DNA from: a virus
Virus record (IMG/VR): IMGVR_UViG_3300015195_000011
Coordinates: 1-43,304 of that record
Reading direction: 5' to 3' (one strand)
DNA: 43,304 nt
The notes beneath the pieces are model-generated. The model did not search any database. It was not told where the DNA came from and saw only the letters and a program-made list of their open reading frames with translations. Shown in pieces: positions 1-43,304 of this stretch. Each line of letters starts with the position of its first letter. Within the stretch, counting starts at the first letter, position 1. Position numbers and translations under genes: made by a program.

Positions 1-110
1 GGCTACGGCGACGGCTCCGGCGACGGCTCCGGCGACGGCTCCGGCTACGGCTCCGGCTACGGCGACGGCTCCGGCTACGGCGACGGCTCCGGCGACGGCT
101 CCGGCTCCTA
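1..110 (+). repeat. Tandem 12-nt Gly-Asp-Gly-Ser coding repeat (left end)
   Basis: Units GGCGACGGCTCC and GGCTACGGCTCC (with GGCTAC / GGCGAC hexamer steps) run without interruption. The same array ends the window at 43226-43304. It is read in one frame as part of a protein. There are no unique spacers, so it is not a CRISPR array. Confidence 0.95.
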
Positions 111-453
111 TTGGCTCGCGTGCCTCAAGTATTTCGCCGAGAAGTGGAGCGATGCGCAACGCGCACGCTTGGATGAACTGAAAGCGCTGGGCGCCAAGAT
201 CGCTTACTGGCGCTCCAAAAAAGACGGCCAGCCGATTCACGGTCGCCGATCCACTGCCGCAGCGGTTGGTGTCGTACACAAAGCGCCAGGACCCTTGCAA
301 CTGTGTGCCGCTGGAACACTGCACGCGACACACCTGCCGCCCAGATGGCCTGGCGATCGGCTGTGGGTCGTTGCGCTCATCGGCGAGACGATTGGCGATG
401 AAGAAAAGTTTGGCGCACTGGAGCGCGAAATCATTGGCGAGGTGCTGCCATGA
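1..453 (+). CDS. Gly/Asp/Ser/Tyr tandem-repeat phage protein, C-terminal part (continues from the right end of the window)
   Basis: The frame is open from base 1, so the start is missing here and lies at 43187. The first 36 or so residues are pure repeat (GYGDGSGDGSG type). They are followed by a folded domain of about 110 residues beginning SYWLACLKYFAEKW and ending GALEREIIGEVLP. The segment LCAAGTLHATHLPPRWPGD followed by LWVVALIGE resembles a domain I associate with many phage repeat proteins of unknown role. Every repeat codon is the same (GGC, GAC, TAC, TCC), so the DNA itself is repetitive and prone to slippage. The stop overlaps the next ATG (ATGA), so translation is probably coupled. 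Function is unknown. The gene belongs to the + strand early operon. Confidence 0.75.
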   Translation, partial: GYGDGSGDGSGDGSGYGSGYGDGSGYGDGSGDGSGSYWLACLKYFAEKWSDAQRARLDELKALGAKIAYWRSKKDGQPIHGRRSTAAAVGVVHKAPGPLQLCAAGTLHATHLPPRWPGDRLWVVALIGETIGDEEKFGALEREIIGEVLP

Positions 454-644
454 CGCGATTAGAAATACGTTGCAACGGGTGTAAAGAAATCTTTGCTGAA
501 GACGACATCGTTGGCGAAGGTCTCTGTCCTTTCTGCCTCGATTCGTCTCTGTTCGAGCGAGAGATTGAGGAAGAGTTCACTGACCAAGAAATGATGGACG
601 CCCTCGATGATTTGGCGAAAGAAGAGTCAATTTATGGCCGCTGA
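450..644 (+). CDS. Small zinc-ribbon-like early protein
   Basis: A 64-residue acidic protein with two Cys pairs (CNGC near residue 8 and CPFC near residue 27), the usual layout of a small zinc ribbon. The tail is rich in Glu and Asp (EREIEEEFTDQEMMDALDD). The ATG overlaps the stop of the repeat-protein gene (ATGA), and its own end overlaps the next gene. The function is not recognised. Such proteins in phage early operons are often regulators or host-takeover factors, but that is inference. Confidence 0.7.
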   Translation: MTRLEIRCNGCKEIFAEDDIVGEGLCPFCLDSSLFEREIEEEFTDQEMMDALDDLAKEESIYGR

Positions 645-855
645 AGTAATCACTCTGCCCGATGTCTGCCGTGCAATCGACGCTCTGGGCTCAACTGCCC
701 TTCGCATCAAAGCACAGCGCGATCACATGCAGGCAGCGCTCGAGGACCTCGTGCTAGGTGCTGAGCTGATGCTCGATCCGGGGCTGTTCCTGTCTGACTC
801 ATTCAGACGCTATGTGCTCGAGGTGCGCAAGGTGGCAAAGGAGGGGCTGTCATGA
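634..855 (+). CDS. Hypothetical early protein
   Basis: A 73-residue protein starting MAAEVITLPDVCRAIDALG, predicted mostly helical. I chose the ATG at 634 rather than the upstream ATG at 607. The upstream stretch lies inside the preceding gene in another frame, and GAAGAG sits at a usable distance before 634. The stop overlaps the ATG of the next gene (ATGA). No family is recognised. Confidence 0.65.
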   Translation: MAAEVITLPDVCRAIDALGSTALRIKAQRDHMQAALEDLVLGAELMLDPGLFLSDSFRRYVLEVRKVAKEGLS

Positions 856-1028
856 GCTGCGAGTGTGACGAAGGCCGCTATTGCGACAAGCATCTAGCCG
901 AAGCAGAGGCAGAGCACGCGTACCTCAGGGGCAAACCGCGTTACTGGGTCTACAACGATCAACAAGCGCGCGACGAATTCAATCAAGACTTGCACGATGC
1001 CGGCCGCGGCCACTTGGTGTTGCCGTGA
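852..1028 (+). CDS. Small Cys-containing early protein (58 aa)
   Basis: A 58-residue gene, MSCECDEGRYCDKHLAEAEAE at the N-terminus and ending GRGHLVLP. It starts at an ATG that overlaps the upstream stop (ATGA) and ends in a TGA that overlaps the next GTG start, so it fits the coupled chain of this operon exactly. The N-terminal C-x-C-x6-C-x2-H pattern could bind a metal. Function unknown. Confidence 0.7.
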   Translation: MSCECDEGRYCDKHLAEAEAEHAYLRGKPRYWVYNDQQARDEFNQDLHDAGRGHLVLP

Positions 1029-1294
1029 GCAAGAGTCAAGCGCTTTACGAGCGCAATATGGAATTGCAAAAAGCTCTTGCGGAAATCGCGTCTCTAGAAG
1101 AGCAGCGTAGTCATTGGTTACAACAGGCCCTATCCAAGTCGGAATTGATAGCCGCCCTAGAGGCTGAGAACGCGAGGCTCAACATGGAAATGGTTGCGTA
1201 TCGCGAAAAGCTGACCTTGAAAGATGCGGAAGCAATGATTGCCGTGATCAATGCGCTTACTGCCGAGAAGGCAGCGCGGGGAACGAAGTCATGA
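1025..1294 (+). CDS. Coiled-coil early protein
   Basis: An 89-residue, mostly helical protein. The stretch ALEAENARLNMEM and the preceding LQKALAEIASLEEQ give a clear heptad pattern. I start it at the GTG (1025) that overlaps the preceding TGA. A longer reading frame upstream exists but only repeats the previous gene in another frame. The ALEAENARL motif returns in the product of 3430-3813, so the two may be related. Function unknown. Confidence 0.65.
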   Translation: MSKSQALYERNMELQKALAEIASLEEQRSHWLQQALSKSELIAALEAENARLNMEMVAYREKLTLKDAEAMIAVINALTAEKAARGTKS

Positions 1295-1473
1295 GCTGGC
1301 AAGTCGCTCTGCTGATTCTCTTCGGCGCTCTTCTCTGCTTTTGCTTTGTCGCAATCATCGTCGAGGCAATGATCCAGCAAAAGCACAAGCACCGTATCGC
1401 ACGATTGCGTGGGCATAACCCATATGCGGTCGGCCGCGATGCCTATCAAGAGTTCAAAGGGGCACGCAAGTGA
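1291..1473 (+). CDS. Small single-pass membrane protein
   Basis: A 60-residue protein with one strong hydrophobic segment near the N-terminus (VALLILFGALLCFCFVAIIV). A basic tail follows (QQKHKHRIARLRG), so the C-terminus should face the cytoplasm. The start is the ATG overlapping the upstream stop (ATGA), and its own stop overlaps the next GTG. Role unknown; early phage membrane peptides often act on the host envelope or in exclusion. Confidence 0.65.
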   Translation: MSWQVALLILFGALLCFCFVAIIVEAMIQQKHKHRIARLRGHNPYAVGRDAYQEFKGARK

Positions 1474-1781
1474 ACGTGCCAGTTTTTTGGATGTGGGACC
1501 CACAAGCGGAGGCGATCAAATCGCCGTTCGTTCGCCAGCCCCATTACAACGATCTATTAGCCGATCTGATGGAGTGCGAGCCGCACTTACGCACGCTTGC
1601 GCGTTTGTGCGAGGCGTGCGAGGGGTCCGGTGAAATCGTCCGCGTCGACGACTACGACAACGAGGAGTGGCGACGCTGCGAGCACTGCAGGCCAATTTGG
1701 GATTTGGCAGAGCGCATTAACCCGTCTCCACCGCCGCCAGAATCCATGTACGAGGAGGTCGATGATGACATCCCATTCTAG
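1470..1781 (+). CDS. Zinc-knuckle-like hypothetical protein
   Basis: A 103-residue protein, GTG start overlapping the previous stop (GTGA). It has a DnaJ-type Cys pair arrangement, CEACEGSG near residue 47 and CEHC near residue 70, which suggests one zinc site. The tail is proline-rich and then acidic (NPSPPPPESMYEEVDDD). There is no J-domain, so it is not DnaJ. Function unknown. Confidence 0.65.
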   Translation: MNVPVFWMWDPQAEAIKSPFVRQPHYNDLLADLMECEPHLRTLARLCEACEGSGEIVRVDDYDNEEWRRCEHCRPIWDLAERINPSPPPPESMYEEVDDDIPF

Positions 1782-1983
1782 CTCACCGATGACCGAATCC
1801 TCCCTAGAGGCCCTGCTACGTGGCTCAGTGTTGCTCGCACAGCGCAACAAGCGCATTGCCGAGCTAGAAGAGCAAGTGCGAGATTTGCAGGAAACCAACT
1901 GTAACTTACGGGCGCGGCTCAATGCTCAGTTCGATCTGTCGTGTGATGACCGGCCGGCGCTACTCAGACTGCAGGCTGACTAA
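1765..1983 (+). CDS. Coiled-coil hypothetical protein
   Basis: A 72-residue protein, MTSHSSSPMTESSLEALLRG at the start, then a heptad stretch RIAELEEQVRDLQETN. Two ATGs are adjacent (1762, 1765). AGGAGG lies six bases before 1765, the better spacing, so I use 1765. The gene overlaps the end of the previous one by 17 bases. Function unknown. Confidence 0.6.
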   Translation: MTSHSSSPMTESSLEALLRGSVLLAQRNKRIAELEEQVRDLQETNCNLRARLNAQFDLSCDDRPALLRLQAD

Positions 1984-1999
1984 TAACCAGGAGAAATGA

Positions 2000-2788
2000 A
2001 TGAACACTAAAGCCGAAGACTGGGAAATGGAAGAAGCGATGGAAACGGGCAGGCCAAAAGTGATCCTGCGTTATGGCGAGATAGCCGCAGCCCTGGCAAA
2101 GGCACAGGCTGAGATGCACAACCCAAAATTTGATGCATCCAACCCATTCTTTAAGTCCAAGTTTGCCTCACTCGCTGCGGTGCGCAATGCGGTCATTCCG
2201 ATGCTCGCTAAGTATGGGATTTGTCTTACGCAAGACCTGACGACCACCGAGGGGGCTATCTCTTGCCGGACGATCTTGACGCACGCAAGCGGTCAGCAAA
2301 TGATCTTTGGCCCCCTGACCCTGCCTATCTCGAAAGCCGACGCACAAGGCTATGCGGCGGCGGGAACCTATGCCAAGCGCATCTCCATGCAATCGGTCGT
2401 CGCTGTGGTCGGGGATGATGATGATGATGGGGAGTCGATGAAAAAAACCAACGGCCATACCAACGAAGTTACGGATAAGCAGCGTGCTGCGACTCATGGG
2501 CGGCTAGACGAGATCAATGGCGATCTGGGTAGAAACGTTGCGCCCGCAGAGGCAGAGCGACATGCAATCACCATGCGCTCTATCCTGCAAGAGGACGTAG
2601 AGCATCGGATAAAAGCGCTGAAGGTTCTCGATTACCACCACGTCATCAACAAGGATCAAGACCTCTACGGTGCTGCGAGTAAGTTCCTCACCCCGGCGGA
2701 GCGCAGCGAATGGAAAGCTTATCGGGATGAGGCCAAGCAGCAAGAGGCCGATGACAGAAAGGTGACCAATGTAGGCAAGCGGTTTTGA
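2000..2788 (+). CDS. erf: Erf-type single-strand annealing recombination protein
   Basis: A 262-residue protein of the ERF family (P22 Erf). These proteins bind single-stranded DNA ends and anneal homologous strands, supporting genome circularisation and recombination. Family hallmarks seen: NPFFKSKFASLAAVRNAV (about residues 48-65), a hydrophobic LAKYGICLTQ segment, then HASG and DAQGYAAAGTYAKR, and an acidic GDDDDDGE at the end of the core (about residue 140). The last 110 residues are variable and rich in charge, which is normal for the family. AGGAG precedes the ATG. It sits directly before a Ref-like nuclease gene, forming a recombination pair. Confidence 0.9.
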   Translation: MNTKAEDWEMEEAMETGRPKVILRYGEIAAALAKAQAEMHNPKFDASNPFFKSKFASLAAVRNAVIPMLAKYGICLTQDLTTTEGAISCRTILTHASGQQMIFGPLTLPISKADAQGYAAAGTYAKRISMQSVVAVVGDDDDDGESMKKTNGHTNEVTDKQRAATHGRLDEINGDLGRNVAPAEAERHAITMRSILQEDVEHRIKALKVLDYHHVINKDQDLYGAASKFLTPAERSEWKAYRDEAKQQEADDRKVTNVGKRF

Positions 2789-3099
2789 TCGATCAATCGC
2801 GAATGGAAGCGGCCATGGAATTTTTAGCTGACACGGATGAAACCTTTGCCGAGGCCAAAGCGCAATTGCTGCGCAGTGAAATTCTGGTCAAACGGGTGCG
2901 GGCGCGAGTCATTGTGAACGAGGAAGGGCCAATGGACCTGCGTAAAGCGAAAGCAGAGGCGCACCCTCAGGTTGGAGAGGCAGACGAAGGGCTTATAGAG
3001 TCCACCCTAGCATTCGAGTCCCTAAAGGCTCGCAGGAGCCGCGCAGAGATCGTTATCGATGTCTTTAGAACGCTTGAGGCGTCGAGGCGTAAGACGTGA
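2785..3099 (+). CDS. Conserved phage protein associated with recombination genes
   Basis: A 104-residue helical protein. Its C-terminus, RRSRAEIVIDVFRTLEASRRK, matches the ending I associate with a small phage family usually encoded beside Erf or RecT genes. The biochemical role is not known to me. The TTG start overlaps the Erf stop (TTGA); an ATG at 2803 is the alternative but has no visible ribosome site. The stop overlaps the next gene. Confidence 0.65.
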   Translation: MIDQSRMEAAMEFLADTDETFAEAKAQLLRSEILVKRVRARVIVNEEGPMDLRKAKAEAHPQVGEADEGLIESTLAFESLKARRSRAEIVIDVFRTLEASRRKT

Positions 3100-3437
3100 A
3101 AAAGGCCGATCTAGAGCGCTTTCGTCGACTACACGCAACCGGCTGTATTTGTTGTGAAATGTTGGGCGAAAGGTACCGCGGACCCACTGAAATACACCAT
3201 ATCGTCGACATGGGCTATCGCAAGCATTCAGGGGGCCATCAGGCGACTTTGCCGCTGTGCGCCTATCACCATCGGGGCGTTATCACTAACGCAGATCATG
3301 CCTCTTGGCGGCAAGTCATGGGACCGGCACTGTCGGACGGCTCGAAAGCATTCCGCGCCAGATGGGGCACTCAGCGAGAACTCTTGGCAAGAGTGAACGC
3401 AGGGATCTTAAAAGAAAAAGAGAAAAAACATGACTAA
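3096..3437 (+). CDS. Ref-like RecA-dependent HNH nuclease
   Basis: A 113-residue protein resembling the C-terminal catalytic domain of phage P1 Ref, a nuclease that cuts DNA within RecA filaments. Visible motifs: GCICCEML (residues 17-24), EIHHIVDMG, then LPLCAYHHRG, the two His-rich halves of an HNH-like site, and FRARWGTQRELLARV near the C-terminus, which is characteristic of Ref. Its position after Erf suggests the two act together on recombination intermediates. GTG start, overlapping the previous gene by four bases. Confidence 0.75.
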   Translation: MKKADLERFRRLHATGCICCEMLGERYRGPTEIHHIVDMGYRKHSGGHQATLPLCAYHHRGVITNADHASWRQVMGPALSDGSKAFRARWGTQRELLARVNAGILKEKEKKHD

Positions 3438-3813
3438 AGAGCAATTCGCCTTGATCTGCCAATGGGACAAACGTTGTGGTGACAATGAAGGAACGATGTT
3501 TGGCACCACGATAGACCGGCGCCGGCTGATTGAGTACGTGAAAGAGCTAGAGGCTGAGATTGCGGAAGACAACGAAGAGCGCGGCTCTTGGCACAAGATC
3601 GAATTGGCTTACCGCAAGCGCATCGAAGCGCTAGAGGCTGAGAACGCGAGATTGAGGGAGGCGATAAACCATTACGTTTCGCGAACGACTATTGGCAGCC
3701 CTTATGGTGCAGACGGTTTGAAGGGGGCGGTGGCTCATCACGAGCATTACAAGGCCTATTTCGAGCAAGCCCTAGCGCAGGGAACGAAGACACCCGAAGT
3801 GAAGCTACCGTGA
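3430..3813 (+). CDS. Coiled-coil early protein
   Basis: A 127-residue protein with an N-terminal segment MTKEQFALICQWDKRCGDN and a central coiled coil including RIEALEAENARLREA. The ALEAENARL motif is shared with the product of 1025-1294, suggesting two members of one small family in the same operon. Function unknown. The gene overlaps the end of the Ref-like gene by eight bases. Confidence 0.65.
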   Translation: MTKEQFALICQWDKRCGDNEGTMFGTTIDRRRLIEYVKELEAEIAEDNEERGSWHKIELAYRKRIEALEAENARLREAINHYVSRTTIGSPYGADGLKGAVAHHEHYKAYFEQALAQGTKTPEVKLP

Positions 3814-3819
3814 ATCAAG

Positions 3820-4302
3820 ATGGGTCTTGAGATCGTGCCTATGAATATCAGCGATGCCAAAGAGTTTGTGGCACAGCATCATCGACACCATTTACCGCCG
3901 GTCGGAGCGCTCTTTGCAATTGGTGCATCCATGGCCGGTGAGATTGTCGGAGCGGCGATTGTAGGCAGGCCGGTGGCCCGTAGGAGCGATGACGGATGGA
4001 CAGCGGAAGTGACGAGGATGGCTACGAACGGAACGCGCAATACCTGCTCGATGCTATATCGCGCTTGTTGGCGCGCAGCATCCGCAATGGGCTACAAACG
4101 ACTTGTGACATACACCTTAGCGACCGAGACGGGAAGTTCATTGAGAGGCGCCGGATTCAAACTCATCGGGACAGTACCGGGGCACTCGTGGTCACGTACG
4201 GCCAGACCAAGAGTGGACCGCCATCCGACGCAAGATAAGTTTCGGTGGGAATGCTCCGCCGTTCTCGCAGAGACACCCGCTACGAACAAGGGTGAGACGT
4301 GA
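3820..4302 (+). CDS. XF1762-family phage protein (acetyltransferase-like fold)
   Basis: A 160-residue protein of the XF1762 type common in proteobacterial prophages. Seen: AQHHRHHLPPVGALFAIGA near the N-terminus, AAIVGRPVARRSDDGWTAEV, RMATNGTRNTCSMLYRACW, AMGYKRLVTYTLATETGSSL, and a C-terminal WSRTARPR followed by KFRWE. These match the family pattern along the whole length. The family is GNAT-like in overall look, but its substrate is not established to my knowledge. The next GTG overlaps its stop. Confidence 0.8.
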   Translation: MGLEIVPMNISDAKEFVAQHHRHHLPPVGALFAIGASMAGEIVGAAIVGRPVARRSDDGWTAEVTRMATNGTRNTCSMLYRACWRAASAMGYKRLVTYTLATETGSSLRGAGFKLIGTVPGHSWSRTARPRVDRHPTQDKFRWECSAVLAETPATNKGET

Positions 4303-4487
4303 TTTCGCTAGAACAACTGCGCGAACTGGTCGCCCTGCAGGCTGCAGACGAGGCGCTGTGGTGCACGGATCGTATCCATATCGAAACCGCCTATGTGCAG
4401 CAGGGATTGCGCTGGCTCACGAATGCCATCGAGGGTACTTGGACGTTCGAGCAGGCGCGCGATGCCATCAAAGAGATGCAGCCGTGA
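4299..4487 (+). CDS. Hypothetical early protein
   Basis: A 62-residue helical protein, MISLEQLRELVALQAADEAL at the start. The GTG start overlaps the XF1762-type stop (GTGA). No family recognised. Its stop overlaps a further tiny GTG-started frame. Confidence 0.6.
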   Translation: MISLEQLRELVALQAADEALWCTDRIHIETAYVQQGLRWLTNAIEGTWTFEQARDAIKEMQP

Positions 4488-4558
4488 TTGTTGATTTTCG
4501 CTCTTGGATAGCTTTAGCACTGACGATTGTCTTTTGCTTCTGGTTCTTTCGTGAGTAG
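4484..4558 (+). CDS. Possible 24-aa membrane peptide
   Basis: GTG overlaps the previous TGA (GTGA), as elsewhere in this operon. The 24-residue product has one hydrophobic segment (WIALALTIVFCFWFF) and ends RE. It fills the only gap between two genes. Short length keeps confidence modest. Confidence 0.45.
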   Translation: MIVDFRSWIALALTIVFCFWFFRE

Positions 4559-4566
4559 GTGCAAAG

Positions 4567-4809
4567 ATGGATGAATCAAAAGTCCGTACCGGTAGACCGC
4601 CTCGGCTCTCTCGGGCTGATGAATTCGAGCTGTATTGCTACCGCAAAAGCGGTGTTTCGATCAAGACATGCGCGTCCATGTGGCGGGTCTCTGTGCCAAC
4701 AGCAAATCGCATCATCGCCAAGTTTCGCGAGCATGCTGCCCGGGTCGAGCCATTGGCCCGCGAGTTTCGAGACATGATCGACTCACTCAAAGATTCTACT
4801 TTAACTTGA
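4567..4809 (+). CDS. Small helix-turn-helix protein
   Basis: An 80-residue protein opening with TGRPPRLSRADEFELY, then SGVSIKTCASMWRVSVPTAN, a helix-turn-helix of the resolvase/Hin C-terminal or transposase type. TGRPP-like starts are typical of such DNA-binding domains. No catalytic domain is present, so it is more likely a regulator than a recombinase. It is followed by a 79-base non-coding gap that may hold a promoter. Confidence 0.65.
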   Translation: MDESKVRTGRPPRLSRADEFELYCYRKSGVSIKTCASMWRVSVPTANRIIAKFREHAARVEPLAREFRDMIDSLKDSTLT

Positions 4810-4888
4810 TCGCATATATTTATGATACATCCAGCCAATATGTCATTCTATACATTATGCGAAGTCTACGGGCGTGTATTGTGGGTAA
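4810..4888 (+). promoter_or_regulatory. AT-rich gap with possible operator half-sites upstream of the DUF3653-like gene
   Basis: This is the widest gap in the early operon. It contains TGATACATC (4823-4831), whose reverse complement GATGTATCA occurs at 5273-5281 on the far side of the regulator gene. AT-rich hexamers such as TATGAT and TATACA are present, but none has a convincing partner at 16-18 bases, so I do not call an exact promoter. Confidence 0.3.
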
Positions 4889-5263
4889 ATGGCTGGTCCA
4901 GAAAATCCGTTTTACGGCATATCAATCAAAGAGATAGCTGCCGTTTGCCACGTCGATTTGACGACCGCCAGACGCTGGAAGCGCGGGGCCCGTTGCCCGC
5001 CAAAAATGGCACTTCTGATACTAGCTGGCGACCTAGGCTGCTTCAGTCCAGAGTGGTCTGGATGGCGCATCTGTGGTCAGGATTTGGTGTCCCCGGAAGG
5101 CTGGCGAATCGCCCGTGGACAAGTCCTGATAGTGCCCCTCATGCGTCAGCAGCTCGCCGCTTATGCGGTGGAATTGAAGCGCGCCAAAGAGGCACTCCTT
5201 TTGACACAAGAGCAGCCCTCCCCAGCGGATTGGCCGGAGTGGGTATTTGAGAAGCTCGCCTGA
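4889..5263 (+). CDS. DUF3653-like phage DNA-binding protein
   Basis: A 124-residue protein. An N-terminal helix-turn-helix (SIKEIAAVCHVDLTTARRWK, residues 12-31) is followed by GARCPPKMALLILAGDLG, then WSGWRICGQDLVSPEGWRI, the arrangement seen in DUF3653-type phage proteins. These are thought to bind DNA and regulate phage genes. The ATG has no strong ribosome site. Inverted 9-base repeats flank the gene, which fits autoregulation, but this is inference. Confidence 0.65.
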   Translation: MAGPENPFYGISIKEIAAVCHVDLTTARRWKRGARCPPKMALLILAGDLGCFSPEWSGWRICGQDLVSPEGWRIARGQVLIVPLMRQQLAAYAVELKRAKEALLLTQEQPSPADWPEWVFEKLA

Positions 5264-5297
5264 TGACTTGTTGATGTATCAAAACTAGGGGATCAGA

Positions 5298-5504
5298 ATG
5301 AGACAAATACAAGCGCTTCGGTGGGTAGAGAAGCAAAGCTTATGGGGACCAGTTCTCAAGCGTTTGCAGGGGTACTTAGACGCACGTCAGGAACGCAAGA
5401 TTGCCAAGCACAATTACATTGCGGGGACTGCTTGGTTAGCTTTTGAACGAGGTGAGATATCGAGAGAGGCTTTCTTGAGGGTGATGAAAGATACAAAACC
5501 ATAA
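5298..5504 (+). CDS. Hypothetical early protein
   Basis: A 68-residue basic helical protein, MRQIQALRWVEKQSLWGPVL at the start. AGGGGATCAG precedes the ATG. It abuts the next gene directly (TAA then ATG). Function not recognised. Confidence 0.6.
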   Translation: MRQIQALRWVEKQSLWGPVLKRLQGYLDARQERKIAKHNYIAGTAWLAFERGEISREAFLRVMKDTKP

Positions 5505-5891
5505 ATGGAGACGACCTATTACGTCTATAGCCCCTTACAACGGTTCCTAGTCGAGGACCTGAAATGGTGCGGGTGCGGTAATCCGGAGCTGGCTTTGAGT
5601 TTCATGCGCGAGGTGTTGCGGGCCATCAGGGCGCGGTCTGATGCCAAACATGACGACCCATCTAATGAGGCGCTTAAGGCTTTGTTGCCTTACGAGTCGG
5701 GGCTTGCCGAGTCGTACTGGTACATGTTGGATGAGCACGACCTGATCGAACACGGTGGCAGTTGCGGCGGCGGATGGTTGAGCGAGAAAGGTATCAGGGT
5801 CCTGGCATTGCTCAATGAGGTTGAAGACTTTGAAGAAGCCTTGGATGACGTAGAAGTGACTGAGGAAGAGTTTAAAAGGGATACAAAATAA
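5505..5891 (+). CDS. Conserved hypothetical phage protein
   Basis: A 128-residue acidic protein. The N-terminal part has WCGCGNPELALSFMREVLRAI, a pattern I have seen in uncharacterised phage proteins. The middle reads like a short winged-helix-like segment (MLDEHDLIEHGGSCGGGWLSEKG), and the tail is strongly acidic. Its last codons (DTK) are encoded by GATACAAAA, as are those of the preceding gene. Function unknown. Confidence 0.6.
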   Translation: METTYYVYSPLQRFLVEDLKWCGCGNPELALSFMREVLRAIRARSDAKHDDPSNEALKALLPYESGLAESYWYMLDEHDLIEHGGSCGGGWLSEKGIRVLALLNEVEDFEEALDDVEVTEEEFKRDTK

Positions 5892-5901
5892 GGGGGGCGG
5901 G

Positions 5902-6522
5902 ATGAAAACAATATTGTTATTGCTGCTATGCGCTACGGCCAGCGCACAGACGCTCGACTACACCGGGGCTATAATGAGTGGGACTATGACCAGTGTGCAG
6001 GGTAATGCCCTGGTTACATCGGATATCACCGGTTGGCTCACCGCAGAGATTGTGGTGCAAAACAATATTTTGATGTCGTATGACGCAGCCTTTCACACGG
6101 GCGATGTGGTGTTGCCGTTAGAGCAGATGGGCGGTGCTTTCGTAAATACCGGATATCCCGCCACGACTTATACCGGGCCGGCGGCAGGTATCGTCTTAAC
6201 GATGGATCAGGGGCAGGTAACAGGGGCTCTGTTTGGCTTTGACAGCCATAACTACAACGGTTCAAACATGAGGCTGATTATCGGCGATGATTCATTTGAT
6301 TATTTGTGGGGTCATAACGGCACCTGTGCGGATCATCAAAACTATGTGGATGGGTCATTCTCAGGGATCGAGACATCCATTTGCAGTGCAACACTCAGCA
6401 GTCAAACACCGGGTACGTGGGCTATGCAGCCAGTGGCGGCTCCTGAGATGGATGCGAAGGGTGTGGGTGCCTTTCTGCTGCTTGCCTTTGGCTTAGCTGC
6501 GATTCGTGGGCGCGAGCGATAA
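5902..6522 (+). CDS. Secreted protein with PEP-CTERM-like C-terminal anchor
   Basis: A 206-residue protein. It has a short signal peptide (MKTILLLLLCATASAQ, cleavage likely after ASA), a central beta-rich region of about 160 residues, then PGTWAMQPVAAPEMDAKGVG followed by a hydrophobic helix (AFLLLAFGLAAI) and a basic end (RGRER). A Pro-Glu motif, a membrane segment and an Arg cluster at the extreme C-terminus is the layout of exosortase/archaeosortase-type sorting signals. The family of the middle is not recognised. It sits near the end of the early operon, the usual place for a lysogenic-conversion cargo gene. Confidence 0.65.
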   Translation: MKTILLLLLCATASAQTLDYTGAIMSGTMTSVQGNALVTSDITGWLTAEIVVQNNILMSYDAAFHTGDVVLPLEQMGGAFVNTGYPATTYTGPAAGIVLTMDQGQVTGALFGFDSHNYNGSNMRLIIGDDSFDYLWGHNGTCADHQNYVDGSFSGIETSICSATLSSQTPGTWAMQPVAAPEMDAKGVGAFLLLAFGLAAIRGRER

Positions 6523-6589
6523 TGGCCCTGATGTGCTCTATTTCACGGTCTAACTGAGCGAGTTTTTCGAGCTTGTCCTGCAACGTCAT
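6422..6589 (-). CDS. Possible small coiled-coil protein overlapping the secreted-protein gene antisense
   Basis: A 55-residue frame, MTLQDKLEKLAQLDREIEHI at the start, reads like a genuine coiled coil. Its last 33 codons are antisense to the end of the secreted-protein gene and give a low-complexity His/Pro tail. It would be the last gene of the - strand late operon, 315 bases beyond the spanins. Weakly supported. Confidence 0.3.
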   Translation of the reverse strand: MTLQDKLEKLAQLDREIEHIRAIIARAHESQLSQRQAAERHPHPSHPSQEPPLAA

Positions 6590-6668
6590 GGCCCCGAATA
6601 TGGCAAAAGACGTTGAGTGTATCTGTACGGTTCCTAACATTAAGTGAAATAAGTCACGGGGTGGGAGG

Positions 6669-6935
6669 ATGGTGAAGCGGTACGGAGTAATGCACCAGTC
6701 AAACTCGCTCGCCGTCATGGAAATGGTGGACGGTAAGTATGTCCTCGCCGCCGACTACGAGGTCCTAGAAGCGCGGGTGAAAGAGCTAGAAGCGGCGCTG
6801 GGGTCGATGAGAAATGACCGCGATTACCATCGTAATGCGGCGCTTGAACAGAGTGTTTATTGGCGCAACCACTATGCCGACCGCGTTACAGAGCTGGAGG
6901 CTGCTATCTCGGCCAAGCCTCAATCAGTGAGTTGA
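6669..6935 (+). CDS. Coiled-coil hypothetical protein (end of early operon)
   Basis: An 88-residue protein with a long heptad region (YEVLEARVKELEAALGSM) and a second, shorter one (DRVTELEAAIS). GGGAGG lies just before the ATG at 6669; a GTG at 6672 or an ATG at 6690 could be the true start. It meets the convergent i-spanin gene tail to tail with a 32-base overlap, so the early and late transcripts collide here with no visible terminator. Confidence 0.6.
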   Translation: MVKRYGVMHQSNSLAVMEMVDGKYVLAADYEVLEARVKELEAALGSMRNDRDYHRNAALEQSVYWRNHYADRVTELEAAISAKPQSVS

Positions 6936-7344
6936 GTCTTTTGGCGTCACGATCGCAGGCATTGATATAGCCTTGGAGAGCGTCTTCAAAGCCTCCGGTG
7001 ACTGGGCCGGGAGGGATAGTTCCACCGGTATTGCTGGTACTTTTGGGCAAGGCAGGGCAATGAGCCTGGGAGTAGACATACACCCGATGGGCAATGCCAG
7101 GATCGACAGGAGTAAGGAAAGCTTGTTCATATGATTGAAGTACTCGTTGCAGTCTATCCGTCTCTTTTTGGGTTGCCGCCCTTTGAGCTAGAACCGCCGT
7201 CGCAACAGCCTGAGCAGATTCCGATTCTAGCCGCGCCACCTCTGCCCTACCTGCCGCCCTACCAAAGTGAAATCCCGTGGTCACTAGACCTAGAATTATT
7301 GCTAGGGCGATACCCGCCTTGATGTAGAGAAGGTACGGAGTCAC
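6904..7344 (-). CDS. Rz: Rz-like inner-membrane spanin
   Basis: A 146-residue protein with an N-terminal signal-anchor helix (residues 5-28, IKAGIALAIILGLVTTGFHFG) and a periplasmic coiled coil (about residues 31-75), the topology of an i-spanin. Partnered with the lipoprotein encoded inside it, it would bridge the periplasm and fuse inner and outer membranes in the last lysis step. GTG start overlapping the upstream stop (GTGA). Identification rests on topology and on the nested Rz1 partner, because Rz sequences are poorly conserved. Confidence 0.8.
   Translation of the reverse strand: MTPYLLYIKAGIALAIILGLVTTGFHFGRAAGRAEVARLESESAQAVATAVLAQRAATQKETDRLQRVLQSYEQAFLTPVDPGIAHRVYVYSQAHCPALPKSTSNTGGTIPPGPVTGGFEDALQGYINACDRDAKRLNSLIEAWPR
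6924..7130 (-). CDS. Rz1: Rz1-like outer-membrane lipoprotein spanin, fully nested in Rz
   Basis: A 68-residue protein in a second frame of the i-spanin gene. It has a lipoprotein signal MNKLSLLLSILALPIGC, with the lipobox Cys at residue 17, followed by a short proline-rich mature part (14 prolines in the whole protein). Proline-rich, lipidated and embedded in the partner gene is the classic Rz1 pattern (lambda Rz/Rz1). The mature part would sit in the inner leaflet of the outer membrane and bind the C-terminus of the i-spanin. Confidence 0.85.
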   Translation of the reverse strand: MNKLSLLLSILALPIGCMSTPRLIALPCPKVPAIPVELSLPAQSPEALKTLSKAISMPAIVTPKDSTH

Positions 7345-7574
7345 GGCTTAGGCGGGCTGTCGGGAGGACCGTCAGAGGCTCGCCACATCCTCGACCATTG
7401 GCTTTTAAGCCATAGCATCAGCTCACCGATATGCAATAGCTTTGTGATGATCGAGCCGTGTTCGGCGCTATTTTGTCCTCGCATGCCCTCCATTGATGCC
7501 TCAGAGATCTCAAACCGCTCATGCATTTCCTTGCGCAATATCTCTACATCTTGCTTCGTCGCTGGGTCATTCAT
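7341..7574 (-). CDS. Small helical lysis-region protein
   Basis: A 77-residue protein, MNDPATKQDVEILRKEMHER at the start, with a helical stretch and an amphipathic or partly buried segment (LLHIGELMLWLKSQW), then a Pro-rich end. I start it at the ATG at 7574, preceded by AGGATC; the longer frame upstream runs through the previous gene. It lies between a membrane coiled-coil protein and the spanins. Function unknown. Confidence 0.6.
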   Translation of the reverse strand: MNDPATKQDVEILRKEMHERFEISEASMEGMRGQNSAEHGSIITKLLHIGELMLWLKSQWSRMWRASDGPPDSPPKP

Positions 7575-7581
7575 ACTGATC

Positions 7582-7941
7582 CTATCTAGTACGCCTCCTG
7601 GCATGGGGTGGAGCTTCGGCCTGTTCCTGAATTTTCTCACGCCAATCGCGCTGGCGGTTAACCTCTTCGGCAATGTCATCAATGGTGCGATTCATCACAG
7701 CTAGTTGCGTGTTCATCTTTTGCAGGAGGTCTCTATCCTGAGCATGCTCAAGCTGTAGATCGGTAATCGATTCTTGGTGCCGGTCGAGCTTGACTTGTGC
7801 TTTACCCACATAGCCGATACCTGCAGCAAGCGCGCCAATCGCAAGCCACAAAGTGGTCGGGGTGAGACGGCCTCTGAGCCAGCGCGGCAGCCAGGCAAGG
7901 CCGACCCGCTCATAGACCCCGGTTGTTTCATGCTCGTCCAT
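7582..7941 (-). CDS. Membrane coiled-coil protein of the lysis region
   Basis: A 119-residue protein with one transmembrane helix (LTPTTLWLAIGALAAGIGYVG, about residues 27-46). A long coiled coil follows (HQESITDLQLEHAQDRDLLQ onward) and then a basic tail. The topology suggests a membrane-anchored helper of lysis, but no family is recognised. Its start overlaps the end of the interrupted gene 7928-8143 by 14 bases, so the two were made to be co-translated. Confidence 0.6.
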   Translation of the reverse strand: MDEHETTGVYERVGLAWLPRWLRGRLTPTTLWLAIGALAAGIGYVGKAQVKLDRHQESITDLQLEHAQDRDLLQKMNTQLAVMNRTIDDIAEEVNRQRDWREKIQEQAEAPPHARRRTR

Positions 7942-8143
7942 CGAGTGTCGGATGCGCGCCGGTCGCTTCCGCTATCGAGGTTGTGGCGGCGTGAACCTCG
8001 GCAATCTTGGTTGCTGCAACGTCCAGTTTGTCAGAGTTGGAGGCCGATACCTTGGCCTGTCTTAGCTGCAGGATGACGTTACCTAAAACACCTGCAAGGG
8101 TTGCAACCGAGGTTAATATTGCCGCTATGCCTTCGCCTGTGAT
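7928..8143 (-). pseudogene. Small membrane protein gene split by an HNH insertion
   Basis: The 71 codons read [21 protein letters not shown] at the start, one hydrophobic helix and then an Ala/Ser/Thr-rich tail. The first codon here is ATC, not ATG, although AGGAGAAG lies just before it. An in-frame TAG is upstream. The same opening with ATG (MTGEG) stands at 8742, right after the endolysin gene, on the other side of the HNH gene. Removing the insert between the two 18-nt copies restores one clean gene that overlaps the endolysin stop (ATGA). The gene is either inactive or starts at the rare codon ATC. A holin-like or other lysis accessory role is inferred from place and topology only. Confidence 0.6.
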
Positions 8144-8652
8144 GGGCTTCTCCTGCTATTGCGCTTATTGCGCGCCTGGATAGTTAATGACGCCCAACGG
8201 CAATTATTCGGCTCGTAGTCGCCGTCATTGTCGATGCGATCGATTTGAAGGCCGACAGGTTTTTCACCCATGTCAGCAAGAAAATTCTCAAATGTTTTCC
8301 ATCGATCACATACTTTTATGCCGCGACCGCCCCAATCGAGATATCGAATGTTTTTCGGGTTGTTGCATCTCGCTCGCATGTTTTGCCAACAGACATACGT
8401 TGGAGACTTCCCTTCTCGCATATGCCCCAGAGTATGTCCATGCGTAATGGTATGTCTGCCTGCAATCTCTTTTAAGTAGCATCCACATGAAGTGCTGTGA
8501 TTGCGACGCAGACTCTGAAGATCTACTATTCGTTCGGTGCCACAATCACATCTCGCTAGTACTTTCCGAAGTCGAGTCTTAGATTGAGCGTCTGCAAGAA
8601 CAGTCCAACGATTGAACCGGATTCCTGGCGTGATATGCTTTCGGATAGACAT
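8125..8652 (-). CDS. Homing-type HNH endonuclease with zinc ribbon
   Basis: A 175-residue protein. An N-terminal zinc ribbon (CDCG ... SCGC, about residues 38-62) is followed by the segment [14 protein letters not shown], then [20 protein letters not shown], and the nuclease core [17 protein letters not shown]. This is the same family as the product of 9510-10142. Such genes are mobile: they cut unoccupied alleles and are copied in by repair. I start at the ATG at 8652; the longer frame to 8742 reads through the copied target sequence. Its stop codon lies inside the second copy of the target repeat. Confidence 0.8.
8127..8144. repeat. Direct repeat, distal copy
   Basis: ATGCCTTCGCCTGTGATG. 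It differs from 8726-8743 by one base, at 8141. That base changes the target gene's start codon from ATG to ATC on the - strand. Confidence 0.85.
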
Positions 8653-8725
8653 TGGCTTTGCTCCACAAGGCTGATGTTTAGGGTGGCGCGGTGCTAGTAA
8701 CATCGCGTCACCCGAGTATATCATC

Positions 8726-8743
8726 ATGCCTTCGCCTGTCATG
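8726..8743. repeat. Direct repeat, proximal copy
   Basis: ATGCCTTCGCCTGTCATG. On the - strand it begins with the ATG that overlaps the endolysin stop and encodes MTGEG. Confidence 0.85.
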
Positions 8744-9152
8744 CCACACCTGTAAGAAGTATTTGCGCAAGCCCGTCATAACGTCTTGGCAGTAAATGAG
8801 CGGCGTCCGAGTCCAACAACTCATCGTGCGCGCCCTGCCAGTCTTTATGACCGATCGCTGTAAGACACTTGGTAAAATGCAGTAGTCCCGCTAGTCCGAC
8901 ATTGAAAGCCACTTCAATAAGAACTGATAGGCGCGCGTCATCAAGCCCACCCGCCCACCAATACGCTTTAAGAGTTCGGGCGAGATCTTGGGCTTGGGCG
9001 ATGAGTAATGCTTCAGCGGCGGTTTGGGTAATCCCCGCATCTACGTTAAATCCGTAGCCGAGAGTCTTATGTCCTGTCGTATCGATGTAGACATTTGCCC
9101 GAAAGCCTTCATTTACTTTAAGCCGAGGTACGACAATTTCTACCGCGCTCAC
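8739..9152 (-). CDS. GH24 (T4-type) endolysin, muramidase
   Basis: A 137-residue lysozyme that cuts the glycan chain of peptidoglycan. The catalytic signature is complete: E15, D24 and T30 are spaced 9 and 6 residues apart, as E11/D20/T26 are in T4 lysozyme, and lie within [20 protein letters not shown]. No signal peptide or anchor is seen, so it needs a holin to reach the periplasm. GTG start overlapping the preceding small membrane gene (GTGA). It is slightly shorter than T4 lysozyme (164). Confidence 0.88.
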
Positions 9153-9313
9153 GTCACTTTGCCGGCAATGAATCCGATCAGTACACCGAGAATGCCGGCG
9201 ATCCAGAGGTATGCAACACTGACCCGGATGGGCCAGTCGGGTTTAGTACCACGTGCTACTTGCTCTTCCAAGCGCTTGATCTCTTGGCTGACATCATCTT
9301 CGGGCGTCGTCAT
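9149..9313 (-). CDS. Small single-pass membrane protein (54 aa), holin candidate
   Basis: A 54-residue frame. A charged N-terminal half (TTPEDDVSQEIKRLEEQVA) is followed by one C-terminal transmembrane helix (VAYLWIAGILGVLIGFIAG). Its ATG overlaps the stop of the upstream gene (ATGA) and its stop overlaps the endolysin GTG. That tight coupling in a lysis cassette is strong evidence that it is real. The topology fits a pinholin, antiholin or T7-like class II holin; I cannot choose. Confidence 0.7.
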   Translation of the reverse strand: MTTPEDDVSQEIKRLEEQVARGTKPDWPIRVSVAYLWIAGILGVLIGFIAGKVT

Positions 9314-9456
9314 ACGAAGAATTCAGCAATCAAAAAGCATGCAAACGAGGCCCAGCCCAAGTTGACCTTACTTGATGGCACATTGATAGCGGCGAGAATT
9401 GCCAGCACCAGAGCTAGAATCAGAAAAAACACGTGACCGTTTAAGCCGATGTGCAT
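9310..9456 (-). CDS. Small two-helix membrane protein (48 aa), holin candidate
   Basis: A 48-residue frame. Two hydrophobic helices (VFFLILALVLAILAAINV and WASFACFLIAEFFV) are separated by a short polar turn. GGAG lies at a good distance before the ATG. It opens the lysis cassette and is coupled to the next gene (ATGA). Two helices, small size and position before an endolysin suggest a class II holin, by analogy. Confidence 0.7.
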   Translation of the reverse strand: MHIGLNGHVFFLILALVLAILAAINVPSSKVNLGWASFACFLIAEFFV

Positions 9457-9497
9457 TGAAGTCTCCTTAATTTTAAGAATTTGCAATGGTCTTACCG

Positions 9498-9503
9498 TAT
9501 AAT
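9498..9503 (+). promoter_or_regulatory. -10 box (TATAAT) six bases before the HNH start codon
   Basis: A perfect TATAAT ends six bases before the ATG at 9510, so transcription should begin at or next to the A of AUG (leaderless mRNA). No clear -35 is present at 16-18 bases. Confidence 0.5.
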
Positions 9504-9509
9504 TGCTGC

Positions 9510-10142
9510 ATGCGTAACATCATGGGTCAGAGATTCGGACGTCTCTTAGCCATCAATCCAATCATGGGCCTACGAGTACGCGGGTATCGCGTATGGCGTT
9601 GCGTTTGTAATTGTGGTGGCGTAAAGAATGTGCCACTAAATCACTTGCGTAATTCGCGAAGTGGAACGCGATCATGTGGTTGTCTTAGAAAAGATGTAGC
9701 TGCGTTGCTGAGTCTTGAGCGAAAACACAAGCATGGTATGTGTAATACCCAGACTTATCGAAGCTGGCGCAACATGAAAAACCGATGCATTTGTCCTTCC
9801 GCTAGGGACTACCCTAAATATGGTGGTCGTGGCATTAGCTTCTGCAAAAGATGGCAAACGTTCACCAACTTCCTTGCGGATATGGGCGAATGTCCACTTG
9901 GATATTCTTTAGAACGTATTGATGTAAATGGCGACTACAAGCCAAGCAATTGCAAATGGATTCCGTGGAAAGATCAGTACAACAATACCCGGCAAACCCG
10001 TGCTATAACCTGTTTTGGTGAAACACTTACTTTGGCGCAATGGGCGAAACGTACAGGCATCCATCGCAATACGATTGAAAATAGAATCAATAAAGGGTGG
10101 CCATTGGAAAAAGCATTGGGCCTACTCAGCTGTTCGCAATAA
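9510..10142 (+). CDS. HNH homing-type endonuclease on the opposite strand
   Basis: A 210-residue protein of the same family as the product of 8125-8652. It has an N-terminal zinc ribbon (CNCG ... SCGC), then YRSWRNMKNRCICP, YGGRGISFCKRWQTFTNFLA, the core LERIDVNGDYKPSNCKW, and an extra C-terminal helix-turn-helix (ETLTLAQWAKRTGIHRNTIE). It is read against the late operon, between the lysis genes and a tailspike gene, and its end overlaps the tailspike end by 17 bases. An ATG at 9486 is in frame but lies upstream of the -10 box, so I use 9510. Confidence 0.8.
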   Translation: MRNIMGQRFGRLLAINPIMGLRVRGYRVWRCVCNCGGVKNVPLNHLRNSRSGTRSCGCLRKDVAALLSLERKHKHGMCNTQTYRSWRNMKNRCICPSARDYPKYGGRGISFCKRWQTFTNFLADMGECPLGYSLERIDVNGDYKPSNCKWIPWKDQYNNTRQTRAITCFGETLTLAQWAKRTGIHRNTIENRINKGWPLEKALGLLSCSQ

Positions 10143-12135
10143 CTTTCCACGTCCCCGCACCCGCAGTGGTTGTGACCCAGATAAAAGTACCCGCGGCAGA
10201 TGGGGCACTGTTCCTAACCATATCGCCGACCGCCCAAGTACCCGCTACGGGTGCTGCAGTTCCTAACTGTTCGACTATCAAACCTGTTGCACCATTCACA
10301 ACACCTGCACCCGTCCCAGTGCCAAAGTTTGAGATGTCGTAGAAACTTCCCGTACATACACCGCTCGTCGTCAGGATCGCGGTGCCGGTGCCTTTCAAAC
10401 GGTTATTGGCGTATCTGACATCGATACAGCCGGTCTGCGAGACCACGGTGGCATTGCCGCCTGAGAGGAAATTACCGGTGACGAGTACTTCAGCGGCAGA
10501 TGCGTTATTGATGAGGAGCGGAATACAGGAGTTATCGCCGCCAAAACAGGTATTACCCGAGATAGTCACGCCGGCGACCAGGAAACCTCCCGTCTGTTGA
10601 GTCTCGATCTGTGAGAGGTGTCCGCCATTGATCGAGTTATTAGAAACAACCACTTCGTTACAGTTAACGCCTTGCGCAAAGACTAAAATGCAGCGCTGTG
10701 CAGTGGTCGTATTGAGTTGGGTAATGACGTTATTGGCAACCGTCACACCGGTTGAGTTGGTGACTCTGATCGCATCCCCGGTGGTATTGGTCGATGGCAT
10801 GCGGACCGTGTTACCTGAAACCACTGCTCCACCATTGACACCGGTCAGCAAAATACCCCAGTACTTAGTCATCCCTTCAATAATGTTGCCTTGGACTACA
10901 ATTGGAACGGAGCCTACCGAAGTTCCGCTGATGCCAATGCCACCGGGAGCGAGTGAGGTAGTCGTCGTTGTAATGCAGCAGTTATTGATGGTGTTACCAA
11001 TGATCTGCGTACCACCAGAGCCTGCACCGACAATATAGATCCCAGCACCTGAGTCTGTATTAGGCCCAGGCCCTGCCCAAGCCGAGATGTCTTGAATATG
11101 GTTGCCGATGAACTGGTTGTAAGACTCTCCGGCTGATGGGTAGTAGCCTAAAATACCGTAGCCGTTATGAGCCCCGATTCTGTTATTTGAGACAATGTTG
11201 TGAGTGGGGAGGAAGCCTGTGTACGGGTCCCATACCGCAATACCAAACTCGATCAGAGTCCCGCCAAAACAGAAATTCCCGGTGATGACGTTATAAGACG
11301 ATGAGGTAGCCGTCTTTGCTTCGCAGTAGACATCTGCACTCGTTTGGATCTGTCCGAGCGAGTCATGGATGTAGTTACCGCGTACGCTTGAGCGCGTGCA
11401 ATCGCTCATAAAGACACCGGCAAACTGCATGCCCTCAAACTCGCAATTCTCAACAAGGCAGTCGGTACAGAGCGTTAAGGAAATGCCTCCCGTCTTGGAT
11501 ACCGTACCGACTGAGGTCTGTCTGAAATGCGCGCCACTGATTGCGATATCCGTCTTACCGCTCGCAACGAACATATTGATATCGTGCCCAGCGGTGAGGA
11601 TCGTTGCGCCGTCTGAAAACCTGAAAGTCGAATGACTCACCATCGGTATAGCGGTCGTTATCAACGCAGTTAAACTGCCTGGAAAGATGTGTTCTCCGGG
11701 GATAGAGGCCCATGCTTGCAGGGCCGCGGTATCGTCGGTGATACCGTCAAGTACGGCCCCATATCGGCGAGGATCGCCCCAGATATAGCCATAGTTTGAG
11801 GGTGTAACGGTTGCTAGTACTTCAGCGGCACTTTGCGGCCAAACGACAGCGCCGACCGCTGCTGCGGTGAGAGCTAGAGGATCGTAATAATCAGCCGTCC
11901 ACAAAGTGACGGTATTGGATTGATCAAGTAAAACGAATTTGTAGGCACCGGTTCCCAGTCGTACAGTGGCGGTGCCGGTTGCATCCAACATGACCGGGTT
12001 GACGTTCGGTACTAAATTGTCCTTGTCGCTGTAGGTGCTTTTTGGGGTACTCGAGCCCGCAGCGAATGTATATAAAAGACCAAAGGGGGCCGCCGGCCAA
12101 CTAAAGACCGGATAGCCGAGAAACGGTGAACTCAT
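10126..12135 (-). CDS. Tailspike, right-handed beta-helix
   Basis: A 669-residue protein. The N-terminal part (residues 1-85) has GYPVFSWPAAPFGLLYTFAA and NPVMLDATGTATVRLGTGAY, a virion-attachment domain found in many podovirus tailspikes. Next is the hinge RRYGAVLDGITDDTAALQAW, typical of the entry into a pectate-lyase-like helix, and then many rungs of the NNVITG/ISGNT type through about residue 580. The last 80 residues form a trimer-tip-like region (VAGTWAVGDMVRNSAPSAAG). It probably binds and cuts a surface polysaccharide; the sugar cannot be told. Confidence 0.85.
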   Translation of the reverse strand: MSSPFLGYPVFSWPAAPFGLLYTFAAGSSTPKSTYSDKDNLVPNVNPVMLDATGTATVRLGTGAYKFVLLDQSNTVTLWTADYYDPLALTAAAVGAVVWPQSAAEVLATVTPSNYGYIWGDPRRYGAVLDGITDDTAALQAWASIPGEHIFPGSLTALITTAIPMVSHSTFRFSDGATILTAGHDINMFVASGKTDIAISGAHFRQTSVGTVSKTGGISLTLCTDCLVENCEFEGMQFAGVFMSDCTRSSVRGNYIHDSLGQIQTSADVYCEAKTATSSSYNVITGNFCFGGTLIEFGIAVWDPYTGFLPTHNIVSNNRIGAHNGYGILGYYPSAGESYNQFIGNHIQDISAWAGPGPNTDSGAGIYIVGAGSGGTQIIGNTINNCCITTTTTSLAPGGIGISGTSVGSVPIVVQGNIIEGMTKYWGILLTGVNGGAVVSGNTVRMPSTNTTGDAIRVTNSTGVTVANNVITQLNTTTAQRCILVFAQGVNCNEVVVSNNSINGGHLSQIETQQTGGFLVAGVTISGNTCFGGDNSCIPLLINNASAAEVLVTGNFLSGGNATVVSQTGCIDVRYANNRLKGTGTAILTTSGVCTGSFYDISNFGTGTGAGVVNGATGLIVEQLGTAAPVAGTWAVGDMVRNSAPSAAGTFIWVTTTAGAGTWKVIANS

Positions 12136-12144
12136 TTTAAAGCC

Positions 12145-13638
12145 TTATTTCTGATCCCACTGCAGCAGTGGTTGTTGACGCTGATCTATCAGCGGGAGAA
12201 GTTTGGCGGCCCCGAGAAGTCTCGGGGAAGACGGCGCTAGGAGTGGGGCGCCTTGGAGAGACTTCTGATAGAGCGGCGATGCGAGCGCAGAACGCGCCAG
12301 AGGTCTTGCGAGGATCGCACTAAGAGCCGCAGGGTGCGCCATACCAGCGGTAACCCCGAACAATGTATCAAGAACACCAAAGGGGCCAGAATCCCGTATC
12401 TTAGAAACGTCCTGCAGAGAGCGGTCGAAGTTCCCATAGGCGTCCGCTATCCTAGCAAGATCACCCGATAAGGGCACGCCCCTGTCCTTTTGTTTCCATA
12501 AATCTTTTGCAGATACGTTGGCACCATCCAAGGCATTCTCAACGCTATTGATCTTGGCAAGCTGCATCCGTGCATCGCGATACCGATTGATCAAGTCAGG
12601 TGCCACCGCACCTGTTTGCGAGAGTGTCTGTACGTATCTATCCAGCTGATTCTCGAGCGCATCGGCGACGCCGCGCTGTGCTTGACCCAAGGCATTCTTT
12701 TCCGGGTCGTAGATCTTCTGATTGGCGTTTGAGTCTTTGCGCAGCTGGCGGATTTTATTGACCGCATCCTTTGCATCGAATGAATCAATGCTCCCATAGC
12801 CCTCTTTGAGCGCCTGTATCTGGGGCGGGACGTCAAAGCCAAAACTACCCGATCCCGTACGGTCGGTCAGATTGCTGATGGCATTCTGATAGGTGGTATC
12901 GACGGGGATCTGTCCCAACCTTGAGACTTCTTTATAAACCGCGTTATGTGGAGCCTTTGCCTGGGTCATGCTCTGATCTGAGAAAGGCTCACTCTCTGGA
13001 ATGCCTATCTCGGCTTTAGCCGCACTATTAACAACCGGAGCATTTTTCTTTGACATGGATCGCTCGAGCTTGGCTGAGCCTGAAAGACTTTGTACCGCCC
13101 GGCCGAGAAAGCCGCCCCCGGCCTGTTCTGGGGTGAGGCGTAAACCTAGCTCGCCAGCCGCTGCCACGGCAGGATTTAGAGCAGGCATAGACTTAGGAAC
13201 ACTTGGAATCTTCGCTCCTAAGAGCAGCGGTAAGCCCTGCAGCGCGGTATTGACCCCTGCCCCAAGCATTGGGCTACCCGTAAGATCAGAGGCCTTCTGT
13301 CCTGCCCAGTCGGCCCCTTGGGCGTACTTCTGAAAGGGTAGTCCCAAGGTATCTGAGAGCGCCTGCCCGCCTTGCGTTCTAGGCTCATAGGTCAAGGCGT
13401 TCTGGACCTGCGAGACCCGCTCATCTGCGCTCATCTCACCGCCGAGGCCCTGTACAAGGCCTGCTAAACCAGAGATAGGCGCGGCAATGGCGCTTGAGCC
13501 AAACTTGGCAATTGTTTCCGGTACGGCTGCTAAGTAATCACTGACACCTAGCGGTTGCTTAATAGGGGGCGTAGTCGTTGGCCGTGATGCTTCAGCTTCA
13601 GCCCGTGCTCTAAATTCAAATTCTTCGTCTTCGCTCAT
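12145..13638 (-). CDS. DNA ejection (internal virion) protein
   Basis: A 497-residue protein, started at the ATG that overlaps the upstream stop (ATGA). It has an acidic head (MSEDEEFEFRARAEAEA), hydrophobic Ala/Gly-rich segments (GSSAIAAPISGLAGLVQGLG), and a long helical middle. Composition, size and position after the gp10-like gene and next to two similar genes match the P22-type set of ejection proteins (gp7, gp16, gp20). These leave the virion with the DNA and form a channel across the host envelope. Sequence alone does not say which one it is. Confidence 0.65.
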   Translation of the reverse strand: MSEDEEFEFRARAEAEASRPTTTPPIKQPLGVSDYLAAVPETIAKFGSSAIAAPISGLAGLVQGLGGEMSADERVSQVQNALTYEPRTQGGQALSDTLGLPFQKYAQGADWAGQKASDLTGSPMLGAGVNTALQGLPLLLGAKIPSVPKSMPALNPAVAAAGELGLRLTPEQAGGGFLGRAVQSLSGSAKLERSMSKKNAPVVNSAAKAEIGIPESEPFSDQSMTQAKAPHNAVYKEVSRLGQIPVDTTYQNAISNLTDRTGSGSFGFDVPPQIQALKEGYGSIDSFDAKDAVNKIRQLRKDSNANQKIYDPEKNALGQAQRGVADALENQLDRYVQTLSQTGAVAPDLINRYRDARMQLAKINSVENALDGANVSAKDLWKQKDRGVPLSGDLARIADAYGNFDRSLQDVSKIRDSGPFGVLDTLFGVTAGMAHPAALSAILARPLARSALASPLYQKSLQGAPLLAPSSPRLLGAAKLLPLIDQRQQPLLQWDQK

Positions 13639-15155
13639 TTTCCCTGAGCCGCCTTCCACGCTTGATAACGCGCTTCCTTAGCGGGATCATTGAACGGCCC
13701 AACCGTGTCTCCTCCCTGTACGCCGGTTGATTTCGCCATATCGGCAATGGTCATATGCGGATTTTTCGACTGCTGCAGGTTTAAGATATCATCCTGCGTG
13801 AAGGGGATCGCTTTGGCCATGCGCGCATTGATTGATTTGATCTGCTCGATTTGCGGTTGCGTAAGCCCCGGTAGCGTGAGCATGGATTCCAAGCCAGCTT
13901 CGGATATCTGGCGAATTTCCGCCATGCGCTGCAATTTGTTGATCTGCGTATCGCCGGGCTTCAATTCCACCTGATCCATCTGTGCGGTAAGAGAACCGGG
14001 AGGCATATTGCCCGCTGCCTCAATGGCAGCGAGGTTGCGTTTGACGCCCGAGACCATAATTGCATAGGACTTCGTATCTTCTCGGCTCACCTGATTATTG
14101 AGAGAGTTTTTCATGGAGGTCAAAATGCCCCCATGTTGTGGATTTGTTATGCCAAGCCACCCGGAATCAGTATTGATACCAAGCTTCATGAGATTTTCAG
14201 CAGACTTCGTTGCCTCATTACCGGCGAGCGTGATCTTCGCCACCGCAGCCTGTACGCGCCCCATGCCCATACCGGGCTTTGCCGCTTCCGGTGCTCCCAC
14301 ATTCATGCCGGTATCATGTCCAGGGATAATCCATTGTTTCTGTGTCGTGCCATCGGGCATGGGTACATCGACTAATTGCGGCTTGCGCTGTTCCGAGCCT
14401 TTCGCAGCCAATTCATCGCGCCGCAACTTGATTTCTTGTTGCTGATAGGGAGTCATCGAATCCGGTGAGCCCGCCACCATGTTGCCGCCCTGATAGGCCG
14501 CTTCGCCCGGCTTTAATATGCCGGTAAAACCACCGGTTGCAGGTTTACCGAGCCGGGCTTGAAGCATTCCCTCGTAATCTCTCGCGGCCGATTGTGCATT
14601 GGCCACGGTCAGATTCATAGGATCATCAGGATTCATACCACGGGCCGCCGCCCATTGATTCCACATCTGCTTCAATGTGGTATTTTTAGCAACCACGATG
14701 TTCGCTTGCGGATCTGCTTGGAGCCGCTGTGCAAGGTTGATCGGACCTTGTAACTGCAACCCCAATTGTTCCAACCGACTCGCTTCCGCTGCTTTTTGTG
14801 AAGTGAACGGATCGCGACCCGCGAGTAAATCCATTTTCTGATAAAGCGCATTGCGTCGAGTCGATATCACATCGCCTAATGGATCGTTACTTGGGGCAGA
14901 TTGTGCTGAGTCTGATTGTGCTGAGCTTGATTGTGTGCCGAGTGCGCCGATCTGATTGGCGGTATCGAGCACCATTGCCTGCTTTTGCATGACTTGCCGC
15001 AGTTGATCAATCGAGAGTTGCCCTTGCTCGAGATCTTGCTGCGCGCCCTGTACCCGATATGGCGCTAGGGCTTGTTGCTGCCCCATCTCTTGACCGATGG
15101 CAGCGGACCTTAAAAGATCCATGTTGGGCGAATGCGGGGCGTAGAAGTCGGCCAC
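13635..15155 (-). CDS. DNA ejection (internal virion) protein
   Basis: A 506-residue, Gln/Ala-rich helical protein (start MADFYAPHSPNMDLLRSAAI, then GQQQALAPYRVQGAQQDLEQ). A Ser/Ala/Gln linker stands near residue 80 (SSAQSDSAQSAPS). Lacking enzyme motifs and lying between two other ejection-type genes, it fits the second of the P22-like trio. Its stop overlaps the next start (ATGA). Confidence 0.65.
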   Translation of the reverse strand: MADFYAPHSPNMDLLRSAAIGQEMGQQQALAPYRVQGAQQDLEQGQLSIDQLRQVMQKQAMVLDTANQIGALGTQSSSAQSDSAQSAPSNDPLGDVISTRRNALYQKMDLLAGRDPFTSQKAAEASRLEQLGLQLQGPINLAQRLQADPQANIVVAKNTTLKQMWNQWAAARGMNPDDPMNLTVANAQSAARDYEGMLQARLGKPATGGFTGILKPGEAAYQGGNMVAGSPDSMTPYQQQEIKLRRDELAAKGSEQRKPQLVDVPMPDGTTQKQWIIPGHDTGMNVGAPEAAKPGMGMGRVQAAVAKITLAGNEATKSAENLMKLGINTDSGWLGITNPQHGGILTSMKNSLNNQVSREDTKSYAIMVSGVKRNLAAIEAAGNMPPGSLTAQMDQVELKPGDTQINKLQRMAEIRQISEAGLESMLTLPGLTQPQIEQIKSINARMAKAIPFTQDDILNLQQSKNPHMTIADMAKSTGVQGGDTVGPFNDPAKEARYQAWKAAQGK

Positions 15156-15156
15156 C

Positions 15157-15909
15157 TTACGGTCCTCCGCTCGGTGGCGGGATGGAATTTATCAATTGGC
15201 TATAGTCGGCATTTGAGTAACCAGCCGCCGCATAGCCAGAAGTGGGCCCTTGATAGGCAGGTCCATACTGTGCATTCTGATAACTTTGATACTGGTTATA
15301 TGCGCCGGTTAATCCCTGCAATCCTTGGCCGATCGCATAGGCTTGATTCATCGATCCAGCCGCTGCAGCATTACCCGCATAGATCTGATTACCGCTGATA
15401 TTGTTGGCAGCATTCATGCCATTCGTTGCAACATTGGCTGCGCCCGCCTGGCCCATCTGCGAGAGATTCTGCAGTCCTTGGGTATATTGTCCGGCGTAGT
15501 TTTGTGCTAGACCTTGCCCGTATGTCATCAATGATTTCTGCGCGGCGCCTGAATCTAAAAGACCTCGAGCGGCTAGATTGTGCTCAGTTGCCTGCGTACC
15601 TTGCTGCAGTTGAAACTGATAGCCGGGAAGGCTTGAGAGAAGTTTGTTGTAGTCTACTTTTGATGTTTGACCATTTTGTCCGGGCAAACCGTAGAACTGG
15701 CCCAATGCTTGATTGGCCTGTTGTCCCTCACTAACCCACGGCTTTTCATTGGTTTGTATCTGATTAAACATGCCCAGCTGCGTTGCCGAGGCCTGAGCTG
15801 CGGCATTCTTTTGCGCATTGGCCGCTTTACTGGATGCGTTATCAGAAGCCGCATAGGAGGCAATTCCACCAATGACGGCTGCCGCGGCCATTCCTGCTGC
15901 TACACACAT
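15157..15909 (-). CDS. DNA transfer (ejection) protein, Ala/Gln-rich
   Basis: A 250-residue protein with a hydrophobic N-terminus (AAGMAAAAVIGGIASYAAS), then KAANAQKNAAAQASATQLGM and KPWVSEGQQANQALGQFYG. The segment GLLDSGAAQKSLMTYGQGLA is typical of proteins annotated as phage DNA transfer or ejection proteins in podoviruses. The tail is rich in Gly, Tyr, Gln and Asn. It is likely packed in the head and delivered with the DNA. Confidence 0.75.
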   Translation of the reverse strand: MCVAAGMAAAAVIGGIASYAASDNASSKAANAQKNAAAQASATQLGMFNQIQTNEKPWVSEGQQANQALGQFYGLPGQNGQTSKVDYNKLLSSLPGYQFQLQQGTQATEHNLAARGLLDSGAAQKSLMTYGQGLAQNYAGQYTQGLQNLSQMGQAGAANVATNGMNAANNISGNQIYAGNAAAAGSMNQAYAIGQGLQGLTGAYNQYQSYQNAQYGPAYQGPTSGYAAAGYSNADYSQLINSIPPPSGGP

Positions 15910-16379
15910 AATCTCTTCTCCATCACGATATCGTCGCCAACATAGCCACGAGTTTTAAGCACTTGATAGGTCGGCCCATCGATATGCGTAGGCCAGCCGA
16001 TAATTTCTACTTTCAGTTCTTTCATTGCTTGTTCAAACTTTTCCGCTACCACTGCGGTGTAAGAGCGATAGTCGGGTTCTATGTAGATTGAATCGCCCAT
16101 GCCGCATAAGATCTTTTTGTGATGCAGACTGTGATAGATAAAGCCGATCACGTAGCCTTTAAGCACAGTCTCATCGCGCAGCGTCACCAAGACGACCAGG
16201 CCTTGCTTCGAAAGGCGCTCATATCCGTCCGTGTCCGGTTCAACGATGAAGTCTCTTTCGCCGTAATATGCGCAGGTTTCTTTTTTGACGAGCGTGCTTT
16301 CATCCCAGCATTTTTGTGCAAGCGGTAAGATCTCTGCAGATACCTCGAGACTAAATGGCTCTTTCTCGATCGCAATCAC
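15900..16379 (-). CDS. GNAT-like acetyltransferase in the structural operon
   Basis: A 159-residue protein. I use the GTG at 16379 that overlaps the previous stop (GTGA) rather than the longer frame. The pattern fits a GNAT fold: SLEVSAEILPLAQKCWDES at the N-terminus, LVVLVTLRDETVLKGYVIGF as the central strands, and DSIYIEPDYRSY before the cofactor-binding helix, with the usual C-terminal TRGYVGDDIVMEKRL. Proteins of this kind occur among podovirus head-tail genes; the substrate is unknown. A fold-level call only. Confidence 0.65.
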   Translation of the reverse strand: MIAIEKEPFSLEVSAEILPLAQKCWDESTLVKKETCAYYGERDFIVEPDTDGYERLSKQGLVVLVTLRDETVLKGYVIGFIYHSLHHKKILCGMGDSIYIEPDYRSYTAVVAEKFEQAMKELKVEIIGWPTHIDGPTYQVLKTRGYVGDDIVMEKRLCV

Positions 16380-16714
16380 GTCTGCTGAATCCCGCTCGCA
16401 TTCATAGCTATTGAGGTTGCTGCGGAGGCAAAGCACTGGATCGTATCGCCGGCATTTAAGACGACCCCTGAGAATTCAGGCGAGGTATAAGCGGTATGCG
16501 CAGCAATCGAGTAAGCATCCAATACCTTGCGTGCATCTGTCACCGAACCACCACTCTCAACCACATAGCCTGTGACTGTTATGGCTCCCGCTGTGGTATT
16601 GGTAAAGACCACATGCCGAACGATCACTTTGGAGCTAGCCGGGCAGGTGTATTGAACCGCCGCCGCGTTGGGTAGTTGTATCGCTTGAACCAGAGCAATT
16701 GCATTTAAGGCCAT
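16376..16714 (-). CDS. Small beta-rich virion protein candidate
   Basis: A 112-residue protein of beta character (YTCPASSKVIVRHVVFTNTT, then AITVTGYVVESGGSV). It resembles small phage decoration or tail-associated beta-sandwich proteins, but no family can be named. It lies between the gp10-side genes and the ejection genes, and its stop overlaps the GNAT start. Confidence 0.6.
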   Translation of the reverse strand: MALNAIALVQAIQLPNAAAVQYTCPASSKVIVRHVVFTNTTAGAITVTGYVVESGGSVTDARKVLDAYSIAAHTAYTSPEFSGVVLNAGDTIQCFASAATSIAMNASGIQQT

Positions 16715-16718
16715 TACG

Positions 16719-17027
16719 TTATCCTGGCCACCAGGCCATCAAGTCGTCGGGTTGTTTAGGCTGATCTTCAGTCAAGCTCAGCAGTACTAGGCTATTGGCG
16801 TTTGCCGCAGAGGCTGAGGCCGCTTGAGCCAAGGCAATAGCCGAGAGGGTCAATGCATCATTGGAGGCGGCATCCAGATTCTGTACGCTCTGAAAGTCAT
16901 CTGATGAGGTAGGTGAGCTATTCTGCGCAGTACCCAGTTTTACAAGGTACTTGTACCACTCGCGACTGACCCGATTGCCTTTCTCATCAATCGGCACTTC
17001 AAATCGAGGGGCTGCAAGTTGTGTCAT
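16719..17027 (-). CDS. Hypothetical head-tail region protein
   Basis: A 102-residue protein, MTQLAAPRFEVPIDEKGNRV at the start, followed by SREWYKYLVKLG and an Ala/Ser-rich helical end. The ATG overlaps the stop of the stabilisation gene (ATGA). Similar short proteins follow gp10-like genes in related phages; the role is unknown. Confidence 0.65.
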   Translation of the reverse strand: MTQLAAPRFEVPIDEKGNRVSREWYKYLVKLGTAQNSSPTSSDDFQSVQNLDAASNDALTLSAIALAQAASASAANANSLVLLSLTEDQPKQPDDLMAWWPG

Positions 17028-18502
17028 TGATCGAGTGCCTCCGCTTGCATGTTGAGCCAGGCCCAATGCACACGATTACTCATGGTGGTTGCTACCCTAA
17101 GCACGAGGTTCCTACCCGTGCCGGCCCGTCGCCAGCTGATACGCGCGGTTGTCTGTCCGGTCTTTGAGACGGTCTGGACGCGCTGATAGCCAAACCTACG
17201 TCCCCCATCCCGTGAGACCTGCAGCCAGATCAAAGGCGGTGCGAGGGTCGGGGACTGGGCTTGAAAGGCCCCAGGCTGAAACACCCCGAACTGAAAGGCA
17301 CCGCTTGGGATTACTATTTGTTCATCCCCGGTCAAAGCACCTAGTTCAACCCAATCAATCCGTACCCGATCGTTTTCAGCATCGGGTAAGTCAAAGGCTC
17401 TCTCCCGGTATATCTCGTGTCCATCATCAGTACCGACATCCAGTGAAAGCTGGTAGATCTTGCCGTTCTGCCAGTCCCCTACCAGGTGATGGCCTGCAAA
17501 GAAGGCATAACAATTAGCCCTGGGCCTCTGTAGAAGCCCTGTGTCAGGATCTCTGAACATCCTCTGATGCCAACCACCGGTTGCGATGTCGTAGCACCAG
17601 GAGGCATTACCTTTAGGAAATATGAGCCAGTAGAAGCTATGGCCCTCCTCCTGGTAGGAAATACCGATAGCATCCGATATGTCGGAATACTGATTGATGG
17701 CGTATTCCATCGCATGGGTTGAGATACGCTGTGGGATGTAGGCATTGTTTCTATACACCATGCCCCAGCCGTTTCTATCTCTGGCTAACCAAAATATCGA
17801 GCTATCAAGCTTTCTAGGAGACCTTCGGGCCGCACAGCCCTGCTCTACAAAGCCTCCGGGAGTTCTCTCGAAAGGAAAGAACTGAGCGCCCGTATCAGAC
17901 CAGATCTCGGTTGTCTCACTGCCGAGTAAAACGACCTCGCGATGGTCGCAAACCAACGACACTAGGTTATCCGGTGCACCCTCGGCGGTTGCAATGTCTA
18001 AAGGATCAATCGTGCTTAGGTCATTAAGGGCCGATATGCCCCACTGCCCATTGGAACTAGCCGTAAAGACGACGTATTGGTCGCTAAAGCCGACAATCGC
18101 GTCTACGGGTGCATTCGTAACCGCTGCCACAGCATTGCTTGTAAAGGCCACCCAATGCATGCCGTAAGAGTGTGCAAAGGCGACTTGTGAGCCGTTATCA
18201 ACAATCGATACCTGCCCCGCATAGTCAGGGATGGTACCTATGGGCTGGCAGGTCAAATCTGGATAGATCCGATATACCCGGTTTGACACGACCGCATAAA
18301 GGTTACCGTCCGAGGCCGCATGCATGCCCCTAACCTCTCCTGTACCCTGGTTGAACTTAGGTACAAGGCCGGGGGTGCCGTAAAAAGCGCCTATCTCATC
18401 GGAATTACCGTCGGTCTTTTCGGGGTAGATATTGATTGCGGTTTGTGAGGCTAGGATAGGCGATCTGGTTTGATACGCCTGGCCTAGAAAGCGGGTTTTC
18501 AT
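17024..18502 (-). CDS. Packaged DNA stabilisation protein (P22 gp10-like)
   Basis: A 492-residue protein that starts MKTRFLGQAYQTRSPILASQ and continues TAINIYPEKT, the conserved opening of the gp10-like family. This family plugs the portal and forms the hub on which the tail needle or spikes assemble. The body is beta-propeller-like (VRGMHAASDGNLYAVVSNRV, WSDTGAQFFPFERTPGGFVE, SIFWLARDRNGWGMVYR), and the C-terminus carries VSRDGGRRFGYQR, also conserved. A longer frame reaches 18586, but it overlaps the previous gene, so I use the ATG at 18502. Confidence 0.85.
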   Translation of the reverse strand: MKTRFLGQAYQTRSPILASQTAINIYPEKTDGNSDEIGAFYGTPGLVPKFNQGTGEVRGMHAASDGNLYAVVSNRVYRIYPDLTCQPIGTIPDYAGQVSIVDNGSQVAFAHSYGMHWVAFTSNAVAAVTNAPVDAIVGFSDQYVVFTASSNGQWGISALNDLSTIDPLDIATAEGAPDNLVSLVCDHREVVLLGSETTEIWSDTGAQFFPFERTPGGFVEQGCAARRSPRKLDSSIFWLARDRNGWGMVYRNNAYIPQRISTHAMEYAINQYSDISDAIGISYQEEGHSFYWLIFPKGNASWCYDIATGGWHQRMFRDPDTGLLQRPRANCYAFFAGHHLVGDWQNGKIYQLSLDVGTDDGHEIYRERAFDLPDAENDRVRIDWVELGALTGDEQIVIPSGAFQFGVFQPGAFQAQSPTLAPPLIWLQVSRDGGRRFGYQRVQTVSKTGQTTARISWRRAGTGRNLVLRVATTMSNRVHWAWLNMQAEALDQ

Positions 18503-18527
18503 CCAGCACCATAATCGCTGTAACACT

Positions 18528-19148
18528 TCATGCCACCCTCGTTTGTAGCTTGGAGCCTCTCGTGACACGCCGTCTTTCCTGCTCATTCACCGACTGAGCT
18601 ATCGATTCGTACTCAGCCTTCCAAATCGGCAATCTTGTCATCTCGCCTAAGAAAGGTCCTGAGACGGTCAGAGCCGCATACAAAAATAGGTCAGGATGAC
18701 GGGTAAAGAGTGCATTTAACCCGGTTGAGATATCGGCAAAGCGCTTGTAATACTGACCTGTCACAACTACCCCATCGGCTTGCGAGGGGTAGAAAATCAT
18801 CGCATCGCCCTGGAAGGAGTATCTAATAGGCGCTGTGGATGCTCTGCCGGTATTAACAAGGCCAGTGAGTGACTCCCACGGCACGTAGCCCGAGGTCACT
18901 GTCTTTCCAACATAGGGTGCGCCGCGCATCTCGAGAAAGTCTGAGGGTAGAGTTGCCTGGTTGTTCGTGGTCACAGCCGAGAACGTCACATCCTGGGTGC
19001 TTGACCTGATATCTCTGTAAATTCTCTGCTCCCCCGCACCGATGATCATGTCCAGGGTATTGCCGGATATGTCGGAGGTCGAGATATCATCGCCATCCAG
19101 CATCACTAGGAACTTGTCGCGAAAGTCCGAGTAACTAGCGAAGTTCAT
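18528..19148 (-). CDS. Head-to-tail adaptor protein
   Basis: A 206-residue protein, MNFASYSDFRDKFLVMLDGD at the start, with MIIGAGEQRIYRDIRSSTQD and LPSDFLEMRG, and later GQYYKRFADIS and HPDLFLYAALT. These match the adaptor found in SU10-like and P22-like podoviruses, which makes a ring below the portal (P22 gp4 equivalent). It lies directly before the gp10-like gene, as expected. Its start overlaps the methyltransferase stop (ATGA). Confidence 0.75.
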   Translation of the reverse strand: MNFASYSDFRDKFLVMLDGDDISTSDISGNTLDMIIGAGEQRIYRDIRSSTQDVTFSAVTTNNQATLPSDFLEMRGAPYVGKTVTSGYVPWESLTGLVNTGRASTAPIRYSFQGDAMIFYPSQADGVVVTGQYYKRFADISTGLNALFTRHPDLFLYAALTVSGPFLGEMTRLPIWKAEYESIAQSVNEQERRRVTRGSKLQTRVA

Positions 19149-19723
19149 TCAACACCTGCTTCCATTTGCCGCACCAACAACTCGCCGTTACCAGAATCGA
19201 GACGCACTTTTGCAAGTGCAACGATGTAGAAACCGTGCTCTGAAGTTGCTTGCACCGTCTGTAGCTCAAACCTGTCCCAAATCTTGGGCAGCCACCACAT
19301 CATCGGCTGTTGGATGAGATGCGCATTCCGGCCGTCCGATAAGACCTTTAACGCTGGCCCTGTATGAATGGATAGGAAGGCAACGCCTTCTGCGAGGCTC
19401 GCAATGTGGTCAAGTACTTGGTCCAAGCAGTCAGGCTCAATGTGTTCAAGTACATCGATGCAGGCGACCATCTGCGCAGGCAGTGGTGTCTTTGCGAACC
19501 GGGGAACTCCAGGGTCATAGGCCTGGTACGTCACTTTGTGATCGGCCTTCAAATGCTTCGCAAGGTTGCATAGGTGTCCACATCCATAATCCAAAAGATG
19601 AGTGATCTGCATCCGATTGATAATTTGCGAAACCATGGGCGCATAACCGATGCTAGCTGTTCCATAGTTTCCGGTCTCGTGCAGTTGTTCCTGCTCCGAA
19701 CGGTAAGCGTCGCTAATTAACAT
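19145..19723 (-). CDS. Class I SAM-dependent methyltransferase
   Basis: A 192-residue protein. Motif I is LLDYGCGHLCNLAKHL, followed by an acidic loop (YQAYDPGVP), motif IV-like CIDVLEHIEPDCLDQ, and a typical C-terminal beta hairpin. The start overlaps the end of the glycosyltransferase gene by 11 bases. Small-molecule, sugar or protein side chains are all possible substrates. Its place between a GT8-like gene and the adaptor suggests methylation of a glycan made by the neighbouring enzymes, but this is inference. Confidence 0.8.
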   Translation of the reverse strand: MLISDAYRSEQEQLHETGNYGTASIGYAPMVSQIINRMQITHLLDYGCGHLCNLAKHLKADHKVTYQAYDPGVPRFAKTPLPAQMVACIDVLEHIEPDCLDQVLDHIASLAEGVAFLSIHTGPALKVLSDGRNAHLIQQPMMWWLPKIWDRFELQTVQATSEHGFYIVALAKVRLDSGNGELLVRQMEAGVE

Positions 19724-20393
19724 GCTTGGGCTGCGCGTGAATCGACTGACCCATCAGCTCTTCCCAAGACACCGTATGGTTGGCCTCTTCATAGGCTTGA
19801 AACCATATCGCATCCTCTTGATGATTCTGTGTCTCAGGCCAACAAGGGATGCCTTTGGTAAAGTGATAAAGCTTTGCGGGTGATTTTTCAGAGGAATACC
19901 CAACACAGCGATTCCATTCCTCGGGTAGTTCACCAACCGATTTAGCCCACTTCATATCAAGCAATCCATTCGCTTTGTTATCGACGAAATCCGGGGTCAA
20001 AATTCGACACTCTGCACAATTGAATAGCATTGCTGAGGCCCATTCAAAGAGTTTCTGTTGTTTCATGACCTGCACATCGGTTCCATCCGCGCAGTCAAAC
20101 AGCTCTCTGATATCGCCGGTTACGACCATATCCGCATCAAGAAACAAGGCGGTTCCTTCAAACGCACACAACCAAGGCACCAAAAACCGCGAATAGGTGA
20201 AGTCCGTAAGACCGCGGCGCTTGATGGGCAGTGTTGTTAACTTGAGTGGGGAGAGAGAAACCGGGACCGACCCATATTTAATGATGGAGGCACTGAGGAC
20301 ACTAAAGGCAAGCGGCTGCCTTTTGTCGTATCCAATGAACACCCGCAATGGCTCGCGATCTGCGGGACCGAGATCTCTATAGTTTTTTTCCAT
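19713..20393 (-). CDS. GT8-like glycosyltransferase
   Basis: A 226-residue protein. LRVFIGYDKRQPLAFSVL opens a GT-A nucleotide-sugar fold. FLDADMVVTGDI holds the metal-binding DxD pair, and LYHFTKGIPCWPET near the C-terminus is the second conserved block of GT8-type enzymes. It would move a sugar from a nucleotide donor; donor and acceptor are unknown. The start (ATG at 20393) is supported by the conserved motif within the first 25 residues, although it lies 157 bases inside the preceding gene's open frame. Confidence 0.8.
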   Translation of the reverse strand: MEKNYRDLGPADREPLRVFIGYDKRQPLAFSVLSASIIKYGSVPVSLSPLKLTTLPIKRRGLTDFTYSRFLVPWLCAFEGTALFLDADMVVTGDIRELFDCADGTDVQVMKQQKLFEWASAMLFNCAECRILTPDFVDNKANGLLDMKWAKSVGELPEEWNRCVGYSSEKSPAKLYHFTKGIPCWPETQNHQEDAIWFQAYEEANHTVSWEELMGQSIHAQPKHVN

Positions 20394-21703
20394 GATTCCT
20401 TGAACTCAATGAGCGTAGTCGGTTGAAACGGTAAACCCGCTGCATAATTCCAGCAATTGTTGCGTGCTTTCATAGCGAAAGTCTTGACGCCCAAAGCACC
20501 GCCGAGATGAATTGCGGCGGTTGGCACTCCGATAATGCAATCAAGACTTGCCACCATTGCCGCAGTGTCGTCGTAATCCGGGGTGAGTGTCGCGTATGGA
20601 TATTCGACCAAATCCACCTGATAGCGTTTTAGAAACGACTGAATTTCGTTCTGCGCCGGCTGGTATTGCAGGCTCACAAAATGCGCATCAATCGCACCAA
20701 ACAACGGCAACCAATCATCGAGGGCGCAAGTGCGATCCCTACTCCCAGTCCTCGGTACGCCGCCAGTCCAGGCAATTCCAATAGCGGGTTTCCTCCACAA
20801 GCTGCGCCACATCTGAGTCCTCGTAGGACAGGGGATCAGATACGGCGTCCCCGGAAAGGAAGCGTCCGAGAGCCGGAAATACTCGCCAATCTGCCCTAAA
20901 GGGAGCGATGCTTCGATGTCCCAGTCTTCTTTGTCCCATTTCTGCTCCTGCTTACGCTTGGTTCCATACACTTTGGCGTGTGGAAAGGAGCGCTTAAAAA
21001 GGTTAGCTAGTCTGTCATCGCAATCGATGATGACTTTCTTACAGATATCGACTGCATCTGGAATCATGGAGGCGAAACTAATCTCATCCCCTAGCCCCTG
21101 GTCGGCATAGAGAGCGACTACCTTTCCGGGTGTTCCGTCCCATTCAGGCTCATCCATGTACTGAACACGCGGTCGCCAGTCAGAGCCGATGGTGTTTCTG
21201 TACCCTACCCAGCCTTCCCAACGTCTCGTTGCAAGCTGGCAGAAGCCCAAATTGGCTTGTGCGTTATGATGATCTGGATCTTTTGCGAGTATCTCTCGAG
21301 CTAGCTTCTCAGCCTCGGCAAACCGTCCATTATCGATGTAGAGCGCCGAGAGATTGACCAATAAAGATGTTCTATGTGGCCCTTGCGCGAACTTGAGGCC
21401 TGTTTTGTAACAGCGCTCCGCTTCATCTACGAGCCACATCTCGGAGGCACAGTGGCCTAAGTTAGTCCATGCGCCTGAGTCTTTCGGTGCTAACTGGGTC
21501 GCAGCCCTGCCGAAGTGATAGCCCTGTGGCAGTCCCCCCATACGGCGCATGAGATAGGAGCCGGTGACAAGTGCTTTTACATCCTTCGGATTGTCCATCA
21601 GCATCTTGGCGGTGATTTTCCAAGCCTGCTCGAGCTTGCCAGCTTCGCCTAAATGGGCAGCCTCAACATATCTATCCAATGATCTTTTCTCGCCCGCCGA
21701 CAT
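20237..21703 (-). CDS. TPR plus GT-B glycosyltransferase-like protein
   Basis: A 488-residue protein. Residues about 10-170 form TPR helices (VTGSYLMRRMGGLPQGYHFG, AWTNLGHCASEMWLVDEAER, NAQANLGFCQLATRRWEGW). Residues about 190-445 look like a heptosyltransferase or O-GlcNAc-transferase type GT-B domain, with YADQGLGDEISFASMIPDA and the donor-site block CIIGVPTAAIHLGGALGVKT. The domain seems to end near ESWKKTIEIS. The last 45-50 residues are read out of frame through the GT8 start and look random, so the original stop has probably been lost. It is a likely partner of the adjacent GT8 and methyltransferase. Confidence 0.75.
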   Translation of the reverse strand: MSAGEKRSLDRYVEAAHLGEAGKLEQAWKITAKMLMDNPKDVKALVTGSYLMRRMGGLPQGYHFGRAATQLAPKDSGAWTNLGHCASEMWLVDEAERCYKTGLKFAQGPHRTSLLVNLSALYIDNGRFAEAEKLAREILAKDPDHHNAQANLGFCQLATRRWEGWVGYRNTIGSDWRPRVQYMDEPEWDGTPGKVVALYADQGLGDEISFASMIPDAVDICKKVIIDCDDRLANLFKRSFPHAKVYGTKRKQEQKWDKEDWDIEASLPLGQIGEYFRLSDASFPGTPYLIPCPTRTQMWRSLWRKPAIGIAWTGGVPRTGSRDRTCALDDWLPLFGAIDAHFVSLQYQPAQNEIQSFLKRYQVDLVEYPYATLTPDYDDTAAMVASLDCIIGVPTAAIHLGGALGVKTFAMKARNNCWNYAAGLPFQPTTLIEFKESWKKTIEISVPQIASHCGCSLDTTKGSRLPLVSSVPPSLNMGRSRFLSPHSS

Positions 21704-22019
21704 TCCCGGTCGTGCACTTCAAATGCGGGTAGTGCGTGTTGAGTTCGGCAAACATGCGCTCTTGGTCATTCTTGTCATAGACATTGATGCCTTTCGCTCT
21801 CATCTGCAAAATCACAATGGGCGGCAGCTTTGCATACAACCACCAGCCCTTTTTGATATCACCTGAGTTAAGCCCAAGATCGTTCGCGCATGACTTGGTA
21901 AAATCTAAAACAGGCTCAACGTCGGCCGAACGCACCAGGGTATATTCCTGGTCGTTCTCGTTCCAAATAGCATCCGTCTTGACCCCGGTGAGGGGATCAA
22001 TTTCCATAAAATCAGACAT
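21672..22019 (-). CDS. Hypothetical protein downstream of the capsid gene
   Basis: A 115-residue protein, MSDFMEIDPLTGVKTDAIWN at the start, with a middle segment SGDIKKGWWLYAKLPPIVIL and the end YPHLKCTTGNVGGREK. I recognise it only as a protein type that follows capsid genes in some podoviruses; function unknown. AGGTGT precedes the start. Confidence 0.65.
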   Translation of the reverse strand: MSDFMEIDPLTGVKTDAIWNENDQEYTLVRSADVEPVLDFTKSCANDLGLNSGDIKKGWWLYAKLPPIVILQMRAKGINVYDKNDQERMFAELNTHYPHLKCTTGNVGGREKIIG

Positions 22020-22043
22020 ACAACACCTAAAAGAAGGGCCGTG

Positions 22044-22658
22044 TTAGTCCGGCCCAGGAGGGGGTTTATCAGCCATCGCCACAATGGCGCGGGCCAGAAT
22101 CACTACATTGGCGTCGGTGCCAGTGTGCTTTGCTAGGTTATAACCATGGCAGACAACACGGACGTTGCCGCGCACGTAACCTAGCTTTGGGTCTATACGA
22201 TCGAGTGACGGAACGAAAATATTCCCGCTTCTGAAACTAGCCGTTAGATCGAACTCAACACCAGATGCGGCGCAGTGGGTTGGCTCACCTAAGTCAGCTA
22301 ATTTCAGATCGAACTCTAAGCCGCGTTTTTTCGCGCGTAATTTCGCCGCATGCCATGCGCTGCGAAGCCTGTGTTTAATCTTTCCAGAGAAATAGTTTTT
22401 GCGATAATTGGCGATTGCCTTCTCTCGCATTCCATTGACGTTCTTCGCATACCATTCTTTCGTTTTCGCTCGAACCTGTTCTCTATGAACAGCATATCTA
22501 GCGCGATCTAATTCGCGAACACGGTCACCGTACTTCTTTCTTCGCTCTTTCTGTTTAGCAGCGACCTTTGCGCGCCAAGCAATCGGATCTTTCAATCGCT
22601 GGTCTATCGCCCATTGCTTGTCATACACTTTCTTTCTTGCTAATCGTTCTTCGTTCAT
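22044..22658 (-). CDS. HNH endonuclease inserted after the capsid gene
   Basis: A 204-residue, strongly basic protein. A long Lys/Arg-rich helical arm (residues 1-110) precedes a small nuclease domain CAASGVEFDLTASFRSGNIF, SLDRIDPKLGYVRGNVRVV and CHGYNLAKH. The DRID and N/H residues fit an HNH site, with the Cys residues as a possible zinc knuckle. Basic composition and placement between two virion genes suggest a free-standing homing nuclease. Confidence 0.75.
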   Translation of the reverse strand: MNEERLARKKVYDKQWAIDQRLKDPIAWRAKVAAKQKERRKKYGDRVRELDRARYAVHREQVRAKTKEWYAKNVNGMREKAIANYRKNYFSGKIKHRLRSAWHAAKLRAKKRGLEFDLKLADLGEPTHCAASGVEFDLTASFRSGNIFVPSLDRIDPKLGYVRGNVRVVCHGYNLAKHTGTDANVVILARAIVAMADKPPPGPD

Positions 22659-22729
22659 TATCCAGTCCTCATAAAACTTGGGGCTTGATGACAGAGTAAT
22701 TCTATCACCAAACCCCTTGTTTTATAGGA

Positions 22730-23749
22730 CTAAGTCAATGCAACTATCTTGGCGGAGCTTTGGTAATTTCTTGCCACAAGCGTTCCCTCCGTGATAATTT
22801 GGTACTTGGTCCCATCGCCCGTCCGTGCCAGCTCTCTCGCCATCGGCCGGCGCAAAAATGCGATCGCCCAATAGTTTGGATCGAGACACAGCACAACCGA
22901 GGAGCGCATATAGCGGTGCAGGACCACCGTGTGGCGTCCGTAGTCACTCACATACACGTTCGCTGCCCCAATGATTGGGCTTTGAGTTGCCGCATCGACG
23001 TTGACAAACCGCGTTGCAATGGAGGTAAAGCTATCGATAGCGATTTTCTGCGTAGCACCCGTGAGGATGATGGATGGATCGCCACCATTGGACCAGGCAC
23101 CCTGTAGCGCGAGGTTTAAGTTGGTGATAGTCAACGCAGCAGTCGTGGTTCCATCGGTCGGCGCCGTGCCGGGTACACCCGAAGTAGCACTGGGGGTCGT
23201 GCAGGTGTTGGCCGTGGTGGTCGAGGTGACACAGCTAGAAGCCGTAACCGTCGAGCCAACTGCAGCATTGTTCAAATAACCCGCAATCCAGGTCTCCATG
23301 CCGGCCATCGAACGGCCTGTGGTGTTGCCGCCGACCGTACCGGGGGCGTTACGGACAATTGCGTACTCGAGATCTCTTTTGAGCTCGCGCATCTTGACCA
23401 TCGCACCGCGTGCAACCTCAGAGCCTCGTCCTGCTTTCTTGACCGCTTCCAAGGTGTCTGACACCAGGAAGGTCTTAGAAAGTATCTGCGTGTAGTTGCC
23501 AAACCGACTGGGAGAAGTCAGTGAGGTGAAGGAGGCATCATCGCCTTCCACACCAATGTTGGCCGCTGCAGCGGCGAGCTGCTGTGAGAGCCATTCGTGG
23601 GTCGGTGCGGTTGCATCGATCTTATCGAAGTTAGACACGCAATAGGTGTCTTCCGGGAAGAGGTCCCAAATCACATCCTCGAGATCCTCCCTGATTCCGC
23701 CACCTGAACTCACACCGAAGGTGAGGGTGGTATTAGTAATAACAGCCAT
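22730..23749 (-). CDS. Major capsid protein, SU10-like (DUF5309 type)
   Basis: A 339-residue HK97-fold candidate. The N-terminal region has GGGIREDLEDVIWDLFPEDT and THEWLSQQLAAAAANIGVEG, then RFGNYTQILSKTFLVSDTLE and GRGSEVARGAMVKMRELKRD followed by LEYAIVRN. These are the conserved blocks of the SU10-like capsid family. It follows the scaffold gene directly (stop next to start). The centre carries a Thr/Ser/Ala-rich insertion (about residues 168-210) that may be surface exposed. Confidence 0.88.
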   Translation of the reverse strand: MAVITNTTLTFGVSSGGGIREDLEDVIWDLFPEDTYCVSNFDKIDATAPTHEWLSQQLAAAAANIGVEGDDASFTSLTSPSRFGNYTQILSKTFLVSDTLEAVKKAGRGSEVARGAMVKMRELKRDLEYAIVRNAPGTVGGNTTGRSMAGMETWIAGYLNNAAVGSTVTASSCVTSTTTANTCTTPSATSGVPGTAPTDGTTTAALTITNLNLALQGAWSNGGDPSIILTGATQKIAIDSFTSIATRFVNVDAATQSPIIGAANVYVSDYGRHTVVLHRYMRSSVVLCLDPNYWAIAFLRRPMARELARTGDGTKYQIITEGTLVARNYQSSAKIVALT

Positions 23750-24637
23750 TTATCGATTTCCTTTTGCAAATAGGCCGGACAATCGTTCCTCGATCACGCG
23801 GGCTTTATCCCCGGATGACTCGGCTTTCTTGAGGGCCTTGTTGAAGTTCAATTTCTGGGCGACCGATTCAGGCATCTTGTTGGAGGCCGCACCGGGTCTG
23901 ATGACCTTTTGCGCAGACTCAACCGCCTTAGCCGTACCCGATTTAACCTTGTCGAACTGCATTGCCTTCCAGATGATCTGGACAGAACGCGGGTCTAGCA
24001 GTACCGAATCGATCTCTTGTTCGGCGAGTCCCTGAGAAGATGCGAAAGTGCGCATGTCCTTCTCGGTCTGCTCGCTGAAGCCTTCGATTGATTTAGAGGC
24101 CAGCTCACGCGTCTTGGAGCGCAATTCTGTAATCTTTGATTTGACATCCTCTTGGAACTTAGCTCGCTTCTCAGTGACGGACGATGCCAATGCTTGTCGC
24201 TGTTCCTTGATGTTGTCGATTTCAACCTTGTGCCTCAGCATCTGATCGGTGCTCATTTGCGCCCAATCGAGGCTTGCGGCCTGTTTTAGGTACGCATCGA
24301 TGACATTGATCTGTTGCTGTTCGGCTGCGACGGACTGGGCAAATGCTGAATCAAGTTTGGAGGTCTCGGCGATGGCTCTGACTTGCTCCAAGGCTTGACG
24401 TTGAGAGGCAAGCTCTTGAGTCTTTCGGGTGTAGTCCTCGTTTTTCATAAAAGCGTCTTTCAACGCCTTGGGAACTGAGACTTTCTGCCCGTCCCAATCT
24501 AGCTCTGCGAGGTCTGATTCCACTTCGGCGACTGCATCCTCAACGGGTGCTTCGGTCTCCGGTGTGATTCCAAACTTGCTCGCAATTCTGTCAGTGATCG
24601 ACTGCTCTGGCGCTTGGTCGATTGTTTCGTCAGTCAT
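23750..24637 (-). CDS. Capsid scaffolding protein
   Basis: A 295-residue acidic, helical protein. There is an acidic N-terminus, a segment VSVPKALKDAFMKNEDYTRK then TQELASQRQALEQVRA, which is typical of phage scaffolds, a long central coiled coil, and a basic C-terminal helix (NKMPESVAQKLNFNKALKKA). It lies between the portal side and the capsid gene, as scaffolds do. It is expected to guide procapsid assembly and then leave. Confidence 0.85.
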   Translation of the reverse strand: MTDETIDQAPEQSITDRIASKFGITPETEAPVEDAVAEVESDLAELDWDGQKVSVPKALKDAFMKNEDYTRKTQELASQRQALEQVRAIAETSKLDSAFAQSVAAEQQQINVIDAYLKQAASLDWAQMSTDQMLRHKVEIDNIKEQRQALASSVTEKRAKFQEDVKSKITELRSKTRELASKSIEGFSEQTEKDMRTFASSQGLAEQEIDSVLLDPRSVQIIWKAMQFDKVKSGTAKAVESAQKVIRPGAASNKMPESVAQKLNFNKALKKAESSGDKARVIEERLSGLFAKGNR

Positions 24638-24642
24638 ATAAT
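24614..24642 (+). promoter_or_regulatory. Promoter with -10 seven bases before an ATG
   Basis: A perfect TATAAT (24637-24642) lies 17 bases after TTGGTC (24614-24619), a weak -35. The ATG follows seven bases after the -10, predicting a leaderless mRNA. The -10 overlaps the scaffold start codon on the other strand. Confidence 0.5.
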
Positions 24643-24649
24643 CAAACCT

Positions 24650-24931
24650 ATGTTGAATAAATTCTTAAACTGGGTATTACGGCCAAAGGAACATAAAGTG
24701 CCGCAGATTTGCACGATTGCAATCAGTGATGCCGGAACCGACAACAATCGATTCTTAATAGATATAGAAGGACTCACTCGCGAAGAATTCATACTCAAAG
24801 ACCCACACTTGGATCATGACAAACGCTATCGCATTGATTTCATGAGTCGCGACCGCAAAGGCAAGTCGTATCTCGTTCTAAGACTAGATGACGCATCCGG
24901 TGCGGCGCCTTTCAAAGATCTATCTAAATAG
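24650..24931 (+). CDS. Isolated opposite-strand gene inside the structural operon (moron candidate)
   Basis: A 93-residue protein, MLNKFLNWVLRPKEHKVPQI at the start, with a beta-type core (ICTIAISDAGTDNNRFLIDI and YRIDFMSRDRKGKSYLVLRL). It exactly fills the 282-base space between the scaffold and the next late gene, which otherwise would be empty, and it has its own promoter. Its end overlaps the convergent gene by 12 bases. No family is recognised. A separately expressed, opposite-strand gene among virion genes is the usual form of a moron (prophage-expressed cargo). Confidence 0.6.
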   Translation: MLNKFLNWVLRPKEHKVPQICTIAISDAGTDNNRFLIDIEGLTREEFILKDPHLDHDKRYRIDFMSRDRKGKSYLVLRLDDASGAAPFKDLSK

Positions 24932-25204
24932 TCCTTTGAATGGGTTTTTCTTAGCCATTGATTCGGCTAATTTGAATTCGGCTAACTTGCCCGAGTTGAA
25001 TGCAACAACTAGGTTTGCTTGAACATCACGCAACAGCCGTAAGCATTTACGTAAGTTCTCGGCCGATTCGGTATCGTTTAAGGGGCACTTCTCGATCTGT
25101 GCAATGATCGCAAGGCGGCAGTGTTCGAACGATTCTTGATACAACGGGTTATCGAGGACCGCTTTTGCTTTAAGGGCCCTTTCCAACTCTTGAGCGGGGG
25201 TCAC
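24920..25204 (-). CDS. Hypothetical protein between portal and scaffold
   Basis: A 94-residue helical protein, MTPAQELERALKAKAVLDNP at the start, ending NPFKGLFR. The GTG start overlaps the portal stop (GTGA). The helical make-up resembles small proteins that sit between portal and scaffold genes in SU10-like and P22-like phages; function unknown. Confidence 0.65.
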   Translation of the reverse strand: MTPAQELERALKAKAVLDNPLYQESFEHCRLAIIAQIEKCPLNDTESAENLRKCLRLLRDVQANLVVAFNSGKLAEFKLAESMAKKNPFKGLFR

Positions 25205-27384
25205 AGGTCTGGGCCCGGTGCGTTCTCGATGCCGTCATGTGCCTTATCGACAGCCCTGTTTAACTTGGCGCCCGCATCGACTGCGTTATTGATCTTTGCA
25301 TCTAGTGCGGCTAACGATGCTGCGTGATGAGCTTTGATCTGCTCCATATCTACGTTGTGACCATGCGCTATTTGCGCTTGCATGATCGATACGCCCGCGG
25401 CTGAATCAACAGCATATTTCTCTAGCTCAGCCTTTCGCTGTGATTCAACCTCTTGCTGCAGCAATTCAGCCGATTTAATGCGCTCGCTGCTGACGACCTT
25501 CATTTGTGTTGCAACCACTTGAGGAGGAGGAGGCGGCGGCGGTTTGGGCGGTGACTTGGCGGGATCTGTCCAGAACCTATCCGGTGCTGCAAAGCCGCCG
25601 GCCTTACTCAATTCAACCAACGTGTTGTAGTAGTTCTCAGGCGTACAGACAGGAATACCGAGCTGTAAGGCTTCAGATTGCTTTTGCGCCATGCCCATCA
25701 GGCGCATGATCTGGCCATCCTTATTACCCGCTGAGAATGCGACACAAGCTTTAAAGTCAGTCCTCTTGCGCCAGGAGCCGGGATCTACCTCCACCCAGTT
25801 ACCCGAGAGCTGCACCATTTGACGTTTATGGCCCATCTTTAGGACCTGTTCGTGCACGATCGAGAATAGGTCTTCAATTGCAAAGGCTAGAATTCGGGCA
25901 ATCTGCTCGACTCGCTGTGCAGCCATGGAGGTCACTTGATTGACCGTACCGGGCTGGGACTTGGTCATCAAGTCAGAACTGTCGACACCACTAAAGCCGT
26001 TGGATACTCCGGTCCTCGTCTCACGGACTGAGTCCATATACTGCAGGCCTTCAATAGCTTGCGGGAAGACGAAGGGCACCTCTTCATACCTGATCTGGTT
26101 GATATCTTTGGCGCGGATCACACCGTCAGGACGCCTAATAAGGGCATCGTCCATATTGACGAATTCCTCATTCAAGACCTTTTGCGGGTACAAAGCGGCA
26201 TACAGGGAGTCCAGGCCCTGCCGCAATATAGATGTCTTGATGCGCTGCACATCGGCGGCAAGATCGCCTATTCCGACACCTACGTGCCGGTGCGGCAATG
26301 GGCAGGCAACGCCTGAGGCCACTGGTATCCGGCTTACTTCTTCTTTGTAAAGAATGCGCCGGCCGACACGGGTAATCTGCAGCAATTCTGCAATGCCATC
26401 CCCGTCCGCATCAACACGAATCCAGATCATCCGAGCTTTCACTCGGCGCATACTGGGATCGCTCGGTTTATACCGTTCTAACCTGCGCTCCCCGAACTGG
26501 TCGCGGGCGTAGTCCTCCTGTGTATAGATCTCAGGATCATCCGCAATGTCTGTCGGTATGTCGTAGCCCTGCTCCCTCAACTCGGTCAGGGTCATCTCTT
26601 CCCAATACTCAAAGTAATTGCACCGATCATCGATGCGCCAGGAGTATGACCTTTGGTCGACCTTGACCCGCTCAGGGGGTAGGACCCGCAAACACAGGTC
26701 TTTCTCGGTGTTTGTCCTACGGATGGTGACGTCATAGAGGACAGCCGGCGTAGTCATCGGCTGACCATTCGCATCCACTATCGGCTCGCCCTGTGGGCCT
26801 AGCACGGGATCTGGGGCTAGGTCAGGCGCAGGCTTCGATTGTGCGTCGATCAGCTGACAGGAGGGATCCTGCAGGAGATATGCGATACCTTGCTTGGTCT
26901 GTTCTGCGTACTTCTCGATCTCGACTTTACGGTTATTGTCTCGATACACCAGCCAGTAGGCGTTCTTGGTCAATAAAGCATCGGTCGCAAACTCTAGGAA
27001 CTGATCGAACCAGGGGTGTTTTACAGTAACCAGCCAATTTAAATAAGCCGATTCCTGCTTGGCCTGGTCCACATCATCAGGGCCCAATGGAAGTAACGTT
27101 ACGACATCATCGCCGTTCGCAAAGATGCTGCAGAGCGATGGCAATATCCACTGCACGGTCTCAAACACCGTTCGATCGACGACATTCGATTGTCCTTCGG
27201 GGGCTGGGTCTACGTTCTTACCCAGGTAAAGATCAATTGCGAGTGCACGTTGTGCTGATAGCTCAGCGGTCAGGTTTGAAAGATTCGACCCATAGCTACG
27301 GTTATCCGCATCATCGATCGCCGCAATGAGGGCAATCTCATCCATCGGCTTATTCGCCGACGTTGAATCAATAGGTTGATCCAT
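25201..27384 (-). CDS. Portal protein
   Basis: A 727-residue protein, the length of P22-type portals (725). Seen: DRTVFETVQWILPSLCSIFA, FLEFATDALLTKNAYWLVYR, HRHVGVGIGDLAADVQRIKT, and QPGTVNQVTSMAAQRVEQIA, with a clip and stem region of mixed helices, a proline run near residue 640 (PPKPPPPPPP), and a long C-terminal helical barrel-like tail. It forms the 12-fold ring through which DNA is packaged and ejected. It follows the terminase, separated only by a tailspike gene. Confidence 0.88.
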   Translation of the reverse strand: MDQPIDSTSANKPMDEIALIAAIDDADNRSYGSNLSNLTAELSAQRALAIDLYLGKNVDPAPEGQSNVVDRTVFETVQWILPSLCSIFANGDDVVTLLPLGPDDVDQAKQESAYLNWLVTVKHPWFDQFLEFATDALLTKNAYWLVYRDNNRKVEIEKYAEQTKQGIAYLLQDPSCQLIDAQSKPAPDLAPDPVLGPQGEPIVDANGQPMTTPAVLYDVTIRRTNTEKDLCLRVLPPERVKVDQRSYSWRIDDRCNYFEYWEEMTLTELREQGYDIPTDIADDPEIYTQEDYARDQFGERRLERYKPSDPSMRRVKARMIWIRVDADGDGIAELLQITRVGRRILYKEEVSRIPVASGVACPLPHRHVGVGIGDLAADVQRIKTSILRQGLDSLYAALYPQKVLNEEFVNMDDALIRRPDGVIRAKDINQIRYEEVPFVFPQAIEGLQYMDSVRETRTGVSNGFSGVDSSDLMTKSQPGTVNQVTSMAAQRVEQIARILAFAIEDLFSIVHEQVLKMGHKRQMVQLSGNWVEVDPGSWRKRTDFKACVAFSAGNKDGQIMRLMGMAQKQSEALQLGIPVCTPENYYNTLVELSKAGGFAAPDRFWTDPAKSPPKPPPPPPPQVVATQMKVVSSERIKSAELLQQEVESQRKAELEKYAVDSAAGVSIMQAQIAHGHNVDMEQIKAHHAASLAALDAKINNAVDAGAKLNRAVDKAHDGIENAPGPDL

Positions 27385-29391
27385 TTATCCAATGACCCAG
27401 TTCGAGCCGTTGTAATAGACGGGGACCGTATTAGCGCCGCCACCCGCCACGGTAGATACGAAAGTGGTTGCAGTTGCGTCATTGACGATGTATCGCATAC
27501 CACTGACCGCTGCGTTACCAGCATTCGATGCGCCACCGGGAAGGAAGGCGACTGCAATCGGGGTCGTGACCTCGACAAAGTTTTTGCTGATGTAGTTATT
27601 AGTCGTCCAGATCTCGGTACCATTGCCGGTCCCGGCCGCGTTTTGCATGACAGTGCCATCAGTATATTTCTGATACTGCAAGCCGAAATGGCGCAAGGAT
27701 GCATAAGAACCCCCGGTCCCTGAACTCCATTTCATAGCCCCGCCGCTGCCGAGCGCTTGCCAGTTCATGCCGTTGCCTGACATCTGTCCGGAAGTTGCCG
27801 CAATACCAAACGTAGTAGTGCCGTCGTAGGTCACTTGAAAGCTATACGCAGCACCATCGGCCACCGACTGCAACACCGCAATCTGCCGTGTGCCGTTGGC
27901 AATCGCTGCCGCAACAGCCACTGGGTTGGGCATGCCGGAACTCGCCGGCCAATCAGGTGTAACGAGAACCGGCACTCCAGAAGCCCCCGTGGGGGAACCG
28001 AACTGCCCTGCAGAGGCCTGCAGCCGGATCGGAAATGCACTGACATCGAATTGGTTATAAACATTCGCGCCGTTATTGAGGATCTGATTGGGCTGTCCAC
28101 AGGTATTATCGACAATCGATGGGATATTGCAGGCGTTCGCGCCGACTTGAATCACATTGAGATTTGTAGCATTGCCGAATGAGATGGTTTGCGAGCCGGT
28201 TTGTTTGGCTGCAAGCGACGAGGTCACCGTCGTTGAGACGAAATTACTGACCGTAGTTCCCGCCAATAAGCCTGCCGCAGATATCGCCATACCGGTCAAA
28301 AGCAATGGTTGTGTCACCGATGTAATCGAGGTTGAATTGTTGGTCAGAGTGCCGGTAAAGGTGCCGATGATCGTACCCAACGTGATACAAGCTGTCGTAT
28401 TGCCAATCGCATCGTAGAAACCATTCGGCCCAACGATATTCAATGTGGACTGGGTCAATTTGATGGCAGTATCTGCATACTGCATTTCAAAGAGGTTGTC
28501 TCTGATGACATTGCCGGTGCAGTTGCTTCCCGCCACCAAACCATCGAATTCTATGAGCGGCGTGGTATCAGTCGAAACACCGCTCTTTTTGGTGCCGCAA
28601 CCCGAAGCGAAGGTATTGCCCTGGAACACATTGCCATTGCAATACACACGCCCATATAAACCGCGCCGGATGGACTGAAAGAAGCAGTTCCTAACACTTG
28701 AGTTATAGCCCTGAAATGCATTGCTGGCAGAGGTGCTCGTGTTCGTCGTCGTAGTCGTCGTTCCACCCCAGCAGATCGCGTCCTGATTGGGGGCGGTATT
28801 GTTGATCGGGAAAGAATTGATACCCCTAAATACGCAGTTCTGGATGTCCATTGTCGTATAGGTCGTATAGATGAGATAGCCACCCGATGCGGTACTGTCG
28901 GTAAAAATGACATCACGGGCCACAAATAGACCATTACCGGTCAGAAGTATCTTGCCGTTACTGCCAGCCGCGTATTGCAGATCAAGCACAGTGCCGGTAT
29001 TTAAAACGTTATCCCAGTGACCATTGAACCCGCCGCCCGCTCCTTGAATTTTAACCGGTACGGCATGATTGGTAGCATCGGTGGGGATTGCCGGCCATTG
29101 ATTCGCAAAAGCGTATGTCGTAGCCCCAAAAGTGAGAATACCGCCGCCCGCTGCGCCCATCGCTGTCAAGGTCGCAGCTAACGCGCCATCCCAAAAGCCA
29201 CTCGCACCATCACCATAGTTCTCAATCGAGAAAGTTCTCGTTGGCACCGTGCCCTGAGGCGCTGACGGGTAAGAGATGGCGGTACCGGCCGATATCTGAG
29301 TGTTTTCAGCCGCAGTGCCGAGATTTGCAATCTCACCGCTGAAATACTCATGACCATTGATAATCGCATTCTTGACAAATAAAACTGTCAT
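27385..29391 (-). CDS. Beta-helix tailspike or tail fibre protein
   Basis: A 668-residue protein with a repetitive beta-helix middle (NCVFRGINSFPINNTAPNQD, GNVFQGNTFASGCGTK, GNVIRDNLFEM) and a C-terminal domain (FVEVTTPIAVAFLPGGASNA, then MRYIVNDATATTFVSTVAGG). The last block is common at the C-terminus of phage tail proteins. A short module (GTLTNNSTSITSVTQPLLLT) lies near residue 345. Its position between terminase and portal is unusual for a receptor-binding protein. Probably binds a host polysaccharide. Confidence 0.75.
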   Translation of the reverse strand: MTVLFVKNAIINGHEYFSGEIANLGTAAENTQISAGTAISYPSAPQGTVPTRTFSIENYGDGASGFWDGALAATLTAMGAAGGGILTFGATTYAFANQWPAIPTDATNHAVPVKIQGAGGGFNGHWDNVLNTGTVLDLQYAAGSNGKILLTGNGLFVARDVIFTDSTASGGYLIYTTYTTMDIQNCVFRGINSFPINNTAPNQDAICWGGTTTTTTNTSTSASNAFQGYNSSVRNCFFQSIRRGLYGRVYCNGNVFQGNTFASGCGTKKSGVSTDTTPLIEFDGLVAGSNCTGNVIRDNLFEMQYADTAIKLTQSTLNIVGPNGFYDAIGNTTACITLGTIIGTFTGTLTNNSTSITSVTQPLLLTGMAISAAGLLAGTTVSNFVSTTVTSSLAAKQTGSQTISFGNATNLNVIQVGANACNIPSIVDNTCGQPNQILNNGANVYNQFDVSAFPIRLQASAGQFGSPTGASGVPVLVTPDWPASSGMPNPVAVAAAIANGTRQIAVLQSVADGAAYSFQVTYDGTTTFGIAATSGQMSGNGMNWQALGSGGAMKWSSGTGGSYASLRHFGLQYQKYTDGTVMQNAAGTGNGTEIWTTNNYISKNFVEVTTPIAVAFLPGGASNAGNAAVSGMRYIVNDATATTFVSTVAGGGANTVPVYYNGSNWVIG

Positions 29392-29558
29392 AGGACCTTC
29401 TTTAAGCTCAATTTGATGGTATGGCGGTGCTGATCCAAAGCGGCGTGCTGCTCTTGGGTGAGTTCTGGTTTATGGGGCAATAGGGTCAATACCTTCTCCT
29501 CGAGCACATCTACCCGTGCTTTTAGCTCTTTGATCGCTGCGAACATGGCGGCACTCAT
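29388..29558 (-). CDS. Small coiled-coil protein
   Basis: A 56-residue protein, start at the ATG overlapping the terminase stop (ATGA). The heptad stretch IKELKARVDVLEEKVLTLLP is followed by a short His/Gln-rich helix. Its stop overlaps the tailspike start (ATGA). Such short coiled coils next to fibre genes may aid trimer assembly, but this is not shown. Confidence 0.6.
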   Translation of the reverse strand: MSAAMFAAIKELKARVDVLEEKVLTLLPHKPELTQEQHAALDQHRHTIKLSLKKVL

Positions 29559-30823
29559 AGAAAAGACCTCTTGGGATACTTGATCGGCTGCCACGAGTCG
29601 TTGTTGTGCAGTCGCTCCGTGACCATGGCTAGATAGCGAAATGCATCGGCGCCGTGACTGTACTCATCATGCATCGGAGTAGCCGGCTCATCGGTTGAGG
29701 GCGGAATGATGCGTTTGTAGCGCTTCAAGCACTCTCTCAAGCGTAGTGTTTTATCTTTGTCGAAATAGCAGCGGCTGAAGATCAGGCGTGCTTGTTTAAT
29801 GCCCATCTCAACATCAGCCTTGGGAGCGACACTGCACGAGCCTAGGAATGACCTCACAATGCTCTGTGGGCTCTTGCCGGTGAGCTTGTAGCGATCGTCC
29901 GACCCATCCCACGGCACATAATGGCTACCCCAGTTGTAGGGCAGCTTTTTAAGCTCTGAAGCGTAATAGGCCATGTCACGCAGGTTATCTTCGATGTAAT
30001 CGACGATACGCAGCTCGGACTTATTGATCTGCACAATGATGATCGAGGTCTGATCGTTAAAGCCCAGGTCCCAGATGCTATGGGTCTTAAGCTGCGGATC
30101 CGCCGGCAGATTACAAACACGTTTGGACTGCGCTAAGGCGGCCATCTCTCTTGTATAAATGGCGCCCTGGGCTGCGGGTCTGCAGATACCTTCCCAGACG
30201 TTGTCATACTCGTCCGGATCGGTGCGCTTGAGATGCTCCATCTCATCGCGAAGCTCTTTCGTGAGCCAGGGATTATCACGCCACGAGACCGGGATCAGAA
30301 TCGTATTCGGGGGTGTATTCTCGATAAACCTGACATAAGTATCGTCTGTGTCCAAGTCAGGATTAAAACTGACCCAGATCTCACTGCCTGACTTACGTAT
30401 CGTGGGGACTAAGATCTTCCACGACTCTTTGGTAACCGTCTGGCCTTCCTCAACCCAACACCGGTCAGCGCCCTCAAACGATTTGATGCTGTCTACGGTT
30501 AAAGCTGACAACCCTGCGAAGGTAAACAGAGTCCCATTAATGCCCTTGATCTCGCTCTGCAGTATCTCGTAGTGATTGGTTAGACCGAGCTCGATGATCT
30601 GATCAGACAGCAACCGGTGTACCGACTGACGGATTGATAACTGCGTCTCACGAGCACACAGCACCCGTAATGGATCATCAGCGCCCTGCAGCAAGAGAGC
30701 TCGAGCGATACCCCAGCTCTTCGTGCCACCCCGGCCGCCGTAGAGGATCTTGTATCGTGCCGGCGTCCAGAGCGGCGCTAACTTATCCGGGACCTCAGTA
30801 TCAAGAAACTGGATTGCGGACAA
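29555..30823 (-). CDS. terL: Terminase large subunit
   Basis: A 422-residue PBSX/P22-type packaging motor and nuclease. Walker A is GGRGGTKS (residues 29-36), and the Walker B region is RCWVEEG (about 121-127) with the catalytic Glu. The coupling motif VSFNPDLDTDD follows, then the RNase H-like nuclease with IWDLGFNDQTSI (Asp near 252) and a C-terminal EYSHGADAFRYLAM bearing another acidic residue. It cuts concatemers and pumps DNA into the head through the portal. TTG start, inside the end of the small-subunit gene. Confidence 0.92.
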   Translation of the reverse strand: MSAIQFLDTEVPDKLAPLWTPARYKILYGGRGGTKSWGIARALLLQGADDPLRVLCARETQLSIRQSVHRLLSDQIIELGLTNHYEILQSEIKGINGTLFTFAGLSALTVDSIKSFEGADRCWVEEGQTVTKESWKILVPTIRKSGSEIWVSFNPDLDTDDTYVRFIENTPPNTILIPVSWRDNPWLTKELRDEMEHLKRTDPDEYDNVWEGICRPAAQGAIYTREMAALAQSKRVCNLPADPQLKTHSIWDLGFNDQTSIIIVQINKSELRIVDYIEDNLRDMAYYASELKKLPYNWGSHYVPWDGSDDRYKLTGKSPQSIVRSFLGSCSVAPKADVEMGIKQARLIFSRCYFDKDKTLRLRECLKRYKRIIPPSTDEPATPMHDEYSHGADAFRYLAMVTERLHNNDSWQPIKYPKRSFL

Positions 30824-31091
30824 AGATCACCCGACGCTGCTGTATCTCTAAGGGCTGATCAGGATCTCCACCCACGGTAATGGCTTGAGCGGGCTTGCCC
30901 TCTAATCTGTTACCTAGCTCTTGTAACGCAGCCAAGTTGCCGCTCATGCATTGATCGAGGAGCTTATCGGCTAACTCATCCAGCTCGGCTTTTTGCGAGA
31001 CTAAGGATCTGCGGTCCAATGCTCGATTGATAGCTGCAGTCCACGGTTTGGCCTTTGCACCGTTCTTATTGCCTAGCGGTGCGCCTGCCAT
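30801..31091 (-). CDS. terS: Terminase small subunit
   Basis: A 96-residue protein. The opening MAGAPLGNKNGAKAKPWTAA, followed by AINRALDRRSLVSQKAELDE, and the later NLAALQELGNRLEGKPAQAI, is characteristic of a compact small-terminase type that marks phage DNA for packaging. It directly precedes and overlaps the large subunit gene by 23 bases, as expected. Confidence 0.85.
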   Translation of the reverse strand: MAGAPLGNKNGAKAKPWTAAINRALDRRSLVSQKAELDELADKLLDQCMSGNLAALQELGNRLEGKPAQAITVGGDPDQPLEIQQRRVIFVRNPVS

Positions 31092-31116
31092 ATTGGTCTA
31101 ATCTCAAGCTCTTGAT

Positions 31117-31332
31117 TTACTTGACGGTGTGTCCGGCTGGACCGGTCTTGTGATTCACTCCGGACTCATCCGGGAATGGCATCGCTACATTGTTGTACTG
31201 ATTGTCGCCAAAGCGGGCGAACTCCTTACCATCCGCCTCACCTGGCATGCTGCGCTTCTTGGCTGTACCAAAATGGCTCTCAACCGCACCTGTCATTTGT
31301 GCGTGCTTTGATTTCTCTATGAATTCACTCAT
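31117..31332 (-). CDS. Hypothetical protein
   Basis: A 71-residue polar protein, MSEFIEKSKHAQMTGAVESH at the start. A strong AGGAG precedes the ATG. It is likely disordered in part and lies just before the terminase genes. Function unknown. Confidence 0.65.
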   Translation of the reverse strand: MSEFIEKSKHAQMTGAVESHFGTAKKRSMPGEADGKEFARFGDNQYNNVAMPFPDESGVNHKTGPAGHTVK

Positions 31333-31341
31333 TCCTTACTC

Positions 31342-31896
31342 CTATTTCTTGACACAGGTCATATACGTATCTAGGCAGGCTTCTTTGTAGAACTTCTGCG
31401 CATATTGTTGATATTCAAAGGCTCTCGAGGCGACATCGGGATGCAAGCTATATCCGCCTGTCACATCAAAATCGCACTTGTAGCCTTTGGGGTTAAATTC
31501 AATATCGTTATGCGGCGCATTGCCTTTGCGCCAGTCTTTGTTGATGTAGTAATAGAGCATCTCTGAGACCGGCGGCCATTTGTGAGTGAAGTCACCATAA
31601 GCACGTTGGGAGGCCCAGTGCGGCGTAATGATCAGGGCCTTGCCGCCTTTAACGAGCACCCGGTACATCTCATTGAAGATATGCACCCGCTCTTGGCCGT
31701 CGAAATGCTCGAGGACATGTGACATGTGAATCTCATCACAAGAGGCATCGGCCCACGGCCACTTCTTGCGCATATCGAGAACAACATCGACATTATCGAA
31801 CTTGATGGCATCGGCATTAACGAAGCCATCCATTTTTGACCGACCGCACCCAAGATTGAGCTTTAAGAGCGGTTTCTCTTCTATCTGTGCGTTCAT
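31342..31896 (-). CDS. SAM-dependent methyltransferase (glycan or lipid type)
   Basis: A 184-residue class I methyltransferase. Motif I LKLNLGCGRSKMDGFVNADA, then SCDEIHMSHVLEHF and EMYRVLVKGGKALIITPHWA, the classic blocks of methyltransferases often found in surface polysaccharide clusters. The start overlaps the upstream nuclease stop (ATGA). With the glycosyltransferase upstream it forms a second sugar-modification pair in the late operon. Confidence 0.8.
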   Translation of the reverse strand: MNAQIEEKPLLKLNLGCGRSKMDGFVNADAIKFDNVDVVLDMRKKWPWADASCDEIHMSHVLEHFDGQERVHIFNEMYRVLVKGGKALIITPHWASQRAYGDFTHKWPPVSEMLYYYINKDWRKGNAPHNDIEFNPKGYKCDFDVTGGYSLHPDVASRAFEYQQYAQKFYKEACLDTYMTCVKK

Positions 31897-32441
31897 CTGA
31901 TTAGATAGCCTTCAATCTGTTCTCTGAATTTTTCGAACCAGCCCAATTTCGTATTGCACACATGACAAAGGATGCCGCGCACCCTCCCGCTTTTGTGACA
32001 GTGGTCAACATGCCAGCCGCGTTTGCTTCTCGCAACTCCGCTATCACAAATCGCGCATACTGATCCATTGGCGGCAAATAATTGATCGAATTCGACAGCC
32101 GTAATCCCGTATTTTTTCTTGATATTGTAATTGCGAATCTTTTCTTTATAGCGATGCTTGTACTTGTGATAAGCCCGCTTGCTGGTGGCATTGTGTTCAG
32201 CGCGATGCTCAGAACGCCATTTAGCAGCGGCTACCCGCTTATGCTCCTTTATTTCCGCATCGGTATATTTTCTAACTCGAGGCTTACGCGGCTGCTTATG
32301 CAAATCACGCCATTTTTTGGCGTAGGCCGCTCTCACTGCCCGATGATGTTCCAGCTTAGCTAATGCGTTCTTCTTTGCTCTGTATGCCTCAATATCTTTC
32401 GCTCGATATCTGGCACTTTTTTCGGCCGCTGTAAGGACCAT
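31893..32441 (-). CDS. Endonuclease VII-like nuclease
   Basis: A 182-residue, basic protein. The C-terminal domain carries YGITAVEFDQLFAANGSVCA, then CDSG and WHVDHCHKSGRVRGILCHVC followed by NTKLGWFE, the two zinc Cys pairs and the DHCH core of the recombination endonuclease VII family (T4 gp49 type). The N-terminal 100 residues are a Lys/Arg-rich helical arm similar in style to the 22044-22658 nuclease. AGGGAG precedes the ATG. It may resolve junctions during packaging, or be a free-standing homing nuclease. Confidence 0.85.
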   Translation of the reverse strand: MVLTAAEKSARYRAKDIEAYRAKKNALAKLEHHRAVRAAYAKKWRDLHKQPRKPRVRKYTDAEIKEHKRVAAAKWRSEHRAEHNATSKRAYHKYKHRYKEKIRNYNIKKKYGITAVEFDQLFAANGSVCAICDSGVARSKRGWHVDHCHKSGRVRGILCHVCNTKLGWFEKFREQIEGYLIR

Positions 32442-32481
32442 AACAACTCCCTGTAGTGAGTCATTATAGTATCATGTCTCC

Positions 32482-33213
32482 TTACCAAACGAAGTCCGCC
32501 GCTCCGAACTTGCCTTCCAAATCGTAGTGTCCCACTTTGACTGAGCAATCGATCGCACATCTATAACCGTGTTTTCTGAGATCGCTCCACGCGTAGAGGT
32601 CCTGCGTACTCACGCCACCTTCTACCTGCGTCTTGAACCAAGGCTTACGCAGCTTGGGATCCTTAAACATGCTCATCCGCCAGAGATTAAATCCCATGCC
32701 CGTCCCACAGCATTCGACCAATCCCCCATTGGGATCGGGAGGTTGAGGCCTGAAATTGAGGATTGGATCTTTGGCATCGCCCCAGATCTGCGCACATCCA
32801 CCGGGCCCTTTGGTGAAATAGAGTCCGCCAATACATGCAAATTCGGGGTGTGCATCCATCTGTTGACAGAGTTTAATAACACCATCTGAAGGCACGAGGT
32901 TGTCATGCTCTAAGGTCAAGATGTATTGCCACTGGGATAGATCGGGATGGGCTAGGACTTGCTCTATCGCAGTCGAATAGGCCTCACCCACCTCCATTCC
33001 TAAGGCTAACAACCTGCACACACCGTTATTAGGCGGGAATGCGATGTTCCAGTGTGATAGCGCGACTTTTGCTGGAATAGAGTCAGCTGAAGGCAGCAAT
33101 ACAACGATGTTTTGCCGCTTCCAAGCCGCTTCTTTCCTCAATCTCGCACTGGTTTTGACGATATCGCGGTTATGCTCACCGCCCATATCGGCCATGATCA
33201 GTTGCGGTTTCAC
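32482..33213 (-). CDS. GT-A glycosyltransferase-like protein
   Basis: A 243-residue protein. I use the GTG that overlaps the upstream stop (GTGA). It has NIVVLLPSADSIPAKVALSH, then WQYILTLEHDNLVPSDGVIK with the E-H-D metal-binding region, FACIGGLYFTKGPGG, and GGVSTQDLYAWSDLRKHGYR near the end, which fits a GT2-like acceptor region. The donor is unknown. It is paired with the methyltransferase 31342-31896. Confidence 0.7.
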   Translation of the reverse strand: MKPQLIMADMGGEHNRDIVKTSARLRKEAAWKRQNIVVLLPSADSIPAKVALSHWNIAFPPNNGVCRLLALGMEVGEAYSTAIEQVLAHPDLSQWQYILTLEHDNLVPSDGVIKLCQQMDAHPEFACIGGLYFTKGPGGCAQIWGDAKDPILNFRPQPPDPNGGLVECCGTGMGFNLWRMSMFKDPKLRKPWFKTQVEGGVSTQDLYAWSDLRKHGYRCAIDCSVKVGHYDLEGKFGAADFVW

Positions 33214-33884
33214 GCTTTTACCCAAGCCATGGTTGCCGGATAGACAAGCGTAAATGCGGCCGCAACTGTTAAAAAATTGTTAAATTGATTGCCAGGGCCA
33301 AAAGTGGCAGCGCCATCCCCGGTGTTATTAAAATCTTCCGCTGTTGCACAAGCTACGCCACCACTGCGGCCCGACCAAACAGACGTGCGCCCTGTAAATG
33401 CAATAGGCGATGTTCCTGCAATAGGAGCGGTGGCACTAAATTGCGTATCAAAACAAAAGCCAAATAATAATGTGCTACCAGAAGAGCCCACGAGGCCTGA
33501 ACTAATCGTATTGGCTCCGACACCTGGACCGGTCTGCAAAACACCTTGCGGCGTGCCGCTTATATAATGTCCTGCGTTAGAATATTCAGCGACATAAATG
33601 CCCTTTCCAGAAAGGCCCACTGTGTCAGTAAATGTCGTACTGCCACCTATAGCATTAGCCCATAACAGCTCTAATTTATAATTGCCACCTGCCCTGACTG
33701 CGGACACAAGGGAAGTCCAAGTCTCCCCAGCACTGCTGGTAAATACGGAAGATTGCGTGCTGTCGTAGGTCGTCACAGCTATTAAAAGATTGGCCGCTGT
33801 AGTTGTAATGGCACCCGATGTAATCGAAGCGGGATTCGAAGTAGTAGATGTTTCTACTTGTTGAACAAAAGCAGGAGAAGGCAT
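33210..33884 (-). CDS. Beta-sandwich tail protein candidate
   Basis: A 224-residue Ser/Thr/Gly-rich beta protein, MPSPAFVQQVETSTTSNPAS at the start, with KLELLWANAIGGSTTFTDTV and GIYVAEYSNAGH. Its style is that of lectin-like phage tail proteins. It lies between the glycoside hydrolase-like gene and the glycosyltransferase gene. Precise role unknown. Confidence 0.6.
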   Translation of the reverse strand: MPSPAFVQQVETSTTSNPASITSGAITTTAANLLIAVTTYDSTQSSVFTSSAGETWTSLVSAVRAGGNYKLELLWANAIGGSTTFTDTVGLSGKGIYVAEYSNAGHYISGTPQGVLQTGPGVGANTISSGLVGSSGSTLLFGFCFDTQFSATAPIAGTSPIAFTGRTSVWSGRSGGVACATAEDFNNTGDGAATFGPGNQFNNFLTVAAAFTLVYPATMAWVKA

Positions 33885-36115
33885 TAGTTAAACCTGATGA
33901 GATTTGTCATGGAAAGCGTACTCAATAAAGTACCAGGCCCTACCGTTAATTCGCTGAAGCCTTTCGGAAGATTCAAGCTCATCAAAGTGACAGTATTAAC
34001 CCCGCCATTCGTGCCCGTTCCAGGAACAACAGCATTCCCGGTAAGCACCGTCGCACCATTCAATCGAACATTGCAATTAGCGGCACTTGCCGAGGTATTG
34101 GTAAAATCAATCGCAAATGAGTAACTACCCGCTGCCGTGCAATTGACTAGATAGGTAATGATGCCATTGCCGCCGATAAAGTTCGGTGGCGACAGGCCGC
34201 TCACATTGAAATTAGGGTAAGGCGCTGCAAAATTGCCGACATAATTATATGCCGCAAAGCTCGAACCATGCGTAGAAACTATATTCCTGATCGGAACATA
34301 GGTATTGGGCATATAAATCTGCAAGCCACTCAAAATCGGCGAACCTGAAGTAATCAGATTCTGGTAACTATTCGAGAGATGATCCTCACATCCCAAATTG
34401 CTGGTATTGCCTTGCGCACCGCTCTCAAAATGCGAAATACCATTAAAGCCGCTATCAAGCATTCTGCTGCACAAGCCACTGATGACAGCTGTCATACCAG
34501 AATCGACTGCAGTGGCACCGCCATTCACCAAGCCTGAATTTTCTGCGTTGAGCTGCCAGCCGCCCTCATAACCGATCAAGCCATTCATGCCCCAATAACG
34601 AGCTTGGGTCGCCATCTGCTCGGCGCCCACGTTGTGGATAATGTTAGCGAGTGAATACCCGGCACCGCTCGTTAAATTAGTTTCGATCTGTGCAATGGTT
34701 GCAGTGGCTGGAGTCAAGCCACTCGTATTCAAATATGGCGCACAGCTCACCCAATGCATATCGGCCGGAATATTCCAGCCTTGCGAGGAGGCGTAACTTA
34801 AAGCTTTATCCAAGAAGAAACAGCCATTGCCGCTACCCTGCTGGGTTGCTAGGACTGTTTGCACGTCGGTGCCATAACGAGAACCAAAAGCGGTGCGCAG
34901 AGCCGGACAGATGTTGGTATGAAATAGATACGCAACCATGCGGTATACGGAGAATAAACTCCCTTGAGTCATCGCTACAGGCCCCACGGCCTGACCGACA
35001 CTCACCGTCCAAGTGGTACCGGAACCGGAAACAAGATAAGTGCCAGTGGCGACCCCTGCGCCGTATACAAAACACGTAGTGCCAGAAAAAAGAGCGCCCG
35101 TTACACCTGAAACGGTGAGCGTGGTACCTGAGATTGTGCCGGTAAATGAGGCATCCGGAGTGACTGCAACACTGATCGCACGAAGCGCCCCGCCTGCTGT
35201 GCCGGTGCCGTTCCAGAGTTCATTGCCAATCTCGAGATAGATCGGCACGCCTACGGCTAGTCTTTGCAGTGAGACGATATCGGCCGCTAGATATGTACCA
35301 TCATCATTGACGGGCAGACAATGCCAGATGCCGGTATTGCCGCCGGCCGCTTTCAGAACAATCAGAAAATCTATGAACCATTCAAGCGGTAGATGATCGG
35401 CACCGCCGCGCATGGCTTTGGTATTTGTTGGTGTTGCGCGCGTCGTTGAGGTATTGGCGATGGCATTCGTCCATGCGCCCTTGTACTTCATGTCTCTAAG
35501 CCAGCCGAATTGCTTGTAAAAAGCAACTGATTCAGTTGTGAATAAACTGGTCGCCGAATAGCCGTTTACATTGCCGACATTGCTTTGGCTTGAACGATAT
35601 GCAGGCAAGTATGCAAACACATACTGACAGCCCACACCGGGAGTGACCGAGGTCACTTTAAATGTATAAGTTGCCTGATTTGCATCGGGTAATACATCAA
35701 AGGTCGTCGTCATCGAGGCGCCAGAGCCTGTAATAACGATGTTATTGACCGTACAACCATTATTCGCTGCAACCGTGCCGACACCGGTAAAGCCACAGGC
35801 AAACTTACCCGTACCTGTGGTCTGCCAGGACTGCACAGTACCACCGCCTAACTCATGTAAGACAACGCCAAAGTCTTCCGTGGGCCAGCCGTTCGAATCT
35901 ACCGCCGCATAGGAGGCAAAACCGCTTGCAGGCGTCGTAAAACCACGCGAGCTTCGAATCTGATCTTGAAAGATCGGGAAGTCCTGCGTGGACATGTAAT
36001 CGCCAGCAAAGTTGATACCGACCGGATTTGCTACGACCGTAACAATAGCGGGATCTGGAATATAAGCAGCCCCGCCCGCTTCAATAATGCGCCCGCCCAT
36101 CATCCCAACGTGCAT
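33884..36115 (-). CDS. Tail-associated glycoside hydrolase (clan GH-A-like)
   Basis: A 743-residue protein. YLEIGNELWNG places the acid/base Glu at residue 299 after Asn298, the mark of clan GH-A TIM-barrel enzymes. GLIGYEGGWQ puts a fitting nucleophile Glu at residue 517. Between them lies a Gly/Thr-rich insert (about residues 330-390, DASFTGTISGTTLTVSGVTG) of a type common in phage tail proteins. The N-terminal 190 residues are beta-rich, and the C-terminal 130 or so (YLVNCTAAGSYSFAIDFTNT onward) resemble a CBM6/35-like sugar-binding domain. It probably degrades host surface polysaccharide; substrate unknown. Confidence 0.7.
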   Translation of the reverse strand: MHVGMMGGRIIEAGGAAYIPDPAIVTVVANPVGINFAGDYMSTQDFPIFQDQIRSSRGFTTPASGFASYAAVDSNGWPTEDFGVVLHELGGGTVQSWQTTGTGKFACGFTGVGTVAANNGCTVNNIVITGSGASMTTTFDVLPDANQATYTFKVTSVTPGVGCQYVFAYLPAYRSSQSNVGNVNGYSATSLFTTESVAFYKQFGWLRDMKYKGAWTNAIANTSTTRATPTNTKAMRGGADHLPLEWFIDFLIVLKAAGGNTGIWHCLPVNDDGTYLAADIVSLQRLAVGVPIYLEIGNELWNGTGTAGGALRAISVAVTPDASFTGTISGTTLTVSGVTGALFSGTTCFVYGAGVATGTYLVSGSGTTWTVSVGQAVGPVAMTQGSLFSVYRMVAYLFHTNICPALRTAFGSRYGTDVQTVLATQQGSGNGCFFLDKALSYASSQGWNIPADMHWVSCAPYLNTSGLTPATATIAQIETNLTSGAGYSLANIIHNVGAEQMATQARYWGMNGLIGYEGGWQLNAENSGLVNGGATAVDSGMTAVISGLCSRMLDSGFNGISHFESGAQGNTSNLGCEDHLSNSYQNLITSGSPILSGLQIYMPNTYVPIRNIVSTHGSSFAAYNYVGNFAAPYPNFNVSGLSPPNFIGGNGIITYLVNCTAAGSYSFAIDFTNTSASAANCNVRLNGATVLTGNAVVPGTGTNGGVNTVTLMSLNLPKGFSELTVGPGTLLSTLSMTNLIRFN

Positions 36116-38517
36116 CAGGCGTTCCTAAATACCAAAGCGATGTTGGCAGACTGAAGATTGGCACCTGTTGCATTGATTGCAGAAAGTGATATCGCAGCAG
36201 GACCACCCGTTGAGGCAGCTGAATAAAGGCCCATGCCTGAATACAAATTGTTACTGGTTGCGGTCGCACTGCCCATTTCTGCGTAATTCTGCCCGGCTGC
36301 CATACTTGCCCCCATCAGAGAGAAAGAGGCTGAGCCTGCGGTATTGGCAGTAACAACATTGACACCGACGTAATACTCGCCCTCGGTCATGTTGAAGTTG
36401 AGGGGAATAGAGACAGGACGTATTGCGGCTTGCGTTAACTGCGTCTGCCCTGCTGTATTGGAGGCGAGCGTATAGGTCGACTGCGTAGACCCTGAGGACA
36501 GGGACGAAAGAGTGCTGGCATTGCGGGTATAGATCACTCCATAGGCACTGAACTGATAGGTCTGTGTTCCAGCCCCGCCCGAGGTCGAATAGCTCTGCGA
36601 CATCAGGACATCCATTCTGGTCCCTGTTAAGGGGACCTGGACGTCCATGTATTGCACTGAGAGCGTGCCGTTACCATGCGCACCGATGGTGCTTAGGCCA
36701 TTGCCGTCCGGGTAGATATAACGGGTGCGGTAGGTCTGGGCCACCCCGATACTGATAGTTGAGCCATTCGTCGATATCGAAGCTAGACCAGTGGCCGAGA
36801 GGCTCGAGGAGGCGAGACCTGAGATCGTAATCGTATTGCCGGCGGTCGATAAAGTAACCGCACCCGCCCCCACCAGGCTCGAGCTATTCATAGCCGAGAT
36901 GCTGATCGACATCGAACCTGCGTTATTGGAGCCAGACAGGGTAATGTTGTTTCCGCCTGCCAGGATCAGCTGGTTGGAGGCTATCCCGGTGGTCCCCGTG
37001 GTATTACCACCCGTAGACATACCGACTGAGAGCAGTGTTACAGCGGTAGAAGCAGGAGCAGAGATAATAAAGCTATTACTAGACCAGCCGGCAGACAGAA
37101 TTCCCGCTGCAGAAATATTGAAATTGGTGAGTGCGTGGGTGGAGGATGATGATTGTCCTGTGGTGTTCCCCGCCGCATATGCTCCACCTGATGTTAAACC
37201 GGCCGCCGTAGCCCCGGAGATGACCACAGAGCCGTTAGAAATGCCGACCGATATGTTTCCAGCCCCGCCGAAGGAAAGGGCCGTGCCCTGCACCGTGCCG
37301 GAGGTGTTTTGGGTGGTCTGCGAGACACCGTAGATACCTACCGTGGCATTGGACTGTGCCCCTGAAACAACCACAGAACCGTTACTGATCCCTATCGAGA
37401 CATTACCCGCCCCGGCAAAGGTCATGCCCGTAGCGTTCACCGTCCCGGAGGTCAACTGGGTGGTGTTTGAGAGTCCGTAGATCCCCACCGTCTGGTTAGA
37501 CTGAGACGGGACCGTGTAAGAGGCAACCAGAGAGCCGTTCGAGGTGTAATGGCTTAAACCGTTCAAGTTGCCAAAGGTAACTGTTGAGAAGGCAAAGGAG
37601 CCATTTGACCCTGAGACAGCCATGGCAGCTTGGCTGACCGAGGCTGTAATCGTGCCTGCATTCAGACCAAAGCTGACACCGTTTGTATTCGAGAACGTTA
37701 AGCCCGTCTGACTACCCGACTGTGTACCCGCAGAAGCGACGATGCTTGATATCAACCCGGCGGTTGCTGGAACCGTATAGGAGGCCGTTAGAGTGCCAGC
37801 GCCTGCCCCTGATGAGAGGCCGAAGGTCAGACCGTTGCTATTTGAGAAGACCAGGCTGCCGGTGGTCTGGGTGGTATTTGAGGCTGCGACCGCTGCTATA
37901 CCTGCCGCAGGGCCCGGATTGACCGTAGCGGTAAGGACACCGGCATTTAGGCCAAAAGACACCCCGTTTGAGTTCGAGAAGGTGACTACACCATTCGAGA
38001 CCGAGGTGGTCCCCGCCGATACCCCGACCCCTGATCCTGTCCCCGCAGCCCCTGAGATGACTATCGAGCCGTTACTGATACCGATTGAAACAAGACCAGC
38101 GGCTGAGAAGGTCTGAGACCTTGCATCAATCGTCCCAGAGCTTGATAGGGTCGAATTACCGGTGACGTAGTAGCCACCGGTCTGGTTGGTCTGGGTCGGG
38201 ACCGTGTAGGAGCCGGTAATAGTCCCTGCATTTAGCCCAAAGCTGAAATTGTTGGAGTTGGAGAAGGTAATACCGGTAAAAGTGTTACTGGTCGTACCCG
38301 CACTGACTCCAAGATTACCCGCTCCCCCTCCTCCAGCTGCTGAGGCAGTTAGAAAACCGCCATTCAAGCCAAAAGTAACCGTGGGGGAGTTGGCAAAGGC
38401 GCCTGAAATCTCCGAGCCCACCAAAGATACAAGATGGCTAGCGTTCCACTCCGTCGGACCCACCTCATAGCTCGGATTCTCCGGCGTGGTCATCGTCTTG
38501 GAGTGATTGATAGGCAT
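36115..38517 (-). CDS. Repetitive tail fibre protein
   Basis: An 800-residue Ser/Gly/Asn/Thr-rich protein. Repeats of the form FSNSNGVSFGLNAGTITAS occur at least five times, and AGNVSIGISNGSVVVSGA three times. A C-terminal domain begins at TYRTRYIYPDGNGLSTIGAH and runs through MDVLMSQSYSTSGGAGTQTY. This repeat type plus C-terminal domain is known from tail fibres of many uncultured phages. The short N-terminus (MPINHSKTMTTPENPSYEVG) may attach to the virion. It is the first gene after the late terminator. Confidence 0.75.
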   Translation of the reverse strand: MPINHSKTMTTPENPSYEVGPTEWNASHLVSLVGSEISGAFANSPTVTFGLNGGFLTASAAGGGGAGNLGVSAGTTSNTFTGITFSNSNNFSFGLNAGTITGSYTVPTQTNQTGGYYVTGNSTLSSSGTIDARSQTFSAAGLVSIGISNGSIVISGAAGTGSGVGVSAGTTSVSNGVVTFSNSNGVSFGLNAGVLTATVNPGPAAGIAAVAASNTTQTTGSLVFSNSNGLTFGLSSGAGAGTLTASYTVPATAGLISSIVASAGTQSGSQTGLTFSNTNGVSFGLNAGTITASVSQAAMAVSGSNGSFAFSTVTFGNLNGLSHYTSNGSLVASYTVPSQSNQTVGIYGLSNTTQLTSGTVNATGMTFAGAGNVSIGISNGSVVVSGAQSNATVGIYGVSQTTQNTSGTVQGTALSFGGAGNISVGISNGSVVISGATAAGLTSGGAYAAGNTTGQSSSSTHALTNFNISAAGILSAGWSSNSFIISAPASTAVTLLSVGMSTGGNTTGTTGIASNQLILAGGNNITLSGSNNAGSMSISISAMNSSSLVGAGAVTLSTAGNTITISGLASSSLSATGLASISTNGSTISIGVAQTYRTRYIYPDGNGLSTIGAHGNGTLSVQYMDVQVPLTGTRMDVLMSQSYSTSGGAGTQTYQFSAYGVIYTRNASTLSSLSSGSTQSTYTLASNTAGQTQLTQAAIRPVSIPLNFNMTEGEYYVGVNVVTANTAGSASFSLMGASMAAGQNYAEMGSATATSNNLYSGMGLYSAASTGGPAAISLSAINATGANLQSANIALVFRNA

Positions 38518-38559
38518 TAAGAATCCTGGCCGTTAAGGGCTACAGAAAGTAACGGGCAT

Positions 38560-38583
38560 AAAAAAACCGCGGTTAGGCGGTTT
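38560..38583 (-). terminator. Intrinsic terminator between the Q-like gene and the late operon
   Basis: On the - strand, AAACCGC, a six-base loop and GCGGTTT form a perfect 7-bp stem (38564-38570 with 38577-38583), followed by a run of seven T. It lies just after the Q-like gene and before the first late gene. Confidence 0.8.
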
Positions 38584-38594
38584 GGAGTGACAAG

Positions 38595-38972
38595 TTATCC
38601 AGCGTGCCTGTTTGTAACACTTTCAGGTGCGTTAGGGGAAATCTTTTGTAGGAGTTCGTGATGTACCGCATGCTCTGCCTGTCTTACACGCGCTCTTGCG
38701 GTACGTGTTTGACACCCTAACTTGCTTGCCACATGCCCGAAGGTTAAGCGCCTTTGGTACCTTAAGATCAAGACTTGCCGGTACTCCCAGGCTATCCGGC
38801 ATACAGCCTCTTCCACCTGCCAGACATCGGGCGGGATATGCCCTGAACCAAAGAGGGGTGTTTTTAGCGCCCTTTCGCCGAACATCGGCGACATTGACGG
38901 ATAGGAAATGTTTTGTGATTCGCCCCATCTTGCCCACTCTCTTAAGAGCCTGATTGTGGATAAATGAATCAC
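38595..38972 (-). CDS. Sigma-70 region 4-like / Q-like late regulator candidate
   Basis: A 125-residue basic protein. The C-terminal half has EEAVCRIAWEYRQVLILRYQ and LTFGHVASKLGCQTRTARAR, a helix-turn-helix like that of sigma region 4 and of phage late activators. I use the GTG at 38972, preceded by a strong GGAGG at 8 bases. Being the last gene before a terminator that separates it from all late genes is the position of lambda Q, so an antiterminator or late activator role is inferred. No Q family is matched with certainty. Confidence 0.65.
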   Translation of the reverse strand: MIHLSTIRLLREWARWGESQNISYPSMSPMFGERALKTPLFGSGHIPPDVWQVEEAVCRIAWEYRQVLILRYQRRLTFGHVASKLGCQTRTARARVRQAEHAVHHELLQKISPNAPESVTNRHAG

Positions 38973-39014
38973 TTCGCCTCCATGTAAAAAGGGCGGGCTG
39001 TCCCGCCCCAAGTC

Positions 39015-39413
39015 CTATCGCCTGCTTACATTTGGGTCTGTCTTGGTCTCGCCTTTGGTTTTCTGGTCCCTCTGTAAGTCAGCCTGGCCTCTCTGTACGT
39101 TCTGCTCGGTCCTCTGCGTGTTCTCATCGTGCGTCCCTTGAGCCGAATTGACCTGCGCACGCTGGTCACGTGTTGCAAAGTGATTGCACCAAAAGGAAGC
39201 CTCTATGAGCTTCTGTTTGATCACTTCCACCTCGAGGCCGTGCTGGCCCTTGATGACGTTGTTATCGATAAACCGCAGTAGCTCATCGCATTTCTGGCGT
39301 ATCTGCTGCACGGTTTTATGCTCAGGTGAGCCGCTATCCATCGGCTTGTATTGGGTCCGAAATAGATTCGGATCGTTCATCGTGTTTCTAGTTACTTCTG
39401 CTGTTGCACTCAT
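39015..39413 (-). CDS. Hypothetical protein with possible Acb2/Tad1-like hairpin
   Basis: A 132-residue protein. The middle (about residues 30-80) is a helical hairpin, VQQIRQKCDELLRFIDNNVI then LEVEVIKQKLIEASFWCNHF, whose pattern resembles the second, shorter gene at 39848-40069. The last 45 residues are Gln/Arg/Thr-rich and probably disordered. If the resemblance holds, it could bind cyclic nucleotide signals; this is a weak inference. Confidence 0.5.
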   Translation of the reverse strand: MSATAEVTRNTMNDPNLFRTQYKPMDSGSPEHKTVQQIRQKCDELLRFIDNNVIKGQHGLEVEVIKQKLIEASFWCNHFATRDQRAQVNSAQGTHDENTQRTEQNVQRGQADLQRDQKTKGETKTDPNVSRR

Positions 39414-39443
39414 ACATCGCCCCTTGTCGTTGGTTTACACACA

Positions 39444-39851
39444 TCAACTCAAGTAATTCTCTATCGCCTTCTTGGCCGCTTCCCAGCCTTTACAAACTGC
39501 CGCTGCGTAGCCGACGCTGAGCATGTCTAGCTGAAACGCCGCTTGCTCCATACTCACTACCCCTAAATGGCGCCTCTTCAGCTCGATCCAGAGGCCGCCT
39601 GCACTAGCCGTAGGGATGGCTAGCAGGTAATCAAATACGCCTGCCTTAAATCCCGTGCGCTTCATTCTCGCCATGGTTATGTGGCGTTGGCGAAGATCAC
39701 CACCCAAATAGGCACCATTTGGAATCATGATCAGAAAGTTGCTCAAGGGAGCGCCCTTCCATCTCTTGACCCTGGCCCATTCGCACAGGCACTGCGCTTC
39801 CTGATCTTCGGTGGGAAGGGTCGCTTTTAACTTTAAGGCAGCTATTTTCAC
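39444..39851 (-). CDS. VRR-NUC domain nuclease
   Basis: A 135-residue protein with a full VRR-NUC core: a GVFDYLLAIP strand (Asp74), GGLWIELKR (Glu90, Lys92) and the downstream Gln107 helix, and a GYAAAVCKGWEAAKKAIENY ending. Stand-alone VRR-NUC proteins are structure-selective nucleases, common in phages near replication genes. I use the GTG that overlaps the previous stop (GTGA); a GTG at 39875 is an alternative. It is flanked by two hairpin proteins of Acb2-like pattern. Confidence 0.88.
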   Translation of the reverse strand: MKIAALKLKATLPTEDQEAQCLCEWARVKRWKGAPLSNFLIMIPNGAYLGGDLRQRHITMARMKRTGFKAGVFDYLLAIPTASAGGLWIELKRRHLGVVSMEQAAFQLDMLSVGYAAAVCKGWEAAKKAIENYLS

Positions 39852-40069
39852 CCTGTTACGTGCTTCACTGCCCACATCACCGCTTCTTCGATCTTCGTCA
39901 ACGCAAGGGAGATCTCTCTACTTGCTCCAATGTCTTTGATCAACGAATGAAACTTCAAACCTTCATCCTTGATCGCCCGCATCTGGTCCTGCTCGGTTCC
40001 TGTGAGCGTACGATAGGTGTGTCGCATCACATTCCCATTGCTCGTTACAGTTACTGATGTATCACTCAT
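39848..40069 (-). CDS. Acb2/Tad1-hairpin-like protein (possible anti-CBASS)
   Basis: A 73-residue protein. YRTLTGTEQDQMRAIKDEGL is followed by a short linker and SREISLALTKIEEAVMWAVK. The spacing and helix pattern match the small phage proteins with an Acb2/Tad1-type helical hairpin. Acb2 forms a hexamer that traps cyclic di- and trinucleotides and so blocks CBASS immunity. The region sits among middle genes, overlapping both neighbours by four bases. I cannot test binding residues or homology here. Confidence 0.6.
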   Translation of the reverse strand: MSDTSVTVTSNGNVMRHTYRTLTGTEQDQMRAIKDEGLKFHSLIKDIGASREISLALTKIEEAVMWAVKHVTG

Positions 40070-40329
40070 AATCGTCTCCTTTGATTAAGCCGTTTCTTTC
40101 TGCTGCTGTCTGTGACGCTCGCAAACTCGATTGCTTCGCGCTTTGTTTGGATCTCACGCGCTAGATTCTCGTAACCGTTCCGGCCATGCATCCAAATCTC
40201 AAAGCCGCGTATCTTGTCGATTATTTCGTATGGATAGGACTTACTCATCAGACCCTTGGTAATCCAGTTGCTGTTTTTGGGGCCGTGCCAGTTGCTACTT
40301 CTTGAGCCTTGAGGTGTGCGCCGTTTCAT
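40066..40329 (-). CDS. Hypothetical basic protein
   Basis: An 87-residue, strongly basic protein. The first 27 residues (MKRRTPQGSRSSNWHGPKNS onward) are low complexity, and the rest (MSKSYPYEIIDKIRGFEIWM) may be a small folded domain, with an alternative start there. The ATG at 40329 overlaps the stop of the small zinc gene (ATGA). Function unknown. Confidence 0.6.
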   Translation of the reverse strand: MKRRTPQGSRSSNWHGPKNSNWITKGLMSKSYPYEIIDKIRGFEIWMHGRNGYENLAREIQTKREAIEFASVTDSSRKKRLNQRRRL

Positions 40330-40490
40330 TTGGCCACCCGCTTTTTACAGCCCTTGGCATGCCATCCGAAATGAAAGCCGCATTCCTCACAGCCGGTTTT
40401 CTTGATAACGATAGGATCGCGCTTGGGCTTGCTCATCCACCACATGCGTATGGGTTGCCCAGACTTATCACGCTCAATTGCCCAACTCAT
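40326..40490 (-). CDS. Small zinc-binding protein (54 aa)
   Basis: A 54-residue frame. MSWAIERDKSGQPIRMWWMS at the start, then CEECGFHFGWHAKGCKK, which supplies Cys-x2-Cys, two His and a further Cys for one zinc. AAGGGG lies before the ATG, and the stop overlaps the next ATG (ATGA). Role unknown. Confidence 0.7.
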   Translation of the reverse strand: MSWAIERDKSGQPIRMWWMSKPKRDPIVIKKTGCEECGFHFGWHAKGCKKRVAK

Positions 40491-40603
40491 TGTCAGCGGC
40501 CCCTTACACTGTCTTTAGATAGAAACGCAATGACAGGGTTGCGCATCTTGGTATTCTTAATGCCCGGACAGTTATCCCCCTATATGCGGCAATGGCTGTC
40601 AAT

Positions 40604-40639
40604 AGCGGCCGGCGAGGTAGCGCACTCAGTCCGGCCGCT
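40604..40639. repeat. 9-bp inverted repeat with a 18-nt loop
   Basis: AGCGGCCGG (40604-40612) and CCGGCCGCT (40631-40639) can form a very stable stem one base after the stop of the 40641-41135 gene. No T run follows on the - strand, so it is not a standard terminator; it could slow decay of the upstream mRNA or serve as a DNA or RNA landmark. Confidence 0.6.
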
Positions 40640-40640
40640 T

Positions 40641-41135
40641 TCATTTCATCCTCATGCGGGCTGTAAGACTTGTGACGCGCGAGGCCATATCCTCACTGTT
40701 GCCGCTGCATATGGATTTCGATGGTCTTTGAGTCTCAGCAAGCATGCAACGAGTCTCAAGAGCTGCCGCCGATTCATGTGGGTAACGCTTAATATCGAGC
40801 AAGTTGGCGTGTTCCATTGCCCGGTGTAGAAAATCAGCCTCTTTTGCTCTTGCTTCAATAATTTTTGGATCTTGCGGCGCTTTGTGCTCGAACTGCTCTT
40901 TGTAGATCTCGTCTTTGAAGAAGCTTTCCGGGCCAATGACGAAATCAGAGCCTTCCTTGCCAGAGGCGATTGCATACGCTTTGTACCTTTTGATGCCTTC
41001 AATGATTTCACTCCAAGTTACATCCATCAGCGCACGCCTTACGGGTAAGAAAACACGCGGCCAGCGCATAGGGCCTGAGCGCTTTGGATACTCTGTCTTT
41101 AACTGATCGAGCCAGTCGGTTGGGAGATCGTTCAT
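40641..41135 (-). CDS. Replication-associated-type phage protein
   Basis: A 164-residue protein, DWLDQLKTEYPKRSGPMRWP near the start, then ALMDVTWSEIIEGIKRYKAY and VIGPESFFKDEIYKEQF. This W...YPKR...W...I..G..RY pattern recurs in small proteins and C-terminal domains of phage replication initiators. No helicase or initiator motif is seen, so I call it only replication-associated by type. The start overlaps the HNH stop (ATGA). Confidence 0.55.
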   Translation of the reverse strand: MNDLPTDWLDQLKTEYPKRSGPMRWPRVFLPVRRALMDVTWSEIIEGIKRYKAYAIASGKEGSDFVIGPESFFKDEIYKEQFEHKAPQDPKIIEARAKEADFLHRAMEHANLLDIKRYPHESAAALETRCMLAETQRPSKSICSGNSEDMASRVTSLTARMRMK

Positions 41136-41650
41136 TGCAACAAAGCCTTAAAGTGAGCAGCTTCATCGCCGGTCAATTCAGGCTCAGGACATTTCGGTCT
41201 AAAATCAGTCTCATCATCCCAACTCTTTCCTCGGTTGCACTGATCGCAAAGCACCTGCAGATTGTCGAATTCAAGGGATAATTCAGGGTATTTGCGACGT
41301 GACTTAATATGATCAACAACGATTCGTTCGGTCGCTCCGCAACACATACAAACAGGGCTCCAAGCCTTAAGAACTTCATACCTGATCTTTGCCCACTGCC
41401 ACGACGTGTAGAAGTCGTTGTGGGATTGTCTTGACTCGGCTCTCGGTTTAGCGGTTTTCTTGGGACTCTGATAGTGCTCTTCCATACCTAAACAAATGCT
41501 GCAAACGGTTCTACCCTCTGGAATCGTTTCACTGAATGAATCAAGCTTCTTTCCAGACATGCTGTTTTCGAGCTGACAATAAGTTTTGTCGGTAGCAGCA
41601 TTCATAATGTGTATCGATCTACCCTGCTTTCTGCTGTTGTATCTGTACAT
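41132..41650 (-). CDS. HNH endonuclease with N-terminal zinc segment
   Basis: A 172-residue protein. The N-terminal region has paired Cys (YCQLENSM, CSICLGME). The HNH domain is WQWAKIRYEVLKAWSPVCMC, followed by CGATERIVVDHIKSRRKYPE and LEFDNLQVLCDQCNRGKSW, with all key Cys and His residues in place. I use the ATG at 41650, the first ATG; a TTG at 41695 is in frame. The region before it is uncertain. Located in the middle operon, it may take part in packaging or be a homing nuclease. Confidence 0.8.
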   Translation of the reverse strand: MYRYNSRKQGRSIHIMNAATDKTYCQLENSMSGKKLDSFSETIPEGRTVCSICLGMEEHYQSPKKTAKPRAESRQSHNDFYTSWQWAKIRYEVLKAWSPVCMCCGATERIVVDHIKSRRKYPELSLEFDNLQVLCDQCNRGKSWDDETDFRPKCPEPELTGDEAAHFKALLQ

Positions 41651-42091
41651 GTCGGCCTGTCCCTTCGGTTGCTGCGGGCGCAACGGATTAACCAAAGAAC
41701 ACGTCTAAGTTAATCGTCGCCTGTCCCTTTCGGAGATAAGACGCTGCTCGCTTCATTCAGCCCTGTGGCTGCCCCTTATCGCGCTCCCGAGCTAACGCTG
41801 CGCGCCTGCTATTTAGGGACCCCTGGTAACAGGTCAATAGTCCGCACCCCAGCGTTATTGCTACCCGCCAGTGCAGACCTTTTTCTCTTCCGTTGCTGTG
41901 TTGCGTGAAACTGGATGCGCCAGTACCAATGCAGCCGTGAGTCATAGTCACGCGCTTGCGTCATCAACTTGCCCAAGCGAGCCATCAGACGTTTGCGTCC
42001 CGCCTCGCTCATCGCATAGGGCACACGGTTACGCTTCGCCGTAAGGCGTGGTGGATGATGTTTTTGACGTTTTGCGTAACTAGGCGCACAG
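41651..42091 (-). other. Uncertain coding segment between the Cro-like and HNH genes
   Basis: A 440-base stretch of the - strand middle operon with no confident gene. A frame open from inside the Cro-like gene to 41809 (from ATG 42012: MSEAGRKRLMARLGKLMTQA onward, 67 residues) is basic and could be real. A 22-codon frame (41688-41756, MKRAASYLRKGQATINLDVF) follows a stop-start overlap. GAAAGGGACAGGCGAC and GAAGGGACAGGCCGAC on the - strand are near-identical short repeats here. Confidence 0.4.
41809..42012 (-). CDS. Possible small basic protein
   Basis: 67 codons from the ATG at 42012, MSEAGRKRLMARLGKLMTQA at the start, ending LLPGVPK. It is rich in Arg and Lys and in the expected strand, but the start lacks a clear ribosome site, and a second frame is open across part of it. 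Weakly supported. Confidence 0.35.
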   Translation of the reverse strand: MSEAGRKRLMARLGKLMTQARDYDSRLHWYWRIQFHATQQRKRKRSALAGSNNAGVRTIDLLPGVPK

Positions 42092-42301
42092 TTAGGCGTC
42101 TTCCAGGGGATATAAGTCAGGACGCAATCTATGCCGGGGCACACCGGTAACTCGTTCGACATCGAGCACACGCTCTGCAGGAATGCGCTTGTTGCGGTTC
42201 TTCCAATTAGAAATATGGGATTGACCAACACCTAAAAGTTTCGCGAGCTTTTCTTGCCCGCCTGCCTTTTCGATCGCAGCTTCGAGTCCGGAGGTATTCA
42301 T
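42092..42301 (-). CDS. Cro/YdaS-like regulator
   Basis: A 69-residue helix-turn-helix protein. AIEKAGGQEKLAKLLGVGQS is the HTH, followed by HISNWKNRN, then IPAERVLDVERVTGVPRHRL and RPDLYP. This closely fits YdaS/Cro-type phage regulators. It is divergent from the repressor gene, so it is the Cro equivalent and first gene of the - strand middle operon. The -10 (TATACT) lies seven bases before the ATG, so its mRNA may be leaderless. Confidence 0.85.
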   Translation of the reverse strand: MNTSGLEAAIEKAGGQEKLAKLLGVGQSHISNWKNRNKRIPAERVLDVERVTGVPRHRLRPDLYPLEDA

Positions 42302-42308
42302 GCACCCT

Positions 42309-42339
42309 AGTATAACACCAATAGTAGTTTCCTTGTCAA
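42309..42339 (-). promoter_or_regulatory. Promoter of the Cro-like gene and middle operon
   Basis: On the - strand TTGACA (42339-42334), then 19 bases, then TATACT (42314-42309), or TTATAC at 18 bases. It lies between two operator-like palindromes, so repressor binding would block it. Confidence 0.6.
42314..42328. promoter_or_regulatory. Operator-like palindrome O1
   Basis: AACACCAATAGTAGT, an imperfect copy of AACAC-N5-GTGTT. It overlaps the Cro-like gene's -10 region, and its centre lies 24 bp from that of O2. Confidence 0.55.
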
Positions 42340-42352
42340 CACCCACTGTGTT
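42338..42352. promoter_or_regulatory. Operator-like palindrome O2
   Basis: AACACCCACTGTGTT, a perfect AACAC/GTGTT palindrome overlapping the Cro-like -35 and lying just before the repressor -10 (TATACA, 42352-42357). Confidence 0.6.
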
Positions 42353-42377
42353 ATACATTTCACAGAAAATACGTGGT

Positions 42378-42785
42378 ATGCCGCGTGCTGCCCCTTTGAG
42401 CGATTTCTGGAGACGACTCGTTGAAATGATCGGAAAGGAAGTAACCGTGAAGCAAAAGGAAGTGGCTATCTATTTTGGGGTTGGGCAATCGGCGGTCACC
42501 AAGTGGAAAACAGGCAAGGACACACCTAGCCTGCCGCGTGCGGTCGAGATGGCAACCTATCACGGGGTATGCGTAGAATGGCTCCTAACGGGCCGTGGGC
42601 CGAAATATCCAGGCGATACACCCGATGCAGAGCTATCTCGCCTGCTCGAGTTCTGGGACGACCTTGAAGAGCCCGTCAAGCATGAGATCGTCGGCTATGC
42701 GGTCTATAAGGGCGCAGTGCAGCCCAAGCCTGAAAAACCCGACAAACCGATCCATTCCAGCCATAGGCCAACCCGCCATAAATAG
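42378..42785 (+). CDS. Phage repressor, HTH without S24 protease domain
   Basis: A 135-residue protein. The HTH is KQKEVAIYFGVGQSAVTKWK, followed by TPSLPRAVEMATYHGVCVEW and LLTGRGPKYPG, as in CI-type N-terminal domains. The short C-terminal part (LSRLLEFWDDLEEPVKHEIV, then a Lys/Pro tail) has no LexA-like Ser/Lys protease site. Self-cleavage on SOS induction is therefore unlikely, and it would need another trigger. I start at the ATG at 42378. TATACA 20 bases upstream could be its -10. Confidence 0.8.
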   Translation: MPRAAPLSDFWRRLVEMIGKEVTVKQKEVAIYFGVGQSAVTKWKTGKDTPSLPRAVEMATYHGVCVEWLLTGRGPKYPGDTPDAELSRLLEFWDDLEEPVKHEIVGYAVYKGAVQPKPEKPDKPIHSSHRPTRHK

Positions 42786-42836
42786 GGCACTTTTGCCGCC
42801 CTGAATAAATATTCTCGCTCGTTACCACTTTAGGTG

Positions 42837-42865
42837 TTGACAGATAACACCGATAGTGGTTTAAT
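42837..42865 (+). promoter_or_regulatory. Strong early + strand promoter with operator O3
   Basis: TTGACA (42837-42842), a 17-base spacer, and TTTAAT (42860-42865). The spacer contains AACACCGATAGTGGT (42846-42860), a third copy of the operator motif. It should drive the early operon running through 43304 into the left end, under repressor or Cro control. Confidence 0.75.
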
Positions 42866-42899
42866 GCCTCCCATGGTCAACAAAACACAGGGGAGCGAG

Positions 42900-43187
42900 A
42901 TGACAGTAAAGAAGGAACGCGCAGTGCTCGTGACGACCGCACATCGCGGCGTCTTTTTCGGCTACGCAAAGGAAACGAGCGGCGCAACGATTGCACTTCG
43001 CGCAGCACGCAACTGTATTTACTGGCCGACCACGCAGAAAGGTTTTTTAGGCTTAGCTGCGTTTGGTCCTGCTGAGGGTAGTCGTATTGGTCCTGCGGCT
43101 GATCTTGAACTGCGTGACATCACGAGTGTTGCTGCATGCACGGATGAAGCGGTCAAAGCATGGGAGGCGGCGCCGTGGAGCTCCTAA
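42900..43187 (+). CDS. DUF6948-like phage protein
   Basis: A 95-residue protein. RAVLVTTAHRGVFFGYAKET, then LRAARNCIYWPTTQKGFLGL, GSRIGPAADLELRDITSVAA and the end EAVKAWEAAPWSS match along the full length the pattern I recognise as DUF6948. Function unknown. I use the ATG at 42900 with GGGGAG at 7 bases. The stop overlaps the next ATG. It is the first gene of the early operon and is paired with the Gly-rich repeat protein. Confidence 0.8.
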   Translation: MTVKKERAVLVTTAHRGVFFGYAKETSGATIALRAARNCIYWPTTQKGFLGLAAFGPAEGSRIGPAADLELRDITSVAACTDEAVKAWEAAPWSS

Positions 43188-43304
43188 TGATTCGCGGAGA
43201 GCAACCGGAGTGGTTTAAAAATTACGGCGACGGCTCCGGCTACGGCGACGGCTCCGGCGACGGCTCCGGCGACGGCTCCGGCGACGGCTCCGGCTACGGC
43301 TCCG
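43187..43304 (+). CDS. Gly/Asp/Ser/Tyr tandem-repeat phage protein, N-terminal part (runs off the window)
   Basis: The ATG overlaps the DUF6948-like stop (TAATG). It opens MIRGEQPEWFKNYGDGSGYG and continues in the same repeat as the left end of the window. The last base leaves one base of an incomplete codon. If the two ends overlap by one shared G, the frame joins exactly with the reading frame at base 1 and the protein would be about 189 residues. Plain abutment shifts the frame by one, so the true repeat length at the join is unknown. Confidence 0.8.
   Translation, partial: MIRGEQPEWFKNYGDGSGYGDGSGDGSGDGSGDGSGYGS
43226..43304 (+). repeat. Tandem 12-nt Gly-Asp-Gly-Ser coding repeat (right end)
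   Basis: GGCGACGGCTCC units with interspersed TAC codons. Between two TAC codons this end has four GDGS units in a row, while the matching place at the left end has three, so the two ends are near copies but not the same sequence. Confidence 0.95.

Follow-up and report, generated by a model that had tools for sequence, protein, structure and literature searches.

A predicted cyclic-nucleotide sponge of the Acb2/Tad1 hairpin family and a probable divergent hairpin protein encoded around a VRR-NUC nuclease gene in a phage

The locus and its surroundings

The DNA analysed here (the window) comprises 43,304 bases and is a virus record of IMG/VR. It codes for a portal protein, the large subunit of the terminase, a head-closure protein, a DNA-ejection-like protein and a major head protein, together with CI-like and Cro/YdaS-like regulators, and we infer that it is a temperate podovirus-like phage. 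Three open reading frames of the minus strand, coding for proteins of 73, 143 and 132 residues, were analysed (Table 1). An earlier note on this DNA had described them as a possible anti-CBASS pair of hairpin genes around a VRR-NUC nuclease; the three frames are present as described, and both hairpin candidates carry Shine-Dalgarno-like sequences. The 73-residue protein gene overlaps the preceding gene by 4 bases. The gene of the 132-residue protein lies two genes downstream of it, in the same direction, and ends 3 bases from the open reading frame of a Q-like late regulator. The true start of this regulator is likely the GTG at 38972, because its relatives align from residue 14-16 and a Shine-Dalgarno-like sequence is found at this GTG.

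The nuclease between the two genes was identified using a profile of 7 relatives, which matched the solved VRR-NUC structure PDB 4qbl (E=9.8e-23). G79, D82, E98, K100 and Q111 are invariant among the relatives (D82, E98, K100 and Q111 being the PD-(D/E)XK residues). Judged by this match, the 143-residue protein is a true VRR-NUC nuclease, as the earlier note had proposed.

Table 1. Features of the locus (window positions)
Feature	Position	Strand	Basis
Shine-Dalgarno-like AAAGGAGA of the 73-residue protein gene	40075..40082	-	sequence; normal spacing
Acb2/Tad1 hairpin protein, 73 aa, predicted cyclic-nucleotide sponge	39848..40069	-	PF24729 match
VRR-NUC (PD-(D/E)XK) nuclease, 143 aa	39444..39875	-	profile match to PDB 4qbl
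Shine-Dalgarno-like AAGGGG of the 132-residue protein gene	39420..39425	-	sequence; normal spacing
Probable divergent hairpin protein, 132 aa, with polar C-terminal extension, orphan	39015..39413	-	sub-threshold PF24729 match
Lead-in motif NLFRTQYKPM (residues 16-25 of the 132-residue protein)	39339..39368	-	hhalign, BLASTP, MAFFT
Segment of the 132-residue protein matching PF24729 positions 9-53 (helical hairpin)	39183..39323	-	Pfam profile search
Gln/Arg/Thr-rich polar tail of the 132-residue protein, 49 residues	39018..39164	-	AF2 model; predicted continuation of helix 2
Q-like late regulator, sigma-70 region 4 / antiterminator-Q-like domain	38595..39011	-	domain matches

Several further genes were observed elsewhere in the window. 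A Mom-like DNA modification protein (3820-4302, plus strand; phrog_1384, E=1.1e-36) has a possible anti-restriction role. An Erf-like single-stranded DNA annealing protein (2000-2788, plus strand) and a Ref-like RecA-dependent nuclease (3096-3437, plus strand; PF16786) share an early gene cluster. Two HNH endonucleases, both phrog_374 (8125-8742, minus strand, and 9486-10142, plus strand), are likely mobile, and a DUF6948 protein (PF22253, E=1e-23; 42834-43187, plus strand) adjoins the CI-like repressor gene.

The 73-residue protein

The 73-residue protein matched the Pfam family PF24729 (Acb2_Tad1_hairpin) with 69 bits, compared to a cut-off of 27 (E = 4e-19), and the match spanned model positions 1-57 of 58. 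At least 370 relatives were found in IMG/VR and four good ones in INPHARED, where they are labelled 'hypothetical protein'. When a profile of its relatives was compared with the PDB, the top nine matches were T4 Vs.4, p26/Acb2, 'Acb2 homolog 43' and Tad1. The motif in which the earlier note had recognised the Acb2/Tad1 layout occurs in the protein, and 20 relatives show it with little or no variation; the residues invariant in all 20 are Y19, R20, L22, E26, M30, K34 and D35, and also S50-R51-E52, K59, E61-E62-A63 and M65-W66. NCBIfam and PADLOC searches returned nothing informative on this protein or on the 132-residue protein. By its sequence, and as the earlier note had read it, the 73-residue protein unequivocally belongs to PF24729 and so adds a new member to a family already known for counter-defence. 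Its direct subfamily (about 44-74% identity) is an unnamed group in IMG/VR and INPHARED with the pattern 'NNVMRHxYRVLSDxEK...SRELSLAKTKIEEAVMWAVKHIT', which includes Sinorhizobium phage Aussie, podovirus ctCJ8213 and others. To our knowledge, no member of this subfamily has been characterised; the 73-residue protein clearly puts this abundant environmental subfamily, labelled 'hypothetical' in the phage records examined, among the counter-defence sponges. In one relative (L076:3983-4678, plus strand) the open frame does not stop at the hairpin but extends 156 residues beyond it and contains hydrophobic stretches; this may be a fusion or a frame read-through.

In the AlphaFold (AF2) model (mean pLDDT 84), a beta-hairpin of modest confidence (4-10/13-19; residues 1-20 are of low confidence) is followed by helices 24-43 and 51-71, the two long antiparallel helices characteristic of the PF24729 family. 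Helix 1 and its lead-in (YR.LS..E...M...K..G) are Acb2-like, while helix 2 (SRE...A.T..EEA.MW) is Tad1-like, so that the ligand could be any of those bound by Acb2 or Tad1. The protein resembles Acb2 (PF24729; PaMx33 gp24, T4 Vs.4 and VP882 p26) in its small size, in the Y-R/K-x-L lead-in, in the lysine of helix 1 and in the end of helix 2, (E)A-x-M-W, but it has a predicted N-terminal beta-hairpin instead of a short helix, and a shorter loop between the helices. It resembles Tad1 (Thoeris anti-defence 1) in having strands ahead of the helical pair and in the helix-2 signature SRE-x-x-x-A-x-T-x-x-E-E-A-x-M-W, which is closest to that of Tad1. By contrast, it has two predicted strands, not four, it is 73 residues long, not about 123-138, and the sequence match to Tad1 is limited to helix 2. 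The protein could help to link Acb2 and Tad1, because it unites an Acb2-like helix 1, a Tad1-like helix-2 signature and a predicted beta-hairpin start.

In the alignments, Y19 and K34 correspond to Y11 and K26 of PaMx-type Acb2 and to Y8 and K23 of T4 Vs.4; R51 aligns with R67 of PaMx-type Acb2, whereas T4 Vs.4 lacks an arginine there. The ligand-contact positions (Y8 of T4; Y11 and K26 of PaMx33) are therefore kept as Y19 and K34. In T4 Acb2, F82 stacks on the ligand and Y8A disrupts cyclic dinucleotide binding; binding or function was lost in the Y8A and F82C mutants (PMC12657218). Between them, Acb2 and Tad1 bind cyclic dinucleotides, cyclic trinucleotides and gcADPR (PMC12043709).

By analogy with this family, the 73-residue protein is predicted to be a small sponge that assembles as a homo-oligomer of helical hairpins. 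It would bind the cyclic nucleotide alarm signals that host defences make (those of CBASS, perhaps also those of Thoeris or type III CRISPR), and capture of the signal would keep the suicide effectors off during infection. We infer oligomerisation, ligand and effect on defence from the family, membership being what the searches established. CBASS is one of several possible targets, as the superfamily also binds the gcADPR of Thoeris and the cA3 of type III CRISPR.

The 132-residue protein

The earlier note had seen a similar hairpin in the 132-residue protein. The quoted hairpin is present, but the resemblance is weaker: the HMM search that the note had proposed, in which the 73-residue protein was far over the PF24729 cut-off, gave 17.4 bits for the 132-residue protein, under the cut-off of 27 (E=0.007 library-wide; a six-frame search of the window, in which it was the second PF24729 match, gave E=2.3e-4). 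Non-members in other virus records (about 100) gave PF24729 matches of 15.2 and 14.1 bits at best. The likeness extends beyond the Pfam match, as the lead-in NLFRTQYKPM matches NVMRHTYRTL of the 73-residue protein, both sharing N-x-x-R-x-x-Y-[RK]-x-[LM], and also matches GYKP of T4 Vs.4. hhalign and BLASTP aligned the 132-residue protein with the 73-residue protein or its family over the full domain, lead-in included. The end of helix 2 of the hairpin family is repeated, and YKP and K-L-x-E-A-S-x-W are common to the 132-residue protein and T4 Vs.4 (MAFFT). The tyrosine that aligns with Y8 (T4)/Y11 (PaMx33) is kept as Y22. The AF2 single-sequence model (mean pLDDT 72.5) is a helical hairpin (helices 35-54 and 62-120), a generic fold.

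Other results point away from homology. Against newly built family profiles, the 132-residue protein scored 5-7 bits (p ~ 1e-3 to 4e-4; a few of 20,000 shuffled copies scored higher), although these profiles (built from about 80 close members or 10 diverse ones) lack the breadth or the depth for a decision. The hhalign probability against the 73-residue protein or the family was 2-9%. Homologues of the protein were found neither in IMG/VR (using the sequence alone and with an alignment), GTDB genomes, INPHARED and PLSDB nor among 50 related phages. Compared to the 73-residue protein and its family, K34 is replaced by R39, the SRE arginine R51 by L60 and the conserved helix-2 threonine T58 by Q67. 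Foldseek against the PDB gave no Acb2 match and no match at E<=0.001 for the 132-residue model; for the 73-residue model there was none at E<=0.001 either, and T4 Vs.4 appeared at rank 20 (E=3). As the model of a certain family member also failed to single out Acb2, this search is uninformative for both proteins. Repeats were looked for around the gene of the 132-residue protein and none were found.

Overall, the 132-residue protein is probably a divergent hairpin of the Acb2/Tad1 superfamily, and the earlier reading of its sequence is more likely to be right than wrong. The new architecture proposed for it hinges on this homology, which is only probable; compared to Acb2, the protein has a tail of 49 polar residues in addition.

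Arrangement of the genes and competing explanations

The arrangement of the three genes was compared in related records, many of which are fragments, so that absences are indicative. A PF24729 gene over the cut-off was present in none of 50 coat-protein relatives and in none of the four records with relatives of the VRR-NUC nuclease, which makes the hairpin genes look accessory. Among 46 phages with a PF24729 (Acb2-type) gene, none had a second one over the cut-off. No VRR-NUC relative was found near 80 relatives of the 73-residue protein, except for two matches at E~0.09. Altogether, none of about 100 related records showed this pairing of the hairpin genes or their placement on either side of the nuclease; the anti-CBASS pair of the earlier note is not supported as a unit, nor is CBASS its only candidate target. 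A coat-protein scan of GTDB genomes for prophage relatives found none.

The nuclease would be an ordinary phage gene, upstream of the Q-like late regulator in some relatives. In one phage (G053, coat protein 85% identical), the nuclease relative adjoins and precedes the Q-like gene and the record holds neither hairpin gene. In another (G065, coat protein 86% identical), a different 202-residue protein is encoded downstream of the nuclease, in the slot occupied here by the gene of the 132-residue protein. The 202-residue protein recorded from a related phage as L193:1337-1945 (minus strand; phrog_4652, of unknown function), encoded directly downstream of the VRR-NUC gene in this slot, is the product of a candidate accessory or counter-defence gene. 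In the window, the genes of the 73- and 132-residue proteins look like separate accessory insertions on either side of the nuclease rather than members of a conserved pair or module.

The best explanation of the locus, which as a whole we consider moderately probable, is a 73-residue sponge and a probable diverged second sponge, inserted separately around an ordinary nuclease and not forming the parts of one machine. Most likely, the 132-residue protein would be a hairpin of the Acb2/Tad1 superfamily that has diverged strongly and carries a long polar tail, helical or disordered; it might act as a second sponge that prefers another ligand. In its full form, in which the tail is a long helix and two sponges that differ in ligand range occupy neighbouring accessory slots of one phage, this proposal is tentative. 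If it is correct, this phage would combine two diverged hairpin sponges, perhaps to deal with different alarm molecules or to evade decoy systems, such as Panoptes, that penalise the common type, and this would bear on how phages answer decoy-based defences.

It is also conceivable, at a level of belief that stops short of favouring it, that only the 73-residue protein is a sponge and that the 132-residue protein is an unrelated orphan, an accessory protein of helical or coiled-coil structure that resembles the hairpin by chance and through shared helical composition. The sub-threshold score, the lack of relatives, the weak scores against our own profiles (which some shuffled copies exceed), a family outline that fits any two-helix protein and the lack of a specific fold match would agree with this. 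However, the best non-member score among about 100 records stayed below that of the 132-residue protein, the N-terminal lead-in matches outside the Pfam segment, and a true family member is encoded two genes away. A hairpin paralogue that has lost ligand binding, acting as partner or regulator of the 73-residue protein (for example in mixed oligomers), is unlikely. The loss of the SRE arginine and of the helix-2 threonine while the packing positions W75, E71-A72 and K68-L69 are kept would suit such a partner, as would the closeness of both hairpin genes in one operon, but the ligand-stacking tyrosine (Y22) is retained, and the 46 other family records, with no second hairpin over the cut-off, give no sign of a conserved partnership. 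The least likely reading joins the three genes in one counter-defence or DNA-processing module, with the nuclease acting together with the hairpin proteins. The genes are contiguous and on the same strand; nevertheless, we rejected the module, as the linkage does not recur: all four searched records with nuclease relatives lack a PF24729 gene, the 80 relatives of the 73-residue protein lack a nearby VRR-NUC relative (bar the two marginal matches), and in the record of G053, which holds no hairpin gene, the late gene comes after the nuclease.
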